Assembly (NCBI GenBank): GCA_039583875.1
Contig: CM077162.1
Span: 115,536,589-115,600,588, forward strand
Length of the DNA stretch: 64,000 nt
Source: Platanthera guangdongensis
Taxonomy: Eukaryota > Streptophyta > Magnoliopsida > Asparagales > Orchidaceae
Reading direction: 5' to 3'
Shown: one piece after another, positions 1 to 64,000 of the stretch
Position numbering within the stretch: the first letter of the stretch is position 1
Layout of the letters: the number at the start of each line of letters is the position of its first letter
Notes under the pieces: model-generated
Told to the model about the DNA's origin: nothing
The model's input: only the letters and a program-made list of their open reading frames with translations
Databases searched by the model: none
Position numbers and translations under genes: made by a program

Positions 1-572
1 TTTAAATAAAATTACCTTGAGCAAACAACTCCGTGTAGCGTTGCTGCATCAAATCCAATTACTCCCATGTGTACTCCTCCTTCCCATGATTAGACTATAG
101 CACCTTCACCAAGGGTACACTTTTGCGGTGCAAAGTTCTTGTCTCGCTGCCAACAATCCGCACCGGCTCAAGTCATACAGACCTATCTGACGCCACTGCA
201 CCATCAGTAGTGGGAATATATTGGTCGGGCCGCAACAGTGCTTTTCGAAGCAACGACACATGGAACACGTCGTGGAGACTCTCTAGTTCTGGTGTTAACT
301 CCAACCGATAGGCCAACAGGCCAACCCTTTCAAGTATAGTATAAGGCCCAACATACCTTGGGCTGAGCTTTTTCACACCACGCACACGTGACACTCCATG
401 CATCGGTCGGATTTTCAGGAACACCTTATCGCCCACTTGTAACTCCACCATCCGGTGCTTTTTTTTGTAATATTTTGCCTATCGACTTTGAGCCTCCAAC
501 ATGTGATCCTGTATCAATCTGATCGCCGCATCGGTATCATCTATATATTCATTTCCCAATGCCTTCGGATCT
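1..572 (-). pseudogene. Integrase C-terminal region plus chromodomain remnant (G1)
   Basis: Codons from about 572 down to 450 resemble the end of a Ty3/gypsy integrase core and its linker. Positions 451-173 are an open stretch with the typical GDKVFLK, LSPRYVGPY and LHDVFHVSLLRK motifs of the integrase C-terminal domain. Below 173, across stop codons, residues like VPLVKVL, SNHG and YTWE are typical of the chromodomain that chromoviruses carry to target integration to heterochromatin. RNase H and the catalytic integrase core are missing: the sequence upstream jumps to RT near 570. Stops and the missing core make this a dead copy. Confidence 0.85.
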
Positions 573-1160
573 TCATCCTGCACCCAAGAAAGAAACATCC
601 TTAAGCCAGAATTCACACTTGCTATACTTGGCGTACAAGGCGTGCTCCTTCAATTTCTTCAAAACCAGGGTCAGGTGCTCGACATGCTCCTCCTCCGTCT
701 TTGAGTAGACCAAGATGTCGTCGATGAAAATAATGATGAAGATGTCCAAATACTGTTCAAACACCTTGTTCATCAGGCTCATGAAGGCCAAAGGGGCATT
801 TGTGAGCCCAAACGGCATTACTGTGAACTCATACAAACCATATCTTGAACTGATGGCTATTTTCCGAATGTCCCCTTCTTGTATCCTCAACTGATAGTAA
901 CCAGAGCGCAAATCCAATTTAGAAAACCAATGTGCTCCCACTAATTGATCGAACAACTCGTCGATTCGAGGTAGCGGATAAGTGTTCCGCACCGTCAATC
1001 GATTGAGTTCCCGATAATCTATGCACAATCGCAAGGTTCCATCCTTCTTCTTCACGAATAGCATAGGAGCTCCCCAGGGTGATGATCTGGGGCGAACAAA
1101 CCATGACTCCACCAGTTCTTGCAATTGAACTCTAAACTCCGCAAATTCTTTCGGGGCCAT
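573..1160 (-). pseudogene. Reverse transcriptase domain, truncated (G1)
   Basis: A 195-codon open stretch encodes the N-terminal and palm parts of a Ty3/gypsy reverse transcriptase. Visible motifs in order are [29 protein letters not shown], the [11 protein letters not shown] block, [10 protein letters not shown] and the catalytic FIDD box followed by LVYS. The palm aspartates are kept. The product ends just after [12 protein letters not shown], where the usual H is replaced and the frame runs into integrase C-terminal sequence. The thumb, connection, RNase H and integrase core are therefore deleted. Ty3/gypsy RT normally continues for roughly another 50 or more residues before RNase H, so this cannot be a complete enzyme. 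Confidence 0.92.
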
Positions 1161-1754
1161 TCTTTACGGAGCCTTGGATACATGCTTGGCACCTAGTACT
1201 AGATTGATCTGGAAGTCAACCTCTCTATGCGGGGGCAATCCTGGCAGCTTCTCAGGAAATACCTCGGGAAAATCCCGCACTACCTTTATATCCTTCACTT
1301 CTAATGCTTCATCCTTCAACTCGAACCAGACCATGAAGACCTCGTCCCCCTTCATATGGGCTTTTACAGCCTGAACAGAAGACAAAATCATTCGCGGCGA
1401 GAAGCCAATACCTTAGAAGATGACGTCGGAATCTCCATGTCTCAAATAGATCCGCTTCTCTACACAGTCGATCCTCGCGAAGTGCCAGTCCAGCCACGTC
1501 ATGCCCAAAATGATGTCGAACTCCGGCATTCTCAGAACCGTGGCCGGCATATCAAAGGCCTTCCCATCAATAAATAACTCCAACTCGCACTTGGCGGTTG
1601 CGATCATCTTCGAGCCATCCGGAAGGCGCATACGTCGGGCTATGCCAGTGAAGTACTGTACACCCTCCATGTCTTTTATGAAATCCTCGGACACAAAGGA
1701 GTGTGAGGCACTGGTATCGAACAGCGCATTGGCCGTCTTCCCGCCAATAATCAC
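1161..1754 (-). pseudogene. Aspartic protease and protease-RT linker (G1)
   Basis: Positions 1754-1413 encode a retropepsin-like protease: a short beta strand, the active-site segment ALFDTSASHSFV, and downstream MPEFDIILGMTWL, the classical DVILGMDWL block of Ty3/gypsy proteases. The active-site triplet reads D-T-S where family members have D-[ST]-G, a Gly to Ser change that would probably impair dimer geometry (inference). A frameshift near 1400 leads into 1391-1164, the linker with VVRDFPEVFPEKLPGLPP, normal for the protease-RT spacer. It would mature Gag-Pol if functional. Confidence 0.88.
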
Positions 1755-1943
1755 GGTGCCTAAGTACCAACAACCAAACTTATTGCTAGGTGTCTAGTAA
1801 GTCTTAATCAATTCAAGTTAGACCATGAAATATGTTAATTAATTAAATCATACCTGCAATCACATCTTGTGGGTTCCGTTCCTGCGCCATGTCAAGCGCG
1901 TACACCTGATCCCTAGTAGGGTCGGGGTTACCTCTTGGCGGTC

Positions 1944-2945
1944 CTAGTCCTCGACCATGCATATATCCCCGTCCTCGTGGAGCTGTTGGAGGGAGAGCAG
2001 GGTGGAGAGCAGGAGGGACGTTCCCATATTACTGCGGGCAGAAACGTCGGATGTGACCCGGCTGGTTGCATTCGAAGCACACCAGCCCACGACGCCCTTC
2101 AGGTTGTTGAAATTGCTGAGGCTGTGGGGTGGAGGCAACGCAGGCGGCTGCGGAACCGGATGCTCCACCCTATAGTTTTGGTGGACACGCCCTCCACCTC
2201 TTTTATAACCTCTTCCTCCTCTGAAGTCTCGCCTCCTTCTATTCCATGGGCCGGCTTCCATCACGTCCTCCGCAGGCCTCTTACTGCATCCCAACTGGTC
2301 CGCCTCCAATCTTTTCGCCATATCAATGATCTCCGCCAAGCTTCCATCCGCTATAAACAAAAGGGACTGCCTTAGGGGATCTCGCAGCCCTTTGTAGAAG
2401 CGCTTGGCATAACCTCTGTCATCCAACTAGTAAGAATCCGCAAACCTTGCGAGATGCTGGAATTCCAGCTAGTATTCCGTAACCGACTTTGATCCCTGCT
2501 TTAGTAGAAGGAACCTCTGCTCAAGCTCATCTCTGGCCGATGTAGGGATAAAGTGCTCCAAGAAATCACCCAAGAATTCACTCCAACTTATCTCTATATA
2601 GATCCGGCCTTGGAAGGTAGAGCCCATGAGGGACTTCCACCACCTCTTAGCATGTAAGTCCAAGACGGACAACGCCAATGTCACTGCCATATTGGCCAGG
2701 CAACGGATACCAGCCAACAACTCTTGTACCGTGTCTAGCCATTCCTCTGTACATACGGCTGACTCTGTCCCAAGGTAGGCGGGAGCGGAGAGAGCCCGAA
2801 AGGTGCTCAGCCAGTTGGAGCTCGGGTCGTGTTGTTGCACCGGGGGCTGCTGCGCCCTAAAAGCATCAAGAATGGCGGTGAGCGTCTGCCCCAACTCAGA
2901 CTGTTGGAACTGAGTGGGTATGGGAGGGGTAGGAGTACCCCCCAT
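1944..2945 (-). pseudogene. Gag polyprotein with CCHC zinc knuckle, frameshifted (G1)
   Basis: Positions 2945-2469 encode the first 158 residues, starting MGGTPTPPIP and including the gag core pattern with W-W, a SWSEFLGDFLEHF-like block and RDELEQRFLLLKQG, as in the retrotransposon gag family. After a break near 2450 the continuation at 2426-1944 covers the FYKGLRDPLRQ helix and an Arg/Gly-rich basic stretch. A CCHC zinc knuckle (C-x2-C-x4-H-x4-C) is readable at 2079-2038 but in a different frame from the preceding gag, so at least one more frameshift lies between. Gag would form the particle and bind RNA; this copy is broken. Confidence 0.85.
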
Positions 2946-3148
2946 CGGCTCAACATGCAGTGGAACCTACACGTACACGACAAAATTGAGGTTAGGTTGG
3001 CTAAATTTGAGGTCAAAGTTGGACAAACTTAATGTGAATTACATATGGGCACACCACTGCTTCCGCTAAGTCAGTTTGTCCCCAAACTGACTAACCAAAC
3101 GGGGTGGCACCATTGTTGAATGACTTCTTAGTTGAGGATCGTGGCAAA
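2946..3148 (-). other. G1 untranslated leader
   Basis: About 200 bases between the primer site and the gag start. No long ORF and no recognised motif. It does not contain the three-hairpin array seen in the leaders of G4 and G5. Confidence 0.6.
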
Positions 3149-3157
3149 CTGATACCA
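3149..3157 (-). other. Primer binding site, tRNA-Met type (G1)
   Basis: On the minus strand the motif TGGTATCAG starts two bases after the LTR end at 3160. This matches the usual plant initiator tRNA-Met primer site. The following bases differ from the full TGGTATCAGAGC form, in keeping with an old copy. Confidence 0.85.
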
Positions 3158-3159
3158 TT

Positions 3160-5883
3160 TGTAAGACCCCACCCATCCCGAATCCCAAAACACGGCACGA
3201 AGGGGGAGTCTTATGCCCAGAACAGCTGCCTTGCGGTAGCATTAGCACACGGGCTAACCTGTACCACAAGACGCCCATTCCGCCGGCTACAACAATATCA
3301 ATATATCATGCCAACCCAACCAAATAAAATAAGCAAGAGAAGTCAAATCAACACTAAGTATATAATGTCCAAACACATCAATAAATAGAAGCTAAAACAT
3401 GCTTCTACAATATATCAGAGTACAGCTAAACATTGCCCAAACGGGCTACATCAGAGTATCAAATACTAACATCAGTAACTGATGGTATCGACGGCACCAT
3501 CACTTCAGGCCCTATTGTCCTTACTTGGCTGTCCTGCTGCGTAGTCTATCGCTGCTCTACCTGCGGCGTGACCTCCTAAAAGGGAAGACGTAGCAAACGT
3601 TAGTCGAAATGACTAAGTGGTTTCACATCCGCTCCCCCGGTGACTCCTTGGCACCGGGCGGAGCAAAGGAACAAGGGTTATATATATGTATGCAAGTAAC
3701 GGAAGTACAAGCAGGTGGCAGTAGTGTAAGAGTAACAATAATATGATCTAGAAAATATTTAAGAGCTACACTAAACTAACAAGTATAAGTAACAGCAGGA
3801 AAGTAACTTAACTTATAAGAATGCCCAAACAAACTTATAAGTTAACGATAGGGTTACATAAAGGTAACTCATTGTATAAGAGTTCCCATACAAACTTATA
3901 CAATGAGGATCTTGTTGTGCAATGTTATGAAATGCTATGAATGTTATGAAATGACTCACCCAGGCACACACATGCAATTGTTATGTCGACACAGACTATA
4001 GTTCCCACTTTTCGAGCAGGTAGCTAACCTCTCAGGCATCAGCCTTCGTGGCCAGGCGGTAACAGTAGAACGGGCACTTCTACTACTAGGCGGGTATCCA
4101 CACTACTTCACCTAGGCCTCCGTACGCCTCAACGCTAAGAACACAACAGCGGAGCCCATTCGTACTATGGCGCAGCGGGAGCCTTAGGTAAATGTGCACC
4201 GAGGACCAAGCCCCGAACTGACCTTGTGTGACCCGGAAGGAGCCTCAGAGTGAGCACGAGGACCAAGCCCAACCGTTCACCTGGAACGGAAGGAGCCTCG
4301 GGACATGAACACTGAGGACCAATCCCAACCGCCCAAAGTCTAACTGTCGACTCCCGTCGGTGTGACGACTAGCGAGCCCGTAGACCTGCCACACTATCCT
4401 TAACCCAGGATTACGACACCGCGTGTCGACTCACACCACATGCAAATACCACATCAACATAACATGGAAGGGGTCTCGGAAGTAAGCATGATGACACAGC
4501 CCAACAATCCATCCATACCTTATCTCAACACAACCAAAACAAGTGACGGTCAACACCGCACTTACATCCCTTCACAATACTACCCGTAGGGAGACGATGC
4601 TCTAAGTATTGGACTACTAGACTCATTTCATTAATCAAACATACTCATGGCCATAATCTATTCATCTATATGACTTTCCAAAGGATGACAACGTAATATA
4701 AGCATGATGCGCATATAAAGATCTATCGCACTTTCCATTTGATAATGTCATAATATAAACATGAAGTGCACAATTATCAATCTTTCAATTCCTACCAATT
4801 CAATTCGTTTAAATAAGATTGCTTCACAATTTCATAATATGAATTCTGATTAATAAGCTACATCAATCATGCAATAAATGATTAATCATAAGGGTTCATC
4901 CAAGCCAAGTATCTTGCAATATTAATTCCACGGAATCTAAATCCATCTTCCATTAAAGCCCAGAATTTAGGTGCAGGTTGAATCTGGACAACAAATTCGA
5001 CCAGAGATTCCCGAAGCTACAGTAATCCGGTGAAGACATGTAACCCCACGATGGAAAGGTCTTTTCGTGGTCTACAACTCTCGTATTCAGACCTCAACCC
5101 AGATTTTATATTATCCTATTTGAAATCGTACTTGGTGTCCGCTGCATACAGAACACAGTTTCTGCATGCTGGATTTATTGAACAACATTTTCGTTTAGAC
5201 TTTTTCGTGGGTACAGGCTTCGCTAGAAGTCGTGCAACCATTCGTTCGAAAGGTATTTTCAACGGCTTCAACTTTCGTGTTTAGCCAAAAGCCAAGATCT
5301 GGACATATCATACTTTAAAATGGCCACGAAGTTCGCTGCGCGCAGAATACAGATTCTGCACGCATCTTAAGGTGGAATGAATGGCATCGGTTCACCTTCC
5401 TCCTCAATGCGATCTTCCCAAATCATTCCAAAATTTCCTCCACCCTTATTCAACCTCAAGAGGCCTTTGCTTTTCACGAAACCATCCCCATCTCCACATA
5501 AAAGATCGAAGAGGTTGAAGACACCACTAACCAAGAGCACAAGCCCCGGATTGGCCGCACCCTAAAGAAAGCATCTTCTCACATGTCAAGACTCTTTTGA
5601 GTCGATGTCTCACCTAAATATCTAGATCTAGCACCAAGGGAGAGGGTAGGAAACTCACATCGGTTCCAGCGGTACCACCATTTTCGGCCATGGATCTCGT
5701 AATTCTCCTTGGTGGCATCTTCTCCTTCACGGTGATGGCGGATTTTCTCCTGTAGAACTTGCTCCAGTAGTTTTCTCTCTCACCAGGAGTTCTCACAGGA
5801 AATATGGAATGAAATTAGCATGAAAACGGCTTGGGTTTTCTCTCACCCTTATATATAAAAAGTGACACGGGTAGGGACACGCC
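3160..5883 (-). repeat. 5' LTR of G1, cut by copia insertion
   Basis: The minus-strand LTR ends ...CTTACA at 3160, directly before the primer site. It can be followed by similarity to the solo LTR at 44277-46990, including shared blocks near 3170-3300, 3960-4450 and 5600-5880. Similarity stops at 5883, where a copia LTR starts with TGTTGGAACA. The missing 5' part of this LTR (about 0.86 kb by comparison with the solo copy) is not found elsewhere in the window. No protein-coding content. Confidence 0.85.
5848..5857 (-). promoter_or_regulatory. Putative TATA box of the G1 LTR promoter
   Basis: Minus strand TATATATAAG lies in U3. The solo LTR of the same family keeps a similar T/A run (46953-46966) at the matching place next to the shared GACACGGGTAGGGACACG block, so the position is conserved between copies. 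Confidence 0.55.
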
Positions 5884-7488
5884 TGTTGGAACACCCTATT
5901 ACTGATTTGGGCAAGGATCACTATGCCTCTTAGGAACCCCATTTTGAACTCATTGTATAGATCTAAAGGTCAATTATAATTGAGTCTAAGGGTTAGTATT
6001 TAGGTTTGGAAGCTGCCCTCAAGACTAGGTTTTTCTGTTTTGGAGACTAAGTCATTTCGTCGAGCTCAGTACGACGAATCGTCGAACTCCATTCGACGAT
6101 CGTTGAGCTCACTTCGACGGATCGTAAAACTCCATTCGACGATCTCTGAGCTCAACTTCAATGAGTCGTCGAACTCCATTCGACGATCTTCGAGCTCAGA
6201 TCGACATTCTTGACTCCAGTTTGATTCTCTATCTCTGAGCTCAGTTCGACGATAGTTGAGCTCAGATCGACGATCTATGTTTCTGTCCAAGATCAGTATC
6301 TGAGCTCAGTTCAACGATAGTGGAGCTCAGTTCGACATTTTTCTGAAGAGTTAGATGTTTTTCAAGATTCAAATTTGGACAGCTGTGGAATTATTGTCAG
6401 CATTTAATTCAGAGATCTTGTAGCCGTTTTTAATTAATCTGGAGCAAGTTTCAAGGAATTTTCAAAGTAATGTTTTATTGGACTTTCCTCCAGAAGACAA
6501 ATTGCAATTAAGGAAGTCATTTATTGACAGGCTAATGGCTATCTTGGACAGTAGATCATATTCTTTTCAGATCAAGAGAATAAAAGATCAGTTTTTCATT
6601 CTTCTCAGTGTCAAACAAAAAAAGACACATATTCTGCAGTAACAATTCTCTGCAAACAACAAGATTTACATCTCTTACAACAACAATTACACATGAGAAA
6701 GAAAGAGAGTTGCAGACATTCTCAGTCTCAAGAATTCAGACAAGAACACATCACCAAAGGAGATCAACTAGCTGAAATTTTCAGATCTCTCTTGATTCAA
6801 GTGTTCAAAGGCCATCATCATTCAAAACTCCAGACACCTCACATTTCAGCTGTTGCTGAAATCATCTTTTGCTGGAGATCAAATTATCTGAAGGCCTATC
6901 ACCCTACTGCAATGCTTCACTTCCTGAACAACTATATATCTAAGGGGGAGCTTTGACAACATCCACTATCTTCTCTCTGATTGTTGAGAGAGAAGATCAT
7001 CTCATCCCTCTCTCTCTCTCTCTCTCTCTGCTGTAAAGGGTTTTTCAAACTCCCTGCAAAAGTTTGTGATTGGTTTCTGAGACCTTATCAAAACTCAGTG
7101 GTGGCAAGACACCTGATCAAAAAATCTGGTTTGGTTTTTGAGCACCTTATCAAAAGCTCATTGGTGCCCAGGACACCTGATCAACTCATCCTGCAGTGAT
7201 TCCTACCTAGGTTGGTAGAAGAGTGGATGTACCCAGGTTGATTGGGGAACCATTATAGCTCCTTGTGTCATCTGGTTGCTTGTCTTTCTTTTGTTTCTGG
7301 CTGTGGATTGTGATTGCTTTGTGATTACATTGCTCTGTGATTAGATAGTTGCTGTGTTTAGATTTACTTTATATTATTTGCTTCCCTGTTCACTTAGGAA
7401 TACAACAACTTTTGTAAAAAGTTTTTAGGAAGCACTATACTCTATTCACCCACCCTCTAGAGCATATCAGATCAAACTTGCACTTTCA
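5884..7488 (+). repeat. 5' LTR of C1
   Basis: Starts TGTTGGAACA and ends CACTTTCA two bases before the primer site, length 1605. The start matches the C2 LTR start on the minus strand at 38758 (TGTTGGATCC, then a shared GATTTGGGC block). Positions 6060-6340 hold repeated TCGTCGA(A/G)CTC modules in both orientations. A (TC)n microsatellite lies at about 7009-7029. Near the 3' end is the copia-typical CTATTCACCC block. Confidence 0.88.
6058..6340. repeat. TCGTCGA(A/G)CTC palindromic module array in C1 LTR
   Basis: Roughly a dozen degenerate copies of a 9-12 base module such as TCGTCGAACTC, alternating with its reverse complement form (TTCGACGATCG), spaced about 20-30 bases. Because copies alternate in orientation, local hairpins are possible. 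Related modules occur at 9249-9420, 20100-20400, 23755-23930, 26760-26893 and 38280-38575. Confidence 0.8.
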
Positions 7489-7490
7489 AT

Positions 7491-7501
7491 TGGTATCAGA
7501 G
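7491..7501 (+). other. Primer binding site, tRNA-Met type (C1)
   Basis: TGGTATCAGAG begins two bases after the LTR end, the standard plant initiator tRNA-Met primer site. Confidence 0.95.
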
Positions 7502-7621
7502 GGAGGTTGGTTAAAAAATACCACATCTCAGTGGTTGCACAAGCTAACACCTGAACCCAAAGGTCCCTCCAGTTAGATCTGCTTGTTAAAGTTTGTTATT
7601 AGAATTATTTCCTCACAAAAC

Positions 7622-8789
7622 ATGGCTCAAAACAAAGATTATGCTAGCATCAGACCTCCAGTTTGCAATCTGTCTAAGTTTGCACTTTGGAAGGCAAGGA
7701 TTAGACTATACATGAACTCTATTGATGAGGACATTTTCAATTCTGTTTTGACAGTGTGTCCAAGACCTCCAGAGAACACAAGTATAAGTGATGTTCTACC
7801 TCCATCAGGAATAGATGCAGAGATAAAGAAATGGAAAGTTGCAGATGCAAAAGTTATGAACATTCTAGCCCAGACTATGTTTGATGAGATATTCCAAAAA
7901 TTAGCTGAATGCAACTCAGCAAAGGAAATCTGGGACAAGCTATCTGAAATAGTCTCAGGATCAGATGATGAGAGAAAAGATAGAAGATCTCACCTCATAA
8001 CCCAATATGAGAATTTCAAGAAAGGAGAAGCTGAGTCAGTAGCAGAAATGTACAATAGACTCAGCCTGATAGTCAATGAACTGAAAACTTTGGATAAAGA
8101 GATCTCATTGACTGAGCTAAATGATAAAATCCTAATGTGCTTCCCAAGCACTTGGGACTCAAGGATCTGTCCAATCAAGGATGCCAGAAGTCTCAATGAG
8201 ATCACATTAGAAGCTCTCTTAGGCAAGCTCAAGTCTTATGAGCTGCTCATGAAGAATAGAGAAGAAGAGCAGAAGGCTGCCTCACCAGCCACAAGAAAGG
8301 AAAAGTCAATAGCTTTCAAAGCCACTGAAGATCAGGCTGAAGACAAAATCCCAGACAATGATGAGCTGCTTAGTATACTGGCCAAAAGATTTTTCAAATG
8401 GCCAGAAAGGACTTCAGAAAAAGATCATACAAAGAGCATGACAAGTCAAGGTATGATAAATCAAATAACAAAGAGATTATCTATTTTGCTTGCAAGAACC
8501 AGGCCACATTGTGCCTGACTGTCCAGAAAATAAAAACAAGGACAGAAAGGACAAGAAAGAAAGAATAAAAGACAAGGACTTTAAGAAGTATAGCAATCGC
8601 AAACCCTCCTCCAGCAAGAACAAACATACAAGGAAGGGATTTATTGCTCAAACTTGGAGTGAGACAGAAGAAGAATCAGAAGCTTCATCCAGCTCAAGTG
8701 ATGATGAGGATGATGCTGAAGAAAAGGAATTCTGCATGATGGCTATCAATGCCTCACAACACAATTCAGATGTAGAAGAGTCGGAGTAA
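7622..8789 (+). pseudogene. Copia gag, frameshifted in the zinc knuckle (C1)
   Basis: I start at 7622 (MAQNKDYAS), which matches the start of the C2 copy at 25559. Codons to 8518 give a copia gag core: W-KARIRLYMNS, an ADAKVMNILAQTM helix, the AKEIWDKLSEIV block and ITQYENFKKGEAESV. The frame then shifts at about 8490-8500, inside the zinc knuckle, apparently by loss of one base. The second part, 8490-8789, holds GHIVPDC, a Lys-rich stretch and an acidic Ser/Glu/Asp tail (about residues 60-99). It ends at a stop that interrupts the Ser/Glu run. Gag would bind genomic RNA and form particles; this copy is broken. Confidence 0.88.
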
Positions 8790-9648
8790 GACTCAGAGAC
8801 TCAACTTGAAGAGGACCAGGTAATAAGTTCTTTTGATTTTAATTCTGAGGACTTTAAGTATGAGTTTAAAGCACTATGTTTAGACTTATTAAAATCTGAG
8901 AAGGAAATCATTTCTCTCAGAAATCAATTATCTGAACACAGTACCTTAAAATCAAAAAACCTCAAACTCTCTGAGGAGTTGGAGTGCTATAGGAGCAGAT
9001 AGCTTCACTGAAAAGTGAGCTATCAGAGGACAAAAAGCTTAAAGAATCCTTTAATGGGAGAAGTATCAAGATAATGGACATCACAAGCACAGTGAACTCT
9101 AGATTCAATTGTACACTGGGCTTGGGTGCTTCATCTATCCAACCTATAGTACTAACAACCCCTATTAACTTTATCTCTGATAAAGGCAAGGGAGTTGTAG
9201 AGGTAGTTAGGAAAAATTGTGACTTACCCAAAAAACAAGTGTTCAACAGAAATCGTCGAACGGTGCTAGACGATCGTCGAACGTAGATCAACGATCTCAG
9301 GCAAAATCATCGAACTCAGGTCGACGATCTCTAAACCCTGAACCCTGCCACAGTCGATCTTCGAACGGAGCTCAACGATCTGACCCAAGATCGTCGAACT
9401 CAGCTCCACGATCGTCGAGCAGAGATCAGAGCTTTGAAAACTTCTTCAAGGGTAAATCAAAATCCAAACCTAGGGGTCCTGCATCCCAAAGCTTTAACCC
9501 TTATACTGAATGGATAATACCTCCAAGGAGATATCATCCTGAAGGTTATAAGAGTCAACCAGGGATGTCATTTATTTCTGAATTTAAAGGTTATCAACCT
9601 AGGCCCAAGGTAAACTGGGTCAAAAACAAGTAAATTGCTTTATGTGCA
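8790..9648 (+). pseudogene. Gag-protease linker with coiled-coil and TCGTCGA repeats (C1)
   Basis: Several short open pieces continue the polyprotein: a Leu/Glu/Ser-rich, probably coiled-coil segment near 8890-9060, then MDITSTVNSRFN and a GLGASS block (9074-9240). From 9249 to 9420 the coding DNA itself is made of TCGTCGAAC-type repeats, giving Arg/Ser/Asn-rich peptide in the sister copy C2. After 9430 come SFNPYTEWI and RPKVNW blocks leading to the protease. Stops and shifts are frequent here. Confidence 0.7.
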
Positions 9649-10242
9649 GGTGAAGACCTATCCAACATCAAACCTGCAATGTTATCTGGATAGTGGGTGC
9701 TCAAAGCACATGACAGGAAATAAGGACAACTTCACATCCTTCAAAGCCAAGCTTGGACCCAAAGTCATATTTGGTGATTCAAATTTGGACTAACAAAAGG
9801 ATATGGTGCAGTCCAGATTGGCACAGTCACATTCAAGAAAGTAACCTATGTGGAAGGACTGAAGCACAACTTGATCAGCATCAGTCAGCTATGTGATGAA
9901 GGCTACCAAGTGACTTTCAGCAAATCCTTATGCAAGATCAAATCAGAGGACAACACAACTGTGTTGACAGGTAAAAAGAAAGGTAACATCTATTTAGTAG
10001 ACTTTCTTTCAACTGAAGTAGATATTTGCCTGTTTAATTCTATTAGTAGACCTAATGAGCTATGACATAAGAGATTAGGACATATAAACCTTAGATCCAA
10101 TGCTAGGCTATCCAACTACAACCTTGTTAAAGGACTACCTTCTGGCCCCTACAAGAAGGAAGGACTCTGCAGGGCTTGTCCATTAGGCAAGCAAACCAAA
10201 AATAGTTTCAAGTCACTTAATAAGAGTGATTCACATAGGATT
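9649..10242 (+). pseudogene. Copia protease and pre-integrase region (C1)
   Basis: The protease active site YLDSGCSKHMTG is readable with the catalytic Asp at 9689-9691. The frame breaks near 9790. Positions 9850-10065 encode the conserved EGLKHNLISISQLCDEGY block and continue past a stop to the HKRLGHIN and C-x2-C zinc segment (CRACPLGKQTK) of the pre-integrase domain at 10066-10242. The protease would mature Gag-Pol; the zinc segment belongs to integrase. Two breaks at least make it inactive. Confidence 0.88.
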
Positions 10243-11160
10243 TTGTATCTGTTACACATGGATCTTTTTGGACCCATTGCAGTACAAAGCTTAGGAGGGA
10301 AATCTTATACTTTAGTAGTTGTAGATGACTTCTCTAGATTCACATGGGTGTTCTTTTTGAGAAAGAAGTTTGATAACTTTAAGTGTTTGACAGAGTTTCT
10401 CAAATGCATACAGAGTGAGTTCAATACTCACATTGCCCTGATCAGAAGTGATCATGGGACAGAGTTTGATTCTCTTCTTATGCAAGAGTTCTGTCAGAGT
10501 GAAGGGATCAAGCACACTTTCTCACCTTCTAGAACTCCTCAACAAAAGGGGGTAGCTGAAAGAAAAAATAGAACCCTTATTTAATCTGCCACTACATTGT
10601 TGTCAGATGCTCACCTTCCTCTATCTTTTTGGGCAGAGGTAGTGAACACCTCCAACTATGTGCTGAATAGAAGTTTAATACATAAACTGAAGGGCAAGAC
10701 TCCCTATGAATTACTCAAAGGGAAGAAACCTAAAGTAGATTATTTTAGAATTTTTGGTTGTATCTGTTACATTCACAATAATGACAAGAAATACTTAGCA
10801 AAATTTCAAGCTAAAGGTGATGAAAGAGTGTTTCTGGGATACTTCATGATCAGTAAGGCTTATATGGTATATAATAAATCAACTCATAAAATTGAAGAAT
10901 CTGTTCATATATCTTTTGATGAATCTAACATGTCTTTCAAGGAGAAGAATACTTCTACCATAGAACCTTTGCAGGTACACTCTCTTGCACAAGACTTGGA
11001 TAGATTTCAAATTATTCAAAAAGAGGAAAGCAGTGAAGATGAAGAAGACACTCAACATCTTGAAGAGAAATTTCTTGAAGAGCAAGTTGTTGTACCACCA
11101 GAGGAAACAACAACACAGGTTGGTGAACAATCAACAGCTCCTGTTGATTTAGTAACATGA
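10243..11160 (+). pseudogene. Copia integrase, one in-frame stop (C1)
   Basis: The catalytic triad is complete: Asp at 10261-10263 (HMDLFGPI), Asp at 10450-10452 (RSDHGTEF) and Glu at 10558-10560 (GVAERKNRT), with exactly 35 residues between the last two, the D,D(35)E rule. A TAA at 10582-10584 splits the chain right after NRTLI, but the same frame class resumes at 10597 with SFWAEVVNTSNYVLNRS and the GKTPYELLKGKKP and FLGYF blocks of the C-terminal half. It ends with an acidic linker before RT. Integrase would insert the cDNA; the stop would truncate it. Confidence 0.92.
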
Positions 11161-11181
11161 AGAGACCATCCAATCTCCCAA

Positions 11182-11910
11182 GTGATTGGAGACATCTCGG
11201 CTAGTGTGCAAACTAGAAATCAGGTCAACCAAAACCTGATGCACACTTGCTTCCTTTCTCAAATTGAACCTCAATCTATTCAATATGCAGAGCAAGATCC
11301 ACACTGGATCATTGCAATGCAAGAAGAGTTGCATCAATTTGAAAGGAACAAAGTTTGGGAACTAGTACCAAGACCTAAGGATCACTCCATTGTTGGAACA
11401 AAGTGGTTGTTCAGAAACAAATTGGATGATCAAGGAGTCATTGTAAGGAACAAGGCAAGGCTAGTTGCTCAAGGGTACTCTCAAGAAGAAGGGATAGACT
11501 ATGACCAGACTTTTGCACCAGTTGCAAGGTTAGAGGTCATAAGAATCTTCTTAGCATATGCAGCATACAAAGGTTTCAAAGTATACCAGATGGATGTAAA
11601 GAGTGCTTTTCTATATGGAGATATCAAAGAAGAAGTCTATGTCAGACAACCTCCAGGTTTTATCTCTTCAACTTATCCTGATTAAGTTTTCAAATTGCAT
11701 AACGCATTATATGGTCTAAAGCAAGCTCCTAAAGCATGGTATGAGACCCTAGCATGCTTTCTTCTGGAAAATGAGTTTATAAGGGGGAGAGTAGACAAAA
11801 CTCTTTTTATTAGAACCCATAAGTCCCATACCCTACTAGTACAAATCTATGTAAATGATATTATATTGGTTCTACTTATTCAAATTTGTGCAGAAGGTTC
11901 TCCAAACTAA
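11182..11910 (+). pseudogene. Copia reverse transcriptase with altered active site (C1)
   Basis: Positions 11182-11685 hold the N-terminal RT blocks: [48 protein letters not shown] and the [11 protein letters not shown] block. A stop at 11683-11685 is followed by the same protein in frame ([17 protein letters not shown]). The catalytic box reads YVND at 11848-11859 instead of YVDD, so the first of the paired aspartates is lost. With a stop and an active-site change this copy cannot reverse-transcribe. Confidence 0.93.
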
Positions 11911-12759
11911 TGTATTCTAAATTTGAAATGAGTAGCATGGGTGAGCTATCCTTCTTTTTAGTATTGCAAATCAAACAACATGCTGAAGGCATATTTATTT
12001 CTCAAACCAAGTATGCAAAAGAATTGGTTAAGAAATTTGGTATATCTGAAGCATCATGTATGAAAACACCTATGCGTACTAATGATGTATTAGATGCTAA
12101 TGAACATGGGAAACCTGTTGATCAGACAACATATAGAGCAATGATTGGCTTTTTATTATACCTTACAGCTAGTAGACCTGACATAATTTTTGATGCATGC
12201 ATATGTGCTAGATTCCAAGTGAGCCTTAGAGAGTCAAACCTAACTTTAGTAAAAGGATTCTCAGGTATGTAAAAAGTTGTCCAAATCTAGGTCTCTGTAT
12301 CCAAAAGACTCAGCATTTGACTTAACTGGATTTTATGATGTTGATTATGCTTGATGCAGAATAGACAGGAAAAGCACCAGTGGAACTTGTCAGTTTCTTG
12401 GTGACAGACTTGTCTCCTGGTTTTGCAAAAAAAATATCTGTGTTAACTTCAACTGCTGAAGCTGAATATATGGCTGCAAGTAGTTGTTGTTCACAAATAT
12501 TGTGGATTCAAAACCAACTCCTAGACTATGGCTACAACTTAGAGAAGTCAAAAATATTTGTGATAATACCAGTTCTATTTCTATAGCACAAAATCCAGTC
12601 CTCCATAGTAGGACAAAACACATAGAAATTAAGCATCACTTTCTAAGGGATAATGTTGAGAAAAATAAAATTAAACTTCAATATATTCCAACTGATTTGC
12701 AAAGGGGAGATATTTTCACCAAACCCTTGGATGAAAAGAAACATATTCTTTCTTCCTGA
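11911..12759 (+). pseudogene. RT C-terminus and RNase H remnant (C1)
   Basis: Overlapping frames carry MGELSFFLVLQIKQ, FISQTKYAKELVKKFG and MKTPMRTND (11900-12270), then the RNase H block STAEAEYMAASSCCSQ (12430-12500) and the C-terminal TKHIEIKHHFLRDNV and DIFTKPLDEKKH segments (12590-12757). Frameshifts lie near 11890, 12270, 12380 and 12500. The corresponding C2 copy is at 21306-20411. Confidence 0.9.
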
Positions 12760-12860
12760 ATTAGTTAGGAATGTTAGATGGAGGAAGTGTAAAATAATAT
12801 CCACGATTTTACAACTCTAAAAAACATGACCAAGACTAGGCAAACATTTTAATTTTTCTT
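12760..12860 (+). other. C1 3' untranslated start, then gap
   Basis: One hundred bases after the RNase H end with no ORF or repeat that I can name. In C2 the equivalent place is followed by TCGTCGA repeats and an extra ORF; neither is visible here before the gap. Confidence 0.5.
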
Positions 12861-13360
12861 NNNNNNNNNNNNNNNNNNNNNNNNNNNNNNNNNNNNNNNN
12901 NNNNNNNNNNNNNNNNNNNNNNNNNNNNNNNNNNNNNNNNNNNNNNNNNNNNNNNNNNNNNNNNNNNNNNNNNNNNNNNNNNNNNNNNNNNNNNNNNNNN
13001 NNNNNNNNNNNNNNNNNNNNNNNNNNNNNNNNNNNNNNNNNNNNNNNNNNNNNNNNNNNNNNNNNNNNNNNNNNNNNNNNNNNNNNNNNNNNNNNNNNNN
13101 NNNNNNNNNNNNNNNNNNNNNNNNNNNNNNNNNNNNNNNNNNNNNNNNNNNNNNNNNNNNNNNNNNNNNNNNNNNNNNNNNNNNNNNNNNNNNNNNNNNN
13201 NNNNNNNNNNNNNNNNNNNNNNNNNNNNNNNNNNNNNNNNNNNNNNNNNNNNNNNNNNNNNNNNNNNNNNNNNNNNNNNNNNNNNNNNNNNNNNNNNNNN
13301 NNNNNNNNNNNNNNNNNNNNNNNNNNNNNNNNNNNNNNNNNNNNNNNNNNNNNNNNNNNN
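12861..13360. other. Assembly gap, 500 N
   Basis: Exactly 500 unknown bases. The round number suggests a placeholder rather than a measured size (inference). It hides the junction between C1 (plus) and C3 (minus). Confidence 0.99.
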
Positions 13361-13956
13361 TTTGTTGTCTAAGCTTCTAAAGGTGGATTTAGTCTGCTTG
13401 CCCTTTTGACAAGCTGAGCAAATGCCATCTTTGACACACTTAACTTGAGGACCATTCCTCACTAACTCTTTGCTAAAGAGTTTGCTAATAGTCTTGTAAT
13501 TAAGATGAGCAAGCCTCTTGTGCCACTTGACACAATGAGAGACTGTCTCATAGCTACAAGACAGACAGGAGAACCATTGTTCTCAATCCATAATGTCTAA
13601 ACAGTAGACATTTCTCTTTCTATATCCTGTCAAAATGATCTCTTGATCACTTGACCTCTTGATATGACAACCATTTTAACAAATGAGATGTCATACCCTA
13701 CATCACTTAACTGACTTATACTAATGAGGTTGTGTTTCAAACCTTTAACATAAGCCACTTGAGTAATGGTAACAAGGTTTGAAGAGATGTTACCAAACCC
13801 TTTGATGATTCCTTTTTCAGAACCACCAAAGGTCACTTTAGGACCATTTTTGATTGGAATGTAGTCCTTCAGTAGTCCCCTAGTTCCAGTCATGTGTCTG
13901 GAACATCCACTATCCAAGTACCATGTAGGGGTATGGCCACTTGGATTCACCTGCAA
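13361..13956 (-). pseudogene. Copia protease and pre-integrase segment (C3)
   Basis: Positions 13956-13630 encode protease with TWYLDSGCSRHMTG, GGSEKGIIKGFG and VKGLKHNLISISQLSDVGYD. A frameshift follows. Positions 13462-13361 resume with ICSACQKGKQTKSTFRS, the zinc-binding pre-integrase block, and run into the gap. The active-site D-S-G is kept. The rest of pol is not in the window. Confidence 0.88.
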
Positions 13957-14082
13957 AACAAATTAATGAACCTTAGAACCCAAAGTAAACTTGGGTCCTT
14001 GGTGATTGTTAGTTTGCAACTTGACATAGCTACCTGCTGGCTTTCCACCAGGTAACTTGCTACTCAACTTGGCACTGGCATT

Positions 14083-15960
14083 GTGCCAACAATCCAAGGC
14101 AAAGTGGCCAACCTTGCCACAACACCAGCATTCAAACTTGTTGTACCTTTGCTTAGGTACAACCTTTGCTGTCTTGACTACAGCAGGCTTATTGAATGTT
14201 GGGGCTTTGCCCTTGGACTTGGACTGATCCTGAACAGTCCTAGCTGGTTTAATAAAACCCAGTCCAGCCTTTCTTTATGATGAACAAATTCATCAATCAA
14301 GGGTAGCACTGATTTAGGTTTTGAAAACCTAGCAACTAGCTCTTTCCTTCTGGAGATTGATCTCCAGTAACTTAATTTGATCATTTTTATAAGTAATAGT
14401 TCCCATCTGAATCACAGTAATGTGTTTCAGCCTGGCTACCTCATTGAGCTTTTGATCAAATTCCTTCTCAAAGTCTGTTGCAGCTGCCTTAGATCAGCAA
14501 TTCCTTTGCCTGACTTTTGGCTAGGATCTTGCTTTTCTTATAGGCTTGCAACAGTACTTGGTATTCATCTAAGAGCTGATGAATATCTCCCTCAGATTCA
14601 GAAACACTTCCATCACTTGATGAAGATGATTCTGACTCTGAACTAGAACTGGAATCTGAACTTAAGGTTAGACTTTGTACCTGACTAGGTCCTGGCTGCT
14701 CCAGGATTTTGGTACTTTCAGTCAATGCCATCAGTCCTTGGCACTGACACTCTTCTTGTTCATAGATTGATTCCATGATCTGCATAAACTCTTCTTCTTC
14801 TTCAGCAAATAGCCCTATATAGGCTTCAGCATCTGTCTCAGTGTCTGAAGAAGAAATGTCTGAAAGAGTCTTCTCATTCTTTGCAACAAAGGACTTCTCC
14901 TTCTTTCCTTTGAAGTGAGTCTTCTTTTTGTCACTGGATTCTCTCCTTCTTTCCTTTGAAGTAACACACAATCTTAGACCCGGTTGCCTTACTAGTCTTT
15001 GTCTTTTTCTTATCCTTCTTTGAAGGCTTCTTCTCCTGATACTGGACTTCTTTCCCTTTTGAAAATGAAGGTCTGGACCTCCACTGTTTCTTCTTAGGAA
15101 TTTCTGAAAATGTCTGGTGAATGCAGCAAATCTTCATCACTTTCACTGCTTGTAGATTTAGTGCTAACAGACTCATGAGATTCTGATTCAACTACCTCTG
15201 GAGGAGGAGTTGATGACTTAGTCCTGTTCTTTCTAGGTACTTCTGACTTAAAGGCAACAGTCCTTTCCCTGTGTTCAGTCCTTGTTGACTTTTCCTCCTC
15301 TTTTCTTACTGACAATTGCATCTCATAAGATAACAACTTGCCAAACAGTGTGGGAGGAGGAATTTCTCCCAACTTTGCCATTTCTCTGATGGCACAGATC
15401 TTGGTGTCCCAATCTTTGGTTAGGGACTTAAGAACTTATCATTCAATTCATAGTTAGAGAACTCTCTTCCATAGGACATGAGTTCATTAACAATTCTATA
15501 TAAACTTCTTGTAGCATTCAGTGATGCTATCTCCTCTTCCTTGCCTAAAGCTCTCATATTCTTGATTAAGCAAGGACTTCCTATCTTGTCTTACTTCTTC
15601 AGAACCTTCCATGTAGACAATGAGGGTATCCCACATTTCTTTTGCTGTTTTACAGTGGATAAGGTTCTGGAAGGTGGCATCATCAATTGCACTAACTATG
15701 ATGTTCTGTGCCCTTTTGTCCATTGTAGCTAGGACAATCTCATCCTTGGTCATCTCAGAAAAATCCTTTGGAGTTCTCTGTGTAGCATCCAAGACTGAAA
15801 TCTTCATGGGCACATAAGGCCCTTCTTTGACTGTGATGTAGATCCTAGGGTCAGAGGCCTCCATGAACAGCCTACCCTTTCTTTCAGATTCCAAAATCTC
15901 TTTTCTGCATATGGCAATTTCATTGAACCCAATTCCTTGTGATTCTCTGAAGACCCCATG
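14083..15960 (-). pseudogene. Copia gag with two zinc-knuckle regions (C3)
   Basis: Reading down: a broken N-terminus (15960-15895), then 15894-15496 with MEASDPRIYITV, KRAQNIIVSAIDD, AKEMWDTLIVYMEGSEEVRQDR and a frameshift; 15381-15094 with PPTLFGKLLSYEMQL and Ser/Glu-rich tail; a degenerate first knuckle near 14960-14930; an acidic Ser/Asp/Glu-rich stretch (14971-14489); and a second, perfect CCHC knuckle (CWCCGKVGHFALDC) at 14130-14089. Several frameshifts separate the pieces. Two knuckle-like regions in one SIRE-type gag is a known layout; both would bind RNA. Confidence 0.82.
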
Positions 15961-16050
15961 TTTCTTGATTTTCTTGAAACTGTTTCCTGACTTACACTGA
16001 ATCTGCCAAACATGGATCTCCTCAGACAGTTAGTCCTTTTTGAGGAACCT

Positions 16051-16063
16051 GGCTCTGATACCA
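16051..16063 (-). other. Primer binding site, tRNA-Met type (C3)
   Basis: Minus strand TGGTATCAGAGCC starts two bases after the LTR end (CTTTCA, 16066), a full match to the plant initiator tRNA-Met primer site. Confidence 0.95.
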
Positions 16064-16065
16064 CT

Positions 16066-18080
16066 TGAAAGATATGGTACCTAAAAACCTAGAGGGGGGG
16101 GGGGGGGTGAATAGGGTGACCTAATCCTTTTAAACTTTTGTTTGGCAGCACAACAGCTATTTCACAGAATTCTACAGCTAACAGCAATTACAACATATAA
16201 ACAGTAATTCCACAGCACAGCACAGCACAGAAGACACACTAATTTATAGTGGTTCCCCAATCTTTGGTACATCCACTTTCCCCCTTCGCCTATCTAGCAG
16301 TGTACTAGATTCGGCCAAACTTCTCCACTAACTCAGAACCCAACTAGGTTCTTACCTCAGGCCCAAAGCCTTACACTCAGCCAAAAGGCCTACACTCAGC
16401 CACCCAGGCCTATACTCAGCCAATCAAGGCTACACTCAGCCAATTAAGGCCTACACTCAGAGTTCTTCAACTCCTACACTCAGGCAACCAAGCCTACCCT
16501 CAGCCTTTATAAAATAGGCTTACAATACTCTCAGATCCAATGGATCCTACAAGTTAAAATAGAAAGTACAATAGCTAACTCTACAACTCAGAAAATAAGA
16601 GAGGAGTTGAGAGATTCTTGAAGAGTTCTTGGAAGAACTCAGTTAGATCCAAACTGACTTAGCTTCCTTCAAAGCTTCTTGATTAGAACTGAATTAGTCT
16701 GAATCTTCTGCAGTTGTTCCTTGATCTCTGCTTCTTGAAATCCAGATGACTCTGAATTCTTCTTCTCAGCCTTAGTTCCAAAGACTGAATTCTTGGTTGG
16801 AGCTCTCTCTCTCCAACTTCTTAGATCTGCAGTTGAACTGACAGACCTTCTTGTGTTGATCCTCTGTGTATCACTTCTTGATTTAATCTGATCAACTACT
16901 TTAAATATTCTCTCAAGCTGTAACTCTTGTTTCTCAATCACAACTACTGTTTCTGTAAACTATGGATGCCTATTTATATGCTTCCTTCATGGTAACCGGC
17001 TGGTCCGGTTCATAACAAACTTCTGATTTCTCTGACAGTTGATGTAGACCGGCTGGATCGGCAGCTGTCTTGTCAACCAGTCACTTCTTGAAATTCTCTA
17101 ACTGTCAGATAGTGTCGAGACTTTCTGTTCTTAAGTGTCGACACTTATAGATTAAGTGTCGACACATGTTGTGTAAGTGTCGACACAAGTCTACAAGGTG
17201 TGGACAAAATTCCTTGTATGTCTCGACACAGATTCTTCTGCATGTGTCGACACTGAAATTGAGTGTCGACACAAATACTTGTACTTCATTCTTTAACTGT
17301 ATTCTTCTAAGTGTCGACACATGTTCTTTGTGTCGACACATCTTCATGTTTTGAAACTGTCAAGTGTCGACACTGCTTCTTGGTGTCGACACAAGTCTTC
17401 ACTTTTGTTTCTTCAGCTGAGTGTCGACACATTCTTTTAGTGTCGACACTTGTACTTAGAATATTTTGTAACTTTTCTGTTCTTTGCTAAGTGTCGACAC
17501 AGCTCCTTGTGTCGACACTTTCTTCAAGTGTAGAGTCTTCAACTAAGTGTCGACACATTGTGCTGGGTGTCGACACTTTCTTCAAGTGTTGACTCTTCTG
17601 GTTGTGTGTCGACACATTGTGCTGAGTGTCGACACTTTCTTCAAATACTGACTCTTCAGCATAGTGTCGACACATTGTGTTGAGTGTCGACACTTACTTC
17701 AAATACTGACTCTTCAGCATAGTGTCGACACATGTGTTGAGTGTCGACACTTTTACTTAGACTCTGCAGACTTTTGCTGAGTGTCGACACAGCTCCAAGT
17801 GTCGACACTTTCTGGTGTAGACACAGCTCTTCTAGGTGTCGACACTTCTGCTAAGTGTCGACACAGCTTTTCTGCATACTTCTTCACTGAGTGTCGACAC
17901 AGCTCCAAGTGTCGACACTTTCTGTCTGGTGTCGACTCTTCATCCCAGGTGTCGACACAATGACTCCAAGTGTCGACACTGCTTGTCTGGGTGTCGACAC
18001 AAGCTTTCTCAAGTGTCGACACTTTTCCTCTGGGTGTCGACACATGGACTTAGAAACTTTTAGCTTCAGTCCAGTGTATA
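16066..18080 (-). repeat. 5' LTR of C3
   Basis: Ends CTTTCA at 16066. A 13- to 14-base G-run on the plus strand near 16094-16107 is the copia U5 C-run. The U5/R part (16130-16980) contains a tandem-like CACTCAGCC run at about 16370-16510. Above 17100 the LTR is an array of the palindrome GTGTCGACAC. The outer border is not certain because no target duplication can be checked. Confidence 0.7.
17135..18043. repeat. GTGTCGACAC palindrome array
   Basis: I count about 32 exact copies of the 10-base palindrome GTGTCGACAC, usually flanked by A and T so that longer AAGTGTCGACACTT palindromes form. In 17500-17760 pairs of palindromes are embedded in a higher-order unit of 58-59 bases (starts of one member at 17547, 17606, 17664, 17722). 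Elsewhere spacing is irregular. A weaker array of the same motif lies in the C2 LTR at 38095-38275. Confidence 0.95.
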
Positions 18081-18131
18081 CCTAACCTGCACAAGTAACT
18101 CAAACAAACATCAAATACATTATGATGCATA

Positions 18132-18560
18132 TCATTGAGTTAGGGAAGGCTTCTTCAAATCAGGTACATTTGACCAATGTACCCAACAGGAGACAGAGCT
18201 ATCCTCTACTGCCTTATTCTCTTCTTCAATGTCTGTCTGAATAAGCTCATCTAGAGTAGGCGTTGGAGAGTCATCCATAATAAAGTCTGGTGCTGAAACT
18301 GGCACAGGAGTATCTTCTGGAATGACCTCTAGGCTGGAAGCTAAGAAGGAGGCTGAAGCTGAGAGAGCAAAATTGTCACAGAGTTGCTTGGCAACTGCTG
18401 GACTGGCTGGAGTGGTATAAGGTACCATAGCCAAATAAGGCTTAGAGAAATCTGCTGAAGGGAAATTCATATGTACAGAATCAAAACTTCTCAACAAAAC
18501 TGATAAATTCACTATGGGATTTAAATAGAAATCACCAACAGGAGTTATTTGAGCAACTGA
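18132..18560 (-). pseudogene. In-frame continuation of the extra ORF after an amber stop
   Basis: Directly after the TAG at 18561-18563 the same frame stays open for about 142 codons to a TGA at 18132. It contains NLSVLLRSFDSVHMNFPSAD and an acidic segment with TPTLDELIQTDIEEE. The lack of other stops suggests the two parts were one protein of about 630 residues and the amber stop is recent, or that it is read through. Both options are inference. Confidence 0.6.
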
Positions 18561-20030
18561 CTAATCCAGATCAATGTCAATATCCATAAATTGAATTAAC
18601 TCAGACATCTCAGCATCAAAGTCTGTCAAAATTGTGGTATCTTCATCTGAATCTGAATCTGCTGGAGAGGGAACTGCTGTGACTGCTGCTGTATCTGCAT
18701 CTGCTGCAACTTCAACACACAGCATCTCCCCCTGGCTGGGTTCAGGAAGACCTGGAGCAAGTCCCCTAGATGAAGAGGGGGCAGCAGAAAGAAGAGAGAT
18801 CTGGGCAGATAAGGAATTAATGGAGGTCACAAGAGGTGTAATGGCCTCTTGGATCAAAGATTTAATGAGAGGTGTGAGCACAGAAATGAGGGTGGATGGA
18901 TCAAATAGGGAAGGGGATGGAATGGGAGGAGGAATAACAAATGCAGTGGGGGCATCTTGCATGATTGCATCTGATGGTAGAATGTAAGATGGAATGGTGG
19001 ATAAGTGTGGGGGAAGAGGAGACTGGGGAGGTGTAGGAATAGGAATGTCCTGAGGGGAATTTGGAGGAGTGGGTTGATGATCAACTGGCAAGGGGGAAGA
19101 TGGAGGTGGAGATGGAGTGTTTGTCAGGTCAAGTGGTGGAGAAGAAGGAGGGGTAGGTACATGAGGAGGCCTCTTTGGAGGAAGAGGTGCTGGAATAGAT
19201 GGTTGAGATGGAGGAACCTCTTCAACAGGGCGGGGAGCGGCCTTTACAGCCCTTGTGCTCTCAGAAGTTTGGAGGGACGTGGAGGAAGCCTTTGAGGGCT
19301 TGGAGATGGTCCTCTCCCACCTGCCAAACAGAGCGGAAGTGAGGCGCTTGCTAACGTTTATGAAGATGGTCGGGGAGACCATACATTCAACAGCCTTCTC
19401 TTTGAGAAATATACCCAATATTCTGCCAAAGCAGACTTCCTTTTTACTGTTCTTCTTTTTGATCAATTCAAAGAACACTTTACTCCAATCAACTTGTCGC
19501 TTATTCACTAATGCACACATTATCAGAAATTGGTGACGGGTGATATAGTCGTGAGCAAAGTGCTTGGCCATCAGAATCTTAACCGTAATATCTGCCAAAA
19601 ATTGATAGGCGGCGGATAATTGCTTTTTCAATAACTTATTAGGTTTGTTCCCAGAGAAACCCATTAATTTCAGCATATCACTGAATTCCTCAGAATCCAT
19701 TTCCATATTGTCTTCTCCATTCACTAAGCCAAAAATTTCAGAGAGAACTGCTGGAGAGAGGAAAACAGCAGTGTTCCCTATATTGCCGGTCAAAGTATCT
19801 TCGTCAGAAACAGTAAATGTATATACCCATTCCCGTATTTCTGTTCCATGAAGTTTGATGCGCCTGGTCATGAAGTCCTTTAAACTAAGTTCTTCCAGTA
19901 GTTCCAGGATGTAAAGGAACATGGGGTCAGAGTGTTGAAATGACTCAAAGTCCATGTCGAAACCGCTGTCAAACTTCATTGCAACCAAAGCACCTGAGGA
20001 AATCGCCATTGATGTCCTGCAAGAAAACAC
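18561..20030 (-). CDS. Extra ORF downstream of copia pol, plant transposon-protein-like
   Basis: A 489-codon frame on the same strand as C2, starting about 0.4 kb beyond the C2 RNase H end. Residues about 25-245 look globular, with REWVYTFTV, FLSPAVLSEIFGLV, AAYQFLADITVKILMAK, DYITRHQFLIMCALVNK and FGRILGIFLKE. This pattern recalls the 'putative plant transposon protein' domain often found in plant retroelement extra ORFs (recognition from memory, not searched). Residues about 268-365 are strongly proline-rich; 370-430 are Ser/Leu-rich; 440-489 are acidic. No signal peptide is evident. SIRE elements are known for an ORF at this place (sometimes called env-like); I see no clear transmembrane segment, so an envelope role is not supported. 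A MAISSG start seven codons in is possible. It ends at TAG, after which the frame stays open to 18132. Confidence 0.75.
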   Translation of the reverse strand: MFSCRTSMAISSGALVAMKFDSGFDMDFESFQHSDPMFLYILELLEELSLKDFMTRRIKLHGTEIREWVYTFTVSDEDTLTGNIGNTAVFLSPAVLSEIFGLVNGEDNMEMDSEEFSDMLKLMGFSGNKPNKLLKKQLSAAYQFLADITVKILMAKHFAHDYITRHQFLIMCALVNKRQVDWSKVFFELIKKKNSKKEVCFGRILGIFLKEKAVECMVSPTIFINVSKRLTSALFGRWERTISKPSKASSTSLQTSESTRAVKAAPRPVEEVPPSQPSIPAPLPPKRPPHVPTPPSSPPLDLTNTPSPPPSSPLPVDHQPTPPNSPQDIPIPTPPQSPLPPHLSTIPSYILPSDAIMQDAPTAFVIPPPIPSPSLFDPSTLISVLTPLIKSLIQEAITPLVTSINSLSAQISLLSAAPSSSRGLAPGLPEPSQGEMLCVEVAADADTAAVTAVPSPADSDSDEDTTILTDFDAEMSELIQFMDIDIDLD

Positions 20031-20099
20031 AGAGAGAAACGGCGATCAAGAGCAAGGGAACTGAAAGCGCGGGACGGAGGTCGAAGAAAAACCTAGATA

Positions 20100-20405
20100 T
20101 AGGATTTTCAGAATATGAATCGACAAACTCCACTCCACGAAAAAGAAAAATTCTTCGAACTGAGCTCGACGAAATAAATTATAGACAGATAATTCGTCGA
20201 TCTCTTCCAAAAGAATCGAAAACAGTTCGTCGATCTCCGTTCGACGAAACGTCTTCTTGAAGTAAAGTTCGTCGATCGCTGGTCGACGAAAGTTGTTTCC
20301 CCATACAGAGAATTTGTCGATCTTCGTTCGACGAGAATCTCTCAAACGTTTCCTAATTCGTCGAACTTCGTTCGACGAACTCTGGAAAATTCGTCGAATG
20401 CAGAC
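20100..20405. repeat. TCGTCGAAC/GTTCGACGA module array after C2 pol
   Basis: Between the pol end (20411) and the extra ORF are several inverted pairs such as TTCGTCGAACTTCGTTCGAC, each able to form a small hairpin, mixed with degenerate copies. No ORF of note on either strand apart from repeat-derived frames. Confidence 0.8.
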
Positions 20406-20410
20406 AGAAA

Positions 20411-21306
20411 CTATGTTAACTCTTCTCCATCAATCATTCCCAGTTGATTTATAAAGAACAGATGAGTTTTCTCATCCAAAGGCTTGGTGAAAATATCTGC
20501 TCTCTGTAGATCAGTAGGAATGTGGATCAAGTTAATTTTCTTTTTGTCCACATTATCTATAATGAAATGATGTCTTATTTCAATATATTTAGTCCTAGAA
20601 TGGTGAACTAGATTTTGTGCTATAGCAATAACACTAGTATTATGACAAAATAAAGTTGAATTATTTAAGTTGACACCATAATCTAAGAGTTGGTTTTGTA
20701 TCCATAGCATTTGTGAACAGCAACTACCAACAGCCATGTATTCTGCTTCTGCAGTTGATGTAGACACAGATGTCTGCTTTTTACAAAGCCAGGAGACAAG
20801 TCAGCATAGTCAGCATCTGAGTATCCAGTTAACTCAAACTCTGACTCTGCAGGATACCAGAGTCCTAGATTAGGGCAACTCTTTATATATCTCAAAATTC
20901 TTTTTAGGAAACTAAGGTGAGATTCTTTAGGGTTCACTTGGAACCTAGCACAAAGGCATGTGACAAACATTATGTCAGGTCTGCTAGTTGTTAGGTATAA
21001 TAGGGATCCAACAATTGCCCTATAATTTTTCTGATCTACAGGTTTCCCTGCTACATCAGAATCCACAACAGCATTTGTAGCCATAGGGGTTTTCATCCCT
21101 GAAGCATCACCCATCGCAAACTTTTTGATAAGCTCTTTAGCATACTTAGCTTGGGAGAGGAAGGTACCATCTAGGAGCTGCTTCACTTGGAGACCAAGGA
21201 AGTAGGAAAGCTCACCCATACTACTCATCTCAAATTTTGAATGCATGAGGTCAGCAAACCTCTTGCACAATTTAGGGTCAGTAGACCAAAAAAATGTCAT
21301 CCACAT
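20411..21306 (-). pseudogene. RNase H and RT C-terminus (C2)
   Basis: Positions 21306-20683 carry MGELSYFLGLQVKQ, FLSQAKYAKELIKKFA, the DASGMKTPMAT block, GSLLYLTTSRPDIM and ELTGYSDADYAD. A frameshift near 20760 leads to 20767-20411 with STAEAEYMAVGSCCSQMLW, the HHSRTKYIEIRHHF block and ADIFTKPLDEKTH. RNase H catalytic acidic residues (YSDADYA, AEAEY) are visible. One frameshift breaks the chain. Confidence 0.92.
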
Positions 21307-21959
21307 ATATTTGTACTAACAGTATTTGGTCCTTATGATGTCTAGTGAAAAGTGTTTTATCTATGGTTCCTCTTGTAAATTCATTCTCTAAGAGAAAGCT
21401 TGCTCGGGTCTCATACCAAGCTCTTGGAGCTTGCTTTAGACCATAGAGAGCTTTATGCAATTTAAGAACAAAAGAGGGTTGAGTTGGAGAGATAAAACCT
21501 GGAGGTTGTTCTACATAAACCTCTTCTTGAAGCACTCCATTTAGAAATGTACTTTTGACATCCATCTGGTAGACCTTGAATCTCTTGTAAGCTGCATAGG
21601 CAAGGAATATCGTAATGGCCTCTAACCTTGGTACATGGGCAAAGGTTTGGTCATAGTCTATTCCTTCCTCTTGTCTGTAGCCTTGAGCAACAAGCCTAGC
21701 CTTATTCCTCACTATATTGCCTTGAGCATTCAACTTATTTCTGTAGACCCATTTGGTTCCAATAACTGGGTAGTTATGGGGTCTTGGAACCAAATCCCAA
21801 ACTCTACATCTCTCAAACTGATTGAGTTCCTCTTGCATTGCAATGATCCAGTTGGGATCTTGCTCTGTCTCATGTATGTTGAGAGGTTCAATTTGAGAGA
21901 GAAAATAGGCATGCATCAAGTCTTGGTTGAGTTGATGCCTTGTCTGTACACCTACTGAG
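21278..21959 (-). pseudogene. Copia reverse transcriptase, active site kept (C2)
   Basis: The open frame of 213 codons (21919-21278) has [44 protein letters not shown] and [14 protein letters not shown]. The catalytic box is YVDD (paired Asp codons at 21301-21296), unlike the YVND of C1. A frameshift just after the box, at about 21290, leads into the RNase H part. Upstream, the [17 protein letters not shown] block starts the domain. This is the best preserved domain of C2 pol. Confidence 0.92.
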
Positions 21960-23110
21960 ATGTCTCCAATTACTTGAGATCTGGGGTGATCTCTAAGTGT
22001 GATAAGATCAGTTGGTGGAGTTGGTTGAGCAACAGCTTCAGTATTTAATTCCTCCTAGGGAATGATACTAGCTGTTGGGGGAAATTCAGCCACTTCCTCT
22101 TGACTTTCTTCATCACTACCTTCAACATCCTATGGAGTGGGATGGTGTGATACCTCTTAGGTAAGGTTCAGTCCATCCATAGACTCACATAGTGGTGGAA
22201 CCTGCAAAGAGCTTATGGTAGAAATTTCTTTCTCCTTGTATGACATGTTAGTCTCATCAAAAGATACATGAACATATTCTTCAATTTTAAGAGTTGATTT
22301 ATTATGTACCCTATAAGCTTTATTGATCATGGAGTATCCCAGAAACACTCCTTCATCAGCTATAGCTTGAAATTTTGCTATATATCTCTTGTCATTATTG
22401 TGAATGTAATAAATACAACTAAATATTTTAAAATAATCTACTTTATGTTTCTTCCCTTTGAGTTATTCATAGGGAGTCTTGCCCTTCAGTTTATGTATTA
22501 AACTTCTATTCAACACATAGTTGGAGGTATTCACTGTCTCTGCCCAAAAGTATAGAGGAAGATGAGCATCTGACAACAATGTAGTAGCAGATTCAATAAG
22601 TGTTCTATTTTTACCTTTCAGCTACCCCATTTTGTTGAGGAGTTCTAGGAGCTGAGAAAGTGTGCCTGATCCCTTCACTCTGACAGAACTCTTGCATAAG
22701 AAGAGAATCAAACTCTGTCCCATGATCACTTCTGATCAGGGCAATGTGAGTGTTGAACTAAATGTGTATGCATTTGAGAAACTTTGTCAAACACTTAAAG
22801 TTATCAGACTTCATCCTCAGAAAGAACACCCATGTGAATCTATAGAAGTTATCTACAACCACTAAAGTATAAGATTTCCCTCCTAAGCTTTGTACTGTGA
22901 TGGGTCCAAAAAAATCCATGTGTAACAGATACAAAATCCTAGGTGAATCACTCTTATTAAGTGACTTGAAACTATTTTTGGTTTGCTTGCCTAATTGACA
23001 AGCCCTATAGAGTCCTTCCTTCTTGTAGGGGCCAGAAGGTAGTCCTCTAACAAAGTTGTCCTTGGATAGCCTAGCAATGGTTCTAAGGTTTATATGTCCT
23101 AGTCTCTTAT
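21960..23110 (-). pseudogene. Copia integrase, multiply broken (C2)
   Basis: The blocks of the C1 integrase can be followed in several frames: LLHMDFFGPI (about 22925), SLGGKSYTLVVVD, an RSDHGTEFD block (about 22730), RTPQQNGVAER (about 22630) and the C-terminal MFLGYSMINKAYRVHNKST segment (22348-22157). The three acidic catalytic positions are readable but stops and shifts near 22610, 22760 and 22450 break the chain. The linker to RT (22150-21960) is Pro/Glu-rich. Confidence 0.85.
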
Positions 23111-23560
23111 GTCATAGTTCATTAGGTCTACTAATAGAGTTAAACAAGCAAATATCTACTTTAGTTGAAAGAAAGTCTACTAAATAGATGTTACCTTTCC
23201 TTTTACCTGTCAACACAGTTGTGTTGTCCTCTGATTTGATCTTGCATAAGGATTTGTTGAAAGTCACTTGGTAGCCTTCATTACATAGTTGACTGATGCT
23301 GATTAAATTGTGTTTTAGTCCTTCCACATAGGCTACTTTCTTGAATGTGACTGTGCCAGTCTAGACTGCACCATATCCCTTTGTTAGTCCAAAGTTTGAA
23401 TCACCAAATATTACTTTGGGTCCAAGCTTGGCTTTGAAGGATGTGAAATTGTCCTTATTTCCTGTCATGTGCTTTGAGCACCCACTATCCAGATATCATT
23501 GCTGGTTTGATGTTGGATAGGTCTTCACCTGCACATAAAGCAATTTACTTATTTTTGACC
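23111..23560 (-). pseudogene. Copia protease and pre-integrase block (C2)
   Basis: YLDSGCSKHMTG is readable near 23490-23455, one codon after a stop. Positions 23327-23112 encode EGLKHNLISISQLCNEGYQ and TGKRKGNIYLVDFLS, almost the same as C1. The RLGHIN block follows a stop at the lower end. The protease would mature Gag-Pol. Confidence 0.86.
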
Positions 23561-23599
23561 CAGTTTACCTTGGGCCTACGTTGATAACCTTTGAATTCA

Positions 23600-24270
23600 G
23601 AAATAAAAGAGATCTCTGGTTGACTCTTAAAACCTTCAGGATGATATCTCATAGGAGGTATTATCCATTCAGTATAAGGGTTAAACCATTGAGATGTAGA
23701 ACCTTTAGGATTGAACTTTGATTTATCTTTGAAAGAGTTTTCAAAACTCTAAGCTCTGCTCGACGATCTCTGAGCTGAGTTCGACGATCTTGGGTCAGAT
23801 CGTCGAGCTCCGCTTGAAGTTCGACCATGCCAGAGTTCAAGGTTTAGAGTTTGTCGACCTGAGTTCGATGATTTAGCCTGAGATCGTTGAGCTCCATTCA
23901 GCGATCGTCGAGCTCTGTTCGACGAATTCTGTTGAATTTTGGTTTTCTTAGGTAGATCAGAATTCTTCCTAGTTACCTCTACAATTCCCTTGCCTTTATC
24001 AGGGATAAACTTGATTGGGGTTGATAATACTACAGGTTGGCTAGATGAAGCACCCAAGCCCAGTGTACTGTTGAATCTTGAGTTCACTGTGCTTGTGATG
24101 TCCATTAGTTTGATACTTCTCCCATTGAGGGATTCTTCAAACTTCTTGGCCTGTGATAGTTCACTTTTCAGTGAGGCTATCTGCTCCCTACAGCATTCAA
24201 ACTCCTCAGAGAGTTTGAGGGTATCTGATTTTAAGGTGCTTTGTTCAGATAGTTGATTTTTGAGAGAAAT
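23600..24270 (-). pseudogene. Gag-protease linker with Arg/Ser-rich repeat peptide (C2)
   Basis: The open part 24105-23749 begins MDITSTVNSRFNST, then a GLGASSS segment and KGKGIVEV. It then enters a TCGTCGA-type repeat stretch (23930-23755) read as RARRSLNGAQRS, SSNSGRQ and SSNSAQRSSSRA, an Arg/Ser/Asn-rich low-complexity peptide, before a stop. A Leu/Ser/Glu-rich segment at 24270-24106 looks coiled-coil. The sister copy C1 has the same layout at 8890-9420. Confidence 0.75.
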
Positions 24271-24279
24271 AATTTCTTT

Positions 24280-25559
24280 TTAAGATTTCAATAGATCCAA
24301 ACAAAGTGCCTTAAACTCACATTTAAAGTCCTCTGAATTGAAATCAAATGAGTCTATTACCTGGTCATCTTCAGATTGAGTCCCTGATTCAGATTCTGAC
24401 TCTTCTGCATCAGAATTTTGTTGTGAGGCATTGATAGCCATCATGCAGAATTCTTTTTCTTCAGCATCATCTTCATCATCACTTGAGCTGGATGAAGCTT
24501 CAGATTCTTCTTCTGTCTCACTCCGAGATTCAGCTACAAACCCCTTCCTGGTGTGTTTGTTCTTGTTGGAGGAGGGTTTGTCATTGCTGTTCTTCCTGAA
24601 GTCCTTATCTTTTCTTCTCTCCATCCTGTCCTTTTTGTCCTTATACTGATTTTCTGTATTGTCAGACACCATGTGGCCTGCTTTCCTGCATCCAAAACAA
24701 ATAATCTCTTTGTTATTTGATTTGTTATACCTTGACTTGTCATGCCCTCTGGAAGACTTCTTCCTGAAATCTTTCCTGGCCATTTTGTAGAATCTTTTTG
24801 CCAGTAGGCTTAGCAGCTCCTCATTGCATGTGACTTTGTCTTCAGGCTGATCTTCAATGGCTTTGAAAGTTATTGACTTCTCTTTTATGACTGCTGGTGG
24901 AGCAGCCTTCTACTCTTCTTCTTTATTCTTGATGAGCAGCTCATAAGACTTGAGCTTGCCCAAGAGAGCTTCAGTTGTGATCTCATTTAGGCTTCTGGCA
25001 TCCTTGATTGCCAGATCCTTGAGTCCCAAGTGCTTAAGAAGCACATTAGAATTTTATCATTGAGCTCAGTCAATGAGATCTCCTTATCCAAAGTTTTCAG
25101 CTCATTGACTATGAGACTGAGTCTATTATACATGTCTGCTACTGACTCAGCTTCTCCTTTCTTAAAATTCTCATACTGGGTTATGAGATGAGATCTTCTA
25201 TCTTTTCTCTCATCAGCAGATCCTGAGACTATCTCAGATAACTTGTCCCAGATGTCCTTTGCTGAGTTGCATTCAGCTACCTTTTGGAATATTTCATCAG
25301 ACATAGTCTGGGCTAGAATGTTCATAGCCTTTGCATCAGCCAATTTCCATTTCTATATTTCTGCATCTGTTCCTGAAGGAGGTGGAACAACACTTGTACT
25401 TGTATTCTCTGGAGGTCTTGGACACACTGTCAAAACATAATTGAAAATGTCCTCATCAATAGAGTTCATGTACAGTCTAATCATTGCCTTCTAAAGTTAA
25501 AACTTAGATAGATTGCACACTAGAGGTCTGGTGCTAGCATAATCTTTGTTTTGGGTCAT
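24280..25559 (-). pseudogene. Copia gag (C2)
   Basis: The start at 25559 (MTQNKDYAS) matches C1. In-frame stops near 25500 and 25355 interrupt the N-terminus. Positions 25343-24987 give the gag core (ADAKAMNILAQTM, AKDIWDKLSEIV, ITQYENFKKGEAESV). After a further break, 24783-24280 gives basic residues, a zinc knuckle whose last ligand reads N instead of C (CFGCRKAGHMVSDN), and an acidic Ser/Glu/Asp tail. Several breaks and a lost zinc ligand make it non-functional. Confidence 0.88.
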
Positions 25560-25676
25560 GCTTTGTGAAGGAATAATTCTGATAACAAACTTAAGACAGG
25601 CAGATCTAACTAGAGGGATCTTTGGGTTCAGGTGTTAGCCTGTGCAACCACTAAGGTGTGATATTTTAACGAACCT

Positions 25677-25689
25677 GGCTCTGATACTA
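25677..25689 (-). other. Primer binding site, tRNA-Met type (C2)
   Basis: Minus strand TAGTATCAGAGCC follows the LTR end by two bases. It differs from the C3 site only by one base (G to A at the second position). Confidence 0.9.
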
Positions 25690-25691
25690 AT

Positions 25692-26893
25692 TGAAAGTGC
25701 AGATTAGATCTGATATATTGTATAGGGGGGGGGGGGTGAATAGAGTATGGTGCTTGCTAAAAACTTTTTACAACTATTGTTGTATTCCTAAGTGAACAGG
25801 GAAGCAAATAAAATAAAGCAAACACAGCAACTAACTAAACACAGAGCAATCATAAACCACAACCAGAAAATAAAAGACAAACAAGCAACCAGAAGACACA
25901 AGGAGCTATAGTGGTTCCCCCAATCAATCTGGGTACATCCACTCTTCTACCACCCTAGGTAGGAATCCACTGCAGGATGAGTTGATCAGCTGTCCTGGGC
26001 ACCAATGGGTTTTGATCAGGTCCCCAAAAACCAAACCCTCAAGTCTTTTGGAAGGAGACTTGCAACCAGAATAATTTTGAAGGGATTTAAAACCCTGTAC
26101 AGGAATGAGAGAGAGAGAGAGGGTGATAGTGTCTTCTCTGTCAACAGTCAGAGAGAAGACTTGTGGATTGATGTAGCAGCTCTTGCTCCCCCTGAGATCT
26201 TAAATTGGTCAGGAATGCCGGAGCACTGCTTCAGGGTGATATGTCTTAAATGACCTAGAATGTCTGGACCATAACTGCTTCAGGAACTTCTTTGACAGAT
26301 TAATTGATTGTTGTCCTTTGAAGTTATCCTGTGAATAGAGAGAAGAAGACTCTTGATTGAATTTAGTTGTTCTTCTTCTTCTTCTTGAGAGAGTTCTTTG
26401 GTCAAGGCTGATTGCAGTAAAAAAAAATTTTTTTAAACAATTGTTCTTCTGCAACTTTTGAGTAACTTCTGTATTGTAATTTTTGAACTCTGCTTGATTC
26501 TCTATTTTCTTGTGTCTGTCCCAGTGTCTATATCTGACTGAGGGATTTTCAAACTTTTTGAATTGTCAAGCAGTAATTACAGTCGGCCTTGGAAAGAATC
26601 AGCCATCAATGACTTTCCTAACTGTCCCATGGAAAAACGGCATGTAATCGTCCATAGTTAATGCGCGTTCTAACGGTAACATTCCGAGAAAATCTGGCAT
26701 TAAATATTCAGGAATCAGCGCCAAGAAACGGGAAGGGAACCTTGAAGAAAACCTAATCTGGATTCGTCGGATGAAGAACACATTTCGTCGAGCTGAACTT
26801 GTGTTCGTCGAGCTAAGCTTGAGTTCGTCGACCAGACAATCTTCATACATCTGACAGACATTCTTCATTCGTCGAGCTGAGAAACAGAATCGT
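25692..26893 (-). repeat. 5' LTR of C2, inner part
   Basis: LTR end CTTTCA at 25692, C-run at 25725-25736 (plus-strand G), then GTGGTTCCCCCAATC and GTACATCCACT blocks shared with C3. A (GA)n run is at about 26106-26122. TCGTCGAGCT modules occupy 26760-26893. The LTR is interrupted at 26893 by element A and resumes at 38042. Confidence 0.88.
26889..26893. repeat. Target-site duplication ATCGT, left copy (element A)
   Basis: ATCGT directly before the first Athila LTR; the right copy is at 38037-38041. Removing the insert and one copy restores a continuous TCGTCGACC module of the C2 LTR. Confidence 0.93.
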
Positions 26894-28576
26894 TGATGAC
26901 TAGTTTTAGTCATCGTTTTTGGGTTATTCTAGTAGCTTATTTTCCTAAGTTTTTGTTACAATTATGTATTTTTTTGTATGCTTGTTATGATCTTCTTTTT
27001 AATATAATGTTTATGTTATGTTTTGTGGCTATTTTATATTTTATGTTTAGCTTTATCTATAAATATTATTATAGCTTGTATGTTATGTTTAATTTAATGT
27101 TTTATGTTTAATTTTATATTATATGTTTAACGTGTGTTTTATTTTGAATATAAATATTATGTGTTATGTTATTTATATGTTGTATGTTTTATTTATATTA
27201 TGTATTTTGTTTTGTGTATTATATAATCATTAACTAATGTTTATTTTGTTTTAATGTAGGAGCAGCCCTTGAAGCTACCCGAGCCCCTACATGATGCAGC
27301 TAAAGCATATGGTGTAGCCCACTTCACATTTGGAGCAGCCCTTGAAGCTACCCGAGCCCCCTATGCAGCCCAAGCAGCTCTCCTAGTCCAACCCGAGCCC
27401 AAGCAGCCCACCTAGCTCTAACCCGAGCCCCTCCCTCAAGAGCAGCCTACCCGAGCCACCAAACAGCCCATTAAAGCCCACATTGGCTGGCCACACCCCT
27501 CTCTTTCCTTTATTCTCTTGCCACCTTTCAATCCATGCATGCATCATAATATTCTCTCTCCCTCCTCATTGATTTCTCTATCATTTAATATTGTATTCAT
27601 GCATTCCACCATCACATGGCAGGCCCCTACATTCACCCCCTTTCTTCATCTCTCTCTCATGCTCATTTAATTTCATGCATTCCCCCTTATTTAGTTTATT
27701 TCTTTTTTTTTATTTCCCATAAATATCATGCATGAATCATCCCTCTCTCTCTCTCCCCTCATTAAATACATCATGCATGAACATTCTTTCCCCCCATGGC
27801 CGGCCACCCTTGATCTCCCCCTTCTTCTAGATGCTTCCCTCCTTTCCTATAAAAGGAACCCAAGACCCATACTTTAAAAAGTAGTTTTCCTTTGGAGTTA
27901 GATTGAGATGTTGTATTGGATTTTGGAGAGCAAGTGAAGTTCTAGTTTAAGTGGAGAGTGCTTGTGAGTGTTAGTTTTATTATTGTATTAGTTTTTTTTT
28001 CATTAGTGCAAGTTTTTTTCATTAGTGCAAGTTTTCTTTATAGCATAGTCTAGTCTTTTTAATATTGTGTGTACTCTTTTTGTTTGCAAGTAATGAAAAT
28101 ATTTCTCTCTTATTTTGTTTTGTCTTCCCTTTCAATTATGCGTAGCTAATTTCCTATAGCATTCGATCGTGAGGATCCATGAAGTGAGATGAGAGTTTAT
28201 TTTCTTTCTTAGTTTTATTTTTGATATTTCATGCTCGATCCTTTTTTGATTTATTTTTTTGTCGACTCCGTATTTCTGGTATACGGTAGTAGGCTTGGGA
28301 TCTCATATTTGAGTAGCCGAGAGGCTCATGAATGTGAAAGATCACTCAAAGAAGGAAGGAGTTGAATGCAACCCTAGAGATAGGATGACGTAAATCCTCC
28401 GGATTGGAGTCAAATCCAATAGTGCGGATCACCTCGATAATGCAACTTTAGGTTTCTTTGGTTTGTAAAGAGATTTTGATCGAAGAGTCTATAAGTTAGG
28501 AGACCTAATGCTCTAGCGAGATTTTGTCTTATTTTCGGATCCGTCACGGTCGAGTATGATTTGCAAAATTAAAACT
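26894..28576 (+). repeat. Athila LTR copy 1, 3'-truncated
   Basis: Matches copies 2 and 3 up to TTGCAAAATTAAAACT and then jumps into the 3' internal region. About 250 bases of the LTR 3' end are missing. It carries private variants (for example GGTGTAGCCC where copies 2 and 3 have GGTGCAGCCC). Confidence 0.92.
27848..27856 (+). promoter_or_regulatory. TATA box of Athila LTR copy 1
   Basis: TATAAAAGG preceded by a C/T-rich stretch; the same box occurs in the other two LTR copies. Confidence 0.7.
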
Positions 28577-29103
28577 TTCATGTTTATCTTTGATTCCACT
28601 TCCTAATCATTTACCTAAGCCAAGTTTTAATGTCTAGTAGAGGTCCTAATGATCTTAGAACTTAATTTCGCGTAGTGGAGAAAGTGTGAACGTACAAGCC
28701 TATGACCACCATCATTGATGGATTTCTTTGGAGGTTATCTTGGAGTGTCTTAGGGTTAATGTTTATCTAGCAACCTAGTAGTTTGTTAATGCGCCGTTTA
28801 TTTAGAACCTCTACTTTTGTTGTCCTTATTTTCATTTATTTTGGATGCCTTGTTTTTAAGATTTAGAAATGTGTAGACTTTTCTTATGTTCTAATGATAT
28901 TTTCAGGTCTCCACTTTCAAGTTTTCTACTGTGCACTTCTCACCCCACTAGTTGTTAACATAGGAATTAGGATAGTTTAATTTTTCATGTTTTGTTTTTC
29001 TTAATTATGAAACCTAAATTAGCTTTGTTTATTTTCTATTTCCTTCCCTAGTTTTCATCTTTATTTGCTTGAGGGCAAGCAAATGTGTAAGCATGGGGGA
29101 GTT
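28577..29103 (+). other. Residual 3' internal segment between LTR copies 1 and 2
   Basis: About 527 bases nearly identical to 35578-36101, the stretch just before the third LTR. It ends in the polypurine tract TAAGCATGGGGGAGT at 29088-29102. No coding sequence. Confidence 0.9.
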
Positions 29104-31035
29104 TGATGACTAGTTTTAGTCATCGTTTTTGGGTTATTCTAGTAGCTTATTTTCCTAAGTTTTTGTTACAATTATGTGTTTTTTTGTATGCTTGTTATGA
29201 TCTTCTTTTTAATATAATGTTTATGTTATGTTTTGTGGCTATTTTATATTTTATGTTTAGCTTTATCTATAAATATTATTATAGCTTGTATGTTATGTTT
29301 AATTTAATGTTTTATGTTTAATTTTATATTATATGTTTAACGTGTGTTTTATTTTGAATATAAATATTATGTGTTATGTTATTTATATGTTGTATGTTTT
29401 ATTTATATTATGTATTTTGTTTTGTGTACTATATAATCATTAACTAATGTTTATTTTGTTTTAATGTAGGAGCAGCCCTTGAAGCTGCCCGAGCCCCTAC
29501 ATGATGCAGCTAAAGCATATGGTGCAGCCCACTTCACATTTGGAGCAGCCCTTGAAGCTACCCGAGCCCCCTATGCAGCCCAAGCAGCTCTCCTAGTCCA
29601 ACCCGAGCCCAAGCAGCCCACCTAGCTCTAAACCGAGCCCCTCCCTCAAGAGCAGCCTACCCGAGCCACCAAACAGCCCATTAAAGCCCACATTGGCCGG
29701 CCACACCCCCTCTCTTTCCTTTATTCTCTTGCCACCTTTCAATCCATGCATGCATCATAATATTCTCTCTCCCTCCTCATTGATTTCTCTATCATTTAAT
29801 ATTGTATTCATGCATTCCTCCATCACATGGCAGGCCCCTACATTCACCCCCTTTCTTCATCTCTCTCTCATGCTCATTTAATTTCATGCATTCCCCCTTA
29901 TTTAGTTTATTTCTTTTTTGTTTATTTCCCATAAATATCATGCATGAATCATCCCTCTCTCTCTCTCTCCCCTCATTAAATACATCATGCATGAACATTC
30001 TTTCCCCCCATGGCCGACCACCCTTGATCTCCCCCTTCTTCTAGATGCTTCCCTCCTCTCCTATAAAAGGAACCCAAGACCCATACTTTAAAAAGTAGTT
30101 TTCCTTTGGAGTTAGATTGAGAGGTTGGATTGGATTTTGGAGAGCAAGTGAAGTTCTAGTTTAAGTGGAGAGTGCTTGTGAGTGTTAGTTTTATTATTGT
30201 ATTAGTTTTTTTTCCATTAGTGCAAGTTTTTTTCATTAGTGCAAGTTTTCTTTATAGCATAGTCTAGTCTTTTTAATATTGTGTGTATTTTTGTTTGCAA
30301 GTAATGAAAATATTTCTCTCTTATTTTGTTTTGTCTTCCCATTCAATTATGCGTAGCTAACTTCCTATAGCATTCGATCGTGAGGATCCATGAAGTGAGA
30401 TGAGAGTTTATTTTCTTTCTTAGTTTTATTTTTGATATTTCATGCTCGATCCTTCTTTGATTTATTTTTTTGTCGACTCCATATTTCCGGTATACGGTAG
30501 TAGGCTTGGGATCTCATATTTGAGTAGCCGAGAGGCTCATGAATGTGAAAGATCACTCAAAGAAGGAAGGAGTTGAATGCAACCCTAGAGATAGGATGAC
30601 GTAAATCCTTCAGATTGGAGTCAAATCCAATAGTGCGGATCACCTCGATAATGCAACTTTAGGTTTCTTTGGTTTGTAAAGAGATTTCGATCGAAGAGTC
30701 TATAAGTTAGGAGACCTAATGCTCTAGCGAGATTTTGTCTTATTTTCGGATCCGTCACGGTCGAGTATGATTTGCAAAATTAAAACTATCTTTATTTTTA
30801 TCTCTCTCATCTAATTTCATGGTGAATCATTGATCGAATGCTAGCTTTTTATTATAAGTTTTTCGTCTCGCAAGTTGTCTTTTGTTTTATTCTAAAAAAT
30901 TCTCAAATCCCATTAGTTTTCCGGTAGGATAATAGTTAGAGCGTGAGTAGAAGTAATTGACAGCCCCGTGTTTAAATACGACCTTGGTACTACGATTCGA
31001 CAGGTATGCTTGCCTATTCGGGTTTTGGCCCACCA
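29104..31035 (+). repeat. Athila LTR copy 2, functional 5' LTR of element A
   Basis: Complete LTR of 1932 bases, TGATGACTAG to CTTGGCCCACCA-type end (ends CCACCA), followed by a five-base spacer and the primer site. Very similar to copy 3. It contains C/T-rich blocks, a CCGAGCCC repeat region near 29480-29690 and the TATA box at 30062. Confidence 0.93.
30062..30070 (+). promoter_or_regulatory. TATA box of Athila LTR copy 2
   Basis: TATAAAAGG, about 960 bases into the LTR, same position as in copies 1 and 3. It would drive the genomic transcript. Confidence 0.7.
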
Positions 31036-31041
31036 AGTTTT

Positions 31042-31059
31042 TGGCGCCGTTGCCGGGGA
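31042..31059 (+). other. Primer binding site, tRNA-Asp type (element A)
   Basis: TGGCGCCGTTGCCGGGGA, the well-known Athila/Tat primer site. Confidence 0.95.
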
Positions 31060-31403
31060 CTTTTCTTCGTCAATATTTTGAAAACGCTTGCGCTATTACT
31101 TCTCCAAAAATCAAAAAAAATTATAATTTATATATTTAAATATTTATAATCAACCCACTTCACCTTATTTCTACCCCACCTAAAATCTCTCGAAAAGGGT
31201 ACGGGGCTTTAAGCGCCACCATTTTACCTAGTACCGGGCGAACCCTTCACCGGGTAGTCCTCTGGAAGTTCGAGAGCCAAGCCGTCTAAAAAAATCTTTT
31301 TTCTTCAAAAAAACAAAACAAAAAAAAATTTTCCTTTCTTTTCCTGTTTTTCTTTCTTTTCCAAGCTTTCATTCTCATCTTCCCTCGTTTTCTTTACTAG
31401 TGC

Positions 31404-33230
31404 ATGACCCGAGCGAATCCGTCGCTACTTGTTGATTTGGACCCAGAAATCGAATGCTCCTTTCGGAGACAACTACTATTCGGGGCTTCCACTTCTCAAA
31501 CAGCGGTTGAGGATTCCTTCGGGGATTGTAATTATTCTGAAATGGGAGATCCCAACCCAGGAATGGCTCAGCAAAGGACTATGTCCGATTATGCTCGACC
31601 CAACCTGGAGGGGACTGAAACAAGTATTGTTCGACCTGCAATTGCGAACAATAACTTCGAGCTTAAGCCTAGCATCATACAAATGGTGCAGCAATATGTA
31701 CAGTTCGACGGATTACAAGATGAAGATCCGAACTTGCATATTGCAAATTTTCTTGAAATCTGTGACACCTTCAAAATAAATGGTGTCTCAGATGATTCTA
31801 TAAGGCTAAGACTCTTCCCCTTCTCCTTAAGAACTAAAGCCAAACAGTGGTTGAGCTCTCTTCCAAGAGGATCAATCACTACTTGGAACATTTTAGTCGA
31901 TAAATTTCTTGCTAGATATTTTCCTCCCGCTAAAACTGCTAAGTTAAGAAATGACATAACTTCTTATTCTCAAATTGCTTCTGAGACCCTCTATGACACT
32001 TGGGAGAGGTTCAAAGAACTTTTGAGAAGATGACCTCATCATGCTCTACCTGTATGGTTACAGGTTCAGACATTTTACAATGGGCTAAATCAAGAAACTA
32101 AGCAAATGATAGATGCCGCTTCCGCTGGTTTTTTGGACCGCAAAACTCCGGAAGCCGCTCTTGAGCTTATCGAGGACATGGCGATGAACACTTATCAGTG
32201 GAATTCATCTAGGACTCGTCCATCTAAACCTGCAGGTATCTATGAAGTGTATTCGGTTTCGCAACTGGCGCTACAAGTGGAAATGTTAAACAAGAAGATT
32301 TCGGAGATGACTGCTTCTTCCGCCGCTAAGGTATATGAAAATGTGAATGCTGCTGATGCCGAGCAGGTGGATTATCTGGGGAACATACCCAGGCCTGCTC
32401 AAAATAATTCTGCCAATAATTTTTCTACTTTTTCGAATTTTCCTTCTCCTCCTGGTTTTAATGATTCTATGAATTCTTATCATCCTGGATGGCGTAACCA
32501 TCCTAATTTTTCATGGAGTAATAATGCTAACGTAGTACGCCCACCGCACGATTTTACACCACCACCACCACAACAAAATTTTCAAAAACCTTCCCCTTTG
32601 GAAGAGATCTTTGCTAAGTATATAAGCTCAAACGATGCTACTATTAGAAACATAACGGGATCAATTAAAAATTTAGAAAATCAGGTCGGCCAACTCGCCA
32701 AGGCTTTTTATGAGAGACCACCTGGAACTCTTCCCTCGAACACTGAGCCTAACCCAAGGGAACACGCAAATGCGATTTCCCTTCGGAGCGGTAAAGTTGT
32801 TAACGAGCCCACCACAAGGGAAGAGCCAAGGGTGATTTTCCCTCCTGTTTTTACCCCCATGGAAAATGACAACTTAGATCTTGAAAAAGAAAAATCTACA
32901 CTTGAAAAAGAAAAGGATAGCTCTATTATTTCTGATTCTGAAAAAAAGACAAATGGTTTTCAAAATGATGCTCCAATTGTTCTAAAGGAATTTCCGCCAC
33001 CTCCTTATCCGGCTAGACTTAGGCAAGAAAAATTAGATAATCAATATCAACGCTTTCTTAAAATATTTAAACAAATTCATATTAATTTGCCGTTTCATGA
33101 AGCACTTAGCCAAATGCCTAAGTACGCCAAATATCTTAAAGATTTATTAACGAACAAAAAGAAATTAGAACATTTATCGCATGTAACGTTAAATGAAGAA
33201 TGCTCGGCGGTCGTTAAAAACTCTACTCTT
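31404..33230 (+). pseudogene. Athila gag, one in-frame stop
   Basis: The frame starts MTRANPSL and runs to a TGA at 32031-32033, where FKELLRR would normally continue into a Cys/Pro-rich segment; the same frame is open again without any shift. Blocks seen: GLQDEDPNLHIANFLEICDT, LRLFPFSLRTKAKQWLSSLP, TTWNILVDKFLARYFPP, KISEMTAS, the VGQLAKAFYERPPGTLPSNT region and ALRSGK-like SLRSGKVVNEP, all typical of Athila gag. It forms the particle. A single nonsense change is the only lesion I see. Confidence 0.9.
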
Positions 33231-33700
33231 CCTAAAAAGATAAACGATCCGGGTAGTTTTTCCATTCCTTGCGTCTTTGGTGATCTTTTCGTTAAACACG
33301 CGTTAGCGGATCTAGGAGCGAGCATCAACTTGATGCCTTTTTCTTTATTTAAAAAGCTAGGTTTGGGCACTCTCAACCCTACGCGCATGAGTATTCAGTT
33401 AGCCGATCGTTTGATTAAGTATCTGTTAGGAGTCGTTGAGGATGTCTTAGTGAAGGTCGACAAATTCATCTTCCCGGTGGATTTTGTCATTCTCGATATT
33501 GAAGAGGACATCGAGGTCCCTCTTATCCTTGGTCGACCTTTCCTAGCCACCGCTCGGGCAATTATAAATGTGAGTGAGGGAAAACTTTTTCTGCATGTAG
33601 GAGATGAGGAAGTAATATTTGATATTAATAAATCGATGAAAAACTCTTTACAAAATGATGACTCTTGTTTTTTCATTGATGATTTAAAAGAAGACTCCTA
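33231..33700 (+). pseudogene. Athila aspartic protease, in frame with gag
   Basis: In the same frame, after KKINDPGSFSIPCVFG, comes HALADLGASINLMPFSLFKKLG with the catalytic Asp at 33309-33311, then VDFVILDIEEDIEVPLILGRPFLATA, both hallmarks of Athila proteases. D-L-G is the usual active-site form in this lineage. No stop lies within the domain. Beyond about 33700 an Asn/Phe/Asp-rich stretch of unknown role leads straight to integrase C-terminal sequence. Confidence 0.9.
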
Positions 33701-33879
33701 TTTCCCTCCAAATGATTTTTCTTCTTCCTTTTTTGGACCCTCATCAACTATTTTTGAAAACACTGTTATGTCCGTACAAGCACCATTCGAAAATGACTCT
33801 GATTTTGGACAACAAAATCTTATTTTTGAAAATGATAAAAATTTGCCAAATTATTTTGAAAAACCACCTGACCCTGTAG

Positions 33880-34154
33880 AAAAAAATTATCATGTTAAGA
33901 ACTTCCGCCAGCATAAAAATTTTAAACCGGGCGATCAGGTTCTTCTTTAAAATTCACGTTTACGTATTTTCTTTGGAAAATCTAAATCTCGTTGGTCTGG
34001 ACCGTTTGCGGTCAAGGATGTTTTTTATGATGGAACTGTGTTACTTTCGCACCCCGATAGGGGGGATTTTAAAGTAAATGGCCATAGACTTAAACTTTAT
34101 TTTTCTAATGATTATGTGCCTCCTGCAAAGGAGAATCTTGTGTTGGACTCTTAA
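33880..34154 (+). pseudogene. Integrase C-terminus fused in frame to protease (element A)
   Basis: Blocks FKPGDQVLL, then across one TAA (33948-33950) KSKSRWSGPFAV and KVNGHRLKLYF are the end of an Athila integrase. RT, RNase H and the catalytic core are absent. The frame is that of gag and protease, so 31404-34154 is 916 codons with only two stops. The stop replaces what is usually a Tyr codon. Confidence 0.88.
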
Positions 34155-34410
34155 ACATTTATCTTGTGTGGGACATTTTTTTTATTTTATTTTTGGACTT
34201 ATTATTATTATTCTGAAACTCTTTTATTCGGACTTTAAATGATTGTAATAAAAACCATTTTCGGGCATCTGCCCATGGACTCTATATATTTTTTGCTTTT
34301 ATTTTGCTCTTCCTACCGGAGGCCAATCAAGTCCATGTTCGTGGTCGCCGCTCCGCCGTTGCTGATATCAGATGGATCAAGTCATACCTGCTGACGATCA
34401 AGTACTCTAA

Positions 34411-34428
34411 AAAGCAAGCATGGGGGAG
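34411..34428 (+). promoter_or_regulatory. Internal polypurine-like tract 1 (element A)
   Basis: AAAGCAAGCATGGGGGAG resembles the terminal tract TAAGCATGGGGGAGT at 36086. Confidence 0.5.
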
Positions 34429-34566
34429 CGACATCCGCCTTCATCTCACGAACCCGGGGAAGTCCTGTTCTTATTTATTTATTTTTCCTGCATTTTTCTT
34501 TTTCTCTTCTTCTCAGTCCCCTTCTCTTTTTTCTTTATCTTTTCTTCATTGAGGGCAATGAAGGAT

Positions 34567-34583
34567 TTAAGCACGGGGGGGTC
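34567..34583 (+). promoter_or_regulatory. Internal polypurine-like tract 2 (element A)
   Basis: TTAAGCACGGGGGGGTC, preceded by TTGAGGGCAA as the terminal tract is. It could be a second plus-strand primer or a relic of an earlier duplication. Confidence 0.5.
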
Positions 34584-36085
34584 TAGTTTCTTTTGGTCTT
34601 TTCTTTTCTGTTCTTCTTCTTTCAAAAGAAAAAAATTTATGTCTTAAATTAGTATAGTATTTTATGTCATCAAAATCTAAAATCCAAAAAAATTATAAAA
34701 TATAAAACCCAAAAAAATTAGAAAAACAAAAATCAAAAAAATCTATTTGAAAAACAAAACCTAAAATTATTTCTATCTTTATTTTTATGTTTCTTCTAGT
34801 GAAGTGTAGGCCAGTGCGGTTTTTGTAGTTCTATGTAGAATCCTTTGAAAATGTTTTCTAAACTTATCATTTTAGCATAGTTTAGTTCTACTAGTTTCTT
34901 TTTCTTAAATATAGGCATCCAATTTTTACGTTTTAAGTTAGCAATTTGTAGTTATGTCTTTTTATTCGGTTAGTTGCTTACGAATGGTTGCTAGGTAATG
35001 TTATCTCTTTTTCATTTGCGGGGTAGTCTTTCTTGGTGTCTAGAACTTGTACCAAGCTACTCTCGAAGCATTTGCGCCGTTTTTACGTTCTTTAGAAATG
35101 ATTTAGGCCACCATTTGAATAGTTTGAGCTTTTCTTGCCCACGAAAAACAAAACCCTTGCAAAACAATTTTGGGCCTTTTCCTTTTTTTCTTTGTTTTTA
35201 GCTCCACCTTTCATTTCATTATGTTCACCAAAGCCAAATATCTTTCCTATTTTTGCACTATAAATTTGAGCTTAAAAATTATTTTTGTGGGAAGGGTATT
35301 ATTTTTGAAATGAATAGGAAATTCTCAAGCTTATTTTTGGAGCTTTCTTATCAAATGTTATTCAAAAGGAAAAAATTGAGAGGAAAAAAAAATATGTCAT
35401 TACAAAATCAAAAAAATGAATGCAAAAAGTTTATGTTTGGCCAAGTTTATAAAGAAAAATTTTCATGGCCTTGTTTTTGTAGTTTCATATTGGAGAAATG
35501 ACATACTTGTTATTTCTCATTTTTTATTATGCCTTATTTATTTTTGAGCTCACCTTGGTTTAGTGCCTAAAACTTTCATGTTTATCTTTGATTCCACTTC
35601 CTAATCATTTACCTAAGCCAAGTTTTAATGCCTAGTAGAAGTCCTAATGATCTTAGAACTTAATTTCGCGTAGTGGAGAAAGTGTGAACGTACAAGCCTA
35701 TGACCACCATCATTGATGGATTTCTTTGGAGGTTATCTTGGAGTGTCTTAGGGTTAATGTTTATCTAGCAACCTAGTAGTTTGTTAATGCGCCGTTTATT
35801 TAGAACCTCTACTTTTGTTGTCCTTATTTTCATTTATTTTGGATGCCTTGTTTTTAAGATTTAGAAATGTGTAGACTTTTCTTATGTTCTAATGATATTT
35901 TCAGGTCTCCACTTTCAAGTTTTCTACTGTGCACTTCTCACCCCACTAGTTGTTAACATAGGAATTAGGATAGTTTAATTTTTCATGTTTTGTTTTTCTT
36001 AATTATGAAACCTAAATTAGCTTTGTTTATTTTCTATTTCCTTCCCTAGTTTTCATCTTTATTTGCTTGAGGGCAAGCAAATGTG

Positions 36086-36100
36086 TAAGCATGGGGGAGT
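36086..36100 (+). promoter_or_regulatory. Terminal polypurine tract (element A)
   Basis: TAAGCATGGGGGAGT directly before the TGATGACT start of the 3' LTR; same arrangement before copy 2 at 29088. Confidence 0.85.
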
Positions 36101-36101
36101 T

Positions 36102-38036
36102 TGATGACTAGTTTTAGTCATCGTTTTTGGGTTATTCTAGTAGCTTATTTTCCTAAGTTTTTGTTACAATTATGTGTTTTTTTGTATGCTTGTTATGATC
36201 TTCTTTTTAATATAATGTTTATGTTATGTTTTGTGGCTATTTTATATTTTATGTTTAGCTTTATCTATAAATATTATTATAGCTTGTATGTTATGTTTAA
36301 TTTAATGTTTTATGTTTAATTTTATATTATATGTTTAACGTGTGTTTTATTTTGAATATAAATATTATGTGTTATGTTATTTATATGTTGTATGTTTTAT
36401 TTATATTATGTATTTTGTTTTGTGTACTATATAATCATTAACTAATGTTTATTTTGTTTTAATGTAGGAGCAGCCCTTGAAGCTGCCCGAGCCCCTACAT
36501 GATGCAGCTAAAGCATATGGTGCAGCCCACTTCACATTTGGAGCAGCCCTTGAAGCTACCCGAGCCCCCTATGCAGCCCAAGCAGCTCTCCTAGTCCAAC
36601 CCGAGCCCAAGCAGCCCACCTAGCTCTAACCCGAGCCCCTCCCTCAAGAGCAGCCTACCCGAGCCACCAAACAGCCCATTAAAGCCCACATTGGCCGGCC
36701 ACACCCCCTCTCTTTCCTTTATTCTCTTGCCACCTTTCAATCCATGCATGCATCATAATATTCTCTCTCCCTCCTCATTGATTTCTCTATCATTTAATAT
36801 TGTATTCATGCATTCCTCCATCACATGGCAGGCCCCTACATTCACCCCCTTTCTTCATCTCTCTCTCATGCTCATTTAATTTCATGCATTCCCCCTTATT
36901 TAGTTTATTTCTTTTTTTTTTATTTCCCATAAATATCATGCATGAATCATCCCTCTCTCTCTCTCTCCCCTCATTAAATACATCATGCATGAACATTCTT
37001 TCCCCCCATGGCCGGCCACCCTTGATCTCCCCCTTCTTCTAGATGCTTCCCTCCTCTCCTATAAAAGGAACCCAAGACCCATACTTTAAAAAGTAGTTTT
37101 CCTTTGGAGTTAGATTGAGAGGTTGGATTGGATTTTGGAGAGCAAGTGAAGTTCTAGTTTAAGTGGAGAGTGCTTGTGAGTGTTAGTTTTATTATTGTAT
37201 TAGTTTTTTTTCCATTAGTGCAAGTTTTTTTCATTAGTGCAAGTTTTCTTTATAGCATAGTCTAGTCTTTTTAATATTGTGTGTACTTTTTTTGTTTGCA
37301 AGTAATGAAAATATTTCTCTCTTATTTTGTTTTGTCTTCCCATTCAATTATGCGTAGCTAACTTCCTATAGCATTCGATCGTGAGGATCCATGAAGTGAG
37401 ATGAGAGTTTATTTTCTTTCTTAGTTTTATTTTTGATATTTCATGCTCGATCCTTCTTTGATTTATTTTTTTGTCGACTCCGTATTTCCGGTATACGGTA
37501 GTAGGCTTGGGATCTCATATTTGAGTAGCCGAGAGGCTCATGAATGTGAAAGATCACTCAAAGAAGGAAGGAGTTGAATGCAACCCTAGAGATAGGATGA
37601 CGTAAATCCTCCGGATTGGAGTCAAATCCAATAGTGCGGATCACCTCGATAATGCAACTTTAGGTTTCTTTGGTTTGTAAAGAGATTTCGATCGAAGAGT
37701 CTATAAGTTAGGAGACCTAATGCTCTAGCGAGATTTTGTCTTATTTTCGGATCCGTCACGGTCGAGTATGATTTGCAAAATTAAAACTATCTTTATTTTT
37801 ATCTCTCTCATCTAATTTCATGGTGAATCATTGATCGAATGCTAGCTTTTTATTATAAGTTTTTCGTCTCGCAAGTTGTCTTTTGTTTTATTCTAAAAAA
37901 TTCTCAAATCCCATTAGTTTTCCGGTAGGATAATAGTTAGAGCGTGAGTAGAAGTAATTGACAGCCCCGTGTTTAAATACGACCTTGGTACTACGATTCG
38001 ACAGGTACGCTTGCCTGTTCGGGTTTTGGCTCACCA
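36102..38036 (+). repeat. Athila LTR copy 3, 3' LTR of element A
   Basis: Complete LTR of 1935 bases ending CTCACCA, then the right target duplication. It differs from copy 2 by only a few scattered bases by eye. Confidence 0.93.
37060..37068 (+). promoter_or_regulatory. TATA box of Athila LTR copy 3
   Basis: TATAAAAGG at the same LTR position as in copies 1 and 2. Confidence 0.65.
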
Positions 38037-38041
38037 ATCGT
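38037..38041. repeat. Target-site duplication ATCGT, right copy
   Basis: Matches 26889-26893 exactly. Confidence 0.93.
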
Positions 38042-38758
38042 CGACCTAAGAAAAGTTCTGGACTTAGACAAAATATCCTGCATCTGCTAAAATGTTGTGT
38101 CGACATAAACTGGTGTCGACAGATTGATCTTGGTGTTGACACAAATCCTCTGGTGTCGACAGAAGCTGGTGTCGACTGAAATCCTGGTGTCGACACAAGT
38201 TAGTGTCGACTGAAATCTTGGTGTCGACACAAGTTGACTGGTGTCGACACAAGCCCTAAGTGTCGACATAGATTCTCTGAGTCCAGAAATCGTCGAGTAG
38301 CGAGTATCATTTGTCGACCTGAGAAGATGACTTCGTCGACCTGAGAAGCTGTGAACTTGAGGTCCAAGTTTGTCGAGCTCAGAATATAATTCGTCGACCG
38401 AAGCTTGAAGCTGGACTTAGAAAAATTTGAAGTCCTTCTGACTTTGGCTTGATGCAGAAACTGAATTTTCGTCGAACAGAGAACTTAGATCGTCGAGCTC
38501 AGCATTACGAATTGTCTCACGATCGTCGAGCGCAGAATTCCTTTCGTCGAGCTGAGTTCGACGAACGTCGAACTCACTTTACTTAGTCTTAAAAAACTTG
38601 TGAGTATGGAGTCTCTGAGGGTCTTGATGAAAGCTGGTCCATTGGAGTTGAGCATAAGGACTTAACCTACACTCTAGGACACAAATTGACCCTGGCTATA
38701 CAAGAGGGGTCACATCCTAAGTCAGTGAACCTAGCCCAAATCAACTAGGGATCCAACA
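38042..38758 (-). repeat. 5' LTR of C2, outer part
   Basis: Continues the C2 LTR after element A. Degenerate GTGTCGACAC motifs at 38095-38275 and TCGTCGAGC modules at 38285-38575. The outer end reads TGTTGGATCC on the minus strand at 38758, homologous to the C1 LTR start at 5884. Confidence 0.86.
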
Positions 38759-39672
38759 CACCCTCTCTCCTAGTCACCAAGTTGACTTGGTCAATTAGGA
38801 GAGCTATTTGCAGCCCACTCATTCATAATTTTCATGATATTAAGGCTAGCCTAAGAAGGAAGGATGGCTTGAGCTTGTGTTAGCCCATTTGAGCTAAGTT
38901 TGACTTAATATTGACTAGGGTTGACCTAGGTCAAGTGGACCTTTTCTGTTACCATCATTGGGTCTTTGGTGATCTATTGGGCTCCCCTAGGGCCTAGGAA
39001 GGGTTGGGGAGGGCTGACTTGGCACTTTGGGGTCACCTGCCCTTAGGAAGGGTACTTTGACCAAATTAAGGTTAGGGTTGACTTTGGTCAATTTAGCCAC
39101 TAGGGCTGACCCCAATGGGTCGTTGGTGACCCATGGACCTCACCTTAGGGTTAGGGGGTATAAATGGGGTCCACCTGTCTAGGGGATAGTCAATTGACCC
39201 AATATAGTTCTGTTTGGCCCATTTAGGGCTAGAGTTGACTTTGGTCAACTTAACCACCTTAGCTGCCCTCCAAGGGTCCTTAGTGACCCCTTGACCCCAT
39301 TTTAGGTCTAGGAAGACCCTGGTAGGGTTAGTTGGGCTTAACTAAGGCACACTGCCCATAATTAGGGCACCTTGCCCAATTTAGGCCTAGAGTGGTCCTA
39401 GGTCAACTTGGCCACCCTGAGTCGACTCCAATGGATCCTTAAGGTTCAGATGAACTTCACAATGGATTGGTGAGGCCATGGCGGGGTCTTGAAGTTTTGG
39501 TGAAGCTCCATGATCAGCTTAACCAGGGTTCATAAATCAACTATTTGCAGACCATAGTGGTCCCACCTACATCCCTAGGTCTACTTGGCCTTCTTGGGCT
39601 TCCTAGGGTTTTGTCATGACCTAGTCATGACAAAACCACTCCTAGCGGTCTAGCTGCCCGAGGGATGTTACA
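38759..39672 (-). repeat. Ty3/gypsy LTR fragment, minus strand
   Basis: Minus strand starts TGTAACATCCC at 39672. Its first 90 bases match 44088-44180 (shared CTTGGCC, GGGCTTCCTA, GGTTTTG and ACAAAACCACTC blocks). The rest is rich in TTGACC/GGTCAA words, as is the start of the LTR at 40163. The far part is cut by C2 at 38758. It sits inside the G3 integrase. Confidence 0.7.
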
Positions 39673-39673
39673 C

Positions 39674-40066
39674 GGTGTCTCTCGAGTGCGGAGGCACAAG
39701 AAGCTCAGTCCTCAATACATGGGGTCATACTTGATCCTGGAGCGGATCGGCCCCTTAGCTTACCCTCTGCAGCTGCCAGCGGAGTTGGGTACCCTACACG
39801 ACATCTTCCATGTCTATTCCTTGTGAAGTGCTCTCCTATGGCCGGAGCAGCACGTTACTACTAGAGCCGGTCCGATAGTGCCAGACAGATCCGTTAGATT
39901 GGAACCGATCCGGATTGATGATACAGATGTTCGAGTATTGCAGAAGAAGAAGGTCCCTCTCGTGAAGGTGTTGTGGTCCAATCATGGACGGGAGGATCAC
40001 ACATGGGAATCGAGAGATCTGATGATGGAGCAATACCCAGAGCTGTTTACTTCAGGTATAGTTTAG
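39674..40066 (+). pseudogene. Integrase C-terminus and chromodomain (G3)
   Basis: A 131-codon frame with one internal TGA: KKLSPQYMGSYLILERIGP, then LHDIFHVYSL and stop, then GPIVPDRSVRLEPIRI and the chromodomain-like KKVPLVKVLWSNHGREDHTW. It is homologous to the G1 end at 1-451. The chromodomain would direct integration to heterochromatin marks. The upstream part is cut by the LTR fragment ending at 39672; the frame ends at TAG 40064-40066, about 100 bases before the 3' LTR. Confidence 0.9.
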
Positions 40067-40162
40067 TTTATGCGTTTAAATTTCTTATAACTCTTGCAAG
40101 TAGAACCCCGTAGACCCGAACTTAAATTTCGGGGACGAAATTATTTTTTTGTTTATAGGATT
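40067..40162 (+). other. 3' UTR of G3 with purine-rich tract
   Basis: Short spacer with TTTCGGGGACGAAATTATTT near 40127-40146, the likely plus-strand primer region, before the LTR start. Confidence 0.6.
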
Positions 40163-43100
40163 TGTAACATCTCATGTTACTTCTAGACCCCTTAACTTAG
40201 ATTGGGTTAGGCAAGGGGTGGGTGATAGGGAATTTAGCTAGGTTTGACCCTAGGGAGTGGGTTGTAGCAATGTGGGGTCCACTAAAGGGACAAATTCAAA
40301 CTAGGTCAAACGGGCCTAAATAGGAACCCTAGCCACACCATGACCCCACCACATTGCCCTAACCCTTAAATAATCTAAGTGGACCCTAGGACATGTCATT
40401 AGGTCAACCCTTTGACCCTAGTTGACCAAAGTCAACCATAGCCCTAAGTTGGTCAAACTTATACCTATATGCCCAATTAACCGAAGTAGGGCACCACATT
40501 GACCCAACTCAAATTCGGTGGTGCCATTAGACCCATGACCACCAAGTGGGGTCAGCCCACTCATTATGGTTGACCAGGTCAACTCAAAAGTCAACTTAGT
40601 CAACATAATTGACCTAAAGAAGAAAATGAGGGCTAAGCCCACTCTCCTTGGGCCAAGCCCACCAAACTTGGCCCATTATCATCCCAAGTCGTCAAAGACC
40701 ACCCCCACCCCTCTAGTTTTAGAGCAAGGTCACATGCAAAGGGGTATTTTGGGCCTATGGTATATATGTATATCTATCACATGATTTCAGTCATTTTACA
40801 AGCCAAATTTATGCCTCATAGAGGCATTTCCAGAACATGAACCCTAAACGAAATTTGTAGCATATTGTCTTAAAATTTGGCACCTAAAACATCAAATTTG
40901 GTACAATATATTGGGTTGTACGTCAGTTTTCCTAGGACTGGTCCTTGACTAGGGCAGAATTTCAAATTGATGCCCAAGTCAAACCATTACTCTAAATGAC
41001 CCAAAATTTTGGGTGCATGCATGATTATGGAATACCTAGCCCCTGACCAAACATGGGAATTTTTGGGAATAAATTTTATATAGTTTTATTCATAATACAC
41101 AAAAGTAAATAAATGAAATATTTGGAGTGTTATGGCTCCAAATGGCCCCAAATTTTGGTGGCATGTCCTTGGGGACTATACATGTGCATGGTAAATATTT
41201 CAGAACATTTGTACCAATGCATGTTGGATAAACTCACTTGCACGTGTTGGTTATACATAGGCTTGGGGTGCAAATAGCCAATTTTGAAATATTGTGTATT
41301 AGGCCTATTTGGAACATCCAAAAATCATGGAATTGATTTCAGAGGATCATTACGGTGATGTATACCCCACATTGTAATAATGAGATTTTTGGAAGCAAAA
41401 ATCCCATTATTTGGAATTTTTTAAATAATAGGACTTTTGAAAAATAAATGTAAAAATAGGCTCATCATTAAGATAAAATCCCCAATTTTTTTCAAGGTCA
41501 ATATAATGTTAGGTTTAACTCCTGAAAATTTTTATGTCTTTGTTTGAAGAATTTTGATAGGAGTTATGTGGAAATTACATTTTTACCCTCATTATACTTA
41601 ATTAGAAAATTGATGCAAATACTCTGTAGAAAATTTTCGAAAATTCTTGTTGATATACCTGAGTATGATTAACCTTGTATAATTTTCGCAGCACTTTTCC
41701 ATGAATCTGTAATTTTAAAACCTCATAGTGGCATTTTGGTAATATAATTAATAATGAAATTTTGTAGCCCTTGCTCTATGAAATTTCATGAAATTCTGTC
41801 TTTAGCATTATTTTAGCAATATATGTATGCTGTAATGTTCCTAGAATTTTTAGTAATGAACTTCTTATACTTCCTTTGGATAATGGCTATTTTGTGAATT
41901 TTGTATAAATTAAGAGATAAATAGAATATTTGAAGAGGAAATTGTAGTTCTTGGCAGACAGTAATATTTTACCAAGATACAACTCAGAAAAAATTCCTTA
42001 GGTCAGTGGATTATAATTTGTAAAACTTCTTGTATTAAATAATCTAGGGGATTAATTAAATGATTTAATTAGAGGCCTTAATGACTTAAGAAAATTATGA
42101 AAATAAATATACTCACTTCATTAGTCCATACTATCCTAGGATAAATAGTTAGGGGCAGGTGGCCCAAGGAATTGGAAGTTCTATTTCGAGGTGGTATTAG
42201 GTCATGGGTTGCGCATAATGTAAGTAGGTTATACTATAAGGACCACCGGGGGATAGACCAACGGTCAGGATAAGGTCATATTTGGAATATAACCCTGGTT
42301 GGCAGTTTTTTCTTAGTGACGAGAGTAAAAGTGCAAGCCCTTGGATAGCAAGTGGAGTGAAGGCTGGCGGAAGACCGTCGCCCTTCTGAGAACATCTTAA
42401 GCCATTAGGATCACTCAAGAGTAATAATGAGAGCAAAGTGTGGATCAAGGGTAGACACTAACAAAAGTAAATATCCTTGCGAAAGGGAACTTTGGGCGTA
42501 ATCCCATCGTAGTTCCTAGTGCCCCCGAGAGCCCTTCACCGGGTATACCCTGGGCAGTCCTAGGATTAACCTTGAATCACTAAGCATAATATCCTGTAGA
42601 TAAGAGTAGTCTAATAGGTTAAGACATTGTGGTCCATTCTCTCCCGTGACGGGTTTGAGGGATACTGAATAAAGGCACTATTATGCATGCTCACCCGTTA
42701 TGGGTTGAAGGGATATATGTTACAGGCTCACCCGTGAAGGGTTTGAGGGAATCAGGACAGGTTGGTCCCGCGAGCTGAAGGCTCGAGATGAAATACTTGC
42801 ATGTGCATAAATTTAGTGGCGGGTCATGCGGTACAGGTCAATCGTCACACCAATGGCAGTACGGTGAACCAGTCGGGTGTGAGGGTTTGAGGGGCCAGTA
42901 AGTTGTTTATACTGAGGTCTGGAGGACGATCCACGATAACGCACAACCGACCCAACAAGACTGACGGGTAGTCAGCGAAGTACGTACTCTTGGTCCTAGA
43001 GTGCACCTTAGACGTGTACAGGCAGGTATGAGAGGGGTCTAAGTTTGGTAGTGTGCACACCTGCCTAAAAGTGGAGATTCACGCTCCGCTGCTGTCATAG

Positions 43101-44087
43101 CCATAACGGTGTTACCCGAGAGTGAAGCTAGCTCTCAAAAAGTGGGAACTAAAGGTCTGTGATCACAGAGTCGTTGTGTGTGAGTTGCACTTGCCTGTTG
43201 CATAAATTGCATCATAAACATTCATTCATGTTAGGTCATACACTTCATAGATTCGTATCATATAAATTAGTATGTGCTCTTTTATATGATAAGTTAAATT
43301 TCCTGGAAACCCTAACTTATAAATTTGTATGGGCATTTTTATAATTTAAGGTACGTTTTGTGATGGTAGTGTAGTGGTAGCATAGCTTTACTTTTCTACT
43401 CTTACTTCCAATTCTTTACTTACTTGTACTGTACATGCTTTTACTTTTGTGTTATATACATAGAACTACTAGTGTAGTTTTACTGCTCACACTGTTACTT
43501 GGTAGCTTAGTTTCCCTTGTCACCTGCTTCCCTTTTATTACCCCTTGATAGTCCTCCACTTCGTCCTCCCGCACGGTTCCTAGGCGTTACGGGGCGAGGT
43601 GCAGAGGAAACGACTTAGTCTTTTTGACTAATCGTCGATGACCAAACTATTTTTAGGAGCTCGAGAAGATGGATCACCAGTACGACCGACAAGACGAGGT
43701 GACAGGGCTTGAGGAGTTGATACCACCTACTACTAGTACACCGCTACCTCAGGTGGGATGAGTACGAGATTAGTTTATTAGCTTCCGCTGTTTTGATGTT
43801 TTGTGAGGAGAGTTATTCATATGATGTACTGGGCATAAGCCCTTATTACTCTTTATTTATTATTCTCATTTTGGACTGTGTACTCTTTCATTCATATATA
43901 TATGATTTGTATTGTGACTGTGGACTAACTGTGTTGTACTCTAATATGTGTTACTTCTATTTCTCATATTGGCCTACAGGTTATATGATCGTATTAGCCG
44001 GTAGAATCGGCGTGTTGCGGTGTCGACTAACCCGTGCGTTAGAGCCACCGTAAGACGACGGTTCTGGGCATAAGACCGGGAGCCTCC
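40163..44087 (+). repeat. 3' LTR of G3
   Basis: Starts TGTAACATCTCATG. About 3.9 kb, no coding content. It has TTGACC-rich repeats to 40640, an AT-rich middle, and a conserved block at 42470-42560 (GCGAAAGGGAACTTTGGGCG, CGTAATCCCATCG, GAGAGCCCTTCACCGGG) that recurs at 50930-51015. Part of 42980-44080 matches the reverse complement of the G1-type LTR (3200-4100, 44300-45200). The 3' border is set where TGTAACATCCC starts at 44088, but the LTR could end at TGTAACA (44094). Confidence 0.7.
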
Positions 44088-44276
44088 TGTAACATCCCAT
44101 TTCCGACTAGATCCCCAAGAGTGGTTTTGGTCTTGTCAAAACCATAGGAAGCCCAAAGTACCAAGTGAAGAAGGCCAAGGTGAAAATCACCTTAGGCTGC
44201 CTATAGCTCAGCCTTATATCAGCAAGGGGAGATCTGAACCGTCGGATCCTATAGGAAGAAATAAACAGCCACACAA
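44088..44276 (+). repeat. Start of another Ty3/gypsy LTR, plus strand (part 1)
   Basis: TGTAACATCCCATTTCC start, homologous to the minus-strand LTR start at 39672. Interrupted by the solo LTR at 44277 and probably continued at 47851. Confidence 0.65.
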
Positions 44277-47200
44277 TGTAAGACCCCCCCCCCCACCCGG
44301 ATCCCAAAAGACGGCACGAAGGGGGGGAGTCTTATGCCCGGAACAGCTGCCTTGCAGTAGCATTAACACCCGGGCTAACCTGTACCACAAGACGCCTATT
44401 CCGCCGGCTACAACAATATCAATATAACATTTCAACCCAACCAAAATATAATGCAAGAAGAAGTCAAATCCACACTAAGTAATAATCTCCAAATACATCA
44501 ATAAAGGAGAAGCTAAAACATGCTTCTACAATATATCAGAGTACAGCTAAACATTGCCCTAACAAGCTACATCAGAGTATCAAAATATTAACATCAGTAA
44601 CCGACAGTATTGACGGCACCGTCACTTCAGGCCCTATCGTCCTGGCCTGGCTGTCCTGCTGCGTAGTCTGCGGCTGCTTTACCTGCGGGATGGCCTCTTA
44701 AAAAAAGATGTAGCAATCGTTAGTCGAAACGACTAAGTGGTTTCACATCCGCTCCCCCGGCGACTCCTCGGCACTGGGCGGGGAAAAGGAACAACAGTAC
44801 AATATATAATAAGTATAAAAGGTACAAGCAGGTGATAATAGTGTAACAGTATCATGATCTAGAAAATATTTAAGAGCTATAGCAAACTAGCAAGTATAAG
44901 TAACAACAGGAAAGTAACTTAACTTATAAGAATGCCCATATAAACTTATAAGTTAAGGATCGGGTTATATAAAAGTAACTCATCGTATAGGAGTGCCCAT
45001 ACAAACTTATACGATGAGGATCTTGTTGTACAATGTTATGAAATGCTATGTATGATATGCAATGACTCACCCATGGTCACACACATGCAATTGCTATGTC
45101 GACACAGACTATAGTTCCCACTTTTCGAGCAGGTAGCTAACCTCTCAGGCATTAGCCGCCGTGGCCAGGCGGTGACAGTAGAATTGGCACTTCTACTACT
45201 AGGCGGGTATCCACACTACTTCACCTAGGCTTCCGTACGCCTCAACGCTAAGAACACAACAGCGGAGCCCATGCGTACTATGGCCCAGCGGGGTCTTGGG
45301 TAGATGTGCACCAGGAACACAGCCCGAACTTGCCTTGTGTGACCCGGAAGGAGCCTCGGAGTGAGCACGAGGACCAAGCCCAACCGTTCACCTGACACGG
45401 AAGGAGCCCCGGGACGTGAACACCGAGGACCAAGCCCAACCGCCCAAAGTCTAACTGTCGACTCCTGTCGGTGTGACGACTGGGGAGCCCGTAGACCTGC
45501 CACACTATCCTTAACACAGGATTACGACACCGCGTGTCGACTCACACCGCATGCAAATGCCACATCAACATAACATGGAAGGGGCCTCGGAAGTAAGCAT
45601 GAGGACACAGCCCAACCATCCATCCATACCTTATTTCATCACAAACCAAACAAGTGATGGTCAACACCACACTCACATCCTCTCACAATACTACCCGTAG
45701 GGAGACGACGCTCTAAGTTTTGGAGTACAAAACTCATTTCATTAATCAAACATACTCATGGCCATAATTTATTCTTCTATATGACTCCTAAATGATGACA
45801 ACATAATATAAACACGATGCGCATATAAATATCTATCACACTTTCCATATGGTAACGACATATTATAAACATGATGCGCACAAATAACAATCTATCAATT
45901 CCTATCAAGTCAATTCGTTTAAATAAGCTTGTTTCACAATTTGATTATATGAAATCTGATTAATAAGCTTCATCAATCATGCAACAAAATAATTAATCAT
46001 AAGAGTTCATCCAAGACAAGTAACTTGCAATATTAATTCCACAGAATCCAAATCCATATTATATATAGCCTAGAATTTAGGTGCAGAGTAAATCTGTATT
46101 GCAACTCCGACCAAAGATTCCCGAAGCTACAGGAATCCGGTAAAGACATGTAACCCCTCGATGGAAAGGTCTTTCCATGGGATACAACTTTTGTATTTAG
46201 ATCTCAACACAGATTTGATATTATCCTATTTGAAATCGGACTTGAAGTCCGTTGCGTGCAGAACACAATTTCTGCATGCAGGATTTATTGAACACCATTT
46301 CTTTCAGACTTTCCCGTGGATACAGACATTGCCTAAAGTCATACAGACATTCGTTGGAAAGGTATTTTCAAGGGCTTAAACTTTCGTTTTTAGCTGAAAA
46401 CCCAGATCTGGACATATCACACCTAAAAATGGTCACGAAGTTCGCTGCGCGCAGAATACAGATTCTGCACGCATCTTAAGGCGGAATGAATAGCATCGGT
46501 TCATCTTCCTCCTCAAGGCGATCTTCCCAAATCATTCCAGATAACCTCCTCCCTTATTCAACCTCAAGAGGCCAATACCCTTCACGAAACCATCCCCTAT
46601 CTTCACATAGAGGAAGTGCGTGGTTGAAGAGATCTAAAACCTAGGACACAAGTCCTAGCATGGCCTTTCCTAGAAAACTCCTCCTCTCCATCAAGACTCT
46701 CTTGAGTTGATGTCTCGACTAGTAAAATAACTATAGATCTAGCACCAAGGGAGAGGGTAGGAAGCTCACCTCAGTTCCAGCGGTACCATTTCCGGCCGTA
46801 GATCTTGTGATTCTTCGCGGCGGCATCCTCTCCTTTACGGCGTTGGCGGATCTCCTTCCCTAGATCTTCCTCCAGCAAACTCTTCTTCTCCACAGAACTT
46901 CTCTCAGAAAAATACGGCTGGGAAGAGTGAAATGGCTAGGGTTTTCCACTGTTCCTTATATATATAATGTGACACGGGTAGGGACACGCCCGTATCCTTA
47001 CCCGTGTTCCGCTCAAGTGAAGCGCTTCAGGCTGTTATAATGCTGATTCAATATTCGACATGACGGGACACGCCCTGGTCATTCCCATGGTCACGCCCGT
47101 GATGTGGGGCGTGACACCTAAACCGTCGAACTCAGCCACAAAAAATGTCGAACGGAGAACACGCCCATAGTCACAACCATGGTCACGCCCGTGACATGGG

Positions 47201-47850
47201 GCGTGTAACCCTCTCACTCGAGAACCAACCACCTACTCGACTACCTTAAGCACCAACTCGAGTATCTTAAGTCACGCCCCTGGGTCACGCCCGTGACCCA
47301 GGTCGTGTAACCCACTTTAGTCGAGTACTTTGAAAACTACACGACTAACCTCGGCGGCTACTCGAGTACCTTCAGTCACGCCCCTGGGTCACGCCCGTGA
47401 CCCAGGGCGTGTAACCCACTTTACTCGAGTACTTTGAAAACTACTCGAGTAACCTCGGCAGTTACTCGAGTACCTTTAGTCACGCCTCTGGATCACGCCC
47501 GTGACCCAGGGCGTGTAACCCACTTTACTTGAGTACTTTGAAAACTACTCGAGTAACCTCGACAACTACTCGAGTACCTTCAGTCACGCCCCTGGGTCAC
47601 GCCCGCGACCCAGGGTGTGTAACCCATTTTACTCGAGTACTTTGACAACTACTCGAGTAACCTTGGCAGCTACTCGAGTACCTTTAGTCACGCCCCTGGG
47701 TCACTCCCGTGACCCAGGGCGTGTAACCTGCTCGGGACTGACCGCTCCAGTCCACAAGTGCCGCCCTTTTTCCTCCACTTTCCTGAACTCAAGCCTGCCC
47801 TCCTGACTCAAAACTCACACGGGGGGCCTAGCGCGAATCGGGACGTTACA
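44277..47850 (-). repeat. Solo LTR of the G1 family, minus strand
   Basis: Complete LTR of 3574 bases: minus strand starts TGTAACGTCCCG at 47850 and ends CTTACA at 44277. Flanks are CACAA (44272-44276) and TACAA (47851-47855), a target duplication with one difference. No internal region is attached, so it is a solo LTR, usually made by recombination between two LTRs. It contains the 104-base tandem repeats and a probable TATA box around 46953-46966. Confidence 0.88.
47271..47730. repeat. 104-base tandem repeat in the solo LTR
   Basis: Repeat starts (GTCACGCC) at 47271, 47375, 47479, 47583 and 47687, exactly 104 bases apart. Each unit has the palindrome CTGGGTCACG-CC-CGTGACCCAG and two or more ACTCGAGT palindromes. 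More divergent copies extend to about 47040. Confidence 0.95.
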
Positions 47851-50800
47851 TACAAATTCCCTGAAAATAGCTCTTCCGGGTCTGACACGCCCGTGTCGGC
47901 CCGGACACGCCCGTGTCGCCAGGCGTGTCGTTTGCTCGACGATCGTCGAGCTCATTTCGTCGACCATAGGGGATCACGCCCACCCGACATGCCCGTGTCG
48001 GACGATACACGTCATGTCACAAGGCGTGTCCTCAGCTCGACGATCGTCGAGTTCATTTCATAGAATAGGGGGAACACGCCCCAGATACGCCAGTGTCACC
48101 AGGCGTGTCATCAGCCCGACGATCATCGAGCTCATTTCATCGAGCTCAGCTCATATCATCGAGTTCATTTCGTAGAACAGGGGGAACATGCCCCCGACAT
48201 GCCCGTGTCGCCAGGCGTGTCGTCAGCCCGACGATCGGCGAGCACATTTCGTCGAGCCGAGCTCATATCGTCGATCTCAACTCATTTTGTCGAACAGAAG
48301 GGAACACGCCCACCCGACACGCCCGTGTCGGATGATACACGCTCGTGTCACAGCCGTATCACCATGCGTGACACGACGGTTCTGGGCAGAATCGCCGTGA
48401 GTAGGAGAGAGAAAGCTCCATTTTTCCACCAATTTGGAGGAGAGAGGAAGTGTCCATTCATGGCCATTAAGGTGATACACCTCTCAGTATCCCTCCATTA
48501 TGCTCCCATTCATCTTCCCTGATGAATTAAAGGGGATTCAAGCAGTTTCCAGAGATATTTAATGAAAGGGGGATGCATAGGGTCGGCCATGGGAGGGGAG
48601 GTGAAGAGGTCAACCACGACCAAGAGAATTAAAGCCCCCACACCACCCAACTGACCCCTCCATCATCTTTAGAGCCCTCTGAGGAGTAGAATTTCCCATT
48701 TTCCCGAACACTTAGAGTTCTCGGAGGAGGAAAAGCCATGGCACCAAAAGCTTTGAGGAGGAGCAATGGCGGCCGGCGACTGGTGCAAGGAAACGCTCCA
48801 AATGAGGTCCAATCCTTCTCCTATCTATGTGTGCTAGATCTAGTCTGGTTTAGGATGAGAAGTCGGGCTCAAATGAGCCGGATCAGAGAGAAAATTTCTT
48901 TGAAATTCCATGAAAAATGGTGGTGAGAGTTCGCCGGAAACCGCCGCCTCCGGCGGCATGGTCGCCGCCTCCGGCGGCATGGTCGCCGCCAAACGCTAGC
49001 CACCACCAAAAACAGAGGTGGTGGTGGTGGTGGCCGGCCAGGGTGGTGGTCGGGGTGGCCGGAAATTTGGCTGGAAGAGGCTCCATGTCGGGCCAATCTT
49101 GGCCCTTGGCTGGAGGTTGAGGATGAACGGATGTCATCCGTTTTGATCAAGGCGATTCAAATGATATTAAGGTTATTGATTTTTCAGGAGATTATTAGCT
49201 GTAGATATTTTTAATTGTTAAAAAAACTTAGATTTCTTTACTGTAAAAGTGGTCAACATCTAAAATGTAGCCCTTGATGTCTAGTGTAATTTAAAATTTA
49301 TTTCACTCAATTTCGTTCCTGGTTAGACCACAACACTCATTTTGGTGAGGTCTATCCATAGTGTTGTCTAGAGATTAATTTAAGTGCCCACTTCAAACCA
49401 GACATCCAAATAATCTGCAATTTGGGGGAGGGGCTATTCTTAAATATATGTAGGACATATCCAAAAAATCGGAATTTTTGGAAAATATTTTCCTATAGTT
49501 TTTAGAAATATTTAATTAACTAATTATAAATTAATTAGATGTCATAAACACCTAAAAATCTCCCCAGATTTGGGTGGGTGGTCTTAGAGGACATGTTAGG
49601 GCTCTGGTAAAAATTTCATCTCCTTTAGAGATGTTTTGATTAGGTTTTATCCAACCCTAATTTGACCCTTATAGGGTTAATTAGGTCAAAACACCCCCTT
49701 TGGGTTTGAGTGGTCAAATCACCTCAACAGAGGCTGATATTTTGTCCACTGATTCTCTATGGTATGACACACCCTCCAATGGAATTTCGGGTGGTTAAGA
49801 TTAGTGTAGCCCTAGAACCCTAGGGTAGGTCCCTTAATGGGGATTTTTAGGGTTTTAAGGTCATGGGGCCAAATGACCTTGGAATGACCTTGAAATTGGA
49901 GGAGAGGTCCATAGGGTTGGTATAGTCCTCTGGTTAAAATTTTAGGGAATTTGGAAGTCTTAAACCCCCACAAAACCCAAACCCTAGTTTAGGGCACCAA
50001 AACTAATTTGGAGTATTAGGCTATCAAATCACTTTAAAATCACTTGAAATTTGAGATGAGTGGTGTTTAAAGTTTGTAAAAGCTCTGGAGATTTTTGTTA
50101 TGAATTTAGGATTATTATTTTGGATACTTCATTAACAATTTAGTAATTTGTAATATTTGCTTAGAAATTTTTTATGAAGGAACTACTTGCTGAAAATTGA
50201 TGAACTTTAGCCAGGGGACTCCTTATTATGTTTTAAAGCTCTGCGAATATTTATGGGATTTTTGGAAGACTATTTCTAAGGGTTGCTTCATTAAGTGTTG
50301 TTTCCCATGAAAATTTAATTTAATTTATTTTGGAGTCTAATAAGCCTCTAAAATTATGATTTTTGTACAATGATCTTTTCTTAATATGGTTCAGAAAAGA
50401 TCATTGTACAAGATTCTGTAATTTTTATATAATTTTTTGATAAGTAATTTTGGTACTTCCTTCTTTACATATGATTAAGGGAATTATATTGGAAAAATTA
50501 ATTAGAGGTCACATATTTTCTGAAAAATTATGGAAATTAATATATTGTCACATATCTCTGTTATTTAGTGTTCACAATTTTTGGGTGGACATTACTTGAG
50601 TAGATCATATAGTTCATGTTCAAAATTGCCCATGGCCAAACATTTGGGAAAATTCAATAAATATCAAATTAATTAGAAAAATTATGATTCTCTGATTTTA
50701 TACTAAACTTGTTATAATATACCTCTGGTAAATTTTATAGGAGATTTGGAAGAAAATCTGGAGTACCTCCTTTATACATCTCATATTGTATAGGGTGGTC

Positions 50801-51461
50801 TGCATATAGTAACTGCGGAAACTGAACTACAGTGGGTAATGAATTTGAAGAGTTGAATCCTTAGTAGGTTGCTGGTTTGGGTAAATAAATAAGAGATCTG
50901 ATCAAGGGTAGAATTCAATAATATTAAGTGCCTTGCGAAAGGGAGCTTTGGGCGTAATCCCATCATAGTTCCTAATGCCTTCGAGAGCCCTTCACGGGGA
51001 ATACCTTGGGCAGTCTGGGGCTAACGTAAACCTTAGGAATAATTTGGGCAAGAGCAACCCTAATAATAGTTTCACCTTACACTCACACCTGTACACGTAG
51101 GAATATGAATTGGTAGAGAAATGATAGCGTAGGCTCGTGGCCTAAGGGCTTACTGGTAGAGTTAAATGGACTAGGTATTGATTTGGAAGTCCGGGGTGCT
51201 GGATGCTCGGGGACATGGAAAAACAAAGGAGTCTTGATTAGTCCAGAGAGCCGTGGGCTCGGGAACATGATGAACTAGTAGGCTCGGTAGTCTAAAGAGC
51301 TGGAGGCTCAGTACTATAATTAGATACAAACTATCATGGTTGCATCTGCATAACAGTGGTGGGTCCACGGTATTGGATGATCGATCACACCGTCGTCGGT
51401 ACGTTGACTCGGGAGACTAGCTGGTTTGCTAGGAATAGTACAGAAACGTACGTGAGGGGCT
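47851..51461 (+). repeat. Ty3/gypsy LTR, plus strand (part 2)
   Basis: Likely continuation of the LTR starting at 44088. It holds a palindromic repeat block (47884-48380), a GC-rich stretch with two 21-base GCCTCCGGCGGCATGGTCGCC-like units at 48941-48990 (given only as position), AT-rich DNA, and the block at 50930-51015 shared with the G3 LTR. A 62-codon frame at 48738 has no recognisable product. It is cut at 51461 by G4. Confidence 0.65.
47884..48380. repeat. GACACGCCCGTGTC / TCGACGATCGTCGA repeat block
   Basis: Irregular repeats with AGGCGTGTC at 47921, 48022, 48101 and 48213 (spacings 101, 79, 112). Two palindromic themes alternate: CACGCCCGTG and TCGACGATCGTCGA. The second is shared with the copia LTR modules. 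Confidence 0.85.
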
Positions 51462-52679
51462 TGTCACAACCCGCATTTCCTCAACGAGCAAATCGTATCA
51501 GAGCATGAGGAACTACGGGTTATGATGCCACGTCGTGCAGGGGATAACTGCACACGCTCAGGCAACTCTTGACGCTTACTTTGCAAGTTGAAATTCAACA
51601 GTTACATGCACGGAAACGTTGGGATGAAATGGCCGTATCCCTCGGCCTTAGATATCAAAACACATATGCACGCGGCGAAAATCCTTTATTTATTTTTGAC
51701 GATCTCATATATGCAGGCTATAGTGATACTACGATTAGAAAGTCTCTTTGTTTACGTTATTTGAAAAATACGTTTTAGTTAATCAAAACATGTATGCATG
51801 ATATACAATAGTAGGTTTTGTTAACTTCAAAATATCTAATGCAACCTACTAGAAAAACCATCCCAAAAGCAAGTACATATCATTCCATCCAAGTGAGTTA
51901 CATTAGCAGTCTAGTTCATATTTACATAAAAGAAAACCCACCAAATGGGCGCCAACAAGCTGACACGAACCCATTGGGGCACATGTATGTCTGTACAACA
52001 AAAAGAAGAACTACCTCGCTATGTAAGCTCGGCTAGCTCCCAGGAAACGCCACCAACCAACCTAGCCGCTCAACCGGCTACAACCTGCACCTGAGGCATT
52101 CAAGAAAGAATACCTCAGCAATCAACCAAGCTATACAAAAGAGAGCATGAATTTCATAATCGATAAAGAAGGGGCTTACCGACCCCGTAGCAATGTTTAA
52201 GTCAAAAGAGTGCATAAAACAAGTGCATACAATGTCATTCCAAAGGGTCAACCGCACCAAGTGCGTACAAGTTCATCAAGTCCTGCTCAAACCGTAGGAG
52301 CAAAAGGCAAAACACATGTCCATTCCATCATTCAAAGGACAAGAAACTACGATACTAGTGAAGCATAAGCAGCGGTTAAGTTCAATTTCGCAAGGGTCTT
52401 ATCGGTGGCGGCCCTAAAGTGGAACGCACCAAACAAAACCAGCCCAAATCTGGGCTAAAGTGGTCTCTCTAACCACAAAAACAAAACTCGGTGGCCACAG
52501 GCTGAAACCACACCACCCTTGCAAAATTCTCACACAAACGCTCCTGCCATGGTTCACAAATTCGTCTCGCAAAACGCCCCATATCCCAAGGTAACACGTT
52601 TCCTTTCATCGTCCTCACACATGACGACCAATTGCCAACGTAGCGTTTGACGAACTTCATCACATAAAAAGGGTCACAT
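51462..52679 (-). repeat. Left arm of the G4 inverted repeat
   Basis: Reverse complement of 53941-55159, with almost no net length difference over 1.2 kb and scattered substitutions only. It starts with TGTCACAACCCGC, the inverse of the LTR end at 55159. It is the 3' part of the LTR in inverted orientation. Confidence 0.93.
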
Positions 52680-53940
52680 GCTTTATATCAAAGAAGAATC
52701 AAATGATAGGATTTGATTAACTTAAGTACATAAATCACATGTTTAGAACCATATGCTATGATCAAGGAAAAATCACATAAATGAGAAAGGCGAATATGCT
52801 ACATGAACATGAGTCAAAAGAACTACATGAATTAGCCTAGCATAGAATTGAGAACCAACAAAACTACACACAGGAGAGCAAAGTCAGCATAGGGAATTAG
52901 CATAAGGAATGAGCTACATAAACAAACAAGAGGACGCGGTGAGGCCTCTTAGGGAATGCTTGCATATTTGTTTTCGCGCCCGGGTAATGTTGCTCAAAAT
53001 AGGTTGCTGGTTCAGGAAGCAAAAAAAGGGGTAAAAAGTGCTTAAGGCAAAAATGGTCTAGGACGTCACAGAAACATTTTTCACAAAAGGGAAAAATGGT
53101 CGTTTTTGTGCGAGACACGCCCCCTGACACGGGCGTGACCCAGGCCGTGACCTGGGCGTGACCTCCCTGACTCGACGATTTTTTCTTGCGTCGAGTTGAG
53201 CTCGACGAATGGGGTACACGCCCCGTGACACGGGCGTGTCACGGGCCGTGTCCCGCTTCGTCGAGTGTCGAGTATCGAGCGTCGAGTATCGAGCGTCGAG
53301 TATCGAGTGTTGAGTGTCGAGAGAGGGGACACGGCCTGTGATACGGGCGTGTCACAGGGCGTGTCAAGCTGGGTCGAGTGTCGACACTTTCTGTCGACGA
53401 GGTGTCGAGACACGGGCTACACGCCCTAGGTCACGGGCGTGACCGACCCGTCACGGGCGTGTACCCAGCCGTGTACCGTGTGGATAAACTGGAATTTGCC
53501 GCCTTTCGGCGCCGCTTAAGGTACACGCCCTGTGTCACGGGCGTGACACAGGGCGTGACCGGCCCGAAAATCGAGTTTTTCCAGTTTTTTTTGTGCCGTT
53601 CATTTCCTTGATTCTGCATCGAACAGTTCAGCTCTGTTCTGGAGGAAATAAGTCCGAAACAGAGCATTGGGTTTCTCATTTTCATCTTCTCTTCATCTTC
53701 TTCTTCATTCCCAAAGAGAAAGCAAGAGAGCAAGGGAGCAAGCAAGGCAAGGAAAGAGGAGACCAGCCGTCGCGGCATCGTCTCGGTTCAGGCAAGCGGT
53801 GTTCTCCACCCTTGCCAATCTTCGTTCTTGATTCAATTTTCCATTTTCCCTAGCTTTAGATCTTGTGTTAAATTCTTCCTTATTAGCTTTATTATTGCTC
53901 TTTCAATTCCCCTATGCTTAGTTTGTTCTTCTTGATTCAA
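52680..53940 (+). repeat. Loop between the arms: 5' LTR part with palindromes
   Basis: From about 52950 the sequence matches the G5 LTR (GGCCTCTTAGGGAA block). Positions 53098-53560 hold CACGGGCGTG-type palindromes and, at 53262-53323, about six short GTCGAGTATCGAGC-like direct repeats. Positions 52680-52940 are not clearly assigned. No coding sequence. Confidence 0.75.
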
Positions 53941-55159
53941 ATGTGACCCTTTTTATGTGATGAAGTTCGTCAAATGCTACGTTGGCAATTGGTCGTCATG
54001 TGTGAGGACGATGAAAGGAAACGTGTCACCTTGGGATATGGGGCGTTTTGCGAGACGAATTTGTGAACCATGGCAGGAGCGTTTGTGTGAGAATTTTGCA
54101 AGGGGTGGTGTGGTTTCAGCCTGTGGCCACCGAGTTTTGTTTTTGTGGTTAGAGAGACCACTTTAGCCCCGATTTGGGCTGGTTTTGTTTGGTACGTTCC
54201 ACTTTAGGGCCGCCACCGATAAGACCCTTGCGAAATTGAACTTAACCGCTGCTTATGCTTCACTAGTATCGTATTTTCTTGTCCTTTGAATGATGGAATG
54301 GACATGTGTTTTGCCTTTTGCTCCTACGGTTTGAGCAGGACTTGATGAACTTGTACGCACTTGGTGCGGTTGACCCTTTGGAATGACATTGTACGCACTT
54401 GTTTTATGCACTCTTTTGACTTAAACATTGCTACGGGGTCGGTAAGCCGCTTCTTTATCGATTATGAAATTCATGCTCTCTTTTGTATAGCTTGGTTGAT
54501 TGCTGAGGTATTCTTTCTTGAATGCCTCAGGTGCAGGTTGTAGCCGGTTGAGCGGCTAGGTTGGTTGGTGGCGTTTCCTGGGAGCTAGCCGAGCTTACAT
54601 AGCGAGGTAGTTCTTCTTTTTGTTGTACAGACATACATGTGCCCCAATGGGTTCGTGTCAGCTTGTTGGCGCCAATTTGGTGGGTTTTCTTTTATGTAAA
54701 TATGAACTAGACTGCTAATGTAACTCACTTGGATGGAATGATATGTACTTGCTTTTGGGATGGTTTTTCTAGTAGGTTGCATTAGATATTTTGAAGTTAA
54801 CAAAACCTACTATTGTATATCATGCATACATGTTTTGATTAACTAAAACGTATTTTTCAAATAACGTAAACAAAGAGACTTTCTGATCGTAGTATCACTA
54901 TAGCCTGCATATAGGAGATCGTCAGAAATAAATAAAGGATTTCCGTCGCGTGCATATGTGTTTTGATATCGAAGGCCGAGGGATACGGCCATTTAATCCA
55001 AACGTTTGCGTGCATGTAACTGTTGAATTTCAACTTGTAAAGTAAGCGTTAAGAGTTGCCTGAGCGTGTGTAGTTATCCCCTGCACGACGTGGCATCATA
55101 ACCCGTAGTTCCTCTTGCTCTGATACGATTTGCTCGTTGAGGAAATGCGGGTTGTGACA
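53941..55159 (+). repeat. Right arm of the inverted repeat, 3' part of the G4 5' LTR
   Basis: Ends GGGTTGTGACA at 55159, three bases before TGGTATCAGAGCC. Blocks at 54060-54200 and 54490-54690 match the G5 LTR (61570-61640 and 61910-62110), which defines this as LTR sequence. Confidence 0.9.
55117..55126 (+). promoter_or_regulatory. U5 segment complementary to the primer site (G4)
   Basis: GCTCTGATAC is the exact reverse complement of GTATCAGAGC at 55164-55173, so U5 and primer site could pair around a 37-base loop. The same is found in G5. Confidence 0.7.
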
Positions 55160-55161
55160 GT

Positions 55162-55174
55162 TGGTATCAGAGCC
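55162..55174 (+). other. Primer binding site, tRNA-Met type (G4)
   Basis: TGGTATCAGAGCC just after the LTR end. Confidence 0.95.
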
Positions 55175-55318
55175 AGGTTTGCTTGACATTTGGTCGGGCA
55201 AACTTTCCCTTTGATTTTGTGTTTGTACGCATCATCTCATACACACACTGAGGTGCCATCAGTATGTCTTCGCCGAAGCACGTACACTACACTCATGGCA
55301 TGAACAGAAGTATACGGG

Positions 55319-55491
55319 GCATATTATGTAGTATGGGATGCATAATATGCGGTTGTATATGGATCCACCATAGGGGCAACATGTGAGGGTTATATAGTAT
55401 GGGATGCATAACCTCACCACATGGATGCGACTAGCACGTTTTCTTTTATTCGTTGCATGCAATGCTATGTAGTATGAGATGCATAGCATTG
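55319..55491 (+). other. Three-hairpin leader array with constant loop (G4)
   Basis: Hairpins at 55319-55350, 55383-55417 and 55460-55491. The stems are GCATATTATG, GTGAGGGTTAT (one bulged G) and CAATGCTATG, each paired with its own complement, while the 12-base loop TAGTATGGGATG is the same in the first two and TAGTATGAGATG in the third. It lies in the untranslated leader between primer site and gag. Confidence 0.85.
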
Positions 55492-55832
55492 TGATGCGTA
55501 CGACCGCTCATGGCATGCATTAAGGCTGTTTTTTTTAGATTGCATAGCACATCACGCATAACATAACATTGCATGAGCACAACGTGCCAAGCTAAGACGT
55601 ACCTGCTGACACCTGTACACACATGGTTTTGGGTCAAAGAAAGTCATGCATTCATGGTTTAGGCACAAGTTAGTGGGATGACAGTGAGTCATCTTTAGGC
55701 TAGGCATACCATCATTCTCAAACTCCCAAAGCAAGGTAGCAGTTGATGTTCATATTTCTTTATGTATGGTCTGTACCTAGTCGTTGTGTGTTTTGTTGGG
55801 TTTGATCTTGATAAGAGTGAACGTGTTATAGG

Positions 55833-57098
55833 ATGTTGAAGCGTCCAGTGACAAGGCAAACTCCCCAATCCGAGGGCGAGTCTTCGGGCGCGCAGAATAA
55901 TGCGCTGATGGATAGTCTTCGCCAAAGTAATGAGGCTTTGACGAGGCAGGTGCAGGAGGTACAGTCCCAGCTCCAAGCTATGGCATCCGCGATGTCTGGG
56001 CTGGCACCAAGAGGACAAGAGACGGTTAGAGGCCTCACTAGTTCGACTCCTTCAGTGGCAGTGACACCCCCGGTTGTGGTTCCTCCTGCGATGACTTTCA
56101 TCTCACAGTTTCAGCGACTTGGACCACCGACGTATGATGGAAAAGCAGACTTCGTGATCTTGGATGATTGGGTGATTACGTTGGAAGAAATGTTTGTGTA
56201 TGCTGGTGTGACCGAGGACCAGAAGGTGATGCTTGCTGCCTATCAACTTAAAGGGTTGGCGAAAGGTTGGTGGTTACGAGAAAAGGAAAGCCTAGGGGCG
56301 GGCTGTTCGTGGGAAGCGTTCAAAGAACTGGTACGGCGCAAGTTTCTACCGGCAGTGGAAAGGGACCGCCTGATGAATGACTTCTTGTACTTGAAGCAGA
56401 GGAAACTCACAGTTAGTGAGTATGAAATTGAGTTTAGCAAGTTAAGTCGGTTCGCTCCGAGCTTGGTGACTACGGAAGCTGATCGAGTCAAGAGATTTTT
56501 GGGCGGACTCCGCAGCGACGTGCAGCAGTTCGCAAGTGCTTATGGAGCGACAAGTTACACTTCGGTGGTGGAGGCGGCGTTGAAGGTAGAAGCTATTGAA
56601 AATGCCAAACAAAGAGGGCAGCAGATGAGGCAGGGCAAGAGACAGCTGGTGGGAGAGAAACTGTCCCACGAGTCAGACGTAAAGAAGAAGAAGGAACTAT
56701 GTAGCTTCTGTGGCCGAGCCGGTCACCCGTTTGAGAAATGTTTCAAGCGGTTGGGGCTGCAAAAGAAGGAGCAGGTGCACGCCATTCAAGGTGCGCCAAC
56801 CAGAGACTTGGAGTGTACATTTTGTGGGAGAAGAGGTCATGATGTGGGCCGCTGCTGGGCCAAAGACAAGGTATGCTTCCAGTGTGGCAGACCAGGACAT
56901 CTTCGCGCAAGGTGCCCACAGGTTCAAACTGTGTTGCAACCCGCACCACTCCAGGCTTTGCCTCCGCCTCCGCGCTTGGACAAAGGCAAAGGGAAGTTGA
57001 ATGTGGTCTCTTCAGCGGAAGCGCAGATGTCACCGCAGGTTATCTCAGGTTCGATTCAGTCCTCTGTTTCTCGTTTTGTGTATGCCTCTTATGTGTAG
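55833..57098 (+). CDS. Gag polyprotein (G4)
   Basis: A 421-codon frame without lesions. Residues 1-50 are a Gln/Glu-rich, probably helical start (LRQSNEALTRQVQEVQSQLQ). About 88-240 are the gag core: FISQFQRLGPPTYDG, the DDWVITLEEMF block, LKGLAKGWWLREKESL and FLYLKQRKLTVSEYEIEFSKL. The C-terminus carries three CCHC-type zinc knuckles: CSFCGRAGHPFEKC, CTFCGRRGHDVGRC and CFQCGRPGHLRARC (about residues 290-366). Gag builds the particle and binds genomic RNA, perhaps through the leader hairpins (inference). The frame ends at TAG 57096-57098, but the last 16 codons do not look like gag and fall inside an intron-like segment. ATG is preceded by TTATAG, as in G5. Confidence 0.93.
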   Translation: MLKRPVTRQTPQSEGESSGAQNNALMDSLRQSNEALTRQVQEVQSQLQAMASAMSGLAPRGQETVRGLTSSTPSVAVTPPVVVPPAMTFISQFQRLGPPTYDGKADFVILDDWVITLEEMFVYAGVTEDQKVMLAAYQLKGLAKGWWLREKESLGAGCSWEAFKELVRRKFLPAVERDRLMNDFLYLKQRKLTVSEYEIEFSKLSRFAPSLVTTEADRVKRFLGGLRSDVQQFASAYGATSYTSVVEAALKVEAIENAKQRGQQMRQGKRQLVGEKLSHESDVKKKKELCSFCGRAGHPFEKCFKRLGLQKKEQVHAIQGAPTRDLECTFCGRRGHDVGRCWAKDKVCFQCGRPGHLRARCPQVQTVLQPAPLQALPPPPRLDKGKGKLNVVSSAEAQMSPQVISGSIQSSVSRFVYASYV

Positions 57099-57126
57099 TT
57101 CTTAGCATAGCATATATACCTTATAG
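57049..57126 (+). other. Intron-like segment between gag and protease (G4)
   Basis: A 78-base, T-rich stretch bounded by CAG|GT at 57049 and TATAG|G at 57126. It contains both in-frame stops (57096-57098 and 57108-57110) that separate gag from protease. Its length is 26 codons, so removal keeps the frame and brings the conserved pre-protease QVISG region next to protease, as in uninterrupted relatives. Splicing is inferred, not shown. Confidence 0.65.
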
Positions 57127-57600
57127 GAAACTTTAAGGTCAAGAACCGTTGGGCGCGTGTTCTCTTTGATTCTGGCGCGACCCATTCATTTATGGCTCGA
57201 ACCTTTCTGGATCGATATCATCTAACACCAGAGCGAGTGGGGAATGCGTTTTTGGTGAAATTTCCTTCTGGCGCTTCTGTGGTGGCTGACTGGGGTCTTC
57301 TTGATTGTCCCATTTTGTTGGGGGATTTCATAGCAAGAGTTGATTGCAAGGTGATCGATTTGGACGATTTTGACGTCATTCTGGGCATGGACTGGTTAGC
57401 CCATTATGATGCCGTCATCCAGTGCAGAGGAAAGTGCTTGGATTTTATTAAGGATGATGGTCAGCCAGGAAGTGTGTATGGTGATTCTTGTCAGGATTCT
57501 CCAGGGATTTCGGCGGTATGTGTTCGGACGTTGTTTGTTTCCGACTGTTTTGCTTGTTTTGACTCCGTTGTGGGGACTAGTGCTGTTTTGCCGCGTTTAG
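57127..57600 (+). CDS. Aspartic protease (G4)
   Basis: Same frame as gag. The active site [11 protein letters not shown] has its Asp at 57168-57170; downstream [19 protein letters not shown] is the typical Ty3/gypsy block. D-S-G-A is intact. The first usable ATG after the stops is 57192, inside the active-site region, so an independent start there would lose the catalytic Asp; expression therefore needs splicing or stop bypass. It matures the Gag-Pol precursor. Confidence 0.9.
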
Positions 57601-59063
57601 AGGAGATTCCTGTTGTGCGTGAATTTCCAGATGTTTTTCCTACTGACCTTCCTGGTCTACCCTCTAATCGTGATGTCGAGTTTGTTATTGATTTGGAGTC
57701 GGGTACGCGACCGATTGCGAAAGTGCCGTACAGGATGGCCCCGCGTGAGTTAGCAGAGTTGCGTACACAGTTGGATGATTTGTTGGCAAAAGGGTTTATC
57801 CGGCCGAGTTCATCACCTTGGGGTGCACCAGTGTTATTTGTGAAGAAGAAAGATTGGTCGATGCGCCTTTGCATCGATTACCGGGAATTGAACAAGGTGA
57901 CGATTAAAAACAAGTACCCACTGCCAAGAATCGATGATTTGTTTGATCAACTGCGTGGCAGTTCCATATTTTCGAAGATTGATCTCCGCTCGGGCTATCA
58001 TCAGCTCAAGGTCCGGGAGTCTGATATTCCGCGGACTGCATTTCGATCACGACATGGTCATTTTGAATTCCTTATGATGTCGTTTGGTTTGACCAACGCA
58101 CCATCAGCCTTCATGGATATGATGAACAGGGTGTTCAAGGACTACTTGGATAAATTTGTGGTGGTTTTTATTGATGACGTTCTTGTCTACTCCCGCAGTG
58201 CTGAGGAGCATGAACAGCATCTGCGATTAGTATTGGCCACTTTGCGAGATCAACGGTTATTCGCCAAGCTAAGCAAATGCGAGTTTTGGTTGCCGCAAGT
58301 TGCTTTTCTGGGTCATGTCATTAATCACCATGGTATTTCAGTGGATCCCGAAAAGATTTCTGCAGTTATGGAATGGAGAAGACCGGAAACACCCAAGGAG
58401 ATTCGAAGCTTCTTGGGCTTGGCCGGCTATTATCGCAGATTTGTCGAAGGTTTTGCGACGTTGGCCGCACCTTTGACTCGATTAACCCAGAATAATGTGG
58501 CGTTTGAGTGGAATGACAAGTGTGAGGTCTCATTCCTAGAACTCAAGAACAGGTTATGTACCGCTCCTGTGTTAATCTTGCCAACAGAAGGAAAGGATTA
58601 TGAAGTGTTCGTGGATGCGTCGCACGTTGGACTTGGATGTGTGTTAATGCAAGACAAAAAGGTGATTGCGTATGGGTCTCGGCAGTTGAAACTTCATGAA
58701 AAGAATTACCCAACGCATGATTTGGAGTTTGCAGCGGTGATATTTGCATTGAAGTTGTGGAGACACTTGCTATATGGTGCACAGTGTAAAATCTTTACAG
58801 ATCATAAAAGCTTGAAGTATTTCTTCACGCAGAAGGAACTTAATTTGCGCCAACGGCGATGGCTTGAGTATGTAGCTGATTATGATGTGGACATTCAGTA
58901 TCATCCAGGGAAAGCGAATGTTGTAGCCGATGCTTTGAGTCGGAAGACGGGGAAATTATTTCATCTTTCCGTCGAACGTCTTGTAGAGGAATTTCTATTG
59001 ATGGATATTGCGGTGGGCAAATATGACCCGCAAAGTCATTCGGCAATAGAAGAACCGTCATGA
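57601..59063 (+). CDS. Reverse transcriptase and RNase H (G4)
   Basis: Continuous with protease. RT blocks: [70 protein letters not shown] and [13 protein letters not shown]; catalytic FIDD with Asp codons at 58173-58178. Then [18 protein letters not shown] and [14 protein letters not shown]. RNase [17 protein letters not shown] (Asp at 58614-58616), the [13 protein letters not shown] helix, [12 protein letters not shown] and [15 protein letters not shown]. All catalytic residues I can place are present and no stop occurs until TGA at 59061-59063, in the linker after RNase H. It copies RNA into DNA and removes the RNA strand. Confidence 0.94.
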
Positions 59064-59513
59064 TTGGTGCTTGCAAGACAACATCAAAAAGATGGTCCTG
59101 ATCTTTTACATTTATTTCTTCGGACTGAAAAGGATGAATTACCAGATTTTGTGATTGATGGTGCAGGCACGTTAATGTATCGTGGGCGATTTTGTATTCC
59201 CGCGGTTGGGGATATTCGCGAGATGGTGTGTAAGGAAGCACATGGCGCAAGTATGGCCTACCATCCAGGCTCAACAAACATGTACCGTGATTTGAAACAA
59301 ATTGTCTGGTGGTATGGAATGAAAAGAGATATAGCGCAATTTGTATCGGAATGTCATACCTGCAAGCGGGTGAAAGCTGATCATGGGAAGCCTGGTGGCA
59401 AGTTGACACCATTGGAGATTCCAACCTAGAAGTGGGAAAGCATCTCAATGGATTTTATTACCGGTTTACCAAGATCTCCACGAGGACATGACTCCGTGTG
59501 GGTGATCGTGGAT
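59064..59513 (+). pseudogene. Integrase N-terminal part, truncated by G5 (G4)
   Basis: Same frame, directly after the TGA. It contains the HHCC zinc domain (HGASMAYHPGSTNMYRDLK with later CHTCKRVK). A TAG at 59427-59429 replaces a Trp codon expected in PTW-KWE. After it the core start SMDFITGLP is readable to VWVIVD, where G5 begins. Only the first catalytic Asp is present; the rest lies beyond G5, outside the window. Confidence 0.92.
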
Positions 59514-59992
59514 TGTAACGCCCCCGGTTTTTCTGTGTTTTGTTTGATTTTGGATTGGCGTTACGATGACGCATTTCCGGCCCTTCGCCGTTGTAGAGTG
59601 CGGTCCTAGCTCTGTAGGTTCCTTGTGTAGCCTGGTTGTAGCCAGTTGGCAAGTTTCCCCAGCTAGCCGGAGTCTGTTTTGGTGACTCGGTTGGGCCTCT
59701 TAGGGAAATGCTTGTGTTTTGGCTTCGGGAGGTGTTAGCCCGAGTGTTCGATTGTCGGATGTTGTTTTCGACCTCGCTGTTGTTTTCGTGGCTTGGTTGT
59801 TTAGCTACGGTGCGAGTTTTGGTCGAAATCCGAGATCGTTTGCCTTCGCGTCGTTTCGGCATTGTTTTGTTAACTGCATGTTTGTAATGTTTGCTGTGCT
59901 GTGCGTGGTCTGTTGTGGCTGAGCTTGTAGGCTGGTGCCTTGTCTCTTGTTTGCTAGGTGTTAGCAGGTTTCTTTTCTGTGTAAGTTTGGGT

Positions 59993-60535
59993 GACACGGC
60001 CTGGGTCACGCCCGTGACCCAGGGCGTGTCGTGCTCGGGCAGAGCTCCCGTTTCTCCGGTCGACGAATTTTTGGTCGACGGGGTTTTTTGTAGGAACACG
60101 GCCGTGACACGGGCGTGTCACGGGCGTGTCCCCCTTAGGTTCGTCGAGCTGCGCTCGATGGTTGTCAGGCGGTGTTTAGTGAGAACACGGCCCTGTCACG
60201 GGCGTGTCGTGTCAAACACGGGCGTGACATTGGGGCGTGTCTCTCTGTTCGACGATCGACGCTCCACGATCGTCGGGCGGTGTTCGAGTTGGTACACGGC
60301 CTGTGACACGGGCGTGTCCCTTGCTTCGTCTAGCGGAGATCGACTTTTGTCGAGTGTGCTGGTGCGTGAGTACACGCCCCGTGACACGGGCGTGTCGAGC
60401 CGTGTCACGGGCGTGTCTGGGGGGCGTGTCCCGTGTTTTCGTCGAGTGGAGATCGACGTTCGTCGAGTGTGTGAGTACACGCCCCGTGACACGGGCGTGT
60501 CGGGCCGTGTCACGGGCGTGTCTTGGGCGTGTTCC
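59993..60535. repeat. CACGGGCGTG and CGTCGAG palindrome block in the G5 LTR
   Basis: Repeated GACACGGGCGTGTC and its variants (GTCACGCCCGTGACC), alternating with TCGACGATCGACG-type modules. Same themes as 53098-53560, 47884-48380 and 47271-47730. Confidence 0.88.
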
Positions 60536-62605
60536 GTACTTTTTTTCCTGAAATCATCTTTTGTTGCCGTGGACTGCTTTTCCTCCTCATTTTCATCGTT
60601 CCCGAGTCTGGAGAGTATCCAGCGGAAGGGTTTTGAGAGGAGGCGGTGGTTGTTTTGGCCGGCGATTTCGGGAGGGTTAGAGCCCGTTCTTCTCGTGTGA
60701 TAGCGAATTCGGCTTGCTCTCGGCTAGATCTTCCCTTCCATGTAAGTTTTTTTCTTGATTTAAGGTTCGATTCCAGGAATTTCTAAATATCTGATTTCTT
60801 TCTTCCCTCAAGTTTCAGCTTTGGTCTTATAGGTGGCCGATCTTGCCGCCGGAGCCAAGCCGTGGTGCGGCTGTTGTTTGTTTTTCCGAAGAGGTAGAGG
60901 CAAGTGGCCCCTTGCCCTTGCCAATTTTATTTCTAACCCTTGATCTTTTTAATTTCTTCTGCAAAGCTCTGTTCTCTTTGTCCTTTTTCCTCCCTAGGGC
61001 AGCAGGTTGAGTTATTACATCAAGCTTTTAATCAAGTGCTGATTCTTCATTTCTTTTTCTGGAATTTTAATCAATGTTCTTTTTTTTTCGGAGGTTTAGT
61101 GTCCAGTGGGTAGCTAGAGTTCGGGTGAGGTTGTTGTTAGTTGCAGTTTAGGGTTAGTTGCGGTAGCTCCGAGTAGTTAGGACGGAACGGTGGGTTGGGA
61201 TTAAATCTCCAACTCTCTGTTTTCGCGCATGAGAGGACTTAAGCTGCGATTTTAGCAAGACTTACGTTTACCCTAAGTGGAAAGCGCAGACAGCGTCGAG
61301 TGAGCCGAGCTCACTCCACGCCGTCGCTCAGCGTAGGTCTTGCGGCTAAGTATTTTTAGGCGTCAGGTGAGTGGAGTTTACTCAACGCTGCGTCGAGTGG
61401 GCTCGACATTTCTGTCCTGAGTTCATGTGTACCTTAGGATTGTTAGTGTGACTTTTCCCTTCCTTTAGGGGGTGGTATTGGGTGTTCGGCAAATTTTTGC
61501 TTGCCGACTCTTGTGTTGTGGCAGGTGGTGGAGTTTTAGTGGCCTCTCGAGGGGTGGATTTTGATGTGGAGAGCTGTGGCCACCGTCTATTTGCCCCGGT
61601 TTGGGTTGGTGTGTGGGACCCTAAAGCTGCCACTGGCGACCCCTTAGCCCATTTTGTTGGATCTGATTTTGGTTATGTATTCAGATCCATGTTTTTGACC
61701 ACTGCCACTTACCCACGTATTAGGAATGTGAGACTCTTTCGTTGAGCTTGTTGCTTTTATTGCTCGCACTTGGTGTGCTTTGCTGTGCTTTAGACAGTGC
61801 TCTTTTCTTACTGTCATGCTCTTTCTTTTGCCTATAGCAGCTTGTTGTCGGGTTGGTAAACCCTTCTTTTTGCTCTTAACTCTCATGCTTTATTTACACT
61901 TTTGATTATTTCCTTGCTGAGGTGTTCTTTTCTTGAATGCCTCAGGTCCAGATTGTAGCCGGTTCAGCGGCTAGTTCTTTTGGAGGGGCTGGTTTGTGGC
62001 CTCTTGGGTAGCGGAGACAGCTGATCCCGATTCTGTGAGGTAGTTCTTTACTTTTCTGTATAGACATACATACTCACCAGTGGGTTCGTGTCAGGTTGTT
62101 GGCGCCCACTGGTGGCTTCTTGCGATGCTGGGTATGAACTTAAACTGCTGTTTTTGCCTATTAGTGGTTGTTTACTTGCTTCTGGGAAGGATTTTTGCTA
62201 GGTTGCATGTTAGATATTTTAAACCCTAAAAGCATTATTATATGTATATCATGCATAGCATAATTATAAAACAAAGTCACTATATTTCCTTAGCGTAAAA
62301 AGACTACTTTTTATATCTATTATATTCACTTTAGAGTCGTGCTTACCATGAGTTGTCCCTCGGGGACACTCATGCTCACTAGGGTGTCAACTTAATTGAA
62401 CCAAACTATTTTCTGCTGCGTATACTTATACTTTTAATTGTGGACTAGCTGATCCACCGTGTCGAGGGATACGGCCAATCAACATCACTGCTTTTCTTTC
62501 ATAATTAATCAACGATTTTCCTTAAATTCTAAGGTCTGGAGTTTTGCCTGAGCGCGTGCAGTTATCCCCTGCACGGCGTGGCATCACGGCACGTGTTTTC
62601 TCTTG

Positions 62606-62614
62606 CTCTGATAC
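62606..62614 (+). promoter_or_regulatory. U5 segment complementary to the primer site (G5)
   Basis: CTCTGATAC is the reverse complement of GTATCAGAG at 62652-62660, the same arrangement as in G4. Confidence 0.7.
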
Positions 62615-62649
62615 GATTTTATCGTTGAGAAAATGCGGGTTGTGACAGT

Positions 62650-62660
62650 TGGTATCAGAG
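62650..62660 (+). other. Primer binding site, tRNA-Met type (G5)
   Basis: TGGTATCAGAG two bases after the LTR end. Confidence 0.95.
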
Positions 62661-62805
62661 GGAGGTTGCTTGACAAATGGTCGGGCAACCTTTCCCCTTG
62701 TTTGCATTAGTGGTTAGCGTCATACCATACACACACCGATATGTCATCAGCACGTCTTGGCTAAAGCACGAACACTACACTCATGAGCATAAAGAAGTAT
62801 ACGGG

Positions 62806-62984
62806 GCATATTATGTAGTATGGGATGCATAATATGTGTTTGTATATGGATCCACCATAGGAGGCAACATGTGAGGGTTATGTAGTATGGGATGCATAAC
62901 CTCACCACATGAATGCGGCTAGCACGTTTTCTTTTTTCGTTGCATGGGAATGTTATGTAGTATGGGATGCATAACATTTTCATG
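62806..62984 (+). other. Three-hairpin leader array with constant loop (G5)
   Basis: Hairpins at 62806-62837, 62871-62905 and 62943-62984 with the loop TAGTATGGGATG in all three. The third stem is 15 pairs (CATGGGAATGTTATG with CATAACATTTTCATG, two G-U pairs). It matches the G4 array in order and spacing, but stem 3 differs at both strands. Confidence 0.87.
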
Positions 62985-63336
62985 TGTACGCCGCCCATGG
63001 CATGCATTAAGGCCTTTTTTTTAGAATGCATAGCACATCATGCATAGCATAACATTTCATAAGCACAACGTGTTAAGCTAAAGATTTGCAAGATGACATA
63101 TGTACACACATGGTTTTGAGTCAAAAAGAATACAAATACATGCATTCATGGTTTAGGCACATGAGTTAGAATGATGGTGGTGAACCATCTTAGGTTAAGC
63201 ATAACATCATCATGATAAAACAACTCCCAGAGCAAGTTTTGCGGTTGAAGTTCATATTTAAGTGTGTTTGTCTGTACCGGGTAGTTTTGTTCTAGCTGTT
63301 GGGCTAAGTTTCGTCTAAAGCTTGTGCGATTATAGG

Positions 63337-64000
63337 ATGGCGAGACGTCCTGCAACGAGGTCGACCCCCCAATCCGAGGGTGAGACGTCAGGAGCGCAGA
63401 GCGAGGCGTTGGTAGAAAACCTGCGGCAGAGTAATGAGACCTTATCGAGGCAGGTGGTGGCTATGCAGGCTCAGATTCAGTCCCTTGTGGCAGTGGTGGC
63501 GGGACAGGCCCCGCGAGTTCCGGACCCCGTTGAGGGGGTAGCTGTTCCTGCCCCTCCTGCTCCTCCCGTGCCTTTGGTTTTTGTGCCCCCGGAGATGGCG
63601 TTTATATCCCAGTTTCAGCGACTGAGACACCCTACTTATGATGGGCAAGCAGATTTCATGATTTTGGATGACTGGCTGATTACTATTGAGGAGATGTTCT
63701 CTTATTCGGGGATTTCGGATGATCAGAGAGTGATGCTCGCTGCCTACCAGCTCAAGGGCTTAGCAAAGAATTGGTGGTTGAGGGAGAAAGAGAGCTTGGT
63801 GGCAGGATGCTCTTGGGAGTTATTTAAGGGGATGCTGTTGAGTAAGTTTTTGCCTTTAGTCGAGAGGGACCGGCTGATGAATGACTTTCTCCATTTGAAG
63901 CAGAGGAAACTCACGGTCAGTGAGTATGAGATTGAGTTTAGTAAATTGAGTCGGTTTGCTCCTGGTCTGGTGAGTGTTGAAGCAGACCGAGTTAAGCGAT
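63337..64000 (+). CDS. Gag polyprotein, 5' part, runs off the window (G5)
   Basis: Starts MARRPATRSTPQSEGE and stays open for 221 codons to the edge. A helical Gln-rich start is followed by a Pro/Ala-rich spacer (VPAPPAPPVPL, about residues 68-80) longer than in G4. The gag core follows: FISQFQRLRHPTYDG, DDWLITIEEMF, AAYQLKGLAKNWW and LHLKQRKLTVSEYEIEFSKL. Strong similarity to the G4 gag supports the start, which is again preceded by TTATAG. The zinc-knuckle end is beyond the window. Confidence 0.93.
   Translation, partial: MARRPATRSTPQSEGETSGAQSEALVENLRQSNETLSRQVVAMQAQIQSLVAVVAGQAPRVPDPVEGVAVPAPPAPPVPLVFVPPEMAFISQFQRLRHPTYDGQADFMILDDWLITIEEMFSYSGISDDQRVMLAAYQLKGLAKNWWLREKESLVAGCSWELFKGMLLSKFLPLVERDRLMNDFLHLKQRKLTVSEYEIEFSKLSRFAPGLVSVEADRVKR

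Follow-up and report, generated by a model that had tools for sequence, protein, structure and literature searches.

A candidate leader RNA domain with a threefold repeated loop in a Ty3/gypsy lineage of Platanthera guangdongensis

The leader of a Ty3/gypsy retrotransposon (element A) in the window analysed here, the whole 64 000-nt stretch of Platanthera guangdongensis DNA at positions 115,536,589–115,600,588 of contig CM077162.1 (assembly GCA_039583875.1), holds three successive hairpins with the same loop. An array of the same kind is carried by a second element in the window (element B) and was found upstream of gag in 38 of 40 stretches sampled through the Gag protein, the two exceptions being one deletion and one truncation. 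With slightly better than even confidence, we regard the array as the centre of a cis-acting RNA domain at which Gag or nucleocapsid would dock at several sites, for the packaging, and perhaps the pairing, of genomic RNA. The anatomy described below was read from DNA, and the array would act as RNA.

In element A, an exact match to the primer binding site TGGTATCAGAG, presumably of the initiator tRNA-Met type, lies at 62650–62660, and gag starts with the ATG at 63337 and runs off the window (63337–63999; Retrotrans_gag, 3.4e-13; Ty3_capsid, 1.9e-10; all leader and gene features given here are on the + strand). Between these landmarks the 12-base sequence TAGTATGGGATG is present in three exact copies (62816–62827, 62883–62894 and 62958–62969), each of which sits in its own predicted hairpin according to both the inverted-repeat listing and folding, as the preliminary description had claimed. 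Hairpin 1 extends into an outer stem (62797–62847), hairpin 2 has an unpaired G within its stem (62868–62912) and hairpin 3 occupies 62942–62985. The same description spoke of different stems presenting one constant 12-base loop, which needs qualification. The invariant core is a 22-nt sequence, TTATGTAGTATGGGATGCATAA, composed of the loop and five closing base pairs, so that the stems do differ, only beyond those five constant pairs; moreover, the loop of the minimum-energy fold is 8 nt long (GUAUGGGA), closed by U.G and A-U. The array is part of a longer domain which, in the RNAalifold prediction for A and B, is closed by a helix, absent from the preliminary description, between 62739–62770 and 63069–63101, the 3′ strand being placed by A + B folding, duplex energies and pairing counts in 46 leaders (see below). 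A further hairpin, an inverted repeat at 62663–62691, immediately follows the primer site and is retained in element B with one extra inserted U-A pair. As a separate observation, the primer site (62651–62661) can itself pair with 63269–63278, shortly before gag; both elements retain this pairing, one double change included.

The stability of each hairpin was compared with that of 5000 shuffles in which the shared core was fixed and the 10 nt beyond it were shuffled on each side. Shuffles folding as well numbered 102, 309 and 5 out of 5000 for hairpins 1, 2 and 3 of element A, and 130, 667 and 33 out of 5000 for those of element B; hairpin 2 taken alone is therefore weak evidence. When whole leaders were folded as single sequences, none of 20 shuffles was as stable as the leader of element A (z = −3.63) and one of 20 was as stable as that of element B (z = −1.65), so that the stability of the latter is not clear. 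Folded jointly, A and B gave a consensus structure at −142.2. The 100 column shuffles averaged −104.4 (sd 6.3); none was as low, and 2 had as many double changes. Column shuffles ignore dinucleotides, and RNAalifold favours covarying pairs. A search of 62640–63340 against Rfam gave two matches, none to the hairpins and both far under the gathering score.

The leader of element B, delimited by sequence comparison and a primer-site match, runs from the primer site (55162) to gag (55162–55832). Its three hairpins were recognized by motif, fold and covariance model at 55310–55360 (loop 55329–55340), 55375–55426 (loop 55395–55406, with one closing pair broken to A.C) and 55450–55501 (loop 55470–55481, which reads TAGTATGAGATG), and the strands of its closing helix are 55251–55282 and 55583–55614. 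The gag gene that follows (55833–57098, 421 aa) matches both Gag domains and encodes three CCHC knuckles, in agreement with the three zinc knuckles ascribed earlier to this Gag; protease, reverse transcriptase and RNase H lie at 57192–59063 (RVP_2, RVT_1 and RT_RNaseH). With Retrotrans_gag and Ty3 capsid domains in both elements, these pol domains in B, and the order LTR, tRNA primer site, gag, the assignment of the array to the interval between primer site and gag of a Ty3/gypsy element holds. One relative among those listed, P0121, which is 60% identical in pol, has a chromodomain. The LTR of A apparently interrupts B downstream of the integrase start, and no element in the window is complete.

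Several features of the neighbourhood were recorded alongside. Element A appears to be nested in element B, since the integrase frame of B stops before the LTR of A (59430–62649). An inverted copy of the B LTR lies beside B (51462–52679 versus 53941–55159, 98–99% identity; 98% across 1057 nt) with no leader behind it, and at 47233–47752 a 104-nt unit is repeated in tandem about five times, listed as four overlapping 208-nt copies.

Elements A and B are well diverged. In gag, 38 of 58 fourfold sites differ and 152 of 221 Gag residues are shared, and the LTR regions can be aligned only in pieces. The leaders outside the array are 77% identical before it and 75% in the last part, against 93.6% for the array itself (62797–62985 with its spacers; 187 bases aligned, 175 of them identical). 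Pairwise comparison of six representatives (A, B, L024, L040, L020 and L035; 15 pairs) gave the same picture: identity in the array was 89–96%, while in 12 pairs 57–75% of fourfold gag sites differed and Gag was 58–72% identical; in the three pairs among L040, L020 and L035, 13–35% of fourfold sites differed and Gag was 84–92% identical. By these sequence comparisons the array is better conserved than gag. The stretch before the array fell to 55–62% identity in comparisons with L024, against 89–92% in the array. The first two hairpins, the intervening spacers and roughly 75 nt downstream are conserved at the level of sequence. Between primer site and gag the lineage has a conserved region with a predicted structure.

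To see how widely the array occurs, the genome (4.25 Gb, 274 contigs) was sampled at loci chosen by Gag protein, blind to the leader. The Gag query P0009 scored 118 places, from which 30 loci were taken, and the array was sought in the 1500 nt upstream of the match; it was present in 28 of the 30, of which 27 had three loops at ≤2 mismatches and one (L033) had two loops, its first loop carrying an indel. In L021 the array was lost through an internal deletion, and in L026 similarity to A begins only 3′ of the array (truncation). The query P0004 scored 94 places, and all 10 upstream stretches taken had three loops. The preliminary description had named absence of the array from most intact members as speaking against it; among the members sampled, nearly all have it. 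For a distant Gag (P0017), 107 places were scored and 8 upstream stretches taken; 7 of these had a primer site at ≤1 mismatch, and the array was found in none of the 8. A query with the leader of element A yielded 40 scored places out of 1375 candidates, 12 of which, the window's own included, had the top score and 100% identity; A therefore looks like a member of a young family.

A covariance model built from the six window hairpins was run on 19 sources. It matched these six, all strong matches in the window falling within the two leaders, and three hairpins each in L039 and L043; the remaining matches were five weak opposite-strand shadows and one partial match at 50773–50792 of the window (E = 0.39). 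It had no match in the distant-Gag loci (L090–L097), in L021 and L026, or in six presumed contaminant loci (L006–L011). In L039 and L043 the sequence before the array is unrelated to that of the other leaders. Protein comparison gave 16 Gag relatives, 9 of them from Platanthera zijinensis. No relative was found in viral contigs by pattern and protein scans, five pattern matches (L001–L005) being taken as chance on the basis of a rough, hand-worked expected number. Contigs of other genomes had no exact 20-mer match; by protein they had the six contaminant relatives just mentioned, and the two of these with a primer site (L008 and L009) are without the array. The latter six are retroelement pol sequences in records titled as bacteria, some of them plausibly contamination.

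Variation of the loop was counted in 204 loops from 68 triplet loci (28 sampled with the P0009 Gag, 10 with P0004, and 30 found with the leader of B, which carry the array by construction). The 12-base sequence was exact in 169 of the 204. Position 8 was changed in 30, mostly from G to A and sometimes to T, recurrently in several families; the other eleven positions had 9 changes in total, three of them from the single indel of L033. The motif is therefore better written GUAUGRGA than as a fully constant loop. In single-hairpin folds the 8-nt loop was exposed in 67, 63 and 67 of the 68 loci for hairpins 1, 2 and 3, respectively, and in these folds, as in those of A and B, it is shared by different stems. 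The spacing of the loops is nearly constant (e.g. 67,76; 66,73; 66,75; 67,74). We also noticed a site ahead of the array, CATNNCATAC (62721–62730 and 55233–55242), which is complementary to the loop except for two middle bases. Of ten loop positions, the site of A (CATACCATAC, at 62721) can pair with nine and that of B (CATCTCATAC, at 55233) with all ten. In the 46-leader alignment, judged by eye, the two middle bases of the site vary between families regardless of pairing.

Covariation was assessed in an alignment of 46 leaders (A, B, 28 P0009 loci, 6 of the 30 B-type loci and 10 P0004 loci), which were assigned by eye to six families (A to F). The scored structure, of 89 pairs, came from A and B themselves, an origin that works in its favour. 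Paired cells amounted to 94.7%, against 92.8% when the letters of the 3′ strand were shuffled and 18.9–54.9% when the structure was slid; cells changed on both sides numbered 86, against 26.8 and 11–35, and the covariation score was 0.112, against 0.085 and 0.024–0.065. Two other measures did not go beyond the shuffles: pairs with double changes (12, reached by 45 of 500 shuffles) and further pair types (59, reached by 115 of 500). Six of the double-change pairs are in the closing helix, four in hairpin 3 and two in the primer-site hairpin, where the paired cells were 92.1% and 93.4% (two parts of the closing helix), 95.3% and 94.0%. Hairpins 1 and 2 are near-invariant (98.6% of cells paired in hairpin 1 with its outer stem; 97.8% in the inner and 87.3% in the outer stem of hairpin 2) and had no double change in the 46 leaders, their few changes being half changes or breaks; they were dropped as covariation evidence. 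Between A and B, two pairs of hairpin 3 are changed on both sides and still paired, one is changed on one side and one is lost. The earlier view that pairing, rather than stem sequence, has been kept finds support in the compensatory changes of hairpin 3, and none in hairpins 1 and 2. The uncompensated breaking of stems that the preliminary description named as counter-evidence does not hold for the array overall, but it does for single pairs, namely in hairpins 1 and 2 and at one pair of hairpin 3, which most copies of family E break.

Changes were also placed on a tree built from the unpaired columns of 44 leaders (L039 and L043 were excluded). Seven branch events changed one pair into another on both sides; the closing helix accounts for four of them and hairpin 3 for the other three. 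Every helix had more breaks than double changes: the closing helix had 31 breaks, hairpin 3 had 11, the hairpin after the primer site had 9, and hairpins 1 and 2, counted together and including their outer stems, had 26. Many of these breaks may reflect the decay of dead copies. The closing-helix duplex has a predicted energy of −32.5 in A and −33.3 in B, and of −31 to −42 kcal/mol in 11 leaders. Strands from different families often pair less well (B with the A strand, −20.1), and some mixed pairs are equally good (A with the B strand, −33.5). A switch, in which the 5′ arm of hairpin 3 would pair about 90 nt downstream (−15.6 in A and −19.3 in B), was considered and dropped because the hairpin's own stem is better in 11 of 12 leaders (L040 excepted) and the alternative is weak (−3.5 to −8.3) in three leaders of family C. 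The leaders of that family (L024, L025, L030, L032, L036, L044 and L048) differ in the sequence after the primer site, which is by eye again capable of forming a hairpin (GGTTTTGC / GCAAAACC).

The position of the array, its restriction to the lineage, the covariation and an exposed purine loop favour recognition of genomic RNA by Gag. In such a mechanism the long helix 62739–62770/63069–63101 would close the domain in genomic RNA, from which the three hairpins would project, each presenting the G-rich 8-nt loop. The loops would be a candidate threefold target for a Gag or nucleocapsid of the lineage with three CCHC knuckles, and docking would select, and perhaps pair, genomic RNAs for packaging. 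Since the array patch is better preserved than gag, it is probably a tag by which Gag chooses its own RNA. Several points count against this reading: the presentation of hairpins alone would not need sequence conservation of hairpins 1 and 2, the spacers and the stretch downstream; breaks are more frequent than double changes; two covariation measures stay within the shuffles; and recombination may spread the leader (see below).

Whether the three loops answer to the three knuckles is another matter. Three CCHC knuckles were found in 7 of 13 Gags of the lineage (P0001 and P0003–P0014), the other 6 having fewer, some of them partial; 24 other relatives, mostly from plants and some without a whole Gag, have 0–2. 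The link between knuckles and array comes from a single lineage and thus amounts to one event. We regard as unlikely a stoichiometric, multivalent packaging code in which three loops are matched to three knuckles, have coevolved with them and are swapped between families as a module. A trans-mobilised family with broken gag was at one point suspected from stops in P0004-type copies; this argument was dropped because the stops, at 417, 425 and 433 in five copies, come after the apparent normal end of Gag (in L102, whose match is shorter, they are at 417 and 425).

Among the other readings, we give a low probability to a dimerisation signal. Here a palindrome, AUGCAU, that spans the 3′ border of each loop (the last three bases of the 12-base loop and the first three of the 3′ arm) would start the pairing of genomic RNAs, with three chances per molecule, and packaging might follow from dimerisation. 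The leader of A contains ATGCAT 7 times and that of B 5 times, and the motif is near-invariant at the hairpins. In yeast Ty3, a 6-nt palindromic sequence close to the 5′ end of the RNA, CUGCAG, mediates dimerisation in vitro (PMC11381356). However, AUGCAU is mostly paired inside the stem in the predicted fold, and the loop is conserved beyond what the palindrome needs. As for the kissing-loop module suggested in the preliminary description, the exposed GUAUGGGA, read by eye from the fold, is not self-complementary, AUGCAU merely straddling the loop edge, which makes a plain homotypic kissing loop unlikely.

Control of translation, with short upstream frames and the stable closing helix holding back or shunting ribosomes and so sparing full-length RNA for packaging, strikes us as quite unlikely. 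Leaders of plant pararetroviruses do join a packaging signal and a large stem with short frames (PMC5902531), and upstream ATGs are abundant here, with 33 in A (62649–63336; reached by none of 1000 dinucleotide shuffles) and 29 in B (55161–55832; reached by 10 of 1000), the shuffles having about 21. An ATGTAG start-stop (AUGUAG) is present in five of the six window hairpins; yet it is part of the stem, and B, L020 and L040 no longer have it in their second hairpin. The shunt model calls for a short frame that ends right before the closing helix, and within the interval from primer site to closing helix none does so in both A and B.

The leader of the Drosophila gypsy element carries Su(Hw) sites, and in a gypsy-type insulator a zinc-finger protein binds the array at the DNA level and blocks enhancers. 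An array of protein-binding sites at the DNA level (an insulator, an enhancer or a means of silencing escape), with the inverted repeats as dyad sites, would fit the threefold, near-identical 22-nt dyad at nearly constant spacing, the TGCATA core found 5 times in A and 4 times in B, and the near-invariant primary sequence of hairpins 1 and 2. Such an array leaves unexplained the compensatory changes in hairpin 3 and in closing-helix arms that lie about 300 nt apart, and we consider it improbable.

Similarities in leader and gag conflict in two cases: A and family E are 89–91% alike in the leader before the array and only 66–70% in Gag, and families D and E are 84–88% alike in Gag and 79% in the leader. 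As A is near family E in leader and not in gag, leaders have probably been exchanged between families. That such leader swapping by recombination, rather than selection, spread the array is nevertheless very improbable, since it would need repeated swaps of the same 190 nt: the family C representative is 55–62% identical to the five others before the array and 89–92% in it.

BARE retrotransposons belong to Ty1/copia. In the part of the source available, barley BARE resembles the present elements as a plant element with stated conserved dimerisation and packaging signals and differs in belonging to another superfamily and in that no loop array was seen there (PMC3735527). Yeast Ty3 is likewise Ty3/gypsy, with a structured 5′ end that includes the primer site and has dimerisation and packaging functions; its packaging signals are described as not precisely defined, it dimerises through a single palindrome located in gag, and the text consulted in part mentions no repeated-loop array (PMC11381356). 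Among retroviruses, portions of two papers describe GACG tetraloops of gamma- and alpharetroviruses (PMC516450) and a purine loop of MMTV (PMC8096270), involved in packaging in some retroviral leaders and in MMTV, respectively; these too are leader stem-loops with a short loop that serve packaging and perhaps dimerisation. The present case, known from sequence, differs in its three copies, its 8-nt G-rich loop, its closing helix and its plant Ty3/gypsy host element. Several stem-loops with a common loop motif in one RNA are described, in the part of the source at hand, for hepatitis B virus (RGAG) and STNV (PMC7612645), where the sites are dispersed over the genome, in contrast to the three in tandem within one leader domain here. 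The leaders of CaMV and RTBV are alike in being long and in having a large stem that bears a packaging signal, besides short frames upstream; they have, however, one signal atop the stem, preceded by a take-off frame (PMC5902531), and neither arrangement was found in the leaders here. A search of the open-licence PMC literature turned up no description of such an array of repeated loops in plant LTR elements, which agrees with the earlier statement that no described three-copy signal of this form is known in plant chromoviruses. A structured retroelement leader is known; a threefold constant loop in a closed domain appears, against that literature, to be new.

Open-licence literature says little on how genomic RNA is selected by plant Ty3/gypsy elements, which make up large parts of plant genomes. 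The conserved threefold loop and the covarying closing helix offer a concrete RNA domain for experiment, for which other Gag lineages of the same genome, without the array in the stretches sampled, provide a natural comparison. The array is also a marker for members of the lineage in which gag has diverged.
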